Positions 1 through 64,000 of a stretch of DNA of 64,000 bases are shown piece after piece (within the stretch, counting starts at the first letter, position 1; the number at the start of each line of letters is the position of its first letter). The notes beneath the pieces were generated by a model. That model saw nothing but the letters and a program-made list of their open reading frames with translations. It was not told where the DNA came from and ran no database searches. The stretch is from assembly GCA_027484725.1 (NCBI GenBank), contig JAIXSK010000025.1, positions 1-64,000 on the forward strand, in the 5' to 3' direction. This DNA is from Flavobacterium sp. (GTDB lineage: Bacteria > Bacteroidota > Bacteroidia > Flavobacteriales > Flavobacteriaceae). The position numbers and the translations under genes are program-made.

Positions 1-2037
1 ACTGTTTTAGGTTCGGGCGGTTGTCCGAATGTAAGTGCAACGAGAATTGTTAACGTGACTGCACCAGTCGTGGCCGGAACTTTATCCGGAACACAAAATA
101 TTTGCATCGGTGATTCAGTGACTTTTGCTTCCACAGTTTTGGGTGGAAGTTGGACTTCATCTGATGTTACTGTGGCAACGATTAATGCTGCTACCGGAGC
201 AATTGTCGGCGTTGCTGCCGGAACCGCGACCATGACTTATACCGTACTCGGTTCTGGTGGTTGTCCAAATGTAACTGCAACACGCACCATAACGGTGACT
301 GCGCCAGTGGTGGCCGGAACTTTATCCGGAACACAAAATATTTGCATCGGAGATTCAGTGACTTTTGCTTCCACAGTTTTGGGTGGAAGTTGGACTTCAT
401 CTGATGTTACCGTGGCAACCATTAACGCTGCTACCGGAGCGATTGTCGGAGTTGCTGCCGGAACCGCGACCATGACTTATACCGTACTCGGTTCTGGCGG
501 TTGTCCCAATGCATCTGCAACGCGCACGATAACCGTAACTGCACCGCTGGTAGCCGGAACCTTGTCCGGAACACAAAATATTTGTATCGGAGATTCCGTG
601 ACTTTTGCCTCAACGGTTTTAGGCGGAAGTTGGACTTCATCGAATCCAGCAGTCGCTACAATCAATAGCTCGACCGGAGCCATTGTTGGAGTTGCTGCCG
701 GAAGTTCAACCATGACTTATAACGTGCTCGGTTCAGGCGGATGTCCGAATGTAACTGCAACACGCACGATAACCGTGACTGCGCCAGTCGTGGCCGGAAC
801 CTTATCCGGAACGCAAAATATCTGCATCGGTGATTCAGTGACTTTTGCTTCCACAGTTTTAGGCGGAACTTGGACTTCATCGAATCCAGCAGTCGCTACA
901 ATCAATAGCTCGACCGGAGCCATTGTCGGAGTTGCTGCCGGAACCGCCACCATGACCTATACCGTTTTGGGCTCGGGCGGATGTCCGAATGCTACTGTAA
1001 CGCGTATAGTGACGGTAAAACCAAGTCCGCATGTTTTGAATCAGAGCACTTACAATATTTGTACGGGTGACAACATCAATATTAATCTTACAGCTGATCT
1101 TCCCGGTACCACTTTTACATGGTTGGCCTCGCAAAATCATGTAACCGGAGCCGGCAACGGTTTAGGAAATACCATTGCAACAACACTTAATTTGACCGGA
1201 AATGGTTCGGGTTCTGTGGTCTACGGAGTGATTCCTATGGCCAATGGATGTGAAGGCAATCCGTATTATATTACCGTTCGCGTATGGCCACAACCGCGAC
1301 CGCAATTGAATGACGGGTTTGTTTGTCTGAACATTTTAACCAATAATGCGATCCAAACTCATTTATTGCAAACCGGATTAGATTCTGTAAACTATACTTT
1401 TGATTGGTATTTTAATGGTGCGCAAATCAGCGGAGCCAACAGTCATACGTATGAAGCCGACCAGGCGGGAACCTATTCAGTAATTGCGACCAACATACAA
1501 ACCGGCTGCGTATCTGATGAAGTTTTTGCTTCTGTAACCTCATCGTATGTGGCCAACAATTTTGTGGCCGAACCCAGCGATGCTTTTTCAGATGCGCCTT
1601 ATATCATTGTGCATACACCGGCGGGCACCGGACCATTTTTGTATCAACTCGATTTCGGGCCGTTTCAAAGCTCCAATATTTTTTATAATGTGTCGAGCGG
1701 TTTACACACCATTCGCGTAAAAGACGAAATGGGTTGTACTGATTTACTGGGTCAAGTTTGGATTTTGAATTATCCGAAATTCTTTACCCCGAACGACGAT
1801 ACCTATAACGACACATGGAACATTCCGGATTTGGCGAATCAGCCCGACGCGCACATTTATATTTTTGACCGCTACGCGAAATTCATCAAAGAAATCAGTC
1901 CACAGGGTGAAGGTTGGGACGGAAGTCACAATGGATATCCGCTGCCCTCAACCGACTATTGGTTCTCGGTAGATTATACCGATCCGAACACGTTTGTACG
2001 CAGAAATTTCAAAGCGCATTTTTCATTGAAACGATAA
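1..2037 (+). CDS. T9SS type B sorting domain-containing surface protein with tandem Ig-like (Big_2-like) repeats; 5' end outside window
   Basis: Frame +1 is open from base 1 (TVLGSGGCPNVSATRIVNVTAP...). Repeats of 80 aa, then a C-terminal FFTPNDDTYNDTWNI...IYIFDRYAKFIKEISPQGEGWDGSHNGYPLPSTDYWFSVDY...FKAHFSLKR gliding-motility/type B sorting signature. Confidence 0.9.
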   Translation, partial: TVLGSGGCPNVSATRIVNVTAPVVAGTLSGTQNICIGDSVTFASTVLGGSWTSSDVTVATINAATGAIVGVAAGTATMTYTVLGSGGCPNVTATRTITVTAPVVAGTLSGTQNICIGDSVTFASTVLGGSWTSSDVTVATINAATGAIVGVAAGTATMTYTVLGSGGCPNASATRTITVTAPLVAGTLSGTQNICIGDSVTFASTVLGGSWTSSNPAVATINSSTGAIVGVAAGSSTMTYNVLGSGGCPNVTATRTITVTAPVVAGTLSGTQNICIGDSVTFASTVLGGTWTSSNPAVATINSSTGAIVGVAAGTATMTYTVLGSGGCPNATVTRIVTVKPSPHVLNQSTYNICTGDNININLTADLPGTTFTWLASQNHVTGAGNGLGNTIATTLNLTGNGSGSVVYGVIPMANGCEGNPYYITVRVWPQPRPQLNDGFVCLNILTNNAIQTHLLQTGLDSVNYTFDWYFNGAQISGANSHTYEADQAGTYSVIATNIQTGCVSDEVFASVTSSYVANNFVAEPSDAFSDAPYIIVHTPAGTGPFLYQLDFGPFQSSNIFYNVSSGLHTIRVKDEMGCTDLLGQVWILNYPKFFTPNDDTYNDTWNIPDLANQPDAHIYIFDRYAKFIKEISPQGEGWDGSHNGYPLPSTDYWFSVDYTDPNTFVRRNFKAHFSLKR
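58..1017 (+). repeat. Four tandem 240-bp coding repeats (80 aa each)
   Basis: The motif act-gca/gcg-cca-gts-gtg-gcc-gga-acy-ttr-tcc-gga-ac recurs at about 58, 298, 538 and 778. Protein unit VVAGTLSGTQNICIGDSVTFASTVLGGSWTSS...TRTITVTAP. Confidence 0.95.
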
Positions 2038-2038
2038 G

Positions 2039-2132
2039 TGCGTGAAGGATGGACGCGAAAAGCCCGCAACGCAGTGAGGACTTGTAGCAAACAGCCTGAC
2101 CCGTAGGGGCACCTGCCTGCCGGCAGGCGCCC
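2039..2132. repeat. Dispersed intergenic repeat, copy A
   Basis: GCGTGAAGGATGGACGCGAAAAGCCC...AGCAAACAGCCTGACCCGTAGGGGCAC[CTGCCTGCCGGCAGGC]GCCC; shares both ends with copies at 3432, 48153 and 58140. Confidence 0.7.
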
Positions 2133-2137
2133 AAAAA

Positions 2138-2165
2138 CAAAAAAGGCTCCTTTGAAAGAGCCTTG
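2138..2165 (-). terminator. Rho-independent-type terminator for the pyrimidine catabolism operon
   Basis: Minus strand AAGGCTCtttcaaagGAGCCTTTTTTG just past the stop at 2173. Confidence 0.75.
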
Positions 2166-2172
2166 GGATGAA

Positions 2173-3408
2173 TTATTTTTTGAGGACTTCGAGCACCGTG
2201 CCGAGTAATACTTGAGCGCCGGTGGCCAAATCTTCATAAGAAGAATACTCGAGCGGATTGTGGCTGATGCCGTCTTTGCAACGCACGAAAATCATTCCGT
2301 AATCACAGGCATAGGAAAGCGCAAGCGCATCGTGAAAAGGCCCGCTCATGAGCTCGGGCGCATCGAGATTAAGTTTTTTGCACTCGCTGTGAATGATGGC
2401 TTTGATCCAATCGGCACAATAGCGCGGTTCGCTGTTGGTGTCTTCAGAAATAGCATATTCGAGCTTGTGTTTGGCACAAATGGCCTCGATTCGGTCGCGC
2501 AATTGTTGCTCGTAGCGATTGCGGCGGTCTAGGTCAATATCGCGCAAATCAACAGTCATCTCAACTTCTTCGGCGATGATGTTTCTTGAAGCCGGAAATA
2601 CTTTTAATGTACCTACCGTCCCAACCGTTGGATTGCCGGGTACTTGGGTGGCAATTTCGTGTAAAGCAATCGTGATTTCGGCAGCGCCCATCATGGCATC
2701 GCGACGCATAGGCATAGGCACAGAGCCCGCGTGACCTGCCATTCCTTTGAGTCTGACGGTCCACCAAAGCGGTCCGGAAATACCCGAAACAACACCAATG
2801 GGTTTTTGTGCCACATCCAGGATGGGACCTTGTTCAATATGCAACTCCAGAAAACAGAAAATACTTCCGGGTTGATATTCTGATGCTTTGAATTGGGTGA
2901 TGTCACAACCAAAATCTTGGAGTGCTTGCGCGCGGGTGATGCCATCTTTATCGGCGCGTTGTAATTCGCCGGGTTCGAGTTTGCCCAAAATACCGCGCGA
3001 ACCAAACAAGCCTTTGTTAAAACGCCAACCTTCTTCGTCGGCAAATGAGATGACTTCAATAGTGCGCTCGGGTTGAATGCCGTTTTCATGCAAGGTGCGC
3101 ACGACTTCAATGGCACACAACACACCGGCCACACCGTCAAATCGGCCGCCATAAGGTTGTGAATCAAGGTGTGAGCCCATCATGAGCACGGGCAAGTCAG
3201 GATTTTTGCCTTCGAGTCTACCGATTAAATTACCGAAATTATCGATACGCACAGACATTCCGGCGGCTTGCATCCAAGAAGCTGCTATTTCAAAACCTTG
3301 TTTTTCAAGTGCGGTATGCGCCGGACGACAAGTGCCGGTTTCGCCGATTTTGCCGATTTCGCTCATGGCTTCAAAATAGCTTTGAAGACGGGAACTGTTT
3401 ATTTTCAT
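2173..3408 (-). CDS. M20-family hydantoinase/carbamoylase amidase (Zn-dependent; N-carbamoyl-beta-alanine/allantoate amidohydrolase-like)
   Basis: MKINSSRLQSYFEAMSEIGKIGETG..., MGSHLDSQPYGGRFDGVAGVL, ISFADEEGWRF, FLELHIEQGP, SGPFHDAL motifs. Start taken at the internal Met (MKINSS) rather than the ORF-track start. Confidence 0.85.
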   Translation of the reverse strand: MKINSSRLQSYFEAMSEIGKIGETGTCRPAHTALEKQGFEIAASWMQAAGMSVRIDNFGNLIGRLEGKNPDLPVLMMGSHLDSQPYGGRFDGVAGVLCAIEVVRTLHENGIQPERTIEVISFADEEGWRFNKGLFGSRGILGKLEPGELQRADKDGITRAQALQDFGCDITQFKASEYQPGSIFCFLELHIEQGPILDVAQKPIGVVSGISGPLWWTVRLKGMAGHAGSVPMPMRRDAMMGAAEITIALHEIATQVPGNPTVGTVGTLKVFPASRNIIAEEVEMTVDLRDIDLDRRNRYEQQLRDRIEAICAKHKLEYAISEDTNSEPRYCADWIKAIIHSECKKLNLDAPELMSGPFHDALALSYACDYGMIFVRCKDGISHNPLEYSSYEDLATGAQVLLGTVLEVLKK

Positions 3409-3431
3409 GGATTTATTTTTGTTTGATGAAT

Positions 3432-3522
3432 GCCCGCGTGAGGGATTGAAGCGGCTATCCTTGGGTGCCGAACTCCGGCACACAAGATAATAGCGAAAAG
3501 CCCGACCCGTAGGGGCACGCCC
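3432..3522. repeat. Dispersed intergenic repeat, copy B (clearest copy)
   Basis: GCCCGCGTGAGGGATTGAAGCGGCTATCCTTGGGTGCCGAACTCCGGCACACAAGATAATAGCGAAAAGCCCGACCCGTAGGGGCACGCCC; central hairpin CTTGgGTGCCG/CGGCACaCAAG. Confidence 0.8.
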
Positions 3523-3527
3523 ACATT

Positions 3528-4796
3528 TTAATGATCGTTGAGCGGTAAGCCTTGTGCTTGCCAGTCTTTCCAGTTGATGTATTCAGGAGCGACACGTTTG
3601 ACTTGCATGCTGATGCAATTATCAACCGGACAAACCAATTTACAGAGGTTGCAACCCACGCATTCTTTTTCGTTGATGGTGTAGTTGTTATAAGGCACGC
3701 CGCGCTCAATGTTGATGGATTGATGCGAGGTGTCTTCGCAAGCGATGTAACACAATCCGCAGTGGATGCATTTGTCTTGATCAATATTGGCCACGTGGTG
3801 GTAGTTGATGTCAAGGTCTTCCCAATGCGTGATTTTCTCGACAGATTTGCCGATGAAATCAGTGGTTTTTTGATAGCCTTTTTCGTCCATCCAGTTGCTG
3901 AGACCTTCGCACAAATCTTCAACAATGCGGAAACCGTGTGTCATGGCAGCGGTACAAACCTGCACGGATGTAGCGCCTAGAAGCATAAACTCGGCGGCAT
4001 CTTTCCAGGTGCTCACGCCTCCGATACCTGAAACCGGCACTCGGCTGGCCACCGGATCTTGTGAAATGGTGGTGAGCATTTTAAGCGCAATGGGTTTTAC
4101 AGCCGGACCACAATAACCGCCAAAGACACTTTGACCCGCTACATACGGATTGGGAACGAGCGTGTCGAGATCAATTCCAGTGACGCTTTGAATGGTATTG
4201 ATGAGACTCAATGCATTGGTTCCGCCTTCAACAGCAGCGCGTCCGGTGGGAACTACTGAATGCACATTGGGTGTGAGTTTGGTAATGACGGGAATCGTAG
4301 CTTTTTCCATGACCCACTCTACGACCATTTTGGCGATTTCGGGATCTTGACCTACTGCTGCGCCCATGCCGCGCTCGGTCATTCCGTGCGGACAACCAAA
4401 ATTGAGCTCAAAGCCCATGGCTCCGGCATCTTCGCATTTTTGGATGAGTTCGTGCCAAGCGGTTCGGTTGTTATCGGCCATGAGGGATACAATCATAGCG
4501 CGATCTGGGAACATTTTGACTACTTCGGTAATTTCGCGCAAGTTGATCTCGAGCGGACGATCGCTGATGAGCTCAATGTTGTTGAAGCCCATGATGCGTT
4601 TTTTTCCGTAATCAACAGACGAATAGCGCGAGGATACGTTTTTGACTTGTGAGCCCAGCGTTTTCCAGACTACTCCGCCCCAACCGGCTTCAAAAGCACG
4701 GACGACGTTGATTTTTTTATCGGTAGGAGGCGCACTGGCCAACCAAAAGGGATTGGGTGATTTGATTCCTAAAAAATCGGTTGATAAATCTGCCAT
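3528..4796 (-). CDS. preA: NAD-dependent dihydropyrimidine dehydrogenase subunit PreA
   Basis: Dihydroorotate dehydrogenase-like fold (NPFWLASAPPT, GFELNFGCPHGM, ITKLTPN) with C-terminal 2x[4Fe-4S] motifs CIHCGLCYIAC and CVGCNLCKLVCP. Confidence 0.93.
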   Translation of the reverse strand: MADLSTDFLGIKSPNPFWLASAPPTDKKINVVRAFEAGWGGVVWKTLGSQVKNVSSRYSSVDYGKKRIMGFNNIELISDRPLEINLREITEVVKMFPDRAMIVSLMADNNRTAWHELIQKCEDAGAMGFELNFGCPHGMTERGMGAAVGQDPEIAKMVVEWVMEKATIPVITKLTPNVHSVVPTGRAAVEGGTNALSLINTIQSVTGIDLDTLVPNPYVAGQSVFGGYCGPAVKPIALKMLTTISQDPVASRVPVSGIGGVSTWKDAAEFMLLGATSVQVCTAAMTHGFRIVEDLCEGLSNWMDEKGYQKTTDFIGKSVEKITHWEDLDINYHHVANIDQDKCIHCGLCYIACEDTSHQSINIERGVPYNNYTINEKECVGCNLCKLVCPVDNCISMQVKRVAPEYINWKDWQAQGLPLNDH

Positions 4797-4849
4797 ATCT
4801 TTTTATTTTAAATGTTGAATGTTTCGTCGCCTAGCATTCATCATAAATT

Positions 4850-6235
4850 TTAATTATTGAACGTTGGTTTTAATTCGCACTCGAGGATGTAATCGGGTGC
4901 AATGATTTCTTTGACGATGGCCGCAGCTCCGTCTTTTCCGGCTTGAACCGCATCGACTACTTCTTTACCTCCGTTGACGCAATCACCTCCGGCAAAAACT
5001 TTGGCGGTATGGGTGGTTGATTTTCCGGTGATCGAAATTTTGCCTTTGTTGTTTTGTAGCTGGCTCGATTGCACGAGTTCTTCAAAAGGCATTTGTCCGG
5101 CGGCTTTGATGACCATATCCACTTCAAGGGTAAAGGTTTCACCTGAAGCAATGGGGCTTCTTCGGCCGGAAGCATCGGGCTCGCCGAGTTTCATTACATC
5201 GCAAACCAATTGAGAAACTTTGCCGTTTTCGCCTTTGATTTCTTTAGGTGCCGCCAACCACATGATTTGGCAACCGTCTAATTTGGCAATGTCTAATTCT
5301 TTTTGGGTACAAGGCATTTCGGCTTGGGTTCTTCGGTAGACCAAAGTAACTTCGGCTGCACCCAAACGCTTGGCTTGTGTAGCGGCATCAATGGCAGTCA
5401 TACCCATTCCGATGACGGCTACTTTATCGCCCACGGCTATTTTTGAATAATCGTTGTTGCGCAATTCGTAAATGAATTTGATGGCATCTTCAACGCCTTC
5501 TAAATCTTCGCCCGGAATGTCCAATTGACGCGCCATGCCCACACCAAAAGCCAAATACACGGCGTCGTATTGCGCGCGTAATTGCTCTAAAGTGATGTCT
5601 TTGCCCAAAGCATGATTGTATTTGATGTCAATGCCGCCGATGGCTGTAATGTAATCGACCTCATCTTGACAAAATTCAGGCGTTACTTTATAAGCCGCAA
5701 TTCCGTAGGTCATGAGCCCACCGCCTTTGGCTTCTTTTTCATAAATCGTCACATCTATGCCTTCGCGGCTCAGGGTATGCGCACAACTGAGTCCGGCCGG
5801 TCCGGCGCCCACAATGGCTACTTTTTTGCCCGTCGATGGTTTGCGCTCAAAGAGTTGCCATTTGTTTTCCATGGCTTTCTCAGTAGAATAACGTTGCAAA
5901 CGCGCAATATTAATCGGTTCTTCATGCATCATATTATACACACAAGCGCCTTCACAGAGCTTTTCAACCGGGCAAACTTTGCTGCATCCGGCTCCCATAA
6001 TATTGGATGAGAAAATGGTATGTGCCGAACCTTTGAGGTTGTCGGTAGCGATTTGTTTGATGAATTTTGGAACGTTGATTGAAGTCGGACATGACTTCAT
6101 GCACGGCGCGTCGTAACAGAACAAACAACGGTTGGCCTCTGTAAGCGCCGCATCGCGGGTTTCAAACGGCGGATGTATATCGGCAAAATTTGCTTGATAT
6201 TCAGCTGCGGTTAATCGGTTGTTTTTTATAGCCAT
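4850..6235 (-). CDS. preT: NAD(P)-dependent dihydropyrimidine dehydrogenase subunit PreT (GltD-like FAD oxidoreductase)
   Basis: CLFCYDAPCMKSCPTSINVPKFI, GAGCSKVCPVEKLCEGAC, VAIVGAGPAGLSCAHTL; adjacent to preA. Confidence 0.92.
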   Translation of the reverse strand: MAIKNNRLTAAEYQANFADIHPPFETRDAALTEANRCLFCYDAPCMKSCPTSINVPKFIKQIATDNLKGSAHTIFSSNIMGAGCSKVCPVEKLCEGACVYNMMHEEPINIARLQRYSTEKAMENKWQLFERKPSTGKKVAIVGAGPAGLSCAHTLSREGIDVTIYEKEAKGGGLMTYGIAAYKVTPEFCQDEVDYITAIGGIDIKYNHALGKDITLEQLRAQYDAVYLAFGVGMARQLDIPGEDLEGVEDAIKFIYELRNNDYSKIAVGDKVAVIGMGMTAIDAATQAKRLGAAEVTLVYRRTQAEMPCTQKELDIAKLDGCQIMWLAAPKEIKGENGKVSQLVCDVMKLGEPDASGRRSPIASGETFTLEVDMVIKAAGQMPFEELVQSSQLQNNKGKISITGKSTTHTAKVFAGGDCVNGGKEVVDAVQAGKDGAAAIVKEIIAPDYILECELKPTFNN

Positions 6236-6271
6236 AAATTTCTCTGTTTATTTTGGTTGGTTAGTGACTGA

Positions 6272-7138
6272 TTATAGTTGCGTGATTTCAGTATAGGTTT
6301 CCGGGCGACGATCGCGATAAAACTGCCATTTGCTGCGGATTTGTTCGATGAGATCTAAATCAAACTCGGCCACGAGCAATTCGTCTTGGTCTTCAGAAGC
6401 GCAAGCAAAAATTTCGCCCAGCGGATTCACGAAATATGAAGTTCCGTAAAAACGACCGAGGTTCCAAGGTTTTTCTTCGCCCACGCGGTTGATACAGCCC
6501 ATAAAATATCCGTTGGCCACTGCATGTGCGGGTTGTTCCAACTTCCAGAGATATTGAGATTGCCCAACAGTGGTAGCGGATGGATTGTAGACAATTTCAG
6601 CACCGTTCAAGCCCAAGCAACGAGCTCCGTCCGGAAAGTGGCGGTCATAACAAATATAAACGCCGACTTTGGCATAGCGCGTCTGAAAAACTGGATAACC
6701 GAGGTTTCCGGGTTTGAAGAAGTATTTTTCCCAAAAACCACCCGTTTGCGGAATGTGGTTTTTTCGGTATTTGCCCAAATATGTTCCGTCGGCATCAATC
6801 ACAGCGGCCGTGTTATAGAGCACGCCGGCTTGATCTTTTTCATACACCGGAACAATGATGACCATTTGGTGTTTTTGGGCGTACTGCTGCATGAGCTCAG
6901 TAGTTGGGCCCGGAACACTTTCAGCCGAAGCATACCATTTGCTGTCTTGCCCGGGGCAGAAATACGGTGTATTGAAGATTTCTTGAAAACACAAAATCTG
7001 TACACCTTGTCGACCAGCTTCTTCAATGTAGGGAATATGTTTTTGCAACATCGCTTCTTTGATTTCGTCGATGGTACCTTCGCCTTCGGTTTTGGCCAAA
7101 CTCAACTGAATGAGTCCTGATTTTACAATTCTTGCCAT
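6272..7138 (-). CDS. Nitrilase-superfamily amidohydrolase, likely beta-ureidopropionase
   Basis: CFQEIFNTPYFCP (catalytic Glu), KYRKNHIPQTGGFWEKYFF (Lys), GVYICYDRHFPDGARCLGLNGAEIVYNPSAT (Cys); pathway context. Confidence 0.88.
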   Translation of the reverse strand: MARIVKSGLIQLSLAKTEGEGTIDEIKEAMLQKHIPYIEEAGRQGVQILCFQEIFNTPYFCPGQDSKWYASAESVPGPTTELMQQYAQKHQMVIIVPVYEKDQAGVLYNTAAVIDADGTYLGKYRKNHIPQTGGFWEKYFFKPGNLGYPVFQTRYAKVGVYICYDRHFPDGARCLGLNGAEIVYNPSATTVGQSQYLWKLEQPAHAVANGYFMGCINRVGEEKPWNLGRFYGTSYFVNPLGEIFACASEDQDELLVAEFDLDLIEQIRSKWQFYRDRRPETYTEITQL

Positions 7139-7144
7139 AATTAT

Positions 7145-8527
7145 TTAGATTTTTCCGTCTACTTTGTTGCGTTTGATGAATTGTCCGTAGCCTTTTGGAA
7201 TTTTACATTCGTTGTTGTCAATGGCGATTTGTCCGCGCAATAAAACCGTTTTGACTTTTCCGGTAAGTTGCCATCCTTCATAACCGCTGTAATCAACATT
7301 CATATGATGTGTTGCGGCTGAAAGGGTGTGCTTTTCATTCGGATCAATCAGGATGATATCCGCATCGCTGCCCACTGCTATGGTTCCTTTTTTGGGAAAC
7401 ATACCAAAGATTTTGGCTGCATTGGTTGCGGCTACTTCTACGTATTTGTTCAAGGTGATTTTTCCTTTGCTGACGCCTTCACTAAAGAGCAATTCCATAC
7501 GGTTTTCAATAGCCGGATGGCCGTTCGGAATTTTTGAGAAATCATCTTTACCCATGAGTTTTTGTTCCCACATAAACGGACAGTGATCGGTAGCCACTAC
7601 ATTGACCATACCTTGATTCAAGCCGGCCCAGAGCGCTTCTTGGTCTTTTTTCTCACGCAATGGCGGCGACATGACCCATTTGGCACCTTCAAAATTTTGT
7701 TCGTATAAACTGGCATCTAAAATCAGATACTGTATGCAGGTTTCAACAAAAACATGTTGGTTGCGACGCGTGGCAAAACGCACGGCATTGAGCGCGCCTT
7801 CACAGGTAAGATGCACGATATAACCCGGGCAACCTGTATAATCGGCCATATCGGCAAAGCGGCTGCTGGCCTCAGCTTCGGTAACTTCAGGTTGTGATAA
7901 ATAATGATACAGCGGCGACAATTTGCCTTCAGCTTTGTGTTTGGCAATCAGATAATCAATCATATCGCCGTTGGTGGCGTGCACGTTGATAAGCCCTCCG
8001 TGTTTTTTGACTTCTTGCATGAGCCCCACCATCTGACGATCGTCAATCATGAGCGCACCTTTATAAGCCATAAACGTTTTAAAAGACGTGATGCCTTCGT
8101 TTTCAATAAAGTGTTGGATTTCTTTTTTGGTTTCGTCGTTAAAGTCGGTCACAGCCATGTGAAAGCTGTAATCGCCCACGGCATTGTTATCGCTGCGTCC
8201 TTTCCATTCTTGTAAAGCAGCATTCAAACTTTTCCCTTGGGTTTGCAAAATGAAATCAATTACCGTGGTGGTTCCGCCAAAAAGGGCCGCGCGCGTTCCG
8301 GTCTCGTAGTTATCACTTGAATAAGTGCCCATAAACGGCATATCCAGATGCACATGCGGATCGATTCCGCCAGGCATCACGAGTTTTCCGGTAGCATCAA
8401 TGACTGTATCGGCCGTTACTTTTAAGTTTTTGCCAATGGCCGAGACGGTTTCGCCTTCTATAAAAACATCCGCCATATAATCGTCGGTGGCGGTGATGAC
8501 TCTTCCGTTTTTAATTAAAATACTCAT
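7145..8527 (-). CDS. hydA: Dihydropyrimidinase (D-hydantoinase family)
   Basis: MPGGIDPHVHLDMPFMGT, TSFKTFMAYKGALMIDD, INVHATNGDMIDYLI, NVVATDHCPF motifs. Confidence 0.92.
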   Translation of the reverse strand: MSILIKNGRVITATDDYMADVFIEGETVSAIGKNLKVTADTVIDATGKLVMPGGIDPHVHLDMPFMGTYSSDNYETGTRAALFGGTTTVIDFILQTQGKSLNAALQEWKGRSDNNAVGDYSFHMAVTDFNDETKKEIQHFIENEGITSFKTFMAYKGALMIDDRQMVGLMQEVKKHGGLINVHATNGDMIDYLIAKHKAEGKLSPLYHYLSQPEVTEAEASSRFADMADYTGCPGYIVHLTCEGALNAVRFATRRNQHVFVETCIQYLILDASLYEQNFEGAKWVMSPPLREKKDQEALWAGLNQGMVNVVATDHCPFMWEQKLMGKDDFSKIPNGHPAIENRMELLFSEGVSKGKITLNKYVEVAATNAAKIFGMFPKKGTIAVGSDADIILIDPNEKHTLSAATHHMNVDYSGYEGWQLTGKVKTVLLRGQIAIDNNECKIPKGYGQFIKRNKVDGKI

Positions 8528-8579
8528 ATTTTTTAAGTTGCTGAGTGCCTATGTGCCTGAGTGGCTAAGACTACCCACA

Positions 8580-10037
8580 TTAATTTGTTTTGTTTTTCAT
8601 TAAAATCCAATAAACCCATCCGCTGATGCCGAAACCGACAAACCAAGCGTAATGGTATAAATCAGATAGCCAGGCCGGAAAGGCATCGGCGCTGACCGCT
8701 TGAATCGTAGTTAAAAAGCCCGGAACATTGGGTAGAACGCCCAAAATGAGCGCCCAAATGGCTTGGGTATTGAATCCGTTTTTAAAACTGTATTGTCCTT
8801 GCGGATTGTATAAATCATCTAAAACCAAAGTCTGTTTGCGGATGAAATAATAATCGGCAATCATGATGCCGCCCACCGGACCCAGCAGGCTTGAATAGCC
8901 CACGAGCCAGGTAAAAATATATCCGGATGGATCGGCTATGAGCTTCCAAGGAAAGATTAAAATTCCAATGACTCCGGTAATGTATCCGCCTTTTCTAAAA
9001 TCAATTTTTGAAGGAGAAAGATTGGCAAAATCATTGGCGGGGCTCACAATATTGGCGGCAATATTGGTGGCTAAAGTAGAGATGGCTACGGCAATCATCG
9101 CCACACTGACCAGTAATTTACTGTCAAATTTTCCGGCCAAAACCACCGGATCCCAAATAGTGGTGCCAAACACAATTGCTGTAGCCGAGGTAACCACTAC
9201 GCCTACAAAAGCAAACAAAGTCATCGAAGTCGGAAGCCCGTACATCTGACCTTTGATTTGTGCTTGTTGCGAAGTGGCATAGCGCGTAAAATCGGGAATA
9301 TTGAGTGAGAGTGTAGCCCAAAATCCGACCATGCCTGTGAGTGCCGGAAAGAAATAAGTAAAGAATTCTGAACTGTTCGCAAATTTAGATGGTGTGCTTA
9401 AAATCGGGCCCAAGCCGTGTGCAGCATTCAACGCCCAGAGCAATAAAGCCAGTGCGGCCAGCGGTAAAAAGAAGGCTTTAAAAACGAGCAACTTTTTGAT
9501 GCTGTCAACGCCTAAATACACCACATACATGTTGAGCAACCAAAACAAAATAAAACAAATGGCCGGCCCGGTTTGCAAACCCCAACTATCCGGAAAAATT
9601 TGCGGTAAGGCTTCTAAAGACGGTATCCACAAACGCGCCATTTGATATAATGCAAAACCGCCAATCCAAGTTTGAATACCAAACCAACCACAAGCGACGA
9701 TGGCGCGCAGCAAAGCCGGAATGTTGGCGCCGATGGTTCCGAAGCTCGCACGTGCAAACACCGGAAACGGAATACCGTACTTGGCGCCCGCGTGTCCGTT
9801 GAGGATCATCGGAATCAAAACAATCGTATTGCCTAAAAAAATCGTCAAAATGGCTTGCCACCAACTCATGCCGCCTTCAATTAGCGAACTCGACAGCATG
9901 TAAGTGGGAATACACAAACTCATGCTGATCCAAAGGGCCGCATAATTCCAAGTATTCCAGCTGCGATTTTGTGCAGCAATAGGCGCCAAGTCTTCGCTAT
10001 ACAAAGCAGTGTTTGTATGGTTTTGGTTTTCGGTCAT
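8580..10037 (-). CDS. NCS1 family nucleobase:cation symporter
   Basis: Multi-TM, RSWNTWNYAALWISMSLCIPTYML, HAGAKYGIPFPVFARASFGTIGANIPALLRA; pathway context. Confidence 0.9.
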   Translation of the reverse strand: MTENQNHTNTALYSEDLAPIAAQNRSWNTWNYAALWISMSLCIPTYMLSSSLIEGGMSWWQAILTIFLGNTIVLIPMILNGHAGAKYGIPFPVFARASFGTIGANIPALLRAIVACGWFGIQTWIGGFALYQMARLWIPSLEALPQIFPDSWGLQTGPAICFILFWLLNMYVVYLGVDSIKKLLVFKAFFLPLAALALLLWALNAAHGLGPILSTPSKFANSSEFFTYFFPALTGMVGFWATLSLNIPDFTRYATSQQAQIKGQMYGLPTSMTLFAFVGVVVTSATAIVFGTTIWDPVVLAGKFDSKLLVSVAMIAVAISTLATNIAANIVSPANDFANLSPSKIDFRKGGYITGVIGILIFPWKLIADPSGYIFTWLVGYSSLLGPVGGIMIADYYFIRKQTLVLDDLYNPQGQYSFKNGFNTQAIWALILGVLPNVPGFLTTIQAVSADAFPAWLSDLYHYAWFVGFGISGWVYWILMKNKTN

Positions 10038-10050
10038 AGGTGTTGCTTTT

Positions 10051-11400
10051 TTATTCCATCGCGGCGTCGGCTATTTTAAGCGCCTCGCTGATGATGGCCA
10101 AACCTTCGTCAATTTGTTCTTTGGTGATGTTGAGCGGCGGTGCGATAAAAATATAACCCCAACGCACAAAAGTGTACATGCCCAATTCTCTGATTTTGGC
10201 CGCCACTTGATTCGAAACTTTTAAATCGTCTCCGGCAGCGTTGTATGGCGCCATGAGTTCGCCGGTGGTTTTGTTTTTTAATACGTCTAAACAGCCCAAT
10301 AATCCGGTGTTTCTGAACGTGCCCATGCTGGGGTGTTGGCTGCGCATTTGGTTGATGCGCATTTCCATATACGCGCCCATTTCGCGGGCGTTTTCAATGA
10401 GTTGATCACTTTCGTAGATGTTGATTACGGCCAGAGCTGCCGCCAAGGATACCGGATGCGCATTATAAGTAAGTCCAATCATCATAGGCGTAGCATCATA
10501 TTTAGCGGCAATTTTGTCGGATACCATCAAGCAACCGAGCGGTAAATACGAAGCCGTTAAACCTTTGGCCATACAAACCATATCGGGAATGATGTCGTGG
10601 TTTTCAAAACCAAACCATTTTCCGGTGCGGCCAAATCCGCTCATAACCTCATCGGCGATGAACAAAATACCGTATTTTTCGCAAAGCGCTTTAACGCCTT
10701 TGAGGTAACCTTTTGGGTAATGCAAACAGCCCGAAGAACCGCTTTCGCCTTCAAAAATAAAGGCGGCAATGTTGGTTTTGCCTTCGAGGTGAATAATGCG
10801 CTCAACGTATTCTAAACTCAACGAAAGCTTAGTAGCGTCGTCAAGGTTTTTCATACCGTAGAAATAATACGGATCATCTAGATGGACTACGTTGGGCATT
10901 TGCTGCGCATCGTTGGCGAGTTTGCGCGGGTCACCGCCCACCGTCATACCGCCAATGGAACCGCCATGAAAGGCGCGATAACGACCGATGATTTTGTGAC
11001 GACCGGTGTATAAACGAGCCAATTTAATGGCGTTGTCAATAGACGAAGTTCCGCATAAGGTGAAAAACGCTTTGTTCAGATCGCCCGGACAAATTTCGGC
11101 GAGTTTGCGCGATAATTTGGCGCGTACTTCAGTAGTGCAGCTGGGCGTAACAAAACTGACTTTGTTCATTTGTTCGACTACGGCATCGGTAACGCGTTGG
11201 TCGCCATGACCGATGTTGACCGACATGAGGCCGGATGAAAAATCGATGATGCGTTTTCCGTCGCAGTCATATAAATAGACACCTTCGGCACGATCAATCG
11301 CTATAGGGTTGACCGCGGCTTGGGCAGACCAAGAAAACAAACTGAATTGTTTGCTGTCGTTGATGATTTGTTCTTTTGATAAGGTTTCTTCTGTTGTCAT
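10051..11400 (-). CDS. PLP-dependent class III aminotransferase (candidate beta-alanine:pyruvate/2-oxoglutarate transaminase)
   Basis: HGGSIGGMTVGGD, LFIADEVMSGFGRTGKWFGFENHDIIPDMVCMAKGLTASYLPLG; pathway context. Confidence 0.88.
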   Translation of the reverse strand: MTTEETLSKEQIINDSKQFSLFSWSAQAAVNPIAIDRAEGVYLYDCDGKRIIDFSSGLMSVNIGHGDQRVTDAVVEQMNKVSFVTPSCTTEVRAKLSRKLAEICPGDLNKAFFTLCGTSSIDNAIKLARLYTGRHKIIGRYRAFHGGSIGGMTVGGDPRKLANDAQQMPNVVHLDDPYYFYGMKNLDDATKLSLSLEYVERIIHLEGKTNIAAFIFEGESGSSGCLHYPKGYLKGVKALCEKYGILFIADEVMSGFGRTGKWFGFENHDIIPDMVCMAKGLTASYLPLGCLMVSDKIAAKYDATPMMIGLTYNAHPVSLAAALAVINIYESDQLIENAREMGAYMEMRINQMRSQHPSMGTFRNTGLLGCLDVLKNKTTGELMAPYNAAGDDLKVSNQVAAKIRELGMYTFVRWGYIFIAPPLNITKEQIDEGLAIISEALKIADAAME

Positions 11401-11461
11401 TGTATTTTGTTTTTGAAGAATCTGTTTTTAAGTTAAAGCGAAACTTTCTTGAGGACTCACT

Positions 11462-11575
11462 GCCCTAGCCCCGATTGAAGAGGAAATCCTTTTTTGTTTT
11501 TTATGAAAAGCCCCTCGACTGCGCTCGGGGTGACAAAACAAAAAAGATTGCAACGAAAAGCGGGATTAGCTTCTG
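11462..11575. repeat. Dispersed intergenic repeat, copy C, with a long central arm
   Basis: CCCTAGCCCCGATTGAAGAGGAAATCCTTTTTTGTTTT...CCCCTCGACTGCGCTCGGGGTGAC...AAAACAAAAAAGATTGCAACGAAAAGCGGGATTAGCT; 12-bp perfect arm CTTTTTTGTTTT/AAAACAAAAAAG. Confidence 0.75.
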
Positions 11576-11606
11576 AAAATTCGTAATTCGTAATTTCAAA
11601 TTGTTT

Positions 11607-13064
11607 TTAGCTCATCCAGTTGACGCCCGCCTCGGCATTCCACTTGACGGTGGTTTTCTTGAGCTTGGTCCAGAACTCAATGGAACTTTTTCCGGTGATG
11701 TCGCCTACGCCGAATTTGCTCTCGTTCCAGCCACCAAAGCTGAACGGCTCGCGCGGAACCGGCACGCCTACATTGACGCCCACCATTCCGGCACTGGCTT
11801 TTTCCATGATGTAACGCGCCATACCACCGTTTTGGGTGAATACACTCGCGGCGTTTCCGTAAGGGTTTTTGTTTTCGATGGCGAGCGCTTCATCGACCGT
11901 ATTGGCTCGCATGATGGAAATGACCGGACCGAAAATTTCTTCGCGGGCTACGCTCATATCAGGTGTAACAAAATCAATCACGGTTGGGCCGACATAGGTT
12001 CCGCCTTCTTTGCCTGAAACTTTGGCATTGCGACCATCGACGAGGATTTTAGCGCCGTCTTTTTCGGCTTGGGTAATATAACTTTCAATGCGCTCTTGGG
12101 ATTCTTTGTTGATGACGGCTCCGAGGTTTTCACCGGGAACGATTTTGCGGGCTTCGTCGCAAATTTTGGCAATGATGTGATCAACATTTCCGACGCCCAC
12201 CATAGCTGACGCGGCCATACAGCGTTGTCCGGCACAACCCGACATAGAGGCGGCTACGTTTTGCGCGGTCATATCAGGAATGGCATCGGGCAAAACCATC
12301 AAGTGATTTTTGGCGCCGCCCAAAGCCAAGCATCTTTTTAAATTTTGCGTGGCGCGTTGATAAACGATTTTGGCTACTTTGGTGGAGCCGACAAACGAAA
12401 CGGCTTCGATATTGGGGTGATCGCAAATGGCGTTGACCATTGCAACATCGCCGTGCACTACGTTAAAAACACCGTCTGGCAAACCCGCTTCTTGGAGCAA
12501 TTCAGCGATGCGACCACAACTGAGCGGTACTTTTTCAGAAGGTTTCATGATCATGCAATTGCCCAGTGCGATGGCGTTGGGAATCGTCCAATTGGGCACC
12601 ATGGCCGGGAAGTTAAACGGCACAATTGAGGCCACTACGCCCAAAGCAACGTGCTCGGTACGGCATTCAACGCCTTTGCTGACTTCAAGCAATTCACCGG
12701 TGATGAGTTGTGGAAGTGAAGTGGCAAATTCGGTGAGCTCAATGCATTTTTCAATTTCGGCGACAGATTCTCCGTAGGTTTTTCCGTTTTCTTCGCTGCA
12801 CAATTCAGCGAGTTCTTTGAGGTTTTTTTCCAGTAAGGCTTTATAGCGAAAGAACACTTGTACGCGTTCTTTAATAGGTGTTTTGCTCCAAATTGGAAAA
12901 GCGGCTTGCGCGGCCTGAACGGCTTGATCTAAATCAGAAGCGCCCGACATCGGGACCGTTGAGAGTAGATTTCCATCTAAAGGTGAAACAACATTTAAGG
13001 TTCGGGCAGCAGAGGCCGGTGTAAACTTTCCGTTGATGAAGTTTTGAATCGCTGGGTATTTCAT
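11607..13064 (-). CDS. mmsA: CoA-acylating (methyl)malonate-semialdehyde dehydrogenase
   Basis: Aldehyde dehydrogenase fold: GVVASIVPFNFPAMVPNWTIPNAIALGNCMIMKPSEKVPLS, FVGSTKVAKIVYQRA, GCAGQRCMAAS; pathway context. Confidence 0.92.
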   Translation of the reverse strand: MKYPAIQNFINGKFTPASAARTLNVVSPLDGNLLSTVPMSGASDLDQAVQAAQAAFPIWSKTPIKERVQVFFRYKALLEKNLKELAELCSEENGKTYGESVAEIEKCIELTEFATSLPQLITGELLEVSKGVECRTEHVALGVVASIVPFNFPAMVPNWTIPNAIALGNCMIMKPSEKVPLSCGRIAELLQEAGLPDGVFNVVHGDVAMVNAICDHPNIEAVSFVGSTKVAKIVYQRATQNLKRCLALGGAKNHLMVLPDAIPDMTAQNVAASMSGCAGQRCMAASAMVGVGNVDHIIAKICDEARKIVPGENLGAVINKESQERIESYITQAEKDGAKILVDGRNAKVSGKEGGTYVGPTVIDFVTPDMSVAREEIFGPVISIMRANTVDEALAIENKNPYGNAASVFTQNGGMARYIMEKASAGMVGVNVGVPVPREPFSFGGWNESKFGVGDITGKSSIEFWTKLKKTTVKWNAEAGVNWMS

Positions 13065-13365
13065 GTAGTACTATTTATTTTACAAATTATTAATAAAAAT
13101 AATAACAATAATTTAATATGCAACCTGCAATTATAGACAATTCACAACATTAACATAACATTGTTTCGAATTTTATTTTTAAATAAGATTTTGCGTTTGT
13201 TCTTAAAAAAAAGAAAGTTACTGAAAATGAACTTATTAAACGCTTTGACTTATTGATTCTTTTGACTTGTCAGCAAAAGTTAAATTTTGGGGTGAAATCT
13301 GTATTTGGCTTATACCAACCAAATAAAAGCCTAATTTTGAAGTTTTTGCTGTAAAATTTAAGGCC

Positions 13366-14784
13366 ATGAAAAGACTTTCCCTGCTGCTTCCGTTGATGTT
13401 TTTTTTCTACTGCAGCAACGTTGATTTGAATGAAGAACCTAAAAAGGTTGCTCAGAGGCCATCGATTCCGGAAACAGTTCCGGAGATTTTTAATTTAAAG
13501 CAAGTTCCTACCATCACCGTTGAGTTGCGTTTAGATCAGTGGAATAAAATCTTAACCAACTACGATTTGAATCCGGCCAATGATAAAAAAGTGGTGTCTA
13601 AATTTACTTTTACAGTAGGCGGCAGATCAACGGTGATTGACAGCGTCGGGCTCAGGCTCAAAGGCAATACCAGTCGTAGGCGTCCTGAAGGCGATACCGG
13701 TTTATTGCACGATGCCACAAATCCGGATTGGCATCATTGTCATTTTGGCCTTGACTTTTCAAAATACCGCGATGGTCAAAATTTTAAAGGTTTGGACAAA
13801 CTCAACCTGAAATGGTTCAAAGATGATGCGGCCTATTGCCGCGAAATATACAGTTATGATTTGTTCAAACGATTTGGTTGTTGGAATGCGCCCTCTGCTT
13901 CTTATTGCAGGTTGTACATTAAAGTACAAGGCGATGCGCAACCGGCTTATTTTGGTGTTTATGCCATGGTTGAAAATATTGACGAAGTATTTATTGCCAA
14001 GAATGCCGCTAAATGGGGAACGGGCGTTGGCTTTTTGTGGAAAGGCGGCTGGAGCGGATCTAACAACGCCAATTTTGTTTCTACTGAAAGTATAGGTGTT
14101 GAAGATGTGAACATCAATCCAGCTTTGTCAACTTATTTTGCATATGATTTAAAAACGAGAAAATCAGAATTGACAACCGCCAAAACTGAATTACTGCAAT
14201 TTATCTCAGATTTAAATACCCGAACGGGCGCCAATTTTGAAAACTGGATTGCCCAAAAAATGGATGTCCCTTTATTTCTAAAAACCTATGCGGTAAATGT
14301 GGTAGTTGGTATGTGGGATGATTATTGGGTGAATGGCAACAATTTCTACTTTTATTTTGCGCCCAACGGAAAGGCTTATTTTATTCCGTATGATTATGAC
14401 AATACGCTCGGAACTTCACAAATAATAGCCAACTCAGGCACGCAAAATCCGCTTTCGTGGGGCAATATGACGCAGCGACCATTGTTGACCAAGATTTTGG
14501 CCATTCCGCAATACCAACAATTGTATAAAAGTTATTTGTCAGAATTGGTCAATGCCAACAAAGACTATTTTCATATGAACAAAAGTATTCCGCGCATTCA
14601 GGCTTGGCAAACAATGATTGCGCCTTTTGTGAGCAATGATACCGGCGAAGATATGCTTATAGAAGACAAACCTGCCTCATGGGGAAATCAGTATAACTAT
14701 CGGTTATTGACCGGAAATCCGCTCGGAGGAAACATAGGTCCTGCCAACTTTTTCTCGAGTAAAAAAACTTCCATTAATTGGTAA
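13366..14784 (+). CDS. CotH kinase family lipoprotein
   Basis: Lipobox-like N-terminus (LPLMFFFYCS); LRLKGNTSRR, DKLNLKWFKDDAAYCREIYSYDLFKRFG, AYFGVYAMVENIDEVFIAKN, YFIPYDYDNTLGT. Confidence 0.85.
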   Translation: MKRLSLLLPLMFFFYCSNVDLNEEPKKVAQRPSIPETVPEIFNLKQVPTITVELRLDQWNKILTNYDLNPANDKKVVSKFTFTVGGRSTVIDSVGLRLKGNTSRRRPEGDTGLLHDATNPDWHHCHFGLDFSKYRDGQNFKGLDKLNLKWFKDDAAYCREIYSYDLFKRFGCWNAPSASYCRLYIKVQGDAQPAYFGVYAMVENIDEVFIAKNAAKWGTGVGFLWKGGWSGSNNANFVSTESIGVEDVNINPALSTYFAYDLKTRKSELTTAKTELLQFISDLNTRTGANFENWIAQKMDVPLFLKTYAVNVVVGMWDDYWVNGNNFYFYFAPNGKAYFIPYDYDNTLGTSQIIANSGTQNPLSWGNMTQRPLLTKILAIPQYQQLYKSYLSELVNANKDYFHMNKSIPRIQAWQTMIAPFVSNDTGEDMLIEDKPASWGNQYNYRLLTGNPLGGNIGPANFFSSKKTSINW

Positions 14785-14786
14785 TT

Positions 14787-14822
14787 AAAAAGGCCGCTCC
14801 AATCAAGAAGCGGCCTTTTTTG
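14787..14822. terminator. Bidirectional hairpin terminator between convergent genes
   Basis: AAAAAGGCCGCTccaatcaagAAGCGGCCTTTTTTG. Confidence 0.85.
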
Positions 14823-14833
14823 TATCGCAAGAC

Positions 14834-15370
14834 TTAAAATTTAAACGAAGCACCGAGTTGAATCACTTGATTTTTGGTATCGGTATCTTTGTCAATTTTG
14901 GTCAATCCTTGCACATAACGGGCGTTTATAGACAGTCCAAAAGGGAAATTGAATCCTAAACCACCGGCTACCGAAGCATCAAAATTGTTGATGTTGTCAT
15001 TGTTCTCCAAGTTGTCATTGACTTTATAACCCACCTGAGGACCGGCTTCTAAGCTAATGGTCTTTAAAAAATATACTCTGGCCATAACCGGTAGTTGTAA
15101 ATAGCCCAAATTAACTTGGGTATCGGTGGCTTTTACTTTATAACCTTGCATTGAGTATTGCAATTCTGGTTGAATGTAAAACAACTGAGGAACTACAGCG
15201 AATTCTTTGTAAACACCCGCATAAAAAGAAGTAATCGGGTCAACCCCAGAGGCGTCTTTTCCGGTTACTGTGGCAATGTTCGCTCCGGCTCTGATGCCGA
15301 TTTTTTGTGCTTGAGCAGCGGTTAGTCCCATAAAAATTATGGTCAAAATCATCCATTTAAGTGCTTTCAT
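14834..15370 (-). CDS. Outer membrane beta-barrel (PorT-like) protein
   Basis: Signal peptide MKALKWMILTIIFMGLTAAQA, KIGIRAGANIATVTG, alternating beta-strand pattern, C-terminal QLGASFKF. Confidence 0.8.
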   Translation of the reverse strand: MKALKWMILTIIFMGLTAAQAQKIGIRAGANIATVTGKDASGVDPITSFYAGVYKEFAVVPQLFYIQPELQYSMQGYKVKATDTQVNLGYLQLPVMARVYFLKTISLEAGPQVGYKVNDNLENNDNINNFDASVAGGLGFNFPFGLSINARYVQGLTKIDKDTDTKNQVIQLGASFKF

Positions 15371-15428
15371 TTTTGAATAATTAGTTAGGTTAAACGACTC
15401 AAAAGTAAACATAAATCTCAAAGACTCT

Positions 15429-17021
15429 TTACTGTTTAAAAATTAGTTCTGACAATCTCGCATCGCGTTTATAGACATCATCGTAAAAATGCAAAACGCC
15501 TTGTTCATCAACCCTACAGGTAAAATAGCCAATATACACCGGCACAGGTTCTTTTAATGTATACCAAGATTCTGTGCCCGCATGCATGACTTTGTCTACT
15601 TTTTCAGGCGTCCATTTTGGATCATCTTCCATTAATATCTGTGCAAGTTCAAGCGGTTTAGCTACGCGTATGCATCCGTGACTAAAAGCTCTGGCATTTC
15701 GGTTGAACAAACTTTTAGCCGGAGAATCATGCAAATAAATATTGTTGGAATTCGGAAATAAAAACTTCACCCATCCGAGCGAATTTTGGGCACCGGGCTT
15801 TTGTCTGATTCGGCCTTTGTTCCACTCCATATTGTGTTTGGCCAGATAATTTTTGTCTTTTTCAAGCGCGGGTTTGATTTCTTTTTTAACAATACTCGGC
15901 GGCACATTCCAATACGGACTAAAGACTATATACTTCATCATTCCGCTAAAAATAACCGTTTGATTCATCACTTTACCAACCACTACATTTGATTCTAAAG
16001 CGGGTTTCCCGTTTTTGTAATACACCAATTCATAAGACGGAATATTGACCGAAATATATTGCTTGGCTTGACTTGTTTCAGTGGGAATCCATCTACAGCG
16101 CTCCATATTGACCATGAGTGTTTTGATGCGACTTTGCAGCGGAACATTCATAGAACGAATCATTTTACCTGAAATGATGGATGACGAAGTGAGTCCGATA
16201 TTGGTTTTGTACTGACGCACCGGTTGCGCAAGTGATGCATCAAAAATTGGACTTTTCGTGTCCTGATCCAAATAACCCATTAAATATAGTCTTTGACGAA
16301 CATGTGCCACCAAATCTGAGGTATCTCCTACTTTGATCGGATCCATTTCTGCCGGAATTTTGACCGTATCACTTGCCTTATTTTTTAGTGCTTTACGATA
16401 TCTGCCAAGCATTTCTTTAAGTTTGTAATACTGCGGTAAAAGTTTGCGCTCGTTCTTCTCGATGAGTTTCGGATTGGCCATCAGCGAATCAAGATAGCGC
16501 ACGTAAGAAACTTTTTTTCGCGGCAAATACCAACCGAGTGCTTTGGAAGTTTTTATATCAAAACCGTGAAAAACTTTATCGGCATAAAAAAAATAAAAGG
16601 CCGAAATAAGATAATCATGAGCCGAGTTGCTCAAAGCTGGTTTTCCGGGCTGAAAAATTTCTTCAAAATAAGATTTATACGGAACTTTGGTATGCACCCC
16701 TTCTGTTTCAAGGGTATTGATTTTACTGCGAATTAATTGTCCGAGTTCGGTAATTCCTTTGTTGTCAAACCAAATAAATTTCCATTGATGATTGCGATAA
16801 AGTTCGCGCATTTGTGGCTCATAAACGGCCAGTTTGGGATAACGTTGAACAAACCAAAGCAACTTTAAACTGTCGGCCGCGACTTCTTCAACAGACTCTT
16901 GCAGAAGATTTTGTTTTTGAGTTGGAGCTGTTGATTTTTGATGGATATCGCGTTTACAAGCGGTCATCGCCAAAAGAAAAATAAGAGCTAAGCGCAACAT
17001 CCAAATACGACCAAATAACAT
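15429..17021 (-). CDS. L,D-transpeptidase family protein (YcbB-like, with peptidoglycan-binding domain)
   Basis: YLHDSPAKSLFNRNARAFSHGCIRVAKPLELA catalytic signature (HGCIR). Confidence 0.9.
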   Translation of the reverse strand: MLFGRIWMLRLALIFLLAMTACKRDIHQKSTAPTQKQNLLQESVEEVAADSLKLLWFVQRYPKLAVYEPQMRELYRNHQWKFIWFDNKGITELGQLIRSKINTLETEGVHTKVPYKSYFEEIFQPGKPALSNSAHDYLISAFYFFYADKVFHGFDIKTSKALGWYLPRKKVSYVRYLDSLMANPKLIEKNERKLLPQYYKLKEMLGRYRKALKNKASDTVKIPAEMDPIKVGDTSDLVAHVRQRLYLMGYLDQDTKSPIFDASLAQPVRQYKTNIGLTSSSIISGKMIRSMNVPLQSRIKTLMVNMERCRWIPTETSQAKQYISVNIPSYELVYYKNGKPALESNVVVGKVMNQTVIFSGMMKYIVFSPYWNVPPSIVKKEIKPALEKDKNYLAKHNMEWNKGRIRQKPGAQNSLGWVKFLFPNSNNIYLHDSPAKSLFNRNARAFSHGCIRVAKPLELAQILMEDDPKWTPEKVDKVMHAGTESWYTLKEPVPVYIGYFTCRVDEQGVLHFYDDVYKRDARLSELIFKQ

Positions 17022-17092
17022 GAGGGATAATTTAGCGGTGTAAAATTACACAAACTAAACGCACAATCATGTCTTAAAACACGAAGTTTGTC

Positions 17093-17100
17093 TACTTTTG
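17093..17100 (+). promoter_or_regulatory. Candidate Bacteroidetes -7 element TACTTTTG
   Basis: Matches TAnnTTTG 20 bp upstream of the ATG at 17121. Confidence 0.5.
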
Positions 17101-17120
17101 AAAAAACGAAATAAAATAAT

Positions 17121-17624
17121 ATGAAACATTTACTGCTTTTTTGGTTGCTTTTTATCGCTGGTACTGGCTTGTTGTTTGCCCAAGACAAAGCGTCGCAAGA
17201 GATTGACGTCTTTCTCAACCAATGGCATGAAGCAGCAGCCCAAGCCAATGCAAAAGCTTACTTTGAGGCCATGAGCAATGACGCGATGTACATTGGTACC
17301 GATGCCACCGAAAACTGGAATAAAAAACAATTTCAAGCTTTTGCCCAACCTTATTTTGACCGCGGAAAAGCGTGGGATTTCAAACCTTTTCAAAGACATA
17401 TTTACTTGAGCGCTGACGGAAAAACCGCTTGGTTTGACGAGCTTTTAGATACCTGGATGAAAATTTGCCGCGGCTCAGGCGTATTGCAAAAAGAAGGAAA
17501 AACATGGAAAATAAAGCATTATGTGCTTTCTACAACGATTCCTAATGACAATATTGATGCGGTAGTCAAAGTCAAAACACTTATTGAAGACGAGCAAATG
17601 AAACAACTCAAACAAACTAAATAA
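17121..17624 (+). CDS. Secreted SnoaL/DUF4440-like (NTF2 fold) protein
   Basis: Signal peptide then DVFLNQWHEAAAQANAKAYFEAMSNDAMYIGTDATENWNKKQFQAFA...GSGVLQKEGKTWKIKHYVLSTTIPND. Confidence 0.75.
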   Translation: MKHLLLFWLLFIAGTGLLFAQDKASQEIDVFLNQWHEAAAQANAKAYFEAMSNDAMYIGTDATENWNKKQFQAFAQPYFDRGKAWDFKPFQRHIYLSADGKTAWFDELLDTWMKICRGSGVLQKEGKTWKIKHYVLSTTIPNDNIDAVVKVKTLIEDEQMKQLKQTK

Positions 17625-17650
17625 TATTAAAGTTGCACGGCTAGATAAAC

Positions 17651-17684
17651 TTCCTGTTTCTGTTGAAACAGGATTTTTTTTTAC
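17651..17684 (+). terminator. Rho-independent-type terminator
   Basis: CCTGTTTCtgttGAAACAGGATTTTTTTTT. Confidence 0.85.
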
Positions 17685-17745
17685 TCCTAAAAAACCCAAA
17701 CTGAATTTGTTGCGTACATGGCTCAAACAACCAAATCTAAATGCC

Positions 17746-18150
17746 ATGAAACTTCGAAAAAAAATTGAAATCGCATCGGTCTGCACACTGGGCATTTCGT
17801 TGATGTTACTGATTATTCTGCTCACTCATTACGCCACAAGCCAGGCTTTAGATAAAAATGAGTTTGAAGTCAGTACAATCCTATTTGCGCAACCCTTAGA
17901 CAGCGCCGAAAAACGGGAAGTAAAAAACGTGCTCAGAAGTATTCCGGGCATTCATGATGACATCATAGTACAAAAAAAACGGGCTGTTTGCTTGCGCGAC
18001 AATCAAATTTGCAACGAACAAATAATCATCCAAGAATTGTCTTCTAAAAATTACCCCGTACAAACATCAGATCTGAGCCCACCTTCTGAGTCTAATCATT
18101 CATATTCAAAACCACATCTTTTGGGCATTAGCCTGAGAAATTTAGAATAG
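17746..18150 (+). CDS. Hypothetical membrane-anchored small protein
   Basis: MKLRKKIEIASVCTLGISLMLLIILLTHYATSQ anchor followed by a conserved-looking soluble domain; start at the internal Met. Confidence 0.6.
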   Translation: MKLRKKIEIASVCTLGISLMLLIILLTHYATSQALDKNEFEVSTILFAQPLDSAEKREVKNVLRSIPGIHDDIIVQKKRAVCLRDNQICNEQIIIQELSSKNYPVQTSDLSPPSESNHSYSKPHLLGISLRNLE

Positions 18151-18313
18151 TTTAGTAAAAAAAACACCCTTTTTCCCAATACATCCAACCGCTGGATATA
18201 AACTGTTTGAGGAACAGTTCATATCAACTTAAACCGCAATTGCTGCTTTTTGAAAGCCCTAAATTTCTAACACTTGATCCCGCCTGTTATGAAGATGATG
18301 GCAGGCGGTTCTC

Positions 18314-19252
18314 TTATTTTAAATTTTGCAGCATCTCATCGGTAATGGCTGACAAATCAAAGCTGTGCTTCCAGTTCCAATCTTGGCGGGCACAAGAATC
18401 ATCTATACTCGCTGGCCAACTGTCGGCTATTTTCTGACGAAAATCTGGCTGATAACGGATGCTAAAATATGGCATCCGTTTTTTGATTTCAGCGGCAATT
18501 TCATGCGGAGTAAAACTAATGCCGGCTAAGTTGTATGACGAGCGGATTTTAATCTGATCATTCGGAGCCTGCATGATTTCTATAGTTGCACGAATCGCAT
18601 CGTCCATATACATCATCGGAAGTTTGGAATTTTCAGATAAAAAACACTCAAAAGTTCCTTCTTTCAAAGCTTTGTGGTAAATATCCACGGCGTAATCTGT
18701 GGTTCCGCCACCGGGCTCAGTGGTCCAACTAATCAAGCCCGGATAACGGATGCTGCGCACATCCACACCGTACTGATGATGATAATATTCGCACCATCGC
18801 TCTCCGGTTTGTTTAGAAATTCCGTACACCGTAGTCGGTTCCATGATGGTGTATTGCGGCGTGTTTTCTTTGGGCGTGGTCGGTCCAAAAACGGCAATGC
18901 TTGAAGGCCAAAATACTTTTTTGATTTTTCCGGCTTTGGCCAAATTGAGTACGTGAAAAAGAGAATTCATGTTCAAATCCCAAGCAAAGGCTGGGTTTTT
19001 TTCGGCTGTGGCTGATAATAATGCTGCCATCAAATACACATCGGTGATTTGATATTGCTCAATAAGGTGCTCAATTTGGTTGTAATCAAGTGCGTTGACT
19101 ACTTCAAAAATACCGTTGTTGACAATGTCGTTGTTGAGTTTTCGGATGTCAGATGCCACTACGTTTTCAACTCCGTACATGTTTCTGAGTCGGGTGGTTA
19201 GCTCGGTACCAATTTGTCCGCAAGCGCCAATAATGAGTATTTTGGTGTTCAT
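18314..19252 (-). CDS. NAD-dependent epimerase/dehydratase family, likely L-threonine 3-dehydrogenase (SDR type)
   Basis: ILIIGACGQIGTELTTRLR, VFWPSSIAVFGPTTPKENTPQYTIMEPTTVYGISKQTGERWCEYY, RYPGLISWTTEPGGGTTDYAVDIYH. Confidence 0.87.
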   Translation of the reverse strand: MNTKILIIGACGQIGTELTTRLRNMYGVENVVASDIRKLNNDIVNNGIFEVVNALDYNQIEHLIEQYQITDVYLMAALLSATAEKNPAFAWDLNMNSLFHVLNLAKAGKIKKVFWPSSIAVFGPTTPKENTPQYTIMEPTTVYGISKQTGERWCEYYHHQYGVDVRSIRYPGLISWTTEPGGGTTDYAVDIYHKALKEGTFECFLSENSKLPMMYMDDAIRATIEIMQAPNDQIKIRSSYNLAGISFTPHEIAAEIKKRMPYFSIRYQPDFRQKIADSWPASIDDSCARQDWNWKHSFDLSAITDEMLQNLK

Positions 19253-19392
19253 TTATTTTGGATTTGCGTGTAAAGATAAACCAATTTTGGCGGCTTAAAA
19301 TTCAAAATAATTCACAAAAACATAATTCAAACAACAATCAGTTGAATTTCTTTCGGTTTACCTTTGTAAATTTGCGGCTCAATGATTCAATA

Positions 19393-19974
19393 ATGACGGT
19401 AAAACACTTCTTGGTTTTTTGTGGGACGGTGCTGGCCATTGCTTGTCAGAAAACGGATGAACAAGAATTTATCCAGCAACAAAAAGCACAAGCAGCCAGA
19501 ACTTTGGTGCTGGGTGAAATTAAAAGAGGCTGGCATTTTCACACACCTTCCTTACGACCTGACACCCAAAATCTGGTGCGCAATTGGGCCGAACTCAGAC
19601 AATTCAGTTCTGAACTGGCGCAAGCTCCGGGCGCTTCGATTGGCGGATTTCAGCAAAAAGCTAAAACACTTTCAAAAAAGGCGGTAGAACTCAACAAAAG
19701 TATTCCGGCTGAATTTGACAAACCCGAAGTAAAATCGCGTATTGCGGCACTCACTACCAAAATCAATCAAATCAATTTATACATGAACATCCGCGAGATT
19801 CCGGCGGCAAAAATCACTGCGCTCGTGGCCGACGCAGATGCCGCTTGGTCTGCGTTGTATCGCGAGATGAATGAAATTGTCCAAAAAAGCAAAATTCCAC
19901 TTGAAGAAGGTGAATCTGACATTTTGATGATGCAAGACCCATCGCGTGCCATTCCGGATTTAGCCACCCAATAA
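19393..19974 (+). CDS. Hypothetical lipoprotein
   Basis: MTVKHFLVFCGTVLAIACQ lipobox; start at the internal ATG, with a TAAATTTG-like element just upstream. Confidence 0.65.
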   Translation: MTVKHFLVFCGTVLAIACQKTDEQEFIQQQKAQAARTLVLGEIKRGWHFHTPSLRPDTQNLVRNWAELRQFSSELAQAPGASIGGFQQKAKTLSKKAVELNKSIPAEFDKPEVKSRIAALTTKINQINLYMNIREIPAAKITALVADADAAWSALYREMNEIVQKSKIPLEEGESDILMMQDPSRAIPDLATQ

Positions 19975-19986
19975 AAGCCTATTCTA

Positions 19987-22900
19987 TTGAGCAAAAATAG
20001 CGTTATCCAGATTTTTGACGCTTCGGTAAAAGCCAAGCAAATCAGTGAAAACCTCAATCTTGACCGCAGCAAATTGCAGGTTAAAGGTTTGGTAGGTTCG
20101 GGCTTGTCGTTGGTTGTTCAGTCGGTCTTTAAACTAAGCAATCGCCCGTTTTTGCTGATTTTAAACGACAAAGAAGAAGCTGCATATCACCTCAATGACC
20201 TGGAACAAATGCTCTCTGAAGAAGACGTGCTTTTTTATCCGGGTTCGTATCGTAGACCTTATCAAATTGAAGAAACCGACAACGCCAATGTGCTCTTGCG
20301 CGCCGAGGTGCTCAACCGCATCAATTCGCGCAAAAAACCGGCGCTGATGGTCACCTATCCTGAAGCCTTATTTGAAAAAGTCGTGACCAAAAAAGAACTC
20401 GACAAAAACACCCTCAAAGTGGCGGTAGGAGATCAGATTTCTATTGAATTCATCAACGAAGTATTGTTTGAATACGAGTTTAAACGCGTAGATTTCATCA
20501 GCGAACCCGGCGAATTTTCAGTGCGCGGCGGCATCATTGATGTGTTTTCATTCTCAAACGATCATCCATACCGAATCGAGTTTTTTGGCAATGAAGTAGA
20601 CAGCATTCGAACCTTTGATGTTGAAACGCAATTGTCAATCGAAAAGAAAAAGAAGATTGCCATCATTCCGAATGTCGAGAACAAATTCTTCCAAGAATTG
20701 CGCGAGAGTTTTTTACAATACATTGAACCCAACACAGTTATTTGGATACAAAATACGCAACTGTTATCTTCAAAACTCGACAAGTTATTTGACAAAGCCA
20801 GTGAGATTTTTCAAAGCCTTGACGCAACGATTCAACAAGTAGAACCTGAGAAAATATTTTTGAACGGAAGCGCAATCATCAAACAAATATTTGATTTTTC
20901 GGCCATTGAACTCAGTCATGAAACGGTTTTTTCGGCGGCTAAAAAGTTTGAATTCTTGCAGCGACCGCAACCTTCGTTCAACAAACAATTTGATTTGCTT
21001 TTGAACGATTTGAGCGAGTTGCATTTTAATGGTTATAAAAATTATTTGTTCTGCAGCAATACTTCGCAAGAAAAGCGCTTCCACGATATTTTTGAAAGCC
21101 TTGAAGACGAAGGTCAGAGCTTGTCCAGCCGACAATACCACACAATTAACTTGCCTTTATACCAAGGTTTTATAGATGATGAAAACCAATTGGCTTGTTA
21201 TACCGACCATCAGATTTTTGAGCGCTACCATAAGTTCAGCATCAAAAACGGTTACGCCAAAAAACAAACCATTACACTCAAAGAACTCAACACTTTGGCT
21301 GTGGGTGATTATGTGACGCATATTGACCACGGCATCGGAAAATTTGGCGGTTTGCAAAAAATTCAAGTCGAAGGCAAAACCCAAGAAGCCATCAAACTGG
21401 TCTATGCCGACAACGATATAGTGTATGTGAGTATTCATTCGCTGCATAAAATTTCTAAATACAACGGAAAAGATGGTGCTCCGCCCAAAATTTACAAGCT
21501 GGGTTCGAGCGCCTGGAAAGTGCTCAAACAAAAAACCAAAGCGCGCGTCAAACACATCGCCTTCAATTTGATTCAACTCTACGCCAAACGCAAGCTTGAA
21601 AAAGGTTATCGCTATGCGCCGGACAGTTATATGCAAGCCGAACTCGAAAGCTCGTTTATATACGAAGACACGCCGGATCAACTCAAAGCAACGCAAGAAG
21701 TCAAAGCCGACATGGAGAGCGATCGCCCCATGGACCGACTGGTTTGTGGCGATGTCGGATTCGGCAAAACCGAGGTGGCCATACGTGCTGCTTTTAAAGC
21801 CGTTGACAACGGAAAACAAGTAGCCGTGCTGGTTCCGACGACTATTTTGGCATATCAGCATTTTAGAACTTTTTCAGATCGACTCAAAGATATGCCGGTA
21901 ACCATTGGTTATTTGAACCGATTTAGAACCGCCAAGCAAAAAACCGAAACGCTCCAACAACTCGCTGATGGCAAACTTGACATCTTGATTGGCACGCATC
22001 AATTGGTCAATAAAAATGTACAGTTTAAAGATTTGGGATTGCTCATTGTTGATGAGGAACAGAAGTTTGGGGTTAATGTCAAAGACAAACTCAAAACCAT
22101 TGCGGCCAATGTGGATACGTTGACTTTGACAGCCACGCCGATTCCGAGAACACTGCAATTTTCACTGATGGCTGCGCGTGATTTGTCGGTCATTTCAACG
22201 CCGCCGCCCAATCGATACCCGATTGAAACTAGCGTGGTGAGCTTTAATGAAGAACTCATTCGCGATGCCATTTCGTATGAAATTCAGCGCAACGGCCAGG
22301 TGTTTTTTATCAATAACCGCATTGAAAACATCAAAGAAGTAGCCGGGATGATTCAGCGTTTGGTGCCCGATGCCCGCGTGGGTGTGGGCCACGGACAAAT
22401 GGACGGCAGCAAACTCGAAGAACTTATGCTTGCGTTTATGACCGGAGAATTTGATGTTTTGGTATCCACCACCATCATTGAAAGCGGTCTGGACGTGCCC
22501 AATGCCAATACGATTTTCATCAACAATGCCAATAATTTCGGGCTTTCTGATTTGCATCAAATGCGCGGTCGTGTGGGCCGAAGCAATAAAAAGGCTTTCT
22601 GCTATTTTATCTGCCCGCCTTTCTCGGCCATGACCGAAGACGCCCGCAAACGCATCCATGCTTTGCAACAATACAGCGAACTGGGCAGTGGTTTTAACAT
22701 TGCTATGAAGGATTTAGAAATTCGGGGTGCAGGTGATTTACTCGGCGGAGAACAAAGCGGTTTTATCAATGAAATCGGTTTTGAAACCTACCAAAAAATC
22801 ATGAACGAGGCCATTGAAGAACTCAAAGAAAATGAGTTTAAGGAATTGTATGAGTCTGAACAAACTACAGAAAAAGACTATGTCAAAGACATGCAAATAG

Positions 22901-23346
22901 ACACGGATTTTGAGTTGCTCTTTCCCGATGAATACATCAATAATATATCTGAGCGCTTGAATTTGTACAACGAACTGAGCCAAATTAAAAACGAAGACGA
23001 ACTTAAATTGTTCGAAAACAAACTCATTGATCGATTCGGACCGCTTCCTAAACCAGCCGTATCACTACTCTCTAGCATCAAAATAAAATGGTTGGCCACT
23101 CATTTGGGCATTGAAAAACTCGTGCTCAAGCAAGGTAAAATGATTGGTTATTTTGTTTCGGATCAGCAGAGCGATTACTATACTTCAAATCAGTTTCACA
23201 AGGTGTTGCAGTTTGTTCAAAAACAAGCGCAATTGTGTCGTATGAAAGAAAAACAGACTTCATCAGGCTTGCGCTTGCTGATTACTTTTGAAAATGTCAA
23301 ATCCATCCGAAAAGCGCTCGAACTCATTGAGCTTATGGCCGCATAA
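19987..23346 (+). CDS. mfd: Transcription-repair coupling factor Mfd (TTG start)
   Basis: LVCGDVGFGKTEVAIRAAFKA, LLIVDEEQKFGV, TATPIPRTLQFSLMAARDLSVI, RGRVGRSNKKAFCYF, CarD-like RID domain LAVGDYVTHIDHGIGKFGGL. Confidence 0.97.
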   Translation: MSKNSVIQIFDASVKAKQISENLNLDRSKLQVKGLVGSGLSLVVQSVFKLSNRPFLLILNDKEEAAYHLNDLEQMLSEEDVLFYPGSYRRPYQIEETDNANVLLRAEVLNRINSRKKPALMVTYPEALFEKVVTKKELDKNTLKVAVGDQISIEFINEVLFEYEFKRVDFISEPGEFSVRGGIIDVFSFSNDHPYRIEFFGNEVDSIRTFDVETQLSIEKKKKIAIIPNVENKFFQELRESFLQYIEPNTVIWIQNTQLLSSKLDKLFDKASEIFQSLDATIQQVEPEKIFLNGSAIIKQIFDFSAIELSHETVFSAAKKFEFLQRPQPSFNKQFDLLLNDLSELHFNGYKNYLFCSNTSQEKRFHDIFESLEDEGQSLSSRQYHTINLPLYQGFIDDENQLACYTDHQIFERYHKFSIKNGYAKKQTITLKELNTLAVGDYVTHIDHGIGKFGGLQKIQVEGKTQEAIKLVYADNDIVYVSIHSLHKISKYNGKDGAPPKIYKLGSSAWKVLKQKTKARVKHIAFNLIQLYAKRKLEKGYRYAPDSYMQAELESSFIYEDTPDQLKATQEVKADMESDRPMDRLVCGDVGFGKTEVAIRAAFKAVDNGKQVAVLVPTTILAYQHFRTFSDRLKDMPVTIGYLNRFRTAKQKTETLQQLADGKLDILIGTHQLVNKNVQFKDLGLLIVDEEQKFGVNVKDKLKTIAANVDTLTLTATPIPRTLQFSLMAARDLSVISTPPPNRYPIETSVVSFNEELIRDAISYEIQRNGQVFFINNRIENIKEVAGMIQRLVPDARVGVGHGQMDGSKLEELMLAFMTGEFDVLVSTTIIESGLDVPNANTIFINNANNFGLSDLHQMRGRVGRSNKKAFCYFICPPFSAMTEDARKRIHALQQYSELGSGFNIAMKDLEIRGAGDLLGGEQSGFINEIGFETYQKIMNEAIEELKENEFKELYESEQTTEKDYVKDMQIDTDFELLFPDEYINNISERLNLYNELSQIKNEDELKLFENKLIDRFGPLPKPAVSLLSSIKIKWLATHLGIEKLVLKQGKMIGYFVSDQQSDYYTSNQFHKVLQFVQKQAQLCRMKEKQTSSGLRLLITFENVKSIRKALELIELMAA

Positions 23347-24030
23347 TCAGAAAAAATTGTGGATGTTTTCGGCTAAAAAAGCAACATCTATGAGCTCAAT
23401 GGCGTGCGGAACATCTTTGAGTACAATGCACTGAGCATGGGGCAGAAGGTGCGTCATATGCCGTGTTTCATCTATGCTGACCATTTGATCTTTGTCGCCC
23501 ACAGTAAGTAAAATCGGGGTTGCTATTTGCTCAAATTCTGCTGCGCTAAGCGGTGGGTTCGAACCCATTTGCAACATCATTTGCGCCGTTTTTTGCATGA
23601 GTTCAGGCCATGATTTTCCGTGGAGTTTTTCTAAACTTTTGGCCCATTGCGGCACTTTTTGCATCACTTTATCAGGCTGTAACATTTGGGTTTGTTGCAA
23701 CGAAATCTCCGGATTCCAATCCCATTTGGTACCCAAAGTAAAAATCTTATAAATTTTCTCTGGATGTTTGTGTGCCAAATAAACCGCCACATAACCGCCC
23801 ATACTATAGCCAAAAATATTTACTTTGTCTAGGTTGTTTTGGTTCAGATAATCGTTCACTTCATCAGCAAAAACGGCGATTGAAAAACCAGCTGATGACT
23901 CTTTGCTGCCGGCATGTCCTGAAAAATTAACCGTGTGTAATTCGTACTGCTTTTCTAAAACAGTTATCAGCGGTTTAAAGTAAGCTGCACTGCCAAGCGC
24001 TCCGTGTAAAAGCAATAATTTTGGTTTCAT
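23347..24030 (-). CDS. Alpha/beta hydrolase
   Basis: LLLHGALGSAAYF, VNIFGYSMGGYVAVYLA (GxSxG), C-terminal His (DVPHAIEL). Confidence 0.88.
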   Translation of the reverse strand: MKPKLLLLHGALGSAAYFKPLITVLEKQYELHTVNFSGHAGSKESSAGFSIAVFADEVNDYLNQNNLDKVNIFGYSMGGYVAVYLAHKHPEKIYKIFTLGTKWDWNPEISLQQTQMLQPDKVMQKVPQWAKSLEKLHGKSWPELMQKTAQMMLQMGSNPPLSAAEFEQIATPILLTVGDKDQMVSIDETRHMTHLLPHAQCIVLKDVPHAIELIDVAFLAENIHNFF

Positions 24031-24036
24031 AACGAT

Positions 24037-24060
24037 AAAAAAACCACTCCGAAGAGTGGC
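24037..24060 (-). terminator. Hairpin terminator
   Basis: Minus strand GCCACTCttcgGAGTGGTTTTTTT. Confidence 0.75.
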
Positions 24061-24065
24061 TATGA

Positions 24066-26249
24066 TTAGTTGGTTTTAACAATTTTAAAGTGGGCTTCTC
24101 TATCTCCGAATTTGAGTGTAAAGAAATAGGTTCCGCGCGCAAAAGATGACAAATCAACTTGTGCTGTAGGCTGATTGAGTTGTTTTTGATACAACAAACG
24201 ACCTTCCGGGTTATAGACCAAAATGTCATTTAAATTGAGTTGAGCCGATATGTTCAACAAACCTTTAGCCGGATTTGGCCAATAGGTAAAGTCAATGTCT
24301 GAATCAAATGAATTATTCGCAAGAGCGTTCTCGCACGCCACTGAGGCCACATAACCCGGAGCTGTAACTCCTCCGTCAGAATAAAACTTGAGGGTTAAAG
24401 AACCGTCTGCTGCGGTCGAGACAAATGGCCCCGGAATGCCGTTTCCGGTAAAACCACCACCGCTTAAATCTGGTGCGCTGGTTGAATTTCCATCATAGAC
24501 ATACAAATAATCATAATCTTGCTCGAGGTCAAATTCGGTAAATGTCAAACGGATTTTTTTGTTGGGTAAATTCGGGATGATGGTTCTTATATAGGTTTCT
24601 GAATCTTCGTAATTGTCATTGCTTCCGCCTGTATCCGTGAGGGTAATACCGCTGCAATAACTGGCCGAAGTAAGCACAATGGCTTTTTCATCCGGGGCTT
24701 GTAATCCGCCGCCGCACAATGGACGTACGCGCACTTTGTAATACTCATTAGCAGACAATCCGGTTGCGTTGTACGAGGGTGTGTTGACGTTGTTCCAAAC
24801 AATATTGGTACTGTCAAAAGGCGTAACGGCTACCTGCCAATTAGATGCGCCGGATGTGTCAACCCAACTAATTTGCGCTGCACCTCCGGTTACGTTGGTG
24901 GTAGAAATACTTGAAACTGTATTGATGCAGGTGTTGATGCAATCAGTGCTCAGACAGGTTCCGGCATTGACTTTCCCGAGAATTCTGGCAGCCGGCTGTG
25001 GCCCAAAACCATTAGAAAAGCTGATGCCGATGTTACCCAACAAATGACAATAACTCATGATGGTTCCTTTGACAGAATTAGAAGGTAAAGGTCCGGTATC
25101 GCAACTTCCTTCGGTGTAGTTAGAATTTGCTGTTGGGCCACAACCGTCAATAGCTGTGTTGTTGCCGTTCCAAACACAGGCATGTGTGTGCGGCGAACCC
25201 ATTAAATGCCCTAATTCATGAGTAATTACTTCAATGGTCCAAGAAAAGGTAGGAACCGTTTCATAATCAATAGACAAGTCAGAATAACTAAAATTGTCTT
25301 GGGTACAAATCCCGTTAATGCCCACCGCTACACCTCCTAAGCCTCCGTCGTCACGCCCCACTAGTTGGCCTAAATCACCGTCAAAAACCGGTCTGATTTC
25401 ATTGAATTTAAAAAGATAATCAGAAGAGGACGAACCAATTCCGTCATAAGGATCTGGAGTTGTCCAAATGTAAATTGACTTGATGGCTGTAGTGATTCCG
25501 TCGTTGTTGTAGATGGTTTGTACGTTGTTGAATACCGCAGTCATCCAATTGGTCGTGGCCGTTGTGCTGCTGCCATTGTCTTGATACAAATCGTTGTCTA
25601 CCTCAAAATAAATGGTTACGCATTTGGCGCTCAATGCATCATTGGACCTGTTATTCGGGTTCTGCTCTTGAGCCTCATCACGTGTGTGGCAGGTAAAATC
25701 GTGTTTGATTTTAAGCGCTGCATCTGAATAAACCACATAATCTGAAACATTATTTTTCTTGCGAACTTTGGCCACCACTACATTACCGATGCCTTCCGCT
25801 GATATAACACCATACAATTCGCCGTTAAAAAAACTAAAGGCCACCAATGAATTTTCATCGCCTTTAATGATTCCTCTGTAATACAACCCCGGATTGTATC
25901 CGACATTTCGTTGCGCGGGCGAATCTACATGAAATCCTTCGGCCAAAACATCTGCTCGATACATTTGAACCGTGATGTTATTGCGCTGATACGGAATGGT
26001 AATTTCAATCGTGTTTTTTCGGTCGGTCATCAACTGATGCAAAACATCCAATTGCAACTCAGCCGAACCCGCTTTGTCAACTGTCTTTTTAACCTCAGCA
26101 GACAATGGAATATTCGAATGCGAAAGCACTGAATATGAATAAAAGATTTCCTTTTTGGAAAGGAGTTCTTGCACTTGCTTGGCAACTCTTTTTTGAGCAA
26201 ACAAACAACCTGCAAAAACCAAAAGACCCAAAGTCAATAGTTTTTTCAT
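24066..26249 (-). CDS. Reprolysin/M12-like metzincin metallopeptidase with CUB-like region and T9SS type A sorting domain
   Basis: WTIEVITHELGHLMGSPHTHACVW zinc motif; CSGITLTDTGGSNDNYEDSETYIRTI CUB-like; C-terminal FTYWPNPAKGLLNISAQ...GTYFFTLKFGDREAHFKIVKTN. Confidence 0.88.
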   Translation of the reverse strand: MKKLLTLGLLVFAGCLFAQKRVAKQVQELLSKKEIFYSYSVLSHSNIPLSAEVKKTVDKAGSAELQLDVLHQLMTDRKNTIEITIPYQRNNITVQMYRADVLAEGFHVDSPAQRNVGYNPGLYYRGIIKGDENSLVAFSFFNGELYGVISAEGIGNVVVAKVRKKNNVSDYVVYSDAALKIKHDFTCHTRDEAQEQNPNNRSNDALSAKCVTIYFEVDNDLYQDNGSSTTATTNWMTAVFNNVQTIYNNDGITTAIKSIYIWTTPDPYDGIGSSSSDYLFKFNEIRPVFDGDLGQLVGRDDGGLGGVAVGINGICTQDNFSYSDLSIDYETVPTFSWTIEVITHELGHLMGSPHTHACVWNGNNTAIDGCGPTANSNYTEGSCDTGPLPSNSVKGTIMSYCHLLGNIGISFSNGFGPQPAARILGKVNAGTCLSTDCINTCINTVSSISTTNVTGGAAQISWVDTSGASNWQVAVTPFDSTNIVWNNVNTPSYNATGLSANEYYKVRVRPLCGGGLQAPDEKAIVLTSASYCSGITLTDTGGSNDNYEDSETYIRTIIPNLPNKKIRLTFTEFDLEQDYDYLYVYDGNSTSAPDLSGGGFTGNGIPGPFVSTAADGSLTLKFYSDGGVTAPGYVASVACENALANNSFDSDIDFTYWPNPAKGLLNISAQLNLNDILVYNPEGRLLYQKQLNQPTAQVDLSSFARGTYFFTLKFGDREAHFKIVKTN

Positions 26250-26306
26250 AGTAGATTTTTTTTCAAATATAGTAATTAAGTATTCAGGTTCAAACTAGTT
26301 GTGTTC

Positions 26307-26666
26307 TCAAAAATGAAAAAAAGCATCTTCTAAATGCTCTATGATGAACTCATTAGCTTTTTTGTGAATAGAAATAATATCAAATCGAACCGAAACATCC
26401 AAATTGTCATTGCGAACATAAGCATCAATGGCTTGTGTGAGCAGTTTGATTTTTTGCGGCTTGACAAATTCATGAGGAAGTCCAAAATCCACACTTGAGC
26501 GTGTTTTGACTTCAACCACCGCCAAAGTTGCACCTTTTAGAGCTATAATATCTACCTCAGCTTTTTGATAATACCAATTGGTTTCAAGAATTTGATACCC
26601 TTTTTCTTCAAGATAGGCTACGGCTCTTTGTTCGCCTTCTCTTCCGAGTTGGTTGTGCTCTGCCAT
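26307..26666 (-). CDS. YraN family protein (UPF0102, endonuclease-like fold)
   Basis: LGREGEQRAVAYLEEKGYQILETNWYYQKAEVDIIALKGATLAVVEVKTRSS. Confidence 0.92.
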   Translation of the reverse strand: MAEHNQLGREGEQRAVAYLEEKGYQILETNWYYQKAEVDIIALKGATLAVVEVKTRSSVDFGLPHEFVKPQKIKLLTQAIDAYVRNDNLDVSVRFDIISIHKKANEFIIEHLEDAFFHF

Positions 26667-26671
26667 AACTT

Positions 26672-27646
26672 TTACATAAAAGTAACCTCAGCAGCTGAAT
26701 CAGTTACGTTGACCTGAACCGTTTTGCCCAAAATGAGGGCTCGATTGTCTTTGATATGCCCGGCCGGAAAATTATAAATCACAGGTATTTTGGTGTCTTT
26801 GAGAACGTCTTGAATAATCTCGAGCGCGTCTTTTCCCCACGGAATTTCGTTGTCGTTCATGCTGGTCATTCCGCCCACTATTACTGCTTTGAGTCCGTCA
26901 AAATAGCCATTGCGTTTAAGGTTCATCATCATGCGATCAATATGATAAAGATACTCGTCTAAATCTTCAATGAACAAGATTTTTCCTTTGTAATCAAGCG
27001 CTGATTTTGAGCCGATGATGCTGTAAATCACCGATAAGTTTCCGCCCACGAGTTCGCCTTTTGCACTGCCTTTGCGGTTGAACGGATGCGCAGGGATTTT
27101 GTATTTCAAAGGTTCGCCGAAAAGTGCTTTTCGGAAACTTTCAAGAGCTTCGGGGCTGGCTTTCTCAAAACTTTGCGCCATAATCGCATGCAAGGTTTCA
27201 ATGCCCATTTGGTTGATGTGGCTGTGCAATACGGTCATATCGCTAAAACCCACCACCCATTTTGGCTTTTGCTTGAATTTTGAAAAATCAATTCGATCAA
27301 CAATCCGAACCGTTCCGTAGCCGCCTTTCGCACCGAGAATGGCTTTGATTTTTGGGTTGTCGAGCATTTGCTGAAAATCTTCGGCGCGCAACCAATCTGG
27401 CCCGGCCAATTGATGATCTTCTTTGCCGATGGTTTTGCCTAAAACCACATGTAATCCCCAGCTTTCAAGCATTTTGATGGCCGGTTTCAGGGCTGTTTCG
27501 TCAATTTTTCGGGCGGTGGCCAAAATGCCAATGGTATCGCCTTTTTGTAAAAATTCAGGTGTGATCATTTTTCGTTGTGCTAGAGAATGAGTGCTTGTGA
27601 AAACTCCGATGACAAGGCAGAGCGATATAAAGCGGAGGTTTTTCAT
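26672..27646 (-). CDS. LD-carboxypeptidase (S66 family)
   Basis: LGAKGGYGTVRIVDRIDF, PKWVVGFSDMTVLHSHI, LVGGNLSVIYSIIGS, LFIEDLDEYLYHIDRMM; signal peptide at internal Met (MKNLRFISLCLVIGVF). Confidence 0.9.
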   Translation of the reverse strand: MKNLRFISLCLVIGVFTSTHSLAQRKMITPEFLQKGDTIGILATARKIDETALKPAIKMLESWGLHVVLGKTIGKEDHQLAGPDWLRAEDFQQMLDNPKIKAILGAKGGYGTVRIVDRIDFSKFKQKPKWVVGFSDMTVLHSHINQMGIETLHAIMAQSFEKASPEALESFRKALFGEPLKYKIPAHPFNRKGSAKGELVGGNLSVIYSIIGSKSALDYKGKILFIEDLDEYLYHIDRMMMNLKRNGYFDGLKAVIVGGMTSMNDNEIPWGKDALEIIQDVLKDTKIPVIYNFPAGHIKDNRALILGKTVQVNVTDSAAEVTFM

Positions 27647-27700
27647 GAGTTGTTGGTTCGGTAAGCAAATATAATCATCTTGGGTATATGTTGTGGCGAA

Positions 27701-27790
27701 GGCTGATTTGCTAGCACTGATAGAAGCGGCATCCTTGGGCGGCCGGGTTGGCCCGCCCAAGATACAGCGGATAGCAGCAAATAGCTCCTG
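27701..27790. repeat. Dispersed intergenic repeat, copy D
   Basis: GCTGATTTGCTAGCACTGATAGAAGCGGCATCCTTGGGCGGCCGGGTTGGCCCGCCCAAGATACAGCGGATAGCAGCAAATAGCTCCTG; arm CTTGGGCGG/CCGCCCAAG. Confidence 0.75.
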
Positions 27791-27849
27791 ACAAAAAGCA
27801 TCAAAATCCGGATTCTATTGTTTATTTTTGCGGACAATTATTCCGACAC

Positions 27850-29907
27850 ATGATACAAAATCCAAAACGATACACCATCACAGCTGCTTTGCCTTACACC
27901 AACGGCCCCATCCATATCGGACACTTGGCCGGTGTTTATGTACCCTCTGATATATATGCACGCTACCTTCGATTGCAAGGTAAAGATGTGGCGTTTATCT
28001 GCGGAAGCGACGAACACGGCGTGGCTATTTCAATGAAAGCGCGCAAAGAAGGCATTACCCCACAAGAAGTGATTGACAAATACGATGGAATTATTCGTCA
28101 ATCATTTGTTGATTTTGGTATTTCGTTCGACAATTATTCGCGCACATCGGCTGAGATTCATCATAAAACGGCTTCGGAATTTTTTAGAAAACTCTACGAT
28201 GAAGGCAAATTCATTGAAGAAGAAACCGAGCAATTATTCGACGCCAAAGCCGGACAATTCTTGGCGGATCGATTTGTGACCGGTACTTGCCCGAAATGCG
28301 GCAACGAAGAAGCCTACGGCGATCAGTGCGAAAGATGCGGTTCAACGCTCAATGCTACCGATTTGATCAACCCAAAATCAACCATTACCGGCGAAACGCC
28401 CATTTTAAAAACTACCAAACACTGGTTTTTGCCACTGGATCAATACGATGCTTTTTTGCGCGAATGGATTTTGCAAGGACACAAAAACGATTGGAAACCC
28501 AACGTTTACGGCCAGGTAAAATCATGGTTGGACGATGGCCTCAAACCCAGAGCGGTCACCCGCGATTTAGACTGGGGCATTGATGTTCCGGTAGCAGGCG
28601 CCCAGGGCAAAAAACTCTATGTTTGGTTTGATGCCCCGATTGGTTATATCTCATCAACCAAAGAATGGGCGGCGCGCACGGGCAAAGATTGGGAGCCTTA
28701 TTGGAAAAGCAACGACACCAAACTCGTCCATTTCATTGGCAAAGACAACATTGTGTTTCACTGTGTGATTTTTCCGGTCATGCTCAAAGCCGAGGGCAGC
28801 TATATTTTACCTGACAACGTTCCGGCCAACGAATTTTTGAATTTAGAAGGCAACAAACTTTCAACTTCAAAGAACTGGGCGGTTTGGCTACACGAGTATC
28901 TTTTGGATTTTCCGGGGCAACAAGATGCTTTGCGCTATGCACTTACGGCCAATGCGCCCGAGACCAAAGACAATGACTTTACCTGGAAAGATTTTCAAGC
29001 ACGCAACAACAATGAATTGGCGGCCATTTACGGAAACTTCATCAACCGTGTGGTGGTTTTGACACATAAATACTTTGACGGAGTCGTTCCGCAGCCCAAT
29101 GCATTTTCTTTAGCCGACGAGCAAGCCTTGAACGAACTCAAAGCTTATCCGGCGGTGATTGCCAGCTCAGTTGAACGCTACCGATTCAGAGAAGCGCTGG
29201 GCGAATTGATGAATGTAGCGCGTTTGGGCAACAAATATCTCGCCGACGAAGAGCCTTGGAAAGTATACAAAACCGACCCTGAGCGGGTAAAAACACAACT
29301 TTATGTAGCTTTACAAATTGCCACTGCTCTGCGTGTTTTGAGCGAGCCTTTCTTGCCATTTACTGCTGACAAATTGCATAAAATTCTGAATTTATCTGTT
29401 GTGCCTGCTTGGAATTCAATTAGCGAAAAACCAGAATCTTTAGCAGTTGGTCATCAGCTGGGCGCTGCCGAAATTTTGTTTCCACAAATTGAAGACGCAC
29501 AAATTCAGCAACAAATTGACCGACTCGAAGCGACCAAAACGGCCAATCTTAGCCAAAACAAAACCATGACACCACAAAAAGAACTTGTATCGTTTGAAGA
29601 CTTTGCCCAAATGGACCTCCGTGTAGGAACCATTCTCGAAGCTGAAAAAATGCCCAAAGCCAACAAACTTTTGGTCCTGAAAGTAGATACCGGCATTGAT
29701 GTTCGCACCATTGTTTCGGGTATCTCCGAGAGTTTTTCACCTGAGGAAGTCATTGGTAAAAAAGTAACCGTATTGGTTAATTTAGCCCCCAGAAACCTCC
29801 GAGGCGTTGAGAGTCAGGGAATGATTTTGATGACCTCAGACGCTGCTGGAAAATTGGTTTTTGTGAACCCGGATGCTGAGGCAGAGAATGGTCAAATGAT
29901 TAGTTAA
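27850..29907 (+). CDS. metG: Methionine--tRNA ligase with C-terminal tRNA-binding domain
   Basis: TAALPYTNGPIHIGHLAGVYVPSDIYARY, zinc CPKCGNEEAYGDQCERCG, NKLSTSKNWAVW, C-terminal FAQMDLRVGTILEAEKMPKANKLLVLKVD. Confidence 0.97.
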   Translation: MIQNPKRYTITAALPYTNGPIHIGHLAGVYVPSDIYARYLRLQGKDVAFICGSDEHGVAISMKARKEGITPQEVIDKYDGIIRQSFVDFGISFDNYSRTSAEIHHKTASEFFRKLYDEGKFIEEETEQLFDAKAGQFLADRFVTGTCPKCGNEEAYGDQCERCGSTLNATDLINPKSTITGETPILKTTKHWFLPLDQYDAFLREWILQGHKNDWKPNVYGQVKSWLDDGLKPRAVTRDLDWGIDVPVAGAQGKKLYVWFDAPIGYISSTKEWAARTGKDWEPYWKSNDTKLVHFIGKDNIVFHCVIFPVMLKAEGSYILPDNVPANEFLNLEGNKLSTSKNWAVWLHEYLLDFPGQQDALRYALTANAPETKDNDFTWKDFQARNNNELAAIYGNFINRVVVLTHKYFDGVVPQPNAFSLADEQALNELKAYPAVIASSVERYRFREALGELMNVARLGNKYLADEEPWKVYKTDPERVKTQLYVALQIATALRVLSEPFLPFTADKLHKILNLSVVPAWNSISEKPESLAVGHQLGAAEILFPQIEDAQIQQQIDRLEATKTANLSQNKTMTPQKELVSFEDFAQMDLRVGTILEAEKMPKANKLLVLKVDTGIDVRTIVSGISESFSPEEVIGKKVTVLVNLAPRNLRGVESQGMILMTSDAAGKLVFVNPDAEAENGQMIS

Positions 29908-29910
29908 CCA

Positions 29911-31383
29911 ATGAAAACAATATTTAATCTACTGTTGGTTTTATTTTCACTTTCTGTTTTTTCTCAGCAGGAAGTTACTGCACTGGATATAAATCTTTCT
30001 CCAGGAACTCAAGTTCTTGAGGTTACTCAAAAGAACCAAAAGCAGATTTCTCTGTTTTTTCATGGTGGCGGCAAAACAAAACTTTTAACACTCGACCAAC
30101 AATTCAAAATCGCTGACTCGCTATCTGTAAACAACAGTAATGAAGTTCGATACGCTGATCTTATAGGTTACGGTTTGTCGGACAAAAACTACTTCTGCTA
30201 TTTAGCCTCACAGAACAACAAAAATATATTTTGTCAACATTTTGATTTGAATTCGCATCAAGTAACCCTGAAATCTTTTCGATTAGAATTTGAAAAAGAA
30301 AAAATTTTGGCTAAAATTTCAATCGAAGATGTTTTTTTCATTGTTGCGTTAACAAAAAACTCAAGTTTGTTGAATTTGTATTCTTTTAAAAACGGGTTAA
30401 TGGACAAAAAAACAATCGATTTGTCATCGAAGCGGTTTTTAGATCTAAACAATAAAGTAGCCAATCTTTGGGATATTATTTCAAAAGAAACTCCTTGTGA
30501 AGGGGCTTTTTACTTTCAAACCATCACAGATAAAAGTTTACCTTCTCTTGTGTTGAATGCAAATAAAAGAAAACTTTATGGCTATGATAACCAACTTATC
30601 TTCAGCCTAGATACCAACAGAAAGTTTACACAAACTTTTTCAGTCAACTTAAATGATTTTTCTGTCGCTCAGAAGGTGTATTCGCAACCATATTTTGAAG
30701 ATAAAATCACCCAAGACGATAACCCAGAAACGTATTATTCGTCCCAATCTTCAACCTCTTTTTTATCTAAAAATCATTGTATACAAATGAGAATTGAGGA
30801 TAAAATTGTGAAGTTATCGATTAAAAAGGTCTCCGGTGAAGAAATCAAAAGTCTCGAAATCAATTCTGGTCAAGAAGTCTCTTTTAAAAACTCTGAAATT
30901 TATATCGAAAAAAGTGATGCACAAAACTTGAAAACAATCGACAAACCCGATCAATTTGTTAAAAAGTTAAACGGCCTTAACGCAGCGGTTTCATTACAAG
31001 AGTCGAAAGACAAGTTTTTATTGACCTTGGGCGGTATGTCCTTTTTAGATTCAACTGATGGCGCCTTGATTGGCGGTATGATTGGCGGATTCACCGGTGC
31101 TGTTCTAGGCACTGCAATCATGTCTAATTCTTTGGCCAATGCTTCTACAGACATGGATTTTTATAAAAATCGAAAAGTCTTGTATACAAGCTGTCTTTTT
31201 GACAAAAGTTTAGACCATATAGACGGCCTGATTAAAACCACAGCTTTTGATGCTCTTCGCTTATTTGCTGAGAAAAATGCATCCGGAACAATTAAAATCG
31301 CTTTCAAAATGAATGATGATTTATACCATGGCTTTTACAATGCTGAAACCAAAAAGTATCTGTTATATCTATTCAGTAATTAA
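29911..31383 (+). CDS. Hypothetical secreted protein with a glycine-zipper-like segment
   Basis: Signal peptide MKTIFNLLLVLFSLSVFS; GALIGGMIGGFTGAVLGTAIM segment. Confidence 0.65.
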   Translation: MKTIFNLLLVLFSLSVFSQQEVTALDINLSPGTQVLEVTQKNQKQISLFFHGGGKTKLLTLDQQFKIADSLSVNNSNEVRYADLIGYGLSDKNYFCYLASQNNKNIFCQHFDLNSHQVTLKSFRLEFEKEKILAKISIEDVFFIVALTKNSSLLNLYSFKNGLMDKKTIDLSSKRFLDLNNKVANLWDIISKETPCEGAFYFQTITDKSLPSLVLNANKRKLYGYDNQLIFSLDTNRKFTQTFSVNLNDFSVAQKVYSQPYFEDKITQDDNPETYYSSQSSTSFLSKNHCIQMRIEDKIVKLSIKKVSGEEIKSLEINSGQEVSFKNSEIYIEKSDAQNLKTIDKPDQFVKKLNGLNAAVSLQESKDKFLLTLGGMSFLDSTDGALIGGMIGGFTGAVLGTAIMSNSLANASTDMDFYKNRKVLYTSCLFDKSLDHIDGLIKTTAFDALRLFAEKNASGTIKIAFKMNDDLYHGFYNAETKKYLLYLFSN

Positions 31384-31422
31384 GTTATTCTCTTTGTTTA
31401 ACCTATCGAACTTTTTTTGCTT

Positions 31423-32115
31423 ATGAATGCAAAATCTTTAAAAGTAATCGCCTTCGACGCTGACGATACCTTATTTGTCAATGAACCTTATTTTCAAGAA
31501 ACAGAACAAAAATTCTGTGCCTTGATGAGTGATTATTTGTCGCAACAGGGCTTGTCGCAGGAACTTTTTAAAACCGAAATTGCCAACCTAAGCCTCTACG
31601 GTTATGGAATCAAGGGTTATATCCTCTCGATGATTGAAGCAGCCATGAAAATTTCGAACAACACCATCTCTATAGAAATAGTTGAGAAAATCATTGAATA
31701 CGGCAAAGAGTTACTCCAAAAACCCATTGAACTACTCGATGGGGTTGAAGACACTCTGAAAGCACTCGAAGGAAAATACAAACTCATAGTTGCCACTAAA
31801 GGCGATCTCAAAGATCAACAACGCAAACTGCACGATTCAGGTCTTGGCTCTTATTTTCATCACATTGAAGTAATGGCTGACAAACAAGAAATCAATTACC
31901 AAAAACTTCTCAAGCGCCTTGAAATTGAACCTCATGAATTTTTTATGATTGGAAACTCGCTTAAATCTGATGTTTTGCCGGTGTTGGCCATTGGCGGTTT
32001 TGCCGTTCACATCCCGTTTCATACTACTTGGGAACACGAAAAAATTAATCATAAAGTAGAGCATCCAAACTTCAAAACGCTTGAAAAAATTACTGATGTC
32101 CTTGATCTTTTATAA
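31423..32115 (+). CDS. HAD family hydrolase
   Basis: VIAFDADDTLF motif, LIVATKGDLKDQQRKL, EFFMIGNSLKSDVLPVLAIGG. Confidence 0.88.
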   Translation: MNAKSLKVIAFDADDTLFVNEPYFQETEQKFCALMSDYLSQQGLSQELFKTEIANLSLYGYGIKGYILSMIEAAMKISNNTISIEIVEKIIEYGKELLQKPIELLDGVEDTLKALEGKYKLIVATKGDLKDQQRKLHDSGLGSYFHHIEVMADKQEINYQKLLKRLEIEPHEFFMIGNSLKSDVLPVLAIGGFAVHIPFHTTWEHEKINHKVEHPNFKTLEKITDVLDLL

Positions 32116-32150
32116 CCCAATTTTTAAATTCAAGTCATCAAAAAAAGGGG

Positions 32151-32483
32151 TTATTTACCCAGCAAAAGCATATCCGTTAAAACTACTTCGGTAACAAACT
32201 TTTTGTCGCCATTTTTATCGTCATAACTGCGGTGTGTGAGTTTGCCTTCAACTGCTATTTGCGTCCCTTTTGAGGTATACTTTTCAATGATTTCAGCAGG
32301 TTTTCCCCAAGCAATTAAATTATGCCACTGAGTTTCCGTGATTTTCTCTCCTTTGTCGTTTTTGTAGGTTTCGTTGGTGGCCAGAGTAATTCTGGCGCGT
32401 TTCTTACCGGAATCTAATGTTAAAATTTCAGGGGCATTTCCGATGTTGCCAATTAATTGGACTCTGTTTCTTAATGCATTCAT
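32151..32483 (-). CDS. ssb: Single-stranded DNA-binding protein
   Basis: NALRNRVQLIGNIGNAPEI...TQWHNLIAWGKPAEIIEKYTSKGTQIAVEGKLTHRSYDDKNG. Confidence 0.93.
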   Translation of the reverse strand: MNALRNRVQLIGNIGNAPEILTLDSGKKRARITLATNETYKNDKGEKITETQWHNLIAWGKPAEIIEKYTSKGTQIAVEGKLTHRSYDDKNGDKKFVTEVVLTDMLLLGK

Positions 32484-32741
32484 GGCGTGTAAAGATTTTT
32501 AAATTATTAAAATAAAATCAGCCCTACTTGAACTGTTTGCCAAAGTTGCCTTGTTTGTTTAAAACGATTCGGTTGTTAAATGTTTATTTTCGTTTGTAAG
32601 CGTTTACAATTGTTTGTCAAAACAAATAAATTCTTACATTTGACTGAGCCTAAAACTTTTAGAAGCTGTTTTTGGTAACTGTATTTGAACAGTCATCCCA
32701 ATAGCCCCGGCAGTTTTGAGAAGAAATTTATTTTACACGCC

Positions 32742-33092
32742 ATGAAAACTTGTTTAGAATGCCACGAAAGAGTCATCGGTCGTGATGACAAAAAATTTTG
32801 TAGTGATGGCTGCCGCAACAGCTACAATAATCGGATGAATAAAGACTGCAACAATTTGATGCGTAATATCAATCATCAGTTGCGTAAAAATTACCGGTTA
32901 TTATTGGAATTTAAAACGGATGACGGAAGCAAAATCAATCAAACAAAACTGACCGCAAAAGGATTTGATTTTGATTTTTTCACCGGAGGAAGATTGACCA
33001 AAAAAGGCTACGTTTTTTTTGTCTATGATAAGGGGTATATTCTTTTGAAAAACGGCTGGTTGAAATTGGTGCAAACAACCCAAAAAACTTAA
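32742..33092 (+). CDS. Small zinc-ribbon-like protein of unknown function
   Basis: MKTCLECHERVIGRDDKKFCSDGCRNSYNN: CxxC...CxxxC pattern at the N-terminus. Confidence 0.7.
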   Translation: MKTCLECHERVIGRDDKKFCSDGCRNSYNNRMNKDCNNLMRNINHQLRKNYRLLLEFKTDDGSKINQTKLTAKGFDFDFFTGGRLTKKGYVFFVYDKGYILLKNGWLKLVQTTQKT

Positions 33093-33097
33093 CCGAT

Positions 33098-35488
33098 ATG
33101 AAAAAAAACTATGCGTCTCTGTGGGCAACTCTGTGGATGGGCACACTGCTCATTGTGATGTATTTGACAATGATGCCCAGGTGGGTATCGAGCTCAACAG
33201 ACCTCAACGAATTTTCTACCGCAAAGGCTCTGGAGCACATCAACAATATGGCGCAAAAACCTCATTTTGTTGGCTCTGAAAATCACCAAATAGTAGTACA
33301 ATACGTAGTTGATGAACTCAAAAAACTTGGATTAGAACCACAAATTCAACAGGGAATTACACTTACAGAATGGGGCAATTTGGTGCCTGCAAAAAACATC
33401 ATCGCTCGAATCCCCGGATCTAACTCTTCAAAAGCCCTTTTACTTTTATCTCATTATGATAGCGCGCCACACTCATATTCACTAGGCGCCAGCGATGACG
33501 CTTCAGGCGTAGCCACCATATTAGAAGGCTTGCGCGCTTTTCTACATCAAAAAATTCCACACAAAAATGACATTGTTGTTCTATTTACCGATGCGGAAGA
33601 ACTGGGGCTCAACGGTGCGGCACTGTTTGTTACCCAACACTCCTGGGCAAAACAAGTAGGTCTGGCTATTAATTTTGAAGCACGGGGCAGTAGCGGGCCA
33701 AGCTATATGCTCATGGAAGTCAACCGCGGAAACGCCGCGATGGTAGATGCTTTTGTACAGGCCAATCCGGATTATCCGGTAACTAATTCACTGATGTACA
33801 GCATCTACAAAATGTTGCCCAACGACACGGACTTGACCGTTTTTAGAGAGCAAGGTAAAATTCAAGGATTCAATTTTGCCTACATAGACAATCATTTTAA
33901 TTATCATACTGCCCAAGATTCTTTTGAGCAAATTTCACCTCAAACTATAGAACATCAAGGCAGTTACTTAATGCCGCTTCTCAAATATTTTTCAAATGCT
34001 GATTTATCCAGATTAGATACTGCGACAGATTCGGTTTATTTTAACTCGCCCATTGGGATGTTTAGTTATCCTTTTTCATGGAATGTGGCTTTGGCATTTA
34101 GCGCCATGGCACTACTGATTACGTTGGTCTTTATCGGTTTAGGAAAACGCGTATTGAGCGGTCGCGAAATCGGAAAAGGAATGCTAAAATTCATTCTGTT
34201 GTTAATTATTGTGGGGGGAATTAATTATTTGGGATGGCAGTGGTTACTTAAATTATACCCACAATATCAAGACATTCAACAAGGTTTTCCTTACAATGGA
34301 CACTACTACATGGCTGCCTTTGCCTTTATAAGTTTGGCTGTTGCGATGCTTTTTTATTTCAGAACCCAATCTGTCGGAAACCATTTCAATCAAAGTATTG
34401 CTCCGCTGAGCCTATGTATTATTATAGGAATTCTGTTGGCTTTCTATTTACCGGGAGCTGGGTTTTTGATGATTCCTTCTTTTTTTGGTTTGCTTATGCT
34501 GGCTTATTACATTTTGACACAAAGAACTCATCTGTTAATCAATGCCCTTTTGTGTATTCCGGCTATATGGATTTTGGCTCCGCTGATAACACAATTCCCG
34601 GTTGGATTAGGACTAAAAATGTTGCCCGGAAGCGCTGTTTTACTAACCTTGCTCTTTGGAATTCTACTTCCGTTGATGACCGTATATCAGAAAAAAATAA
34701 GATGGGCCGGATTCTTTTTATTGATTGGTTTTGGCTTTTTAGGGTGGGCGCACACCCGCTCTGATTACAAAACCAACTGTGCCAAACCCAACTCGCTTGT
34801 CTATTGGCAAGACCAAGAAAAGCACCGCGCTTATTGGGGAACTTACGACCAAAATCTGGATACTTGGACCCAAAGCTATTTAGGTCAAAATCCTGTAAAA
34901 GCCAACGTACTTAACCAACAACGTCTTTTCAGTAAATACGATTCCGATTTTACTTTTGCATCGCCTGCACCTTATAAAAATATTGCCGGTCCAAGCATTG
35001 AATTTCTCAAAGACTCTATTGCAGATGGGCGCAGATATCTACACATCAAAATCAGTCCCAACCGAAAAGTCAATCGCTATGATGTTTTTGTGCCTGAGAA
35101 CATTCAGCTACATCACTTGACTGCCAATGGTGTGCGCAGAATTGGAGAAAACGGTTCTTTATACAAACGCGACGGTTCTCGCGTTTTAAGTTATTATGTG
35201 GTCGAAAACCAACCGTTAGAACTAACTTTTGATACAGAAATGCATGGCGCAATGAATATGGAACTGATGGAAAGTTCTTTTGATTTGTTGCAACATCCCG
35301 ATTTTAAAATCAAAAAAAGAGAAAACTGGATGATGCCCATGCCATTTGTATTGACCGATGCTGTGATGATTTACCAGAAAATCAAGCCCTCTGCTGTGGC
35401 AACACCTCAGAAATTAGCCTTACCTTTAAGGCCTAAAATGGTGCAAGACTCCCTTAAAATGGCACAAGACACAACGTCGCAACACTAG
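33098..35488 (+). CDS. M28 family peptidase with C-terminal multi-TM region
   Basis: LLLSHYDSAPHSYSLGASDDASGVATILE, VVLFTDAEELGLNGAALF, NHFNYHTAQDSFEQI; then several TM helices. Confidence 0.88.
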   Translation: MKKNYASLWATLWMGTLLIVMYLTMMPRWVSSSTDLNEFSTAKALEHINNMAQKPHFVGSENHQIVVQYVVDELKKLGLEPQIQQGITLTEWGNLVPAKNIIARIPGSNSSKALLLLSHYDSAPHSYSLGASDDASGVATILEGLRAFLHQKIPHKNDIVVLFTDAEELGLNGAALFVTQHSWAKQVGLAINFEARGSSGPSYMLMEVNRGNAAMVDAFVQANPDYPVTNSLMYSIYKMLPNDTDLTVFREQGKIQGFNFAYIDNHFNYHTAQDSFEQISPQTIEHQGSYLMPLLKYFSNADLSRLDTATDSVYFNSPIGMFSYPFSWNVALAFSAMALLITLVFIGLGKRVLSGREIGKGMLKFILLLIIVGGINYLGWQWLLKLYPQYQDIQQGFPYNGHYYMAAFAFISLAVAMLFYFRTQSVGNHFNQSIAPLSLCIIIGILLAFYLPGAGFLMIPSFFGLLMLAYYILTQRTHLLINALLCIPAIWILAPLITQFPVGLGLKMLPGSAVLLTLLFGILLPLMTVYQKKIRWAGFFLLIGFGFLGWAHTRSDYKTNCAKPNSLVYWQDQEKHRAYWGTYDQNLDTWTQSYLGQNPVKANVLNQQRLFSKYDSDFTFASPAPYKNIAGPSIEFLKDSIADGRRYLHIKISPNRKVNRYDVFVPENIQLHHLTANGVRRIGENGSLYKRDGSRVLSYYVVENQPLELTFDTEMHGAMNMELMESSFDLLQHPDFKIKKRENWMMPMPFVLTDAVMIYQKIKPSAVATPQKLALPLRPKMVQDSLKMAQDTTSQH

Positions 35489-35497
35489 ACTAATTTC

Positions 35498-36301
35498 ATG
35501 GAAAAAATCAGCATATTGGGGTGCGGATGGCTCGGAAGACCGTTGGCTGTTCAACTGCTCTCTGAAGGTTACCAAGTAAATGGCTCAACAACTAACCAAG
35601 AAAAATTAGCACCCCTCAAACAAGACGGCATCAATGCTTGGCTAATTAAAACTGAACCTTTGGGTGTTCTGGGTAATTGGAGTGATTTTGTTCAAAACGC
35701 TGATTGGTTGGTGGTAAATATTCCGCCGGGAATGAAAAAAAATGGTGCTGCATCCTTTGTGGCTTCAATGCATCAGCTCTGCAAAAAAATTGAGCAAAGC
35801 AACGTCAAGAAAATAGTCTTGGTAAGCTCAACCTCTGTTTTTGCCGACACCCCTCAACTTTTTACCGAAGATGATGTCCCTATTGCTGATTCAGAAAACG
35901 GCCAAGCTTTGTATCAAGTAGAACAACTCTTTCAAAAAATTCCATCGGCTTCCACAACGGTTATTCGTTTTGGCGGGCTAATTGGCGCGGATCGGCATCC
36001 AGTAAAATACCTTGCCGGAAAAACCGGAATTCCATCGCCTTTGGCCGCCGTTAATTTGATTCATTTAGAAGATTGTATCGGAATTATTTTGATGGTTATC
36101 AAGCAAAATATTTGTGGTGAAATTTTGCATGGAGTTTCGCCCTATCATCCGTCGCGGGTAGAATATTACACGCAAAAAGCAATTGAAATGGGTTTGCCTT
36201 TGCCTATTTTTGAGCCTAACAATATTCATTTAGGCAAAACCATCAACAGCAACCTACTAAGAGAAAAATTTGGCTATCTGTTTATCAAACCTGAATTGTA
36301 A
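35498..36301 (+). CDS. NAD-dependent epimerase/dehydratase (YeeZ-like SDR)
   Basis: ISILGCGWLGRPLAVQLLSEGYQVNGSTT, VLVSSTSVF, VIRFGGLIGADRHP. Confidence 0.83.
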   Translation: MEKISILGCGWLGRPLAVQLLSEGYQVNGSTTNQEKLAPLKQDGINAWLIKTEPLGVLGNWSDFVQNADWLVVNIPPGMKKNGAASFVASMHQLCKKIEQSNVKKIVLVSSTSVFADTPQLFTEDDVPIADSENGQALYQVEQLFQKIPSASTTVIRFGGLIGADRHPVKYLAGKTGIPSPLAAVNLIHLEDCIGIILMVIKQNICGEILHGVSPYHPSRVEYYTQKAIEMGLPLPIFEPNNIHLGKTINSNLLREKFGYLFIKPEL

Positions 36302-37231
36302 TTGAAACACAAAATCCAAAAAGCCATTAATAATCAAGTGAACAACATTGGTCTTCCTATATTGGCCTTATGTTGGGTAAGTTTTTTTTGGGGTACTACT
36401 TGGATTGCTTCAAAAGAAGGTGTCAAACACATGCCGGCCATGCAATTGGTGGCGATACGGCAGTTTTTGGGCGGATTGGCCTATGTGCTGTTTTTTATTG
36501 TCAAAAAAGAACCTTGGCCCCAACCCAAACAGTGGAAAACCATCTTAATTTTGGCTTTCCTCAATTTTGTGCTGAGCAACGGCTTGAGCACTTGGGGTGT
36601 TAAATACATCAGCAGCGGATTAGGCGCTATTCTTGGAGCTATATTTCCGATTTGGGTGGTTTTGATCAGCTTGTTTCGCGGAGAAAAATTACCCAAGCTT
36701 TCCATAATGGGTATGTTGATTTGCTTTTCGGGCGTTTGCCTTGTTTTCTCTGAACATCTTAAAGATTTTTTGCATCCGGACTTTAGGTTTGGAATTTTAT
36801 TATCGCTTGCGGCTACGTTTACTTGGGCTTTTGGCATGTTGTACACCAAAAAGAAAGCAGCGAGTTTTAATCCATATTTTAGCTTGGGTTTGCAAATGCT
36901 GGTTTCAAGTATCTTTTTATTTTCAGTGATTGGCGCCACAGGAACAACGATTCCGCTGACTGAAATTCCGGCCATTTCTTGGTGGTCGATAGCTTATTTG
37001 GTGGTTGTGGGTTCTATACTAACTTTTGCCGCTTTTATTTATGCCTTACAAAAACTTCCGGCTGAAGTCAACAGCATTTATGCCTACATCAACCCGATTG
37101 TTGCTGTTCTTTTGGGTGCATTGTTATTTGGCGAACCACTAACTTTCTCTATCGTTTTGGGCGGAAGCATTCTTTTGGTTGGACTCTACACCGTAAATTA
37201 TTCTTTGCGCAAACAAAAAAAGAATGCATAA
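36302..37231 (+). CDS. EamA/DMT family transporter (TTG start)
   Basis: 10-TM pattern, WVSFFWGTTWIASKEGVKHMPAMQLVAIRQFLGGLAYV and C-terminal AYINPIVAVLLGALLFGEPLT. Confidence 0.88.
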   Translation: MKHKIQKAINNQVNNIGLPILALCWVSFFWGTTWIASKEGVKHMPAMQLVAIRQFLGGLAYVLFFIVKKEPWPQPKQWKTILILAFLNFVLSNGLSTWGVKYISSGLGAILGAIFPIWVVLISLFRGEKLPKLSIMGMLICFSGVCLVFSEHLKDFLHPDFRFGILLSLAATFTWAFGMLYTKKKAASFNPYFSLGLQMLVSSIFLFSVIGATGTTIPLTEIPAISWWSIAYLVVVGSILTFAAFIYALQKLPAEVNSIYAYINPIVAVLLGALLFGEPLTFSIVLGGSILLVGLYTVNYSLRKQKKNA

Positions 37232-37260
37232 AAAACCCCAGCTTTTGGCCGGGGTATTTG
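37232..37260. terminator. Hairpin terminator between convergent genes
   Basis: AAAAACCCCagcttttggcCGGGGTATTT. Confidence 0.7.
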
Positions 37261-37261
37261 T

Positions 37262-39328
37262 TTACCAGATTTTCACTCGTTTGTCTGGAGCAATATACAT
37301 TTTGTCTCCGGGTTTGATGTTAAAGGCTTGATAAAAAGCATCTACATTCAAAAGCGGAACATAACCTCTGAACTCTCCCGGTGAATGCGGATCTGTTTTT
37401 ACCTGACTTTTAATGGCTTCTTCTCTTGATTTTGTGCGCCAAATGGTTGCCCATGATAAGAAAAATCTTTGCTCAGGAGTAAATCCGTCAATAAGTGCCG
37501 GTTTGGTAGTTTGCGATTTTAAATACAGTTGTAATCCGTCATAAGCAGCATTGACTCCGCCCAAATCTCCGATGTTTTCACCCAAAGTAAACTTCCCATC
37601 CACATGAACACCCGGAAAAGGTTCGAGTGCGCTGTACTGATCAGCCAATGCTTGACCCAATGAAGTAAATTGTTTTAAATCTTGTTCTGTCCACCAATCA
37701 GCCAAATTTCCTTTAGCGTCAAAACGCGCACCTGAATCATCAAACCCGTGCGAGATTTCATGACCAATAACTGCTCCGATTCCGCCATAATTGAGCGCTT
37801 CATCTACACGATAATCGTAAAAAGGTGGTTGCAAAATAGCCGCCGGAAATACGATTTCATTATAAGACGGATTGTAATAAGCGTTTACTTCTTGTGGTGC
37901 CATGAGCCACTCAGTTTTATCAACCGGTTTGCCCAGCTTATTGACATCTTTACGGAATTCCCATTTAGACAAATTGCGCATGTTATTAAAATAACTTCCT
38001 CCTTCATCTGCTGAACCAATGCTCAATGTTGCATAATCTTCCCATTTGTCGGGATAACCAATTTTAATGGTCATACTGTTGAGCTTTTCAATGGCTTTTA
38101 CTTTAGTGGCTTGTGACATCCATTCAAGTTTGGCAATACGCGCTTGATAAGCTTTGATGATGTTTTTAATCATACGGCCGGCTTTTACTTTGGCTTCGGC
38201 CGGAAACATTTGCTGCACATATAATTTACCTAAAGCTTGCCCAATGTTGCCGTTCACTGTTTGAAGGGCTCGCTCGTCTAAAGGCCGTCTTTGCAACAAA
38301 CCATTAAGTGTTTTTCCGTAAAACTCAAAATTGGCGTCTCCAATATTTTCAGCCAATTGACCCGCCGTTCTATTGAGCAATGCCCAACGCAAATAATCTT
38401 TCCATTGATCTACTTTTCCGTTGGCCAGAATATCTTGCAAGGCTTGCATGTATCGAGGTTGGGTTACAATTACCGTATCAACTTTGGTGATGCCTAATTT
38501 GGTGAAGTAGTTTTTCCAATCAACAGACGGAGTCATTTTTTGAATATCTGACAAGGTCATCGGATTGTATTGTTTGCGTGCGTCTCGACGTTCAACACGG
38601 TCCAATCTGGGTTGCGACATGGCTGTTTCAATTTCAAGAATCCCTTTGGCGCGCGCGCCCAAATTCTCACTAGATTCAGACATGATGAATGCAAGCATGC
38701 GCGCTACGTGGGCTACGTATTTGTCTCGTTTTTCTTGTGAATCTTTATCGGTCGAAACATAATAATCTCTGTCCGGAAGCCCTAATCTTCCCGGCATTAA
38801 ACTAATGGAGTTTTTGTTGCTGTCTTTGTCATCGGCACCAATAGAAATTCCAAAAAATCCGGCCCCGCCTTCAGGTTGTAACTCAATGATAAAATTTTGT
38901 AAATCCTGAACGTTTTTGATGGCATCAATTTTATCCAAATAAGGCTTTAAAGGTTCAATTCCGGCTTTGTTGCGTGCTTCTACATCCATGATGGTTTTGT
39001 AAAGAGCAATGGCTTTTCCTTCGTCGGTATTAGATTTATACGATGGATTTGAAGAAGCTTCTTTGAGAATTTTAGCTACATCTTTATTGGTGTTTTCATA
39101 AAGTTCTTCAAATGAACCCCATGAGGTTTTGTCGTTGGGAATTTGGGTTTTGTCTAACCAAGCTCCGTTTACATACCGATAAAAATCGTCATTAGGACGC
39201 GTCTTTTTATCAAAATTATCCAGATCAATGCCCGGTTTGGATTTCTGAGTTTGCTGACCCTGAGATGCTTGCCCGATCAAAAGGCCCAAGGCAAGAATGA
39301 ACAAGGTTTTTTGTGTATACTTTTTCAT
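37262..39328 (-). CDS. M13 family metallopeptidase (neprilysin/PepO-like)
   Basis: GIGAVIGHEISHGFDDSGARFDAKGNLADWWTEQD, FTLGENIGDLGG; C-terminal MYIAPDKRVKIW. Confidence 0.95.
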   Translation of the reverse strand: MKKYTQKTLFILALGLLIGQASQGQQTQKSKPGIDLDNFDKKTRPNDDFYRYVNGAWLDKTQIPNDKTSWGSFEELYENTNKDVAKILKEASSNPSYKSNTDEGKAIALYKTIMDVEARNKAGIEPLKPYLDKIDAIKNVQDLQNFIIELQPEGGAGFFGISIGADDKDSNKNSISLMPGRLGLPDRDYYVSTDKDSQEKRDKYVAHVARMLAFIMSESSENLGARAKGILEIETAMSQPRLDRVERRDARKQYNPMTLSDIQKMTPSVDWKNYFTKLGITKVDTVIVTQPRYMQALQDILANGKVDQWKDYLRWALLNRTAGQLAENIGDANFEFYGKTLNGLLQRRPLDERALQTVNGNIGQALGKLYVQQMFPAEAKVKAGRMIKNIIKAYQARIAKLEWMSQATKVKAIEKLNSMTIKIGYPDKWEDYATLSIGSADEGGSYFNNMRNLSKWEFRKDVNKLGKPVDKTEWLMAPQEVNAYYNPSYNEIVFPAAILQPPFYDYRVDEALNYGGIGAVIGHEISHGFDDSGARFDAKGNLADWWTEQDLKQFTSLGQALADQYSALEPFPGVHVDGKFTLGENIGDLGGVNAAYDGLQLYLKSQTTKPALIDGFTPEQRFFLSWATIWRTKSREEAIKSQVKTDPHSPGEFRGYVPLLNVDAFYQAFNIKPGDKMYIAPDKRVKIW

Positions 39329-39395
39329 TTTTCAAAGTTTGGTTAAAGGTTACAAAACTATTCAATTTTTTAAATGCGCATAGGTCGGGTTTTCA

Positions 39396-39403
39396 TACTT
39401 TTG
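39396..39403 (+). promoter_or_regulatory. Candidate -7 element TACTTTTG
   Basis: TAnnTTTG match 16 bp upstream of the ATG at 39420. Confidence 0.45.
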
Positions 39404-39419
39404 TTACAAATTTCAAATT

Positions 39420-40088
39420 ATGCTTGAATTCTTTAAAAAATTTCGAATTTTCTTCGGAATTATGGCGGTTATTTCTGCGATTTGTATCGCTCTTTTTTAT
39501 CAAGCGCTCAAGCCAAAAAAAACACTACCCCTATTCAATCCGGCTGATGTGAACCCAGAAATGGTAGACAGCACAGTTCAATACATTAAAAAATACCACA
39601 CCATCGCCGATTTTTCATTCATCAATCAAAACGGCAAAACCATCACTCAAAAAGACTACGAAGGGAAAATTTATGTGGCAGATTTTTTCTTCACTACTTG
39701 TGGCTCTATTTGCCCGATTATGACCCGAAATATGGTCGATGTGCAAAAAGCTTTTTTGAATAATCCAAAAGTGATGATTCTTTCGCATACCGTTATGCCG
39801 GATGTAGACAGTGTTCCGGTACTTAAAAAATATGCCCTTGAAAAAGGCGTGGTAGATGCCAAATGGAATTTAGTCACCGGAGACAAAAAAGATATTTACG
39901 CTATGGCGCGCAAATCATATCTGGCCGTGAAATTAGGAAAACCGTCAGAGCTTTATGATATGGTGCATACCGAAAATTTTGTTTTGGTTGACACAAAGCG
40001 CAGAGTTCGCGGCTTTTACGACGGCACCAAAAAAGAAGAAATCCAGCGACTTATTGACGATATCAACTGGCTTTGCACCGAGAAATAA
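39420..40088 (+). CDS. SCO family protein (SCO1/SenC)
   Basis: YVADFFFTTCGSICPIMTRNMVDVQKAF (CxxxCP), ILSHTVMPDVDSVPVLKKYA, MVHTENFVLVD. Confidence 0.92.
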   Translation: MLEFFKKFRIFFGIMAVISAICIALFYQALKPKKTLPLFNPADVNPEMVDSTVQYIKKYHTIADFSFINQNGKTITQKDYEGKIYVADFFFTTCGSICPIMTRNMVDVQKAFLNNPKVMILSHTVMPDVDSVPVLKKYALEKGVVDAKWNLVTGDKKDIYAMARKSYLAVKLGKPSELYDMVHTENFVLVDTKRRVRGFYDGTKKEEIQRLIDDINWLCTEK

Positions 40089-40136
40089 AATTTTGATAAA
40101 ACTGATTTTTATCATTTCACTTTTCTATTTAATCGT

Positions 40137-40144
40137 TACTTTTG
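40137..40144 (+). promoter_or_regulatory. Candidate -7 element TACTTTTG for feoAB
   Basis: TAnnTTTG match upstream of feoA. Confidence 0.5.
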
Positions 40145-40145
40145 C

Positions 40146-40165
40146 AATCTAAATTTAATCTAAAT
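40146..40165. promoter_or_regulatory. Candidate metal-regulator operator: direct repeat AATCTAAAT spaced 11 bp
   Basis: AATCTAAATTTAATCTAAAT directly downstream of the -7 element; contains ATTTAatcTAAAT inverted repeat. Confidence 0.4.
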
Positions 40166-40170
40166 AAGAC

Positions 40171-40398
40171 TTGCAAACCCATCTTTGTCATCTTAAAAAA
40201 GGCGAAAAAGCCATCATCAAAGATTTTGATGTTGAAGCTATTCCGCTCAAATTACTTGAGATGGGCTGTTTGCCGGGCAATTTAGTCGAACTCATTCAAG
40301 TGGCTCCTTTTGGCGATCCGCTGTATTTGAACATCAACGGCGCGCACGTAGCAATTCGGTTAGAAACGGCATGCATTATTGAAATTGATGGTCTTTAA
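40171..40398 (+). CDS. feoA: Ferrous iron transport protein FeoA (TTG start)
   Basis: HLCHLKKGEKAIIKDFDVEAIPLKLLEMGCLPGNLVELIQVAPFGDPLYLNINGAHVAIRLETA. Confidence 0.93.
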   Translation: MQTHLCHLKKGEKAIIKDFDVEAIPLKLLEMGCLPGNLVELIQVAPFGDPLYLNINGAHVAIRLETACIIEIDGL

Positions 40399-40407
40399 TC
40401 AGGCGTT

Positions 40408-42516
40408 ATGAAAAGCAAACAAACCATCAATGTGGCGCTGATTGGCAATCCGAATACCGGAAAAACCTCCGTGTTTAATCAACTCACCGGACTCAACCAA
40501 CAAGTCGGAAATTATCCGGGCATCACCGTCGAGAAAAAAGTCGGTTTTTGCAAACTTCCGGGCAACATCAAAGCCAACATTCTTGATTTGCCGGGCACGT
40601 ACAGCCTCAACGCGAGTTCCATGGATGAGAATGTGGTCATTGAACTCTTGCTCAACAAAAACGACCAACTTTTCCCGGATGTGGCCGTAGTGATTGCCGA
40701 TGTTGAGAACCTCAAACGCAATTTGTTGCTCTTTACCCAGATCAAAGATTTAGAAATTCCGACTATTTTGGTCATCAACATGGCCGACCGCATGCAATAC
40801 AAGGGAATTTCACTTGATATTGCTGTTTTAGAAGAAAAACTCAAAACCAAAATTGCCCTCATCAGTTCGCGCAAAGGCATCGGTATTGAAGCTTTAAAAG
40901 AATTGATTGTTCGTTATAAAACGCTCTCTACCGAACCTTGTGTCAACGCTTCAAGTATTGATCCGGAGTATTTTGATCGCCTGCGAAGAACCTTCCCGAA
41001 CCAATTGCTGTATAAACTTTGGCTCGTGATTACCCAAGATGTCAACTTTTTGAATTTGGAACGAAAAGAACTCGACAGCAATTTTACCCGTTCGCATTCA
41101 GATTTAAAAAGATTACAGCAAAAAGAAACCATCAAACGCTATCAGTTCATCAATGAAGTGCTCAAAGAAGGGCAGAAAATTGATACGGCCAACGCTAAAG
41201 ATTGGCGCAGTAAAATTGATCGCGTACTCATGCATCAATTTTGGGGCTATGTGATTTTCTTTATGATTTTGGCCGTGATTTTCCAATCTATTTTTGATTG
41301 GTCGCAAATTCCGATGGATTTCATCGACACCTCATTTGCCGCGCTGAGCGCTTCAGCCAACCAACATTTGGCGCCGGGTGTTTTGACCAGTCTCATTTCT
41401 GAAGGTATTATTCCGGGCATTGGCGGCATTTTGATTTTTATTCCACAAATTGCGTTTTTGTTTTTGTTTATCTCTGTTTTAGAAGAAAGCGGTTACATGA
41501 GCCGTGTGGTTTTTTTGATGGACAAAATCATGCGCCGCTTCGGGCTTTCAGGCAAAAGTGTGGTCCCGCTTATCTCGGGCACGGCCTGTGCCATTCCGGC
41601 CATTATGGCCACGCGCAATATTGAGAACTGGAAAGAGCGCCTCATCACCATTTTAGTCACGCCTTTTACCACTTGCTCGGCGCGTTTGCCGGTATATGCG
41701 ATTATTATTGCCTTGGTAATTCCAGACGAATATGTTTTAGGCATTGTCAATTTGCAAGGATTAACCTTGATGATTCTGTATTTGGTAGGCTTTGGTATGG
41801 CGATTCTCTCAGCTTATATTCTGAATAAAGTTTTAAAAATCAAGAGCAAATCTTACTTTGTGGTTGAAATGCCCAACTACAAACTTCCCCTGTTTAAAAA
41901 TGTTTTCATCAATGTGGTCGAGAAAACCAAATCATTTGTTTTTGGTGCCGGGAAAATCATTTTGGCACTATCGGTGATTTTGTGGTTTTTGGGTTCACAC
42001 GGTCCGGACAACGATTTTGAAAACGCAGCATCCATCGTTCAAAATAAATATCAAAGTAACGGCACATCCGTAGATGATACGGCGCTGGAGAATCATATTG
42101 CCGAATACAAACTAGAGCATTCCTACATCGGAATCGCCGGAAAACTCATCGAGCCGGTTATTCAACCTTTGGGATATGATTGGAAGATTGGCGTGGCCGT
42201 GGTGAGTTCTTTTGCCGCGCGCGAAGTTTTTGTCGGAACCTTGGCCACCATTTACAGCGTGGGCAATCAAGGCGATGAAGAAGCCACCATTAAAGAGCAA
42301 ATGAAACGCGAGGTTCGCCCTGACGGAACGTCTACTTTTACCATGGCTTCGGGCGCATCACTGCTGTTGTTTTATGCTTTTGCCATGCAGTGCATCAGTA
42401 CATTGGCCATTGTGAAAAAAGAAACCAACTCTTGGAAATGGCCTGTGATTCAGCTACTGATCATGAGCGGTTTGGCTTATTTAGTAGCTTTATCGGCTTA
42501 TCAAACACTTCAGTAA
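40408..42516 (+). CDS. feoB: Ferrous iron transport protein FeoB
   Basis: ALIGNPNTGKTSVFNQLTG (G1), LDLPGTYSL (G3), NMAD (G4); Gate domains PLISGTACAIPAIMATR, SSFAAREVFVGTLATIY. Confidence 0.97.
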   Translation: MKSKQTINVALIGNPNTGKTSVFNQLTGLNQQVGNYPGITVEKKVGFCKLPGNIKANILDLPGTYSLNASSMDENVVIELLLNKNDQLFPDVAVVIADVENLKRNLLLFTQIKDLEIPTILVINMADRMQYKGISLDIAVLEEKLKTKIALISSRKGIGIEALKELIVRYKTLSTEPCVNASSIDPEYFDRLRRTFPNQLLYKLWLVITQDVNFLNLERKELDSNFTRSHSDLKRLQQKETIKRYQFINEVLKEGQKIDTANAKDWRSKIDRVLMHQFWGYVIFFMILAVIFQSIFDWSQIPMDFIDTSFAALSASANQHLAPGVLTSLISEGIIPGIGGILIFIPQIAFLFLFISVLEESGYMSRVVFLMDKIMRRFGLSGKSVVPLISGTACAIPAIMATRNIENWKERLITILVTPFTTCSARLPVYAIIIALVIPDEYVLGIVNLQGLTLMILYLVGFGMAILSAYILNKVLKIKSKSYFVVEMPNYKLPLFKNVFINVVEKTKSFVFGAGKIILALSVILWFLGSHGPDNDFENAASIVQNKYQSNGTSVDDTALENHIAEYKLEHSYIGIAGKLIEPVIQPLGYDWKIGVAVVSSFAAREVFVGTLATIYSVGNQGDEEATIKEQMKREVRPDGTSTFTMASGASLLLFYAFAMQCISTLAIVKKETNSWKWPVIQLLIMSGLAYLVALSAYQTLQ

Positions 42517-42638
42517 TGATTCAAGAAATTTTAGCTTATTTGATTTTGGCCACGGCAGTTTTGTTTTTGGCTAAAAAGTTTTTTTTCAAACCTAAAAAAA
42601 AGAAGAACTGCTCGAATGAAGATTGCGGTTGCCACTAA
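42516..42638 (+). CDS. FeoB-associated Cys-rich small membrane protein
   Basis: MIQEILAYLILATAVLFLAKKFFFKPKKKKNCSNEDCGCH; TAATG overlap with the feoB stop. Confidence 0.8.
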   Translation: MIQEILAYLILATAVLFLAKKFFFKPKKKKNCSNEDCGCH

Positions 42639-43076
42639 TTACTGAATATCTACAAAAATAGAATAACTTTTAGGCAATGTTTTTACGCCTGATTTAGGTC
42701 TGGGAACCAAGTTCAAGCTTTTGATCTTTTCTACCGGAATGGCTAGCGTTTGTGCCAGCCAAGTTTTAATCTCATCCGTATTTTTGGCTGCAAAAGTTAA
42801 GACCTTTTCATCTGCCCATGCTCCGTTTTTATAGACTGAAACCAACACTTGCGCCTCGCCTGCCCAAATACATTCTGAACCTTCCGGGCAGCGTGCATCT
42901 GAGATGACTTCTTTGAGAAAAACCTGCGTGCCTGATTTTTTCAGTCCGGTTTTATAGGTAATTGAAAAATCTTGCAACTTGGCTTTTTTGTGTTTTTTCT
43001 GCGCCGATGCATTCATTACACACAAACAAAGCAACAAAAAAAACAAGCACTTATTTATCTTGAATAATTTTGACAT
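42639..43076 (-). CDS. Hypothetical secreted protein with DARCPEGSECIWAGEAQV motif
   Basis: Signal peptide MSKLFKINKCLFFLLLCLCVMNASA at the internal Met; overlaps the 3' end of the upstream regulator gene. Confidence 0.65.
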   Translation of the reverse strand: MSKLFKINKCLFFLLLCLCVMNASAQKKHKKAKLQDFSITYKTGLKKSGTQVFLKEVISDARCPEGSECIWAGEAQVLVSVYKNGAWADEKVLTFAAKNTDEIKTWLAQTLAIPVEKIKSLNLVPRPKSGVKTLPKSYSIFVDIQ

Positions 43077-43725
43077 AAAGGTTGTTGGCAATTTTATTAG
43101 AAATGACATGCGTTTGTTCATTAACTTGAACTTTTAAAGATAGGTCAAATTCTTCAATTGATACAATTTTAATCGACGTGCCCAAAGCTATTTTGTGGTT
43201 GTCCAGATATTTTAAAAACGCCGCTGACGAATCTTTCACGCCCACACATTGGCATGCTTGACCGGGCGCAACTTCAGACAACAACACTTTTTCAATGGCA
43301 ATAATGTTGCCTTGTCGGTCCGGAATTGCGTCGCCGTGCGGATCACGTGTTGGGTTGCCCAAAAAATCATCGAGTTTATTGATGAGCTGCTCTGATTTGA
43401 TGTGTTCGAGTTGTTCGGCAATATCGTGTACTTCATCCCATGCAAAATGCAATTTATCCACCAAGAAAAATTCCCACAACCGATGCTTGCGCACAATCAT
43501 TTTGGCCGCGAGTAAACCTTGCTGGGTGAGTGAAACTCCTTGGTATTTTTTGTAGAAAATCCAATTTTTATCCGCCAGTTTTTTGAGCATATCGGTCACC
43601 GATGACGCTTTGGTTTCCATCTTTTCGGCAATGGCATTGGTACTCACCTCACTCTGATTTGATTGGGTGAGGTGATAAATGGTTTTAAGGTAATTTTCTT
43701 CTGAAAGCGTCATTTTGGTAGGCAT
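43051..43725 (-). CDS. DtxR/MntR family metal-dependent transcriptional regulator with C-terminal FeoA-like domain
   Basis: LSEENYLKTIYHLTQSNQSEVSTNAIAEKMETKASSVTDMLKKLADK, GLLAAKMIVRKHRLWEFFLVDKLHFAWDEVHDIAEQLEH. Confidence 0.92.
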   Translation of the reverse strand: MPTKMTLSEENYLKTIYHLTQSNQSEVSTNAIAEKMETKASSVTDMLKKLADKNWIFYKKYQGVSLTQQGLLAAKMIVRKHRLWEFFLVDKLHFAWDEVHDIAEQLEHIKSEQLINKLDDFLGNPTRDPHGDAIPDRQGNIIAIEKVLLSEVAPGQACQCVGVKDSSAAFLKYLDNHKIALGTSIKIVSIEEFDLSLKVQVNEQTHVISNKIANNLYVKIIQDK

Positions 43726-43732
43726 TCGTTAA

Positions 43733-43746
43733 TTGTTTTAAAACAA
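43733..43746. promoter_or_regulatory. 14-bp perfect palindrome upstream of the DtxR-family gene
   Basis: TTGTTTTAAAACAA. Confidence 0.45.
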
Positions 43747-43757
43747 AAATAAATGTA

Positions 43758-45635
43758 TTAATCTTGATGTTTGACCAAGTACAGCGGAATAGAAATCTCA
43801 TGTCTCACTTTATCGACGGTTGTACCCAAAATCAAATCTTTAAAGGTATGATGCCCATGGGTTCCCATGATGAGCAAATCATACGAACCTTGATTGATGA
43901 TGTTTGCAATGGCTTTGCCGGGCTTGCCAAATCCAAGTTTGGTCTGAACAGAAAAGCCTTTACCCGATAACATCTCATAATATTCATGCAAAAGTTTTTC
44001 ATCGACTGTGGTCTCGTGGTCAATAATATCTTTGCCGTACATCATCGCGCCCACGGTTTCTACAATATGAATGAGTGTATATTCTGCGTCTTTTCCGCCC
44101 AAATCAAAAGCGTGTTGCAAGGCTCTTGAATCGGCCTGAGAAAAATCAACCGTAACGGCAATTTGCTTGCGCACATAATTTTTGTGGGTATCAATGGTCA
44201 AGGATAAATGATGCGGCGAATGGTTGAATGTGTTTTGTTTTGCTTTCGAGAAAAACGGTTTGAAAACGATGTACAGTAGCAAAACCAAAAAACCTATAGC
44301 GACCGGAACTACGGTAAAAACAAGTAAAGTCGGGTTTTGAGAAGTCATGAGCCAATTCGAGATTTCGTCATACACCAATCGAACGTTGAGTGAAACTATA
44401 ATCAAAGCTACTACCCACGAAGCAATTTGCGTGATTTTGCCAATTTGAAAACCTTTCATTTTGACCGGATCGCTCACAAAATGAATCAACGGAATAATCG
44501 CAAAACCCAACTGCAAACTCAAAATTACTTGGCTTAAAATGAGTAATTTTCCGGTCACGGCCTCGCCAAAAACCACAATGGCAATTACCGCGGGGACAAT
44601 GGCAATCAAACGCGTGATGATGCGGCGCACCCAGGGCTGAATGCGCAAATTCAAATAACCTTCCATGATGATTTGCCCGGCGAGCGTTCCGGTAATGGTA
44701 GAGCTTTGTCCGGCAGCAATTAAGGCTACCGCGAATAAAATGGGTGCCCATTCTGAACCCAACATCGGAGCCAATAATTTATGCGCATCTTGAATTTCAC
44801 TCACTTCATAAAGTCCGTTGTTGTAAAAAGCGGCCGCTGCCAAAATTAAAATCGCAGCGTTCACAAAAAAGGCCAAGTTGAGCGCGATGGCACTGTCAAT
44901 AAAATTGTATTTAAGTGCTTGACGAATGCCCTGCGGATTGCGATTGAATTTACGGGTTTGCACCAGCGATGAATGCAAGTACAAATTGTGCGGCATCACC
45001 GTAGCACCAATGATTCCAATAGCAATGTACAAAGCTGCTTCATTGGGCAAACTCGGAATCAAGCCCGAAGCCATTTTCCCAAGTTCGGGCTGTGCAAATA
45101 TCATTTCGGCGATGAATGAAAGGCCAATGATCATGATGAGCGCAATGATAAAAGCTTCCATTTTTCGGATGCCTTTATGGATCAAGAACAACAGTAAAAA
45201 AGTGTCTAAAACGGTAATAATCACACCTTGAATCAGCGGTAAACCAAAGAGCAAATTAATCCCAATGGCCATACCGAGCACTTCGGCCAAATCACAGGCC
45301 GCAATGGCAATCTCAGCCAAAAAATACAGAATATAATTGATAAACGGAGCATACGTCTCGCGAGAAGCTTGTGCCAAATCGCGCTGGGTAACAATGCCCA
45401 AACGCGCACTGAGGCTTTGCAGCAAAAGCGCCATAACATTGCTCATGAGCAACACCCAAATAAGTGTATATCCAAACTGACTCCCACCCGCAATATCGGT
45501 GGCCCAATTGCCCGGATCCATATAACCGACGCTGATCATATAAGCCGGGCCTAAAAAAGCAAGAATGCGCCGGAATCCGGTTCTTTTCTGATCAGTCATT
45601 ACTGACTCATTGACCTCTTCTAATGACTTACTCAT
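43758..45635 (-). CDS. Nramp family divalent metal transporter fused to a universal stress protein (USP) domain
   Basis: GPAYMISVGYMDPGNWATDIAGGSQFGY, IGATVMPHNLYLHSSLVQTR (Nramp); C-terminal IAVTVDFSQADSRALQHAFDL...YDLLIMGTHGHHTFKDLILGTTVDKVRHEISIPLYLVK (USP). Confidence 0.93.
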   Translation of the reverse strand: MSKSLEEVNESVMTDQKRTGFRRILAFLGPAYMISVGYMDPGNWATDIAGGSQFGYTLIWVLLMSNVMALLLQSLSARLGIVTQRDLAQASRETYAPFINYILYFLAEIAIAACDLAEVLGMAIGINLLFGLPLIQGVIITVLDTFLLLFLIHKGIRKMEAFIIALIMIIGLSFIAEMIFAQPELGKMASGLIPSLPNEAALYIAIGIIGATVMPHNLYLHSSLVQTRKFNRNPQGIRQALKYNFIDSAIALNLAFFVNAAILILAAAAFYNNGLYEVSEIQDAHKLLAPMLGSEWAPILFAVALIAAGQSSTITGTLAGQIIMEGYLNLRIQPWVRRIITRLIAIVPAVIAIVVFGEAVTGKLLILSQVILSLQLGFAIIPLIHFVSDPVKMKGFQIGKITQIASWVVALIIVSLNVRLVYDEISNWLMTSQNPTLLVFTVVPVAIGFLVLLLYIVFKPFFSKAKQNTFNHSPHHLSLTIDTHKNYVRKQIAVTVDFSQADSRALQHAFDLGGKDAEYTLIHIVETVGAMMYGKDIIDHETTVDEKLLHEYYEMLSGKGFSVQTKLGFGKPGKAIANIINQGSYDLLIMGTHGHHTFKDLILGTTVDKVRHEISIPLYLVKHQD

Positions 45636-45712
45636 GGTAGTTTTTTGACAAATATATAAAGTTTAATTTGTTTCGAGTAAATATTTTTTTAGGTTTGTCT
45701 AAATTTAATTTT

Positions 45713-46444
45713 ATGAACAGGCTAAACGTTTTGCTCTTTTTGATTTCAATGAATCTTTGGAGCCAATCACCCATTCAATGTGACCGGCCCGATCAAACCG
45801 AAACGCCTTTTACCGTGCCCAAAGGTAGATTTCAAGTTGAGTCAGGCTTTAGTTATAAGAAGAATGTAGACCAACACAACTACAGTCTACCATCGACTTT
45901 GTCTAAATATGGTTTAACCGAACAAATTGAATTGCGGCTTATTACCGAATGGAACATTGAAAATTATCCAGAGGAACATCTTTCAGGTTTGCAACCTATT
46001 CAACTGGGTTTTAAAATCAACTTTTGCGATGAAAAAAACGCACGCCCCAAAACTTCTTTGATTGCGCATGTGGTGATGCCCAAAATAGCTTCTACTGATT
46101 TTAAAGCAAATCATCTCGGTCCGAATTTTCGTTTGACCATGCAACACACGCTAACAGATAAATTGAGTTTGGGCTACAACTTGGGCGCGCAATGGAACGC
46201 TGATGATTTGCGCAGAACCTGGCTGTATACGGCTACTTTGGGCTATAGCTTAAGCAAAAAGTTAGGTTGTTATGCTGAAGTCTTTGGGTTCGCACCACAA
46301 TTTGAATCGGCCAATCACAGCATGGATGGCGGATTTACTTATTTGATTTCGGATGATTTTATGTTAGATTTGTCTGCGGGCAAACGCATCGCCGGCGTAA
46401 CCGCTGAGTATTACACGGCTTTAGGCGTTTCATTTAGAATTTGA
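45713..46444 (+). CDS. Transporter / outer-membrane protein of the MetA-pathway-of-phenol-degradation-like type
   Basis: MNRLNVLLFLISMNLWSQSPIQCDRPDQTETPFTVPKGRFQVESGFSYKK...; start at the internal Met. Confidence 0.7.
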   Translation: MNRLNVLLFLISMNLWSQSPIQCDRPDQTETPFTVPKGRFQVESGFSYKKNVDQHNYSLPSTLSKYGLTEQIELRLITEWNIENYPEEHLSGLQPIQLGFKINFCDEKNARPKTSLIAHVVMPKIASTDFKANHLGPNFRLTMQHTLTDKLSLGYNLGAQWNADDLRRTWLYTATLGYSLSKKLGCYAEVFGFAPQFESANHSMDGGFTYLISDDFMLDLSAGKRIAGVTAEYYTALGVSFRI

Positions 46445-47583
46445 TGCAGCATTATCACTACATATTTACCGGTTCGGGTTTGGCGGCGCTGATGACCGTT
46501 TACGAAATGTTGCAAGATGAATTTTATCACGACAAACACATTTTGCTTTTGGATGCCGATGCCAAAAAAACCAACGACCGAACTTGGTGTTTTTGGGACA
46601 ACGAAAATCATTTTGAAAAACTAACCCATCGCGTTTGGCCCAAAGCTTTGTTTGCCGATGAACATTTTAGCCGCACTTTTGACTTGGCGCCTTACCAATA
46701 TAAAATGTTGCGCGGCGCCGATTTTTATCGGTTTGTTTTTGATGAAATACAAAAGCATCCGAACATTCATTTTGCGCAAGAAACCGTCGTTGATTTTGCG
46801 CAAATGGGGCAACATTGCGCGGTAAAAACGCATAACAGCAGCTACACCTGCAACTACATTTTCAATTCGATTTTTCGACCGGAAAGGGTTGTCGCACAAC
46901 AAAAATATCCGCTCGTACAACAGCATTTTATGGGCTGGCTTGTCAAAACCAAACAACCCGTTTTTACGCCAGATTGCGTGACTTTTATGGATTTTTCGGT
47001 GGCGCAAAAAGGCAACACTCGTTTTATGTATGTTTTGCCGATGTCTGAAAATGAAGCTTTGGTAGAATATACTTTGTTCTCGGCTGATTTGCTCGAAAAA
47101 CAAGCCTATGAAACCGAAATAAAGGCTTATTTAGAAAAACTCGGCGCCGCTGAATTTGAAATTCTTGAAACCGAGCAAGGCAACATTCCGATGACGTGTT
47201 ACCCGTTTTGGAAACACAACCAAGAGCGCATTTTGCACATAGGTTCTGCCGGCGGTTGGACCAAAGCCAGTACCGGTTATACTTTTAAAAATACACTCAA
47301 AAAATCAAAGCAACTCGCGCAGTTTTTAAAATCTAAAACTGATTTGCGCGCCTTTCACAAAAAGAACCGTTTTTGGTTTTATGATTTGTTGCTGATTGAT
47401 ATTTTGTACCACAAAAACCAAATCGGCAGCCACATTTTTGCGCGCATGTTCCGCCGCGGCCAAGTCGAACCGATTTTTAAATTTCTCGATGAAGAAAGTT
47501 CATTCGCCGAAGATTTGAACATTATTTGGCGCTGCCCGAAACGCTGGTTCATCATCGCGCTCGTGCATCGGATTTTTAAATAA
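46444..47583 (+). CDS. crtY: Lycopene beta-cyclase family protein
   Basis: YIFTGSGLAALMTVYEML, DRTWCFWDNE, FLDSxxR-like FNSIFRPE, FMDFSVAQKGNTRFMYVLPMSENEALVEYTLFS, HIGSAGGWTKASTGYTF. Confidence 0.88.
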   Translation: MQHYHYIFTGSGLAALMTVYEMLQDEFYHDKHILLLDADAKKTNDRTWCFWDNENHFEKLTHRVWPKALFADEHFSRTFDLAPYQYKMLRGADFYRFVFDEIQKHPNIHFAQETVVDFAQMGQHCAVKTHNSSYTCNYIFNSIFRPERVVAQQKYPLVQQHFMGWLVKTKQPVFTPDCVTFMDFSVAQKGNTRFMYVLPMSENEALVEYTLFSADLLEKQAYETEIKAYLEKLGAAEFEILETEQGNIPMTCYPFWKHNQERILHIGSAGGWTKASTGYTFKNTLKKSKQLAQFLKSKTDLRAFHKKNRFWFYDLLLIDILYHKNQIGSHIFARMFRRGQVEPIFKFLDEESSFAEDLNIIWRCPKRWFIIALVHRIFK

Positions 47584-47645
47584 TACACAGACGATTTATA
47601 ACAAATCTTTATCATTTCTGGCCCAACCGCATCTGAAAAACTTTG

Positions 47646-47653
47646 TACTTTTG
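47646..47653 (+). promoter_or_regulatory. Candidate -7 element TACTTTTG
   Basis: TAnnTTTG match 27 bp upstream of the ATG at 47681. Confidence 0.5.
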
Positions 47654-47680
47654 CCGAGCATAACTTAAGATAAAAATCCT

Positions 47681-48091
47681 ATGTATCCAGAAGAAATGGT
47701 CAACCCGATGCGTGCTGAACTTACAGACGCCGGTTTTCAGAATTTATATAGCGCTGCCGATGTTGAAAACGCTTTGAAACAAGCCGGAACTGCTTTGGTG
47801 GTTGTGAACTCTGTTTGCGGATGTGCCGCGCGTAATGCACGCCCCGGTGCGAAAATGAGTTTGAGCGGAGCTAAAAAACCAGACCAATTGATTACGGTTT
47901 TTGCCGGCGTGGATAGAGAAGCGGTTGATGCTGCGCGTCAGCATATGTTTCCGTTTCCGCCTTCGTCCCCTTGTATGGCTTTGTTTAAAGACGGAGAGCT
48001 CGTTCATATGTTAGAGCGCCATCATATTGAAGGCCGTCCGGCTGAGATGATTGCCGAAAACCTCATGGACGCTTACGCAGAATTCTGCTAA
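47681..48091 (+). CDS. BrxA/BrxB family bacilliredoxin
   Basis: [24 protein letters not shown] (CGC motif), [28 protein letters not shown]. Confidence 0.93.
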
Positions 48092-48111
48092 AAAAGCCTT
48101 TTTTGAAAAAC

Positions 48112-48141
48112 CAAACCCCAGCTGAGTGTTGGGGTTTTTTT
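48112..48141 (+). terminator. Rho-independent-type terminator
   Basis: AACCCCAgctgagtGTTGGGGTTTTTTT. Confidence 0.75.
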
Positions 48142-48152
48142 ATGGACCAGAT

Positions 48153-48237
48153 TTGCGTGAGGGATCTGCCTGCCGGCAGACAGGTGGTCAGCAGGCAGGC
48201 TTGCACCGCGAACAGCCCGACCTGCAGGGGCACGCCC
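48153..48237. repeat. Dispersed intergenic repeat, copy E, containing a CTGCCTGCCGGCAGAC palindrome
   Basis: GCGTGAGGGATCTGCCTGCCGGCAGACAGGTGGTCAGCAGGCAGGCTTGCACCGCGAACAGCCCGACCTGCAGGGGCACGCCC. Confidence 0.75.
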
Positions 48238-48327
48238 AAAACCTTTGGCTCATTGAAATAAAAATGTACCTTTGCCGGCGAATTCCGCCAATGTGAATTC
48301 AGATATCTCACTTAATACGTTTATAGC

Positions 48328-49680
48328 ATGCAACTGTACAACACATTAAGCGCAGAAGAAAGAGCCCGACTCATTGACGAGGCTGGGCAACAACGCCTCA
48401 CGTTGTCTTTTTATGCGTATGCCAAAATTGAAGATCCCAAAAAATTTCGCGACGATTTATTTGTAGCTTGGAATGCGCTCGATGCGCTGGGCCGAATTTA
48501 TGTAGCCCATGAAGGCATTAATGCGCAAATGAGCGTTCCGGCCGACCATTTTGAGGCTTTTCGCGCAACCTTAGAAGTTTATGATTTTATGCGCGGCATT
48601 CGTTTGAATGTGGCGGTGGAGCAAGACGATCATTCGTTTTTGAAGCTCACCATCAAAGTGCGTCACAAAATTGTGGCCGACGGTCTGAGCGATGAAACTT
48701 TTGACGTAACCAACAAAGGTGTGCATTTGAACGCCCGAGAATTCAATGCGATTTTAGACGACCCCAATACGATTGTGGTTGATTTTAGAAATCACTACGA
48801 AAGCGAAGTCGGGCATTTTAAAGGCGCGATTACCCCGGATGTTGAAACCTTTCGCGAGTCATTGCCCATCATCAACGAGCAACTCAAAGATTATAAAGAA
48901 AATAAAAACCTAGTGATGTATTGCACGGGTGGCATTCGTTGTGAAAAAGCCAGTGCCTATTACAAACACCAAGGTTTTCAGAAGGTATATCAGCTCGAAG
49001 GCGGCATTATCAATTATGCCAAGCAAATCAAAGAAGAAGGTTTAGAGAGCAAATTTATCGGGAAGAATTTTGTGTTTGACCACCGTTTGGGCGAGCGCAT
49101 TACCGATGATATCATTGCACAATGCCACCAATGCGGCGCGCCTTGTGACAACCATACCAACTGCGCCAATGAAGCTTGTCATTTGTTGTTTATTCAATGC
49201 GACAGTTGTATGGCCACTATGGAAAACTGCTGTTCAACTGAATGTCAAGAGTGGATTCATTTGCCTATGGACGAGCAAATTCGCCGCAGAAAAGGTTTGC
49301 AAGTGGGCAATAAAATTTTTAGAAAAGGAAAGTCTGAAAATTTAAAATTCAAACATTCGGGTGCACTTTCGGCTACTCCACTGGCCAAAGCGCCGAGCGA
49401 TATTCGTCAGAAAATCAAAGTCAAAAAAACCTTGTTGGGCAAAGTCGAGCATTATTTTGTCAAGGCCTGCGTTGGTTTGATCGAGCTGCAAAACGGTTCG
49501 TTGCAAATAGGCGATACCATTGTTATTTCGGGGCCAACCACCGGAGAACAAACCCTGACTTTATCAAAATTTAAAGTCAACGGACAAGAAAACACCTCAG
49601 CACAAACCGGAGATAAAGTAACTTTTGAAGTGCCTTTTAGAGTGCGTTTGTCTGATAAAGTTTATAAAATCATAGGCTAA
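48328..49680 (+). CDS. trhO: Rhodanese-related tRNA uridine(34) hydroxylase TrhO-like (YceA family) with an extra C-terminal U32_C-like domain
   Basis: YVAHEGINAQMSV, DFRNHYESEVGHFKGAITPD, MYCTGGIRCEKASAYYKHQGF, Cys-rich CHQCGAPCDNHTNCANEACHLLFIQCDSCMATMENCCSTECQEW; C-terminus resembles that of the next gene. Confidence 0.9.
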   Translation: MQLYNTLSAEERARLIDEAGQQRLTLSFYAYAKIEDPKKFRDDLFVAWNALDALGRIYVAHEGINAQMSVPADHFEAFRATLEVYDFMRGIRLNVAVEQDDHSFLKLTIKVRHKIVADGLSDETFDVTNKGVHLNAREFNAILDDPNTIVVDFRNHYESEVGHFKGAITPDVETFRESLPIINEQLKDYKENKNLVMYCTGGIRCEKASAYYKHQGFQKVYQLEGGIINYAKQIKEEGLESKFIGKNFVFDHRLGERITDDIIAQCHQCGAPCDNHTNCANEACHLLFIQCDSCMATMENCCSTECQEWIHLPMDEQIRRRKGLQVGNKIFRKGKSENLKFKHSGALSATPLAKAPSDIRQKIKVKKTLLGKVEHYFVKACVGLIELQNGSLQIGDTIVISGPTTGEQTLTLSKFKVNGQENTSAQTGDKVTFEVPFRVRLSDKVYKIIG

Positions 49681-50921
49681 TGACAAGCTCAGGAAAAATT
49701 GAACTCATGGCGCCCGCCGGGAACTTTGAGTCGTTACAAGCCGCCTTAGATAACGGCTGTGATTCGGTGTATTTTGGGGTAGAACAACTCAATATGCGCG
49801 CTCGAGCAACGGTTAACTTTACCTTAGAAGATTTGCCCGAGATTGCCCGTCGTTGCAACGAGAAAAACGTGCGCACTTACCTTACGCTCAACACGATTAT
49901 TTACGACCACGATTTATCCATTGTCAAAACGCTTTTGACCCAAGCTAAAGAAGCCGGTATTACTGCGGTGATTGCTTCAGACCAAGCCGTGATTGCCTCG
50001 GCGCGTAGTTTGGGCATCGAAGTGCACATTTCAACCCAGCTCAACGTCACCAATGTCGAGACGGTCAGGTTTTATAGTTTGTTTGCCGATACGATGGTTT
50101 TATCGCGCGAATTGAGTTTGCGTCAAGTAAAGAAAATCACCGAAACTATTGAAAAAGAACAAATCAAAGGCCCGTCAGGCAACTTGGTGGAAATTGAAAT
50201 TTTTGGTCACGGCGCCTTGTGCATGGCGGTTTCAGGAAAGTGTTACCTGAGTCTGCATGCGCATAATTCTTCGGCCAATCGCGGAGCTTGCAAGCAAAAT
50301 TGTCGAAAAAAATACACGGTCATTGATCAAGAAAGCGGTTTTGAAATTGAAATCGACAACGAATATATGATGTCGCCCAAAGATTTGTGTACGATTGATT
50401 TTTTAGATCAAATCATTGATGCCGGCGTTCAGGTTTTGAAAATTGAAGGACGCGGACGCGCTGCCGATTATGTAGCCGCTGTAACACGGACGTATCGCGA
50501 AGCTATTGATGCGATTTACGACCAAACCTACACCCAAGAGCGCATCAAGTCTTGGATGGAAACACTTTCAACGGTATACAACCGTGGTTTTTGGAGCGGT
50601 TATTATTTGGGTCAAAAACTCGGCGAATGGAGCGACAATTCGGGTTCAAACGCCACGCAGAAAAAAGTATATGTGGGCAAAGGCATGCATTACTTTGCCA
50701 AATCGGGTATTGCCGAATTTAAAATTGAAGCGTACGACATCAAAAAAGGCGACCGAATGCTCATTACCGGGCCTACTACCGGCGCACAAGAATTTGAGCT
50801 CGACGACTTTTTGGTCAATGATGCCGAGGCCGACAAAGCAGGCAAAGGCGATAGTTGTACGTTTAAAGTTCCGTTTCGCATTCGCTTGTCGGACAAACTC
50901 TATAAAATGGTTGAAGCCTGA
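49680..50921 (+). CDS. trhP: U32 family peptidase-like protein, TrhP/YegQ family
   Basis: IELMAPAGNFESLQAALDNGCDSVYFGVEQLNMRA, GHGALCMAVSGKCYLS...NRGACKQNCRKKY; C-terminal GDRMLITGPTTGAQEFELDDF...VPFRIRLSDKLYKMV. 1-nt stop/start overlap with trhO. Confidence 0.9.
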   Translation: MTSSGKIELMAPAGNFESLQAALDNGCDSVYFGVEQLNMRARATVNFTLEDLPEIARRCNEKNVRTYLTLNTIIYDHDLSIVKTLLTQAKEAGITAVIASDQAVIASARSLGIEVHISTQLNVTNVETVRFYSLFADTMVLSRELSLRQVKKITETIEKEQIKGPSGNLVEIEIFGHGALCMAVSGKCYLSLHAHNSSANRGACKQNCRKKYTVIDQESGFEIEIDNEYMMSPKDLCTIDFLDQIIDAGVQVLKIEGRGRAADYVAAVTRTYREAIDAIYDQTYTQERIKSWMETLSTVYNRGFWSGYYLGQKLGEWSDNSGSNATQKKVYVGKGMHYFAKSGIAEFKIEAYDIKKGDRMLITGPTTGAQEFELDDFLVNDAEADKAGKGDSCTFKVPFRIRLSDKLYKMVEA

Positions 50922-51151
50922 TGGTGATTGTTACTTTACAACGCGATAAATGCATTGGTTGTAACTACTGTGTAGAAATGGCACCCGGGCAATTTCAGAT
51001 GTCGAAAAAAGACGGAAAATCGGTGCTGTTGAAAGCAGTCAACAACAAAGGATTTCACACACTCAAATCGCCCGACCACAGCATGGAAGAAGCTTGCTTT
51101 TTGGCCGAAAAAGTTTGCCCGGTGAATATTATAACAGTAAAATCAACCTAA
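50921..51151 (+). CDS. Short ferredoxin, single [4Fe-4S]-type
   Basis: VTLQRDKCIGCNYCVEMAPGQFQMSKKDGK...AEKVCPVNIITV (CxxCxxC...CP). Confidence 0.88.
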   Translation: MVIVTLQRDKCIGCNYCVEMAPGQFQMSKKDGKSVLLKAVNNKGFHTLKSPDHSMEEACFLAEKVCPVNIITVKST

Positions 51152-51162
51152 AAATATTCTTT

Positions 51163-51198
51163 AAAAAAAGTCTGAAACCATGAGAATCAGACTTTTTT
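51163..51198 (+). terminator. Rho-independent-type terminator
   Basis: AAAAAAAGTCTGAaaccatgagaaTCAGACTTTTTTT. Confidence 0.85.
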
Positions 51199-51313
51199 TA
51201 TGCCTTCTTATCCATTTTTATTTGGCCTGCGCATTACCGAAAAAATACTATCTTTACCCTCGAAACGTTTGTGAAAAGTAGTGGCACGGCCACGATCAAT
51301 ATATATTCAATTT

Positions 51314-52603
51314 ATGGCATGTAACAGTTGTTCCACCGCTGACGGCTCTGCGCCGAAAGGGTGTAAAAATAATGGGACTTGCGGCACCGATAGCTGCAAC
51401 AAACTAACGGTTTTTGATTGGCTTTCAAACATGAGTTTGCCGGGTGGTCAAGAACCTTTTGATTGTGTTGAAGTTCGTTTTAAAAACGGACGCAAAGACT
51501 TCTACCGAAACACCGAAAAACTCACTCTGAGCATTGGCGACATTGTGGCCACCGAAGCTTCGCCGGGGCATGACATTGGTATTGTTACCCTGACCGGGGA
51601 ATTGGTGCGTGTGCAAATGAAGAAAAAAGGCGTTCCTCCCGAAAGCCCTGAAATCAGCAAGATTTACCGCAAAGCTTCGCAAAAAGACATTGATGTTTGG
51701 TCAGCCGCGCGCGATCGAGAAGAACCCATGAAAGTGCGCGCCCGAGAATTGGCCATTGCACACAAACTCGAGATGAAAATTTCAGACATTGAATTTCAAG
51801 GCGACGCGTCAAAAGCTACTTTTTATTATACCGCCAATGACCGCGTTGACTTTAGAATGTTGATTAAAGATTTTGCCAAAGAATTCAGCATCCGCATCGA
51901 GATGAAACAAGTTGGTTTTAGACAAGAAGCTTCTCGTTTGGGCGGCATTGGTTCATGCGGACGCGAATTGTGTTGCTCAACTTGGCTCACCGATTTTAGA
52001 AGTGTCAATACTTCAGCAGCGCGTTATCAGCAGTTGTCTCTTAACCCGCAAAAATTGGCCGGACAATGCGGAAAACTCAAATGTTGTTTGAACTACGAAC
52101 TTGATACATATCTGGATGCATTACAAGATTTTCCGGATTTCGACACCAAATTACACACCGAAAAAGGCGATGCAACTTGCCAAAAACTAGATATTTTCAA
52201 AGGCCTGATGTGGTTTTCATATACTGATAGCCCGGCGGTTTGGCATATGCTCAACATTGAACAAGTCAAAGAAATCATAGCCGAAAACAAGCAGAAAAAG
52301 AAAGTGGCTTCGCTGGAAGATTTTGTAGTTGAAGTCATTTCAGAACCTACCCAAGATTTCACCAACGCCATGGGTCAAGAAAGTTTGACGCGTTTTGACA
52401 AACCCAACCGCAAACGCAAACCCAACAAAAAGAAAAAGCCAGCCGGTGAAGCGCGAAGCTCTGAAGCTCAGCCACAAGTGCAAGCCAATGATAATGCAGC
52501 TAGACAACCTGCAAGCCCAAATCAAAACGGAGGCGGAAATCGCCCTAAAAACAAACACCACAAACACAAAAAGAATCCGAACAGAAATGAGCCTAAAAAC
52601 TAG
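51314..52603 (+). CDS. ricT: PSP1 domain protein, RicT/YaaT-like, with Cys-rich N-terminus and basic low-complexity C-terminus
   Basis: FDCVEVRFKNGRKDFYRNTEKL, RIEMKQVGFRQEASRLGGIGSCGRELCCSTWLTDF, LAGQCGKLKCCLNYE. Confidence 0.92.
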   Translation: MACNSCSTADGSAPKGCKNNGTCGTDSCNKLTVFDWLSNMSLPGGQEPFDCVEVRFKNGRKDFYRNTEKLTLSIGDIVATEASPGHDIGIVTLTGELVRVQMKKKGVPPESPEISKIYRKASQKDIDVWSAARDREEPMKVRARELAIAHKLEMKISDIEFQGDASKATFYYTANDRVDFRMLIKDFAKEFSIRIEMKQVGFRQEASRLGGIGSCGRELCCSTWLTDFRSVNTSAARYQQLSLNPQKLAGQCGKLKCCLNYELDTYLDALQDFPDFDTKLHTEKGDATCQKLDIFKGLMWFSYTDSPAVWHMLNIEQVKEIIAENKQKKKVASLEDFVVEVISEPTQDFTNAMGQESLTRFDKPNRKRKPNKKKKPAGEARSSEAQPQVQANDNAARQPASPNQNGGGNRPKNKHHKHKKNPNRNEPKN

Positions 52604-53069
52604 TATTTTCTGTCTTTTGACATTAATTCTTCTTGTCTCATGCGATAAGAAACGAGTTTTTGATGAATATCACTCTGTGGGCAAAAGTTGGAATAAAGAC
52701 ACCATTGTGCGTTTTGAATTGCCCAAACTCGACACCAAAAAATCGTATAATTTGTTTTTAAATTTGCGCGGAAACAACGACTATCCGTATAACAATATTT
52801 TCTTGATTGTGTCATTGCAACAACCCAACAAAAAAACGGTGGTTGATACGCTTGAATATCAAATGGCCGACCCTGAAGGCAACTTGCTCGGCGATGGTTT
52901 TACTGATGTAAAAGAAAGTAAACTCGTCTACAAAGAAGGCATGCGCTTCATGCCTGGTTCTTATAAAGTAAGCATCAAACAAGCCGTTAGACAAACCGGT
53001 AAAGTGGCGGGTGTGGTGCAGCTTGAGGGTATTACCGATGTAGGATTCAGAATAGAAAAAACAAACTAA
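52587..53069 (+). CDS. gldH: Gliding motility lipoprotein GldH
   Basis: MSLKTSIFCLLTLILLVSCDKKRVFDEYHSVGKSWNKDTIVRFELPKLDTKKSYNLFLNLRGNNDYPYNNIFLIV; start at the internal Met, overlapping ricT by 17 bp. Confidence 0.88.
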   Translation: MSLKTSIFCLLTLILLVSCDKKRVFDEYHSVGKSWNKDTIVRFELPKLDTKKSYNLFLNLRGNNDYPYNNIFLIVSLQQPNKKTVVDTLEYQMADPEGNLLGDGFTDVKESKLVYKEGMRFMPGSYKVSIKQAVRQTGKVAGVVQLEGITDVGFRIEKTN

Positions 53070-53073
53070 GCTT

Positions 53074-55368
53074 ATGGCAACACAAAAACCTATGCCCGAG
53101 AAAAATCTGGAATATTACAAAAAGAAATTCTGGAAAGTTTATTTCTACACGCTCGGAGGTATTTTCTTGTTTTTCTTGTTTGCTTCTTGGGGCTTGTTCG
53201 GATCAATGCCTTCATTTGAAGATTTAGAAAACCCAGATTCAAACCTGGCCACCGAAATCATAGCCACTGACGGTGTAACCATTGGTAAATTCTACAACGA
53301 AAACCGCACCCCCATTAAATATGCTGATCTTCCGAAACACCTTGTTAATGCGTTAGTCGCTACCGAGGACGAGCGTTTTTACGAGCATTCCGGCATTGAC
53401 GGAAGACGCACTTTGGGCGCTGCGGTCAAACTCGGTTCAGATGGTGGAGCCAGTACGCTGACCCAACAATTGGCTAAATTGCTATTCCACGGCGAAGGCT
53501 CGCGTTTCTTGCCGCTGCGTATCATTCAAAAAGCCAAAGAGTGGATTATTGCCATCAAACTCGAACGCCAATACACCAAAAACGAAATCATTGCCATGTA
53601 TTTTAACAAGGCCGATTTTGTCAATACCGCGGTAGGTATTCGCTCGGCAGCCAAAGTATATTTCGGAAAAGAACCGCGCGATTTAACCGTTGACGAGGGC
53701 GCAATGCTCGTGGGTATGCTCACCAATCCGTCGTTGTACAATCCGGTGCGTCGATTGGAAAAAGTTCAAAAACGCCGCAATGTGGTTTTGGGCCAAATGG
53801 TGCGCAACGGATTTTTGAGCGAAGCCGAAAAGAAAACACTAGAACAAAAACCCATTGTCTTGCATTTTCAACCCGAAAGCCATACCGACGGAATCGGAAC
53901 CTATTTTCGCGAGTATTTACGCGACTTCATGAAGAATTGGGCCAAAGAAAACAAAAAGCCCGACGGTGGTGAATACGATATTTACAAAGACGGTTTGAAA
54001 ATTTATACAACCATTGATTCGCGCATGCAAACCTATGCCGAAGAAGCCATGAAAGAGCACTTGCCGAATTTGCAAGCCGAGCTCAGAAGTCAGCAAAAAG
54101 AAAACAAAAATGCGCCTTTTGTAAACATCTCTGACGATGAAACCAAAAAGCTCATGACCAAAGCGATGAAGAATTCAAGTCGCTGGAAAATCATGGCCGA
54201 CCAAGGAAAATCTGAAGACGAAATTGTCAAATCATTCGGCGTAAAAACCAAAATGAAGGTCTTTACCTGGAAAGGCGAACGCGACACCGTCATGACACCG
54301 ACTGATTCGATTCGCTACTACAAAAGCTTTTTACAAACCGGAATTATGGCTATGGAACCACAAACCGGACACATCAAAGTTTGGGTGGGCGGAATCAATT
54401 ATAAATATTTCCAATACGACCACGTAGGTCAAGGAGCGCGCCAAGTAGGCTCAACCTTTAAGCCGTTTGTGTATGCTACGGCCATTGAGCAACTCAATAT
54501 GTCGCCTTGTGATTCGATTATTGACAGTCCTTTTATGATCCACAAAGGTCGTCACCACGTAACCGAAGATTGGGAACCGCGTAACTCCGACAACCAATAC
54601 CGCGGCATGGTCACCCTCAAAAAAGCTTTGGCGAATTCGATCAATACCGTATCGGCCAAGCTCATTGACAAAGTCGGCCCTGAAGCGGTGGTTGATTTGA
54701 CCAAAAAACTTGGGGTCAAATCAGATATTCCGGTACAACCATCCATTGCGCTCGGCGCTGTTGAAATCACGGTGGAGGATATGGTTGCGGCCTACAGTAC
54801 CTTTGCCAATGAAGGTGTGTATATCAAACCGCAATTCATCACGCGCATCGAAGATAAAAACGGAGTTGTGGTTTATGAGCCAACCCCGGAATCGCATGAT
54901 GTACTCAACAAAGACATTGCTTTTGCGGTGATTAAATTACTCGAAGGAGTTACCGAAGGCGGTTCAGGAGCTCGTCTGCGCACACAAGGCGGAGGCAACG
55001 GTTACAACCGCGTGACCGGATATCCGTATGTGTTTACCAATCCGATTGCCGGAAAAACCGGAACCACACAAAACCAATCAGACGGCTGGTTTGTGGGTAT
55101 GGTACCCAATTTAGCCACCGGCGTTTGGGTGGGTTGTGAAGATCGTTCGGCGCGCTTTAAAGGTATCACCTACGGACAAGGTGCCACGGCAGCACTGCCC
55201 ATTTGGGCTTTGTTCATGAAAAAATGTTATGCCGATTCATCGCTCAACGTTTCAAAAACTGACTTTGAACGACCTCCTAATTTATCGATCAAGGTTGATT
55301 GTTGGGCTCCGGTCAAAGACACGACTGATACTGAGTTTGAACAAAACACCGATGAATTCGGAATATAA
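53074..55368 (+). CDS. Penicillin-binding protein 1A (transglycosylase/transpeptidase)
   Basis: ATEDERFYEHSGIDGRRTLGAAV, GGASTLTQQLAKLLF, GSTFKPFVYATAIEQ, ANSINTVSAKLI, GKTGTTQNQSDGWFVG. Confidence 0.96.
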   Translation: MATQKPMPEKNLEYYKKKFWKVYFYTLGGIFLFFLFASWGLFGSMPSFEDLENPDSNLATEIIATDGVTIGKFYNENRTPIKYADLPKHLVNALVATEDERFYEHSGIDGRRTLGAAVKLGSDGGASTLTQQLAKLLFHGEGSRFLPLRIIQKAKEWIIAIKLERQYTKNEIIAMYFNKADFVNTAVGIRSAAKVYFGKEPRDLTVDEGAMLVGMLTNPSLYNPVRRLEKVQKRRNVVLGQMVRNGFLSEAEKKTLEQKPIVLHFQPESHTDGIGTYFREYLRDFMKNWAKENKKPDGGEYDIYKDGLKIYTTIDSRMQTYAEEAMKEHLPNLQAELRSQQKENKNAPFVNISDDETKKLMTKAMKNSSRWKIMADQGKSEDEIVKSFGVKTKMKVFTWKGERDTVMTPTDSIRYYKSFLQTGIMAMEPQTGHIKVWVGGINYKYFQYDHVGQGARQVGSTFKPFVYATAIEQLNMSPCDSIIDSPFMIHKGRHHVTEDWEPRNSDNQYRGMVTLKKALANSINTVSAKLIDKVGPEAVVDLTKKLGVKSDIPVQPSIALGAVEITVEDMVAAYSTFANEGVYIKPQFITRIEDKNGVVVYEPTPESHDVLNKDIAFAVIKLLEGVTEGGSGARLRTQGGGNGYNRVTGYPYVFTNPIAGKTGTTQNQSDGWFVGMVPNLATGVWVGCEDRSARFKGITYGQGATAALPIWALFMKKCYADSSLNVSKTDFERPPNLSIKVDCWAPVKDTTDTEFEQNTDEFGI

Positions 55369-55395
55369 ATTCAAAAAACAATCTAAGCATACGCT

Positions 55396-56094
55396 ATGAT
55401 CAATAAAAAAATACATACAGTTCAAGAAGCTTTAGAAGGCATTCAAGACGGAATGACCTTAATGCTCGGCGGATTTGGTTTGTGCGGAATTCCCGAGAAC
55501 AGCATCGCCGAACTCGTGCGCAAAGAAACCACCAACCTCACCTGTATTTCCAACAACGCCGGTGTAGACGATTTTGGATTGGGCTTGCTTTTGCAGAAAA
55601 AACAAATCAAAAAAATGATTTCGTCTTATGTAGGCGAAAATGCCGAATTTGAACGGCAGATGCTTTCAGGCGAACTCGAAGTTGAACTCACGCCGCAAGG
55701 AACTTTGGCTGAAAAATGTCGTGCAGCACAGGCCGGAATTCCCGCTTTCTATACGCCTGCCGGTTACGGAACCGAAGTAGCCGAAGGCAAAGAAACCCGC
55801 GAATTCAACGGAAAAATGCACGTCATGGAACTCGCTTACCAAGCCGATTTTTCAATTGTCAAAGCTTGGAAAGGCGACGAGGCCGGAAATCTTATTTTTA
55901 AAGGAACCGCACGCAACTTCAACGCGGTGATGGCCGGCGCAGCCAAAATCACCATTGCCGAAGTAGAGGAATTGCTTCCGGTGGGTGCGCTTGATCCGAA
56001 CCAAATTCACATTCCGGGCATCATGGTGCAACGCATCTTTCAAGGTGAAAAATTTGAGAAAAGAATCGAACAACGCACCGTCAGACAAAAATAA
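55396..56094 (+). CDS. 3-oxoacid CoA-transferase subunit A
   Basis: [64 protein letters not shown]. Confidence 0.95.
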
Positions 56095-56096
56095 TT

Positions 56097-56756
56097 ATGG
56101 CTTTAGATAAAAATCAAATTGCAAAACGCATTGCCCGCGAAGTCAAAGATGGCTTCTATGTCAATTTGGGTATTGGCATTCCAACGCTTGTGGCCAATTA
56201 TGTGCGTACCGATATTTCGGTTGAATTCCAGAGTGAAAATGGCGTTTTGGGCATGGGTCCGTTTCCGTATGAAGGCGAAGAAGATGCCGACATCATCAAT
56301 GCCGGAAAGCAAACCATCACTACTTTGCCGGGTGCGAGTTTTTTTGATTCGGCTTTTAGCTTTGGTATGATTCGCGCACAAAAAGTTGATTTAACCATCC
56401 TCGGCGCGATGGAAGTTTCTGAAAACGGCGATATTGCCAACTGGAAAATTCCCGGAAAAATGGTCAAAGGTATGGGCGGCGCGATGGATTTAGTAGCCTC
56501 GGCCGAAAACATCATCGTCGCTATGATGCATGTGAACAAAGCCGGCGAAAGCAAAATCCTTAAAAAATGTACGCTTCCGCTTACCGGCGTAGGCTGTGTG
56601 AAAAAAGTAGTAACTGAACTCGCCGTCATGGAAATCACTCCGAATGGATTTAAACTTTTAGAGCGTGCTCCGGGTGTTAGCGTTGAAGATATTATTCAAG
56701 CCACTGAAGCGCAACTGATCATTGAAGGTGATATTCCTGAAATGACGATTGATTAA
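56097..56756 (+). CDS. 3-oxoacid CoA-transferase subunit B
   Basis: GFYVNLGIGIPTLVANYV, FQSENGVLGMGPFPYEGEEDADIINAGKQTIT, GGAMDLV. Confidence 0.95.
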   Translation: MALDKNQIAKRIAREVKDGFYVNLGIGIPTLVANYVRTDISVEFQSENGVLGMGPFPYEGEEDADIINAGKQTITTLPGASFFDSAFSFGMIRAQKVDLTILGAMEVSENGDIANWKIPGKMVKGMGGAMDLVASAENIIVAMMHVNKAGESKILKKCTLPLTGVGCVKKVVTELAVMEITPNGFKLLERAPGVSVEDIIQATEAQLIIEGDIPEMTID

Positions 56757-56776
56757 AAATAAAAATCACTTATATA

Positions 56777-56820
56777 AGCCACCCATGCATGACCCAGTTG
56801 TGTATTTGTGGCTCTTTTTA
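56777..56820 (+). terminator. Candidate hairpin terminator
   Basis: AAGCCAC...GTGGCTCTTTTTA stem with long loop. Confidence 0.5.
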
Positions 56821-56824
56821 TCCT

Positions 56825-57991
56825 ATGAGTTTCCCAAAAGTCATTCTAAAAGCCGGAAAAGAAAAATCTCTGCTGCGCCGCCATCCGTGGGTGTTTAGCG
56901 GAGCTGTTTACGGTGTAAGTCGCGATATTGAAGACGGCGAAATGGTGGAAGTAGTCGATGCCCAAAACACGCGCTTAGGCCATGGCTATTTTTCAGACAA
57001 AGGCAGCATCGTTGTGCGCTTACTTACTTTTGGCGAAGAGGCATTTACCGCCAACTTCTGGAGACAAAAACTCCAAGCGGCTTGGGAAATGCGTCGTGCA
57101 ATTCTTGACTTTGCACAAACCAACGCTTTTAGAGTCATTCATGGCGAGGGCGACGGAATTCCGGGATTGATTGTTGATTTTTACAACAACCATTGGGTTT
57201 TGCAAGCGCATTCAAGCGGTGTTTTTCAGCAAATGCAAGTCATTGCCCAGGCTATTGAGCAGGCTTTCCCGGAGCATTGCCAAACGGTGTATTGCAAAAG
57301 CAGCGGCACTTTGCCCAACACCGGAACCGACTTTTTTTTAAAAGGAAACACACCTGAAACCATTGCCCAAGAAAACGGCATTTCGTTTCATGTGAATTGG
57401 GTCGAAGGACAAAAAACCGGATTCTTCCTCGATCAGCGCGACAACCGAAAATTGTTGGGCTTGTTCTCAAAAAACAAAAAAGTACTCAACACTTTTTGTT
57501 ATACCGGCGGCTTCTCGGTCTATGCCATGCAGGCCGGTGCAGAACTCGTAACCTCGGTGGATATTTCACAAAAAGCGGTTGATTTGGCCACCAAAAATAT
57601 GGACCTCAATTTCCCAAAAGCCCAACATTCAGCAGTGGCCTCGGATGTTTTTGAGTTTATGCGTACCCACGCCCAACAATACGATGTAATAGTGCTTGAT
57701 CCGCCGGCTTTTGCCAAAAGCATCAAGAGCAAACACACCGCTACCCAAGCCTACAAAAGGCTCAACGTGGCCGGCCTCAAAGCCTTGGCACCCCAAGGAA
57801 TCCTCTTTACGTTTTCGTGCTCGCAAGTCATTGACGATGTGCTTTTTTACAATACCGTAGCCGCGGCCGCCATTGAAACCGGGCGCAACATTCGCGTGCT
57901 GCACAAACTCACCCAAGGCCCCGACCACCCAACCAACATTTACCATCCTGAAGGCCATTATTTAAAAGGCTTGGTCTTGTATGTTGAATAG
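56825..57991 (+). CDS. Class I SAM-dependent rRNA methyltransferase (RlmI-like, PUA domain)
   Basis: LLRRHPWVFSGAVYGV (PUA), DQRDNRKLLG, VLNTFCYTGGFSVYAMQAGAELVTSVDISQKAVDLATKN, DVIVLDPPAFAKS. Confidence 0.93.
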   Translation: MSFPKVILKAGKEKSLLRRHPWVFSGAVYGVSRDIEDGEMVEVVDAQNTRLGHGYFSDKGSIVVRLLTFGEEAFTANFWRQKLQAAWEMRRAILDFAQTNAFRVIHGEGDGIPGLIVDFYNNHWVLQAHSSGVFQQMQVIAQAIEQAFPEHCQTVYCKSSGTLPNTGTDFFLKGNTPETIAQENGISFHVNWVEGQKTGFFLDQRDNRKLLGLFSKNKKVLNTFCYTGGFSVYAMQAGAELVTSVDISQKAVDLATKNMDLNFPKAQHSAVASDVFEFMRTHAQQYDVIVLDPPAFAKSIKSKHTATQAYKRLNVAGLKALAPQGILFTFSCSQVIDDVLFYNTVAAAAIETGRNIRVLHKLTQGPDHPTNIYHPEGHYLKGLVLYVE

Positions 57992-58139
57992 CCCTTGTTG
58001 CTTTTTTAGAAGCGAAACATCCGCGTTTTCAGAAACTTTAGTCCTGTGCTCGGCCGTCGCTTTTTCGCTGCGCTGCAAGAGCTCCAACAAGGCCTCGCTC
58101 AGGGCTAATGAGAAAATTTAGTGTTTCATTGAATACGTC

Positions 58140-58226
58140 GCCCGCGTGAGTGATGGCAGCTAGGTGCCCTGCCTGACGGCAGGCAGGCTTGCACCGCGAA
58201 CAGCACGACCCGCAGGGGCACGCCCC
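58140..58226. repeat. Dispersed intergenic repeat, copy F, containing a CCTGCCTGacggCAGGCAGG palindrome
   Basis: GCCCGCGTGAGTGATGGCAGCTAGGTGCCCTGCCTGACGGCAGGCAGGCTTGCACCGCGAACAGCACGACCCGCAGGGGCACGCCC. Confidence 0.8.
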
Positions 58227-58227
58227 A

Positions 58228-58259
58228 ATAAAAAAGCCTCTGATGAAAGAGGCTTTTAT
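58228..58259. terminator. Bidirectional hairpin terminator
   Basis: AAAAAAGCCTCtgatgaaaGAGGCTTTTAT. Confidence 0.8.
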
Positions 58260-58277
58260 ACTTAACTGAATTTTATT

Positions 58278-59885
58278 TTAGTGGCTCAAGGCGGCAAAAA
58301 AATCGTTGCCTTTGTCATCGGTAATAATGAAGGCCGGGAAATCTTTGACCTCAATTTTGCGCACGGCTTCCATACCGAGTTCTTCAAAATCAACCACCTC
58401 AACCGATAAAATGTTTTCTTTGGCGAGAATGGCCGCCGGGCCGCCAATAGAACCCAAATAGAATCCGCCGTAGGTTTTGCAAGCATTCATGACTTCTTTT
58501 CCGCGGTTGCCTTTGGCCAACATAATCATGCTGCCGCCGTACTTTTGGAATTCCTCTACATACACATCCATACGTCCGGCCGTAGTGGGGCCGAAGCTTC
58601 CCGAGGGCATTCCGTCCGGAGTTTTGGCTGGGCCTGCGTAATACACCGGATGATTTTTGAAATATTCGGGCATGGGTTGTCCGGCATCGAGTAATTCTTT
58701 GATTTTGGCGTGGGCAATATCGCGCGCTACAATGAGCGTTCCGTTGAGTTTGAGTCGGGTTTTAATTGGGTATTGCGACAACTCGGCCAAGACTTCTTTC
58801 ATCGGTCGGTTCAGGTTTACTACCACCGGTTCTTCCAGATGAGGCGCCACTGCCGGTAAAAATTGCGCCGGGTTGGTTTCGAGTTGTTCCAAGAAAATAC
58901 CCTCAGCGGTAATTTTGCCTTTGATGTTTCGATCGGCCGAACACGAAACGCCCATGCCTACTGGGCAAGAAGCGGCATGGCGCGGCAAGCGAATCACGCG
59001 CACATCATGGGTGAGGTATTTTCCGCCAAACTGTGCTCCGATGGAACTTTCTTGGCAAATCTGCTGAATGCGCGCCTCCCAATCTAAATCGCGGAAGGCT
59101 TGACCGGCCATGTTTCCGGTAGTGGGCAAATGGTCGTAATAACCCGCAGAAGCTTTTTTAACAGCTGCTAAATTAGCTTCGGCAGAAGTGCCGCCAATAA
59201 CGATGGCTAAGTGATACGGCGGACAAGCCGAAGTGCCCAAATCCATGATTTTCTCGCGGATGAATTCGTTTAAAGATTTCTCGTTGAGCAGTGATTTGGT
59301 TTTTTGATACAAAAAGGTTTTGTTGGCTGAACCGCCGCCTTTGGCCAGAAACAAGAATTCGTATGAGCTTCCTTTTTTGGCGTAAATATCAATTTGGGCC
59401 GGCAAGTTAGAGCCTGAGTTTTTTTCTTCAAACATCGAAATCGGAACAATCTGCGAATAGCGCAAATTTCGGTTCTGATAGGTGTTGAAAATGCCGCGTG
59501 AAAGCCACTCAGCATCGTCGGCACCGGTATATACGTTCTCGCCTTTTTTGGCCATAACAATCGCGGTTCCGGTATCTTGACACGAAGGCAATTCTCCGCC
59601 TACCGCGACTACTGCGTTTTGCAATAAATTGTAGGCCACAAATCGGTCGTTGTCGGTGGCTTCAGGATCGTCAATGATGTTGCGCAGTTTCTGAAGGTGT
59701 GAAGAACGCAGCATGAACGAAACGTCTTTGAGCGCTTCTTCGGCCAAAAGTTCTAATCCTTTCGGATCAACGGTGAGGATTTCTCGGTTGCCTAGTTTTT
59801 CAACTTTGACAAAATCAGAAGTGAGTTTTTTATACGGGGTATCGTCTTGTAAAATCGGATAAGGATCTTGATAGATAAAGTCCAT
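58278..59885 (-). CDS. Fumarate hydratase, class I (iron-sulfur type)
   Basis: [83 protein letters not shown]. Confidence 0.93.
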
Positions 59886-59917
59886 TTGTGTTGCATTTTA
59901 AGTTACGTAAAGGTATG

Positions 59918-59955
59918 AAAAAAGCCCTGAAGCAAAAGTATGTTTCAGGGCGTTT
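59918..59955 (-). terminator. Hairpin terminator
   Basis: Minus strand CGCCCTGAAACatacttttgcTTCAGGGCTTTTTTC. Confidence 0.75.
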
Positions 59956-59977
59956 GTTGCTTATTTGCTATAGATTT

Positions 59978-61417
59978 TTAGAAAAACCATCCGGCCACCA
60001 AAACCGCCGCCAACACACAAATAAAATCAACCAAGAGCATCGTGCTCAATGTATAGCGCGTGTTTTTGATGTTGACCGAACCGAAATAAACGGCTATCAC
60101 ATAAAACGTGGTTTCGGCGCTGCACTGAAAAATACAGACAAGTCTTCCGGTAAAAGAATCCGGGCCAAAGTTGCGCATGGCATCAATCATAAAACCGCGC
60201 GAACCGCCCGAGCTAAACGGACGCAACATGGCTACCGGCAATGAATCGGTGATTTCTTTGGTAACACCGATGTGGGCAAAAACAAACGAAATTCCGTTGC
60301 TGATGATTTCAAAGAGTCCACTGTTGCGGAAAAACGAAATCGCCGCCAACATCGCCAAAACATACGGGAAAATCTTCACCCCGGTATGCATCCCGTTTTT
60401 AGAACCTTCGACAAAAGTGTCAAAAATGGTAGTGTTTTTTTGGGTAAACTTTCGTTCGTTGGCAAACGAAAAAATAAGCGTTGCGCCTATGATGGCCACG
60501 AGCATCAAGCCCGATAAATTCGAGGTAAAAAAGCTTTTCCCGATCAAATCTAGCCCGTTGATATACAACAACAAACCAACAATCGCAGCCACCACCGTCA
60601 TGATAGAAACCAACAAAGTCGCACTCAAGAAATTAATGCGCTGACGAATGCCCACAATAATCAAAGCAGCAATGGTTCCGATAAACGAAGTAATGATACA
60701 CGGCAGCATCACATCAGCCGGATTGGTCGCATTTTCGGCAGCGCGATAGCCAATAATCGAGGTGGGAATCAAGGTCAAACCCGCCGCATGCAAACACATA
60801 AACATAATTTGTGCATCGCTGGCTTTGTCTTTATCCGGATTGATTTCTTGCAATGATTCCATCGCTTTGAGCCCGAAAGGCGTTGCGGCCGAATCGAGCC
60901 CCAAAAAGTTCGCGGCAAAATTGAGCGTCATATACGAGATAGACTCATGATTTTTGGGCACCGACGGAAACACTTTAGCAAAAATCGGACTGAGTTTTTT
61001 GGCCATTTTCTCAGAAGCGCCTGAAACAATCAGCAGTTCCATGAGCCCGCAGAAAAAGGTCAAATAAGCCAACAACGGCAAGATCAAATCAAGGAGCGTG
61101 TTTTTGCATGTCGGCAACAAACCGTCGGCTTTTTGAAAACCGCTGTACACTTTGACCGTTTGGTTTTTATATACATAAGTCGTGTCGGCATCTGCCGCGT
61201 TTTTATTGATGATGATGGTTTGGTCCGGTGCCTTTTCAATGCTGTCGCGCAATAAAATAGGCAGCTGATTTTTGTATTTCTCGGCAATGAGCACCGGATC
61301 ATCTTTCTTTCCGTTGAGCACATAATCAATGGTGTATTGACTTCCGGAGCTTAGGCTGACCACCACAAAAAGAATCGATGAAATAAAAATCACCAACCAA
61401 AATCTACTTAAAACCAT
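59978..61417 (-). CDS. SpmA-SpmB-like fused nucleoside-recognition (Gate) domain membrane protein
   Basis: LNFAANFLGLDSAATPFGLKAMESLQEINPD (SpmA-like) followed by FVEGSKNGMHTGVKIFPYVLAMLAAISFFRNSGLFEII...LPVAMLRPFSSGGSRGFMIDAM (SpmB-like). Confidence 0.87.
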   Translation of the reverse strand: MVLSRFWLVIFISSILFVVVSLSSGSQYTIDYVLNGKKDDPVLIAEKYKNQLPILLRDSIEKAPDQTIIINKNAADADTTYVYKNQTVKVYSGFQKADGLLPTCKNTLLDLILPLLAYLTFFCGLMELLIVSGASEKMAKKLSPIFAKVFPSVPKNHESISYMTLNFAANFLGLDSAATPFGLKAMESLQEINPDKDKASDAQIMFMCLHAAGLTLIPTSIIGYRAAENATNPADVMLPCIITSFIGTIAALIIVGIRQRINFLSATLLVSIMTVVAAIVGLLLYINGLDLIGKSFFTSNLSGLMLVAIIGATLIFSFANERKFTQKNTTIFDTFVEGSKNGMHTGVKIFPYVLAMLAAISFFRNSGLFEIISNGISFVFAHIGVTKEITDSLPVAMLRPFSSGGSRGFMIDAMRNFGPDSFTGRLVCIFQCSAETTFYVIAVYFGSVNIKNTRYTLSTMLLVDFICVLAAVLVAGWFF

Positions 61418-61453
61418 GTGTTTGTTTTTTGGTAAAAATAACTAAATAGAATT

Positions 61454-62167
61454 TCAGACGTGCAAAATTTCGTCGTCGATGAGCAAATCTTCACGACGCA
61501 AACGCAAAAAAACCTGCGCCACAGCTATGACGTCTTTTTCGCAATAAGTGATGATGCGGTCAATATCGTTTTCAACATAAAAAACCTGCGCCACCTGACT
61601 GCCGTCAATATCGCCTTTTGACGACGGAATTCCGAGTACTTTCGTTAATAATTTAAGCGAAGTAAAATGTTTGTAATCCCCGAATTTCCAGAGTTCAAGC
61701 GTATCCAAATGCGGAACTTCCCACGGTTTTTTGCCGAATAAATTGAGTTTGTCGGGCAAGGCAATTCCGTGTATGATCATGCGTCGAGCAATAAACGGAA
61801 TATCAAATTCTTTGGCGTTGTGTCCGCACAAAATATGTTGCGCTTGTCCAAAATGCTGCGTGAGTAATTGGGCGAAATCTTTGAGGATTTTGGTTTCTTC
61901 GCCAAAAAATGACGTCACCCTAAAATGACGCACATCGCCTTTGAGCGTAAAATAACCTGCTGAAATACAAATGATTTTTCCGAATTCGGCCCAAATGCCG
62001 GCGCGCTCGTAAAAGTCTTCGGCGCTGTATTCGTCGCGGCGTTGGTATTGGGTTTTTTGTTCCCAGAGCGATTTCATTTCCGGGTCAAGTTGTTCGTAGT
62101 TTTCTTGCTGCGGAACGGTTTCAATGTCTAGAAACAGAATGTTGCTGAGTAAAATTTTTTGAATCAT
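61454..62167 (-). CDS. 3'-5' exonuclease (predicted PolB-type, DEDD fold)
   Basis: NILFLDIETVPQQ, LCGHNAKEFDIPFIARRM, YCEKDVIAVAQVFLRLR. Confidence 0.87.
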   Translation of the reverse strand: MIQKILLSNILFLDIETVPQQENYEQLDPEMKSLWEQKTQYQRRDEYSAEDFYERAGIWAEFGKIICISAGYFTLKGDVRHFRVTSFFGEETKILKDFAQLLTQHFGQAQHILCGHNAKEFDIPFIARRMIIHGIALPDKLNLFGKKPWEVPHLDTLELWKFGDYKHFTSLKLLTKVLGIPSSKGDIDGSQVAQVFYVENDIDRIITYCEKDVIAVAQVFLRLRREDLLIDDEILHV

Positions 62168-62260
62168 GGCGTGTAAAATTAAGAGTTAAACGGCTTTTAT
62201 AGGCTGCAATTTAGTGATTCTTTTTTTGGCCTTGACAAAATTCAAAATAGTTTTGTGCAC

Positions 62261-63418
62261 TTATTTTCGGCGGGCCAACATTTGGTAGCTTTCATCCAAC
62301 CAAGCGTAAAAATCATCGCTGTGCGGATTTCCGGTGCTGCTTTTTTGGGTGCGGTGGCCCAGTCTGACAATGATCAGATCATCTTGCGGAACGACTATTA
62401 CATATTGACCTAAGTGGCCGCGCATGTAAAACACTTTTTTGTCGTGATAGGTACACAACCACCAGCCATAACCATATTCGGGAGAATCTTCAAATCGAGG
62501 TTGGGTTGAACGCACTATAAAAGTGCTGTCGAGCAAAACCGTGCCGTTCCATTTTCCGGCTTGTTTGTAGAGTTTTCCAAAACGGGCAAAATCGCGCGCA
62601 TTGCTGGCAAAACAACAATAGGCTTTGACGATTCCGTTTGGGTGGTCGGTTTGCCAAAGAGCAGGATGCTCTGCGCCCATCGGGTTCCAAAAGTTTTGGG
62701 CTACATAATTGGCCAAGCTCATACCGGTGGCTTTTTCGATACACATGCCTAAAAGTTGGGTATTTCCGCTGAGGTATTTATAAGATTTACCGGGTGTTTC
62801 GATTCCTTTGAGACCTAGAATAACCAAAGTCAAATCGGTATCAAAATACGCGCGGGTGGTAATTGAGAACGGACTGTAATACGATTCGTCCCAATCCAAT
62901 CCTGAAGCCATCGATGACAAATCGCCGACGGTCATGGTTGCTGATTTTCCTTGGGCAAACTGCGGAAAGAAATCTGAAACTTTTTGATCTAAGCTTTTGA
63001 TCTTTCCTTGCATGATGGCTTTTCCGAGTGAAGCCGAAACGATACTTTTGGCCATAGAGAAAGAATTCGACAGAGTATCTTTGGTATAATCGTCGTAGTA
63101 ACTTTCGCTCCAAAGACTATCATTTTTGATGATTAGAAATGCCACCGACCCTACTTTTTTGTGCCATTGTTCTAAAGTTTGCGTAGGCTTGATTGAATTG
63201 TAATCTTTGGCATAAGCCCACGGTTGCGGATGCTCACTGGCCGGAAGAGTTCGGTTGTCAAACTTTTTGTAATCGTCTAAATAAGCCGTGGTATGCCCCG
63301 TAAGATAAACCGTTCGAACAGCGGTAAGTAAATAATCGAGGTTCAAAGCATACAACAAACCAACGATCAGCGCACAAAACAGCAACAAACCAACGAGTAT
63401 TTTTTTCAAGCGTTTCAT
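62261..63418 (-). CDS. Serine hydrolase (beta-lactamase/class C family)
   Basis: SNSFSMAKSIVSASLGKAI (SxxK), GLDWDESYYSPF, YGYGWWLC, MRGHLGQYVIVVPQDDLIIVRLGH; start at the internal Met. Confidence 0.88.
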   Translation of the reverse strand: MKRLKKILVGLLLFCALIVGLLYALNLDYLLTAVRTVYLTGHTTAYLDDYKKFDNRTLPASEHPQPWAYAKDYNSIKPTQTLEQWHKKVGSVAFLIIKNDSLWSESYYDDYTKDTLSNSFSMAKSIVSASLGKAIMQGKIKSLDQKVSDFFPQFAQGKSATMTVGDLSSMASGLDWDESYYSPFSITTRAYFDTDLTLVILGLKGIETPGKSYKYLSGNTQLLGMCIEKATGMSLANYVAQNFWNPMGAEHPALWQTDHPNGIVKAYCCFASNARDFARFGKLYKQAGKWNGTVLLDSTFIVRSTQPRFEDSPEYGYGWWLCTYHDKKVFYMRGHLGQYVIVVPQDDLIIVRLGHRTQKSSTGNPHSDDFYAWLDESYQMLARRK

Positions 63419-63456
63419 AAAATCCGGTTTAAATACCTCGCTCGAAGATAGGAAAA

Positions 63457-63930
63457 CTAAAACAAACTTTGTTGTTTGACCGGATTTTCGTGTTCGAGCA
63501 ACCATTGCTTGCGCCAAAGTCCGCCGGCATAACCCGTGAGCGAACCGTCTGAACCCACCACGCGATGACACGGAACCACAATCCAAAGTGGATTTTTACC
63601 ATTGGCTGATGCGACGGCGCGGATGGCTTTGACATCGCCAATTTTTTTGGAAAGCTCTAAATAACTGGTGGTTTTTCCGAAGGGAATCTCGAGCAAAGCA
63701 CGCCAAACTTTTTGTTGAAAATCAGTGCCTTGCGGATTCATTGCGAAAGTAAAGTCCGTCCTCTTTCCGGAAAAATATTCTTGCAGTTGTTTGACGGCTT
63801 CTTTGAGTTGAGCCGGAATTTTTTTTGAAATAGTGCCTTCTTTTAAAATCGAAATTTTAGAAATACCTTGCGCATCACCTGTTAAATAGGCAACTCCGAG
63901 CGGCGTTTGAATATAGGCTTCCTGCAGCAT
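63457..63930 (-). CDS. ogt: Methylated-DNA--protein-cysteine methyltransferase
   Basis: FQQKVWRALLEIPFGKTTSYLELSKKIG, NPLWIVVPCHRVVGSDGSLTGYAGGLWRKQWLLEHE (PCHRV). Confidence 0.95.
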   Translation of the reverse strand: MLQEAYIQTPLGVAYLTGDAQGISKISILKEGTISKKIPAQLKEAVKQLQEYFSGKRTDFTFAMNPQGTDFQQKVWRALLEIPFGKTTSYLELSKKIGDVKAIRAVASANGKNPLWIVVPCHRVVGSDGSLTGYAGGLWRKQWLLEHENPVKQQSLF

Positions 63931-64000
63931 AACACAAATAAAAGTCTACGAATATAACAAATTAACCGCTGGCTATTTTGCAAAACTCATGATGTAGGCC

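Follow-up and report, generated by a model that had tools for sequence, protein, structure and literature searches.

Hydroxylation of tRNA U34 in E. coli is carried out by TrhO (YceA), an O2-dependent enzyme, and an alternative route leads to the same modification (PMC6599085). TrhP, found mainly in gamma- and beta-proteobacteria (PMC6599085), belongs to the U32 family. Its defining activity is prephenate-dependent formation of ho5U34. E. coli TrhP (YegQ) and B. subtilis TrhP1 and TrhP2 (YrrN and YrrO) are composed of a U32 domain and a C-terminal domain, with conserved cysteines and an LSRELSL motif. Literature searches found no assigned role for the domain at the C-terminus of U32 RNA hydroxylases. 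The window, a stretch of 64,000 nucleotides from a Flavobacterium sp. genome, included a three-gene operon made up of trhO, a TrhP-like U32 gene and a ferredoxin gene (Table 1). The preliminary description had placed the first two reading frames correctly and had missed the third. Consecutive genes overlapped at their stop and start codons (TAATG between trhO and the U32 gene, TGATG between the U32 gene and the ferredoxin gene). Since the DNA was continuous across the TAATG overlap and the same architecture recurred in many independent genomes, the arrangement is not an assembly artefact. Flavobacterium johnsoniae strain CI04 has the operon too. Upstream of trhO was a BrxA/BrxB-type bacilliredoxin (47681-48091, +), with a terminator-like site (48113-48137) between the two genes. 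The operon terminator was followed by a RicT-like gene (51281-52603, +) with a long C-terminal tail rich in K, N, P and Q. Elsewhere in the window, an Nramp-type metal transporter (43758-45635, -) had a C-terminal part that resembled, by eye, a universal-stress-protein domain (GTHGHHTF motif).

Table 1. Features of the trhO-U32-ferredoxin operon in the window.
Feature	Position	Strand	Basis or remark
Promoter-like site, Bacteroidota type (TTTGG, 18 nt, TACCTTTG)	48244-48274	+	Read from sequence; a match to the general consensus is not proof of a promoter
trhO, 450 aa	48328-49680	+	ORF and domain models
TrhO domains	UPF0176_N, residues 25-115; rhodanese, 136-231; Rhodanese_C, 245-307		Domain search
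TrhO active loop CTGGIR	residues 199-204		Within rhodanese domain
Linker from TrhO core to extension, about residues 336-365	49333-49422	+	Variable in alignment, low pLDDT
TrhO extension, a C-terminal beta-barrel apparently captured, residues 366-450	49423-49677	+	Alignment, model and fold match
U32-family gene, TrhP-like, 413 aa	49680-50921	+	ORF and domain models
Conserved Cys of U32 protein	residues 181, 188, 204, 208
U32 C-terminal beta-barrel, residues 328-411, homologous to TrhO extension	50661-50912	+
Single-cluster [4Fe-4S] ferredoxin, 76 aa	50921-51151	+
Intrinsic terminator, AGTCTGA / TCAGACT, 11-nt loop, then T run	51169-51199	+	Closes operon; read from sequence; loop exceeds the length permitted by the terminator scan

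The TrhO protein exceeded the cut-off of the NCBI TrhO model (261 against 170), possessed all three expected domains (UPF0176_N, Rhodanese and Rhodanese_C) and was 97% identical to TrhO of Flavobacterium sp. CYK-55. Its core was 55% identical to E. coli TrhO, with the same domains and the same active loop, CTGGIR, which conforms to the CXGGXR pattern and was invariant in 31 TrhO sequences. K110 and R112 were conserved and, by their spacing, resembled K112 and R114 of E. coli TrhO (PMC6599085). Going by its sequence, the trhO product is predicted to be an O2-dependent U34 hydroxylase. Each of 15 genomes tested had a full-length PF01596 methyltransferase, and a convincing CmoB was found in none of them, so mo5U is a likelier product than cmo5U, though the NCBI models do not establish the methyltransferase as TrmR.

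The U32 protein contained a Peptidase_U32 domain with the conserved cysteines, shared the LSRELSL motif with the known TrhP proteins, was 33% identical to E. coli YegQ and was the only U32-family protein found in its genome by the Pfam model. Unlike the E. coli and B. subtilis TrhP proteins, it fell below the cut-off of the NCBI TrhP equivalog model (197 against 534) and was paired with a ferredoxin. The label TrhP-like in the preliminary description holds for domain and cysteines but not at the level of the equivalog. Across the genomes sampled, the U32 gene was commoner where TrhO was lacking (81 of 131) than where it was present (52 of 161), these genomes not being independent of one another. 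Outside the two families Flavobacteriaceae and Weeksellaceae, the class sample had it in 4/4 TrhO-lacking genomes vs 4/33. The excess is compatible with a second path to the modification, like that of E. coli, but does not demonstrate one. By homology, the window's U32 protein may hydroxylate U34 by an O2-independent route; no biochemistry on its subfamily was found in the literature. A further U32 protein, longer at 620-630 aa and with about 35% identity over the first 335 residues, was common in the genus (G021, G084, G245, G257 and others) and absent from the window's genome.

The preliminary description had noticed that the two enzymes end in the same domain, and the resemblance is far beyond chance. 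Residues 366-449 of TrhO and 328-411 of the U32 protein gave an ungapped alignment of 84 amino acids (45% identity, 81 bits, E=4e-21), and 20 residues were invariant across both types of C-terminal domain (CTD). The preliminary assignment of the domain to Peptidase_U32_C was upheld by fold and not by the Pfam model (PF16325), which scored below its gathering cut-off on both proteins and had no match in their genome. Among 37 relatives, eight matched Peptidase_U32_C weakly (best E 0.0016) and nine matched GTP_EFTU_D2, also weakly (5.9e-5). A profile of the CTD gave only chance-level matches to PDB sequences, including a weak one to EF-Tu, and was not significantly similar to the profile of E. 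coli YegQ. The AlphaFold (AF2) model of the TrhO extension had a pLDDT of 83, rising to about 90 across the barrel, and Foldseek placed the U32 C-terminal domains 4he5 and 4he6 at the top of its PDB matches (E 3e-5), followed by IF2, eIF5B and EF-Tu. On this model and its top fold matches the extension is identified as the kind of barrel that ends U32 proteins, belonging to the domain-II type of translation factors. The model of full-length TrhO (pLDDT 57) was too uncertain to place the barrel relative to the active site.

Not every TrhO carries the extension. We surveyed 296 Bacteroidota genomes from the phylum and 296 from the order, in which the coded groups g1 and f2 are probably Flavobacterium and Weeksellaceae (Chryseobacterium), judging from the named loci. 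TrhO proteins spanning the query to its end were found in Flavobacterium (26/26), in one genome of an allied genus, g142, and in all 39 Weeksellaceae genomes with TrhO, and nowhere else sampled. The reading frame was open through the match in all 66. In contrast, the 22 TrhO proteins from other genera of Flavobacterium's family ended near residue 345. No plasmid record covered 80% of the extended trhO query, and literature searches found no report of a TrhO extension. The cores of extended TrhO formed one clade (100/100), as did the TrhO CTDs against the U32 CTDs (99/95), and the extension arose once on TrhO.

We favour, with moderate confidence, a reading in which trhO of this operon captured a U32 barrel that serves it as a self-sufficient docking module, with repeated losses of the U32-ferredoxin pair. 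Several observations bear on the independence of the barrel from the U32 enzyme. The short U32 gene was present in 24 of the 66 genomes with extended TrhO and absent from 42. Some of the 42 carried the longer U32 protein, and in several genomes, including G142 and most Weeksellaceae, the sole U32 match was the TrhO CTD itself. Along the TrhO tree, U32 presence changed 18 times (read from the flanks at named loci) and the extension was never lost. Traces of the missing genes were found at two loci. L100 had an intact extended trhO beside a stop-interrupted, decayed ferredoxin behind a transposase-like ORF (by eye), a region (7369-8125) that is probably the former place of the U32-ferredoxin pair. 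In L052 (Flavobacterium undicola), a 27-aa remnant of a U32 C-terminus (10046-10126) lay downstream of trhO at a distance of about 3 kb. The CTD was under purifying selection whether or not U32 was present, with a dN/dS of 0.103 when both species compared had the gene and 0.099 when neither had it; the pairs overlap and these values are descriptive.

The extension might instead be a passive appendage to fold or stability, without a specific partner, that drift fixed following an accidental fusion. It evolved faster than the TrhO core (dN/dS about 0.10 against 0.03) and sat behind a variable linker, as such an appendage would. However, its retention with an open frame and under purifying selection through all the changes in neighbour presence, together with the residues invariant across both CTD types, makes this explanation unlikely.

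The preliminary description had proposed a joint system for coordinated U34 hydroxylation. In such a system the shared domain would couple the two enzymes, either because they dock to each other or because both use one common partner. The single operon with its overlapping codons, the conserved residues common to both CTDs and the constancy of linkage agree with such coupling: wherever trhO and U32 occurred together with an extended TrhO, they were on the same strand within about 1.7 kb (24/24 genomes). The same linkage was nevertheless seen in the 7/7 genomes of the family having both genes and an unextended TrhO. Retention and equal constraint of the extension where U32 is missing argue further against coupling, as do the differing lineages of the two CTDs in Weeksellaceae, where the TrhO CTD was Flavobacterium-like and the U32 CTD native. 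Within its clade the extension was ubiquitous, on standalone TrhO in genomes without the U32 gene as well, which is the pattern that the preliminary description had named as refuting its proposal; it was not ubiquitous on TrhO generally. We consider the joint system quite improbable.

Transfer of the domain between neighbouring genes, also suggested in the preliminary description, was supported by the data. Because the trhO-U32 operon exists where TrhO has no extension, linkage probably preceded capture. The best CTD tree placed the TrhO CTDs beside Flavobacterium U32 (94/76), but a position outside all Flavobacteriaceae and Weeksellaceae U32 CTDs was not rejected (AU p=0.47), and with only 88 alignment columns the placement was not significant. 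The donor would be a U32 gene, probably the operon neighbour. Independent acquisition of both domains from a third source, which the AU test permits, is very doubtful, as U32 genes were the only other carriers found in the sampled genomes, the best tree nests the TrhO CTDs beside one of them, and the presumed donor adjoins trhO. Weeksellaceae TrhO nested inside Flavobacterium TrhO and its exclusion was rejected (AU p=0.006), which indicates that the whole trhO gene moved between the two groups. Weeksellaceae U32 did not fall inside Flavobacterium U32. No TrhO CTD grouped with the U32 CTD of its own genome, and continuing gene conversion between the domains was therefore rejected.

Under the capture reading, trhO in the ancestor of Flavobacterium and the allied genus would have acquired the barrel-encoding end of a U32 gene of this kind, probably the one beside it in the operon. 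The extended gene would then have spread between Flavobacterium and Weeksellaceae, and the U32-ferredoxin pair would have been dropped many times. The barrel, resembling domain II of EF-Tu and IF2, most likely serves as an independent docking module, helping TrhO to hold tRNA or a translation-factor-like partner, and it would work without the U32 protein. Its net charge of only about +2 gives no direct sign that the barrel binds RNA.

The window's genome contained a single ferredoxin of this type. Within the two families this ferredoxin was found in 20/20 U32-positive and 0/35 U32-negative genomes, in each of the 20 downstream of U32 within about 300 bases. Outside them it adjoined U32 in 9 of 11 genomes with the closer U32 form, and it was undetected in seven phylum members that are more distant and have a more divergent U32. 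Literature searches found no report of a U32-ferredoxin pair. The ferredoxin is probably a dedicated electron donor, most likely supplying electrons to the U32 [4Fe-4S] enzyme. The pair, whose members come and go as one in these families, offers a candidate donor for the presumably oxygen-independent enzyme.

More broadly, and tentatively, the U32 barrel may be a portable tRNA-docking module of two chemically unrelated U34 hydroxylases, the Bacteroidota U32 hydroxylase may use a dedicated adjacent ferredoxin, and transfer of the barrel may have let cells drop the anaerobic enzyme and keep substrate docking. The natural transplant of a U32 domain to an unrelated enzyme that acts at the same step would provide a clean test of the domain's role. 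Compared with known systems, E. coli TrhO matches the window protein only up to residue 335, beyond which the latter carries its U32-type barrel. The C-terminal domain of the Geobacillus U32 protein (4he5, 4he6) has the same fold (rmsd 1.3, target-normalised TM-score 0.86, 20% identity), but there the barrel sits on a U32 protein, whereas in the window a rhodanese-type enzyme carries it as well. Domain II of EF-Tu, IF2 and eIF5B has a related barrel fold with low sequence identity to the TrhO extension, which, unlike these factors, is not accompanied by a GTPase.
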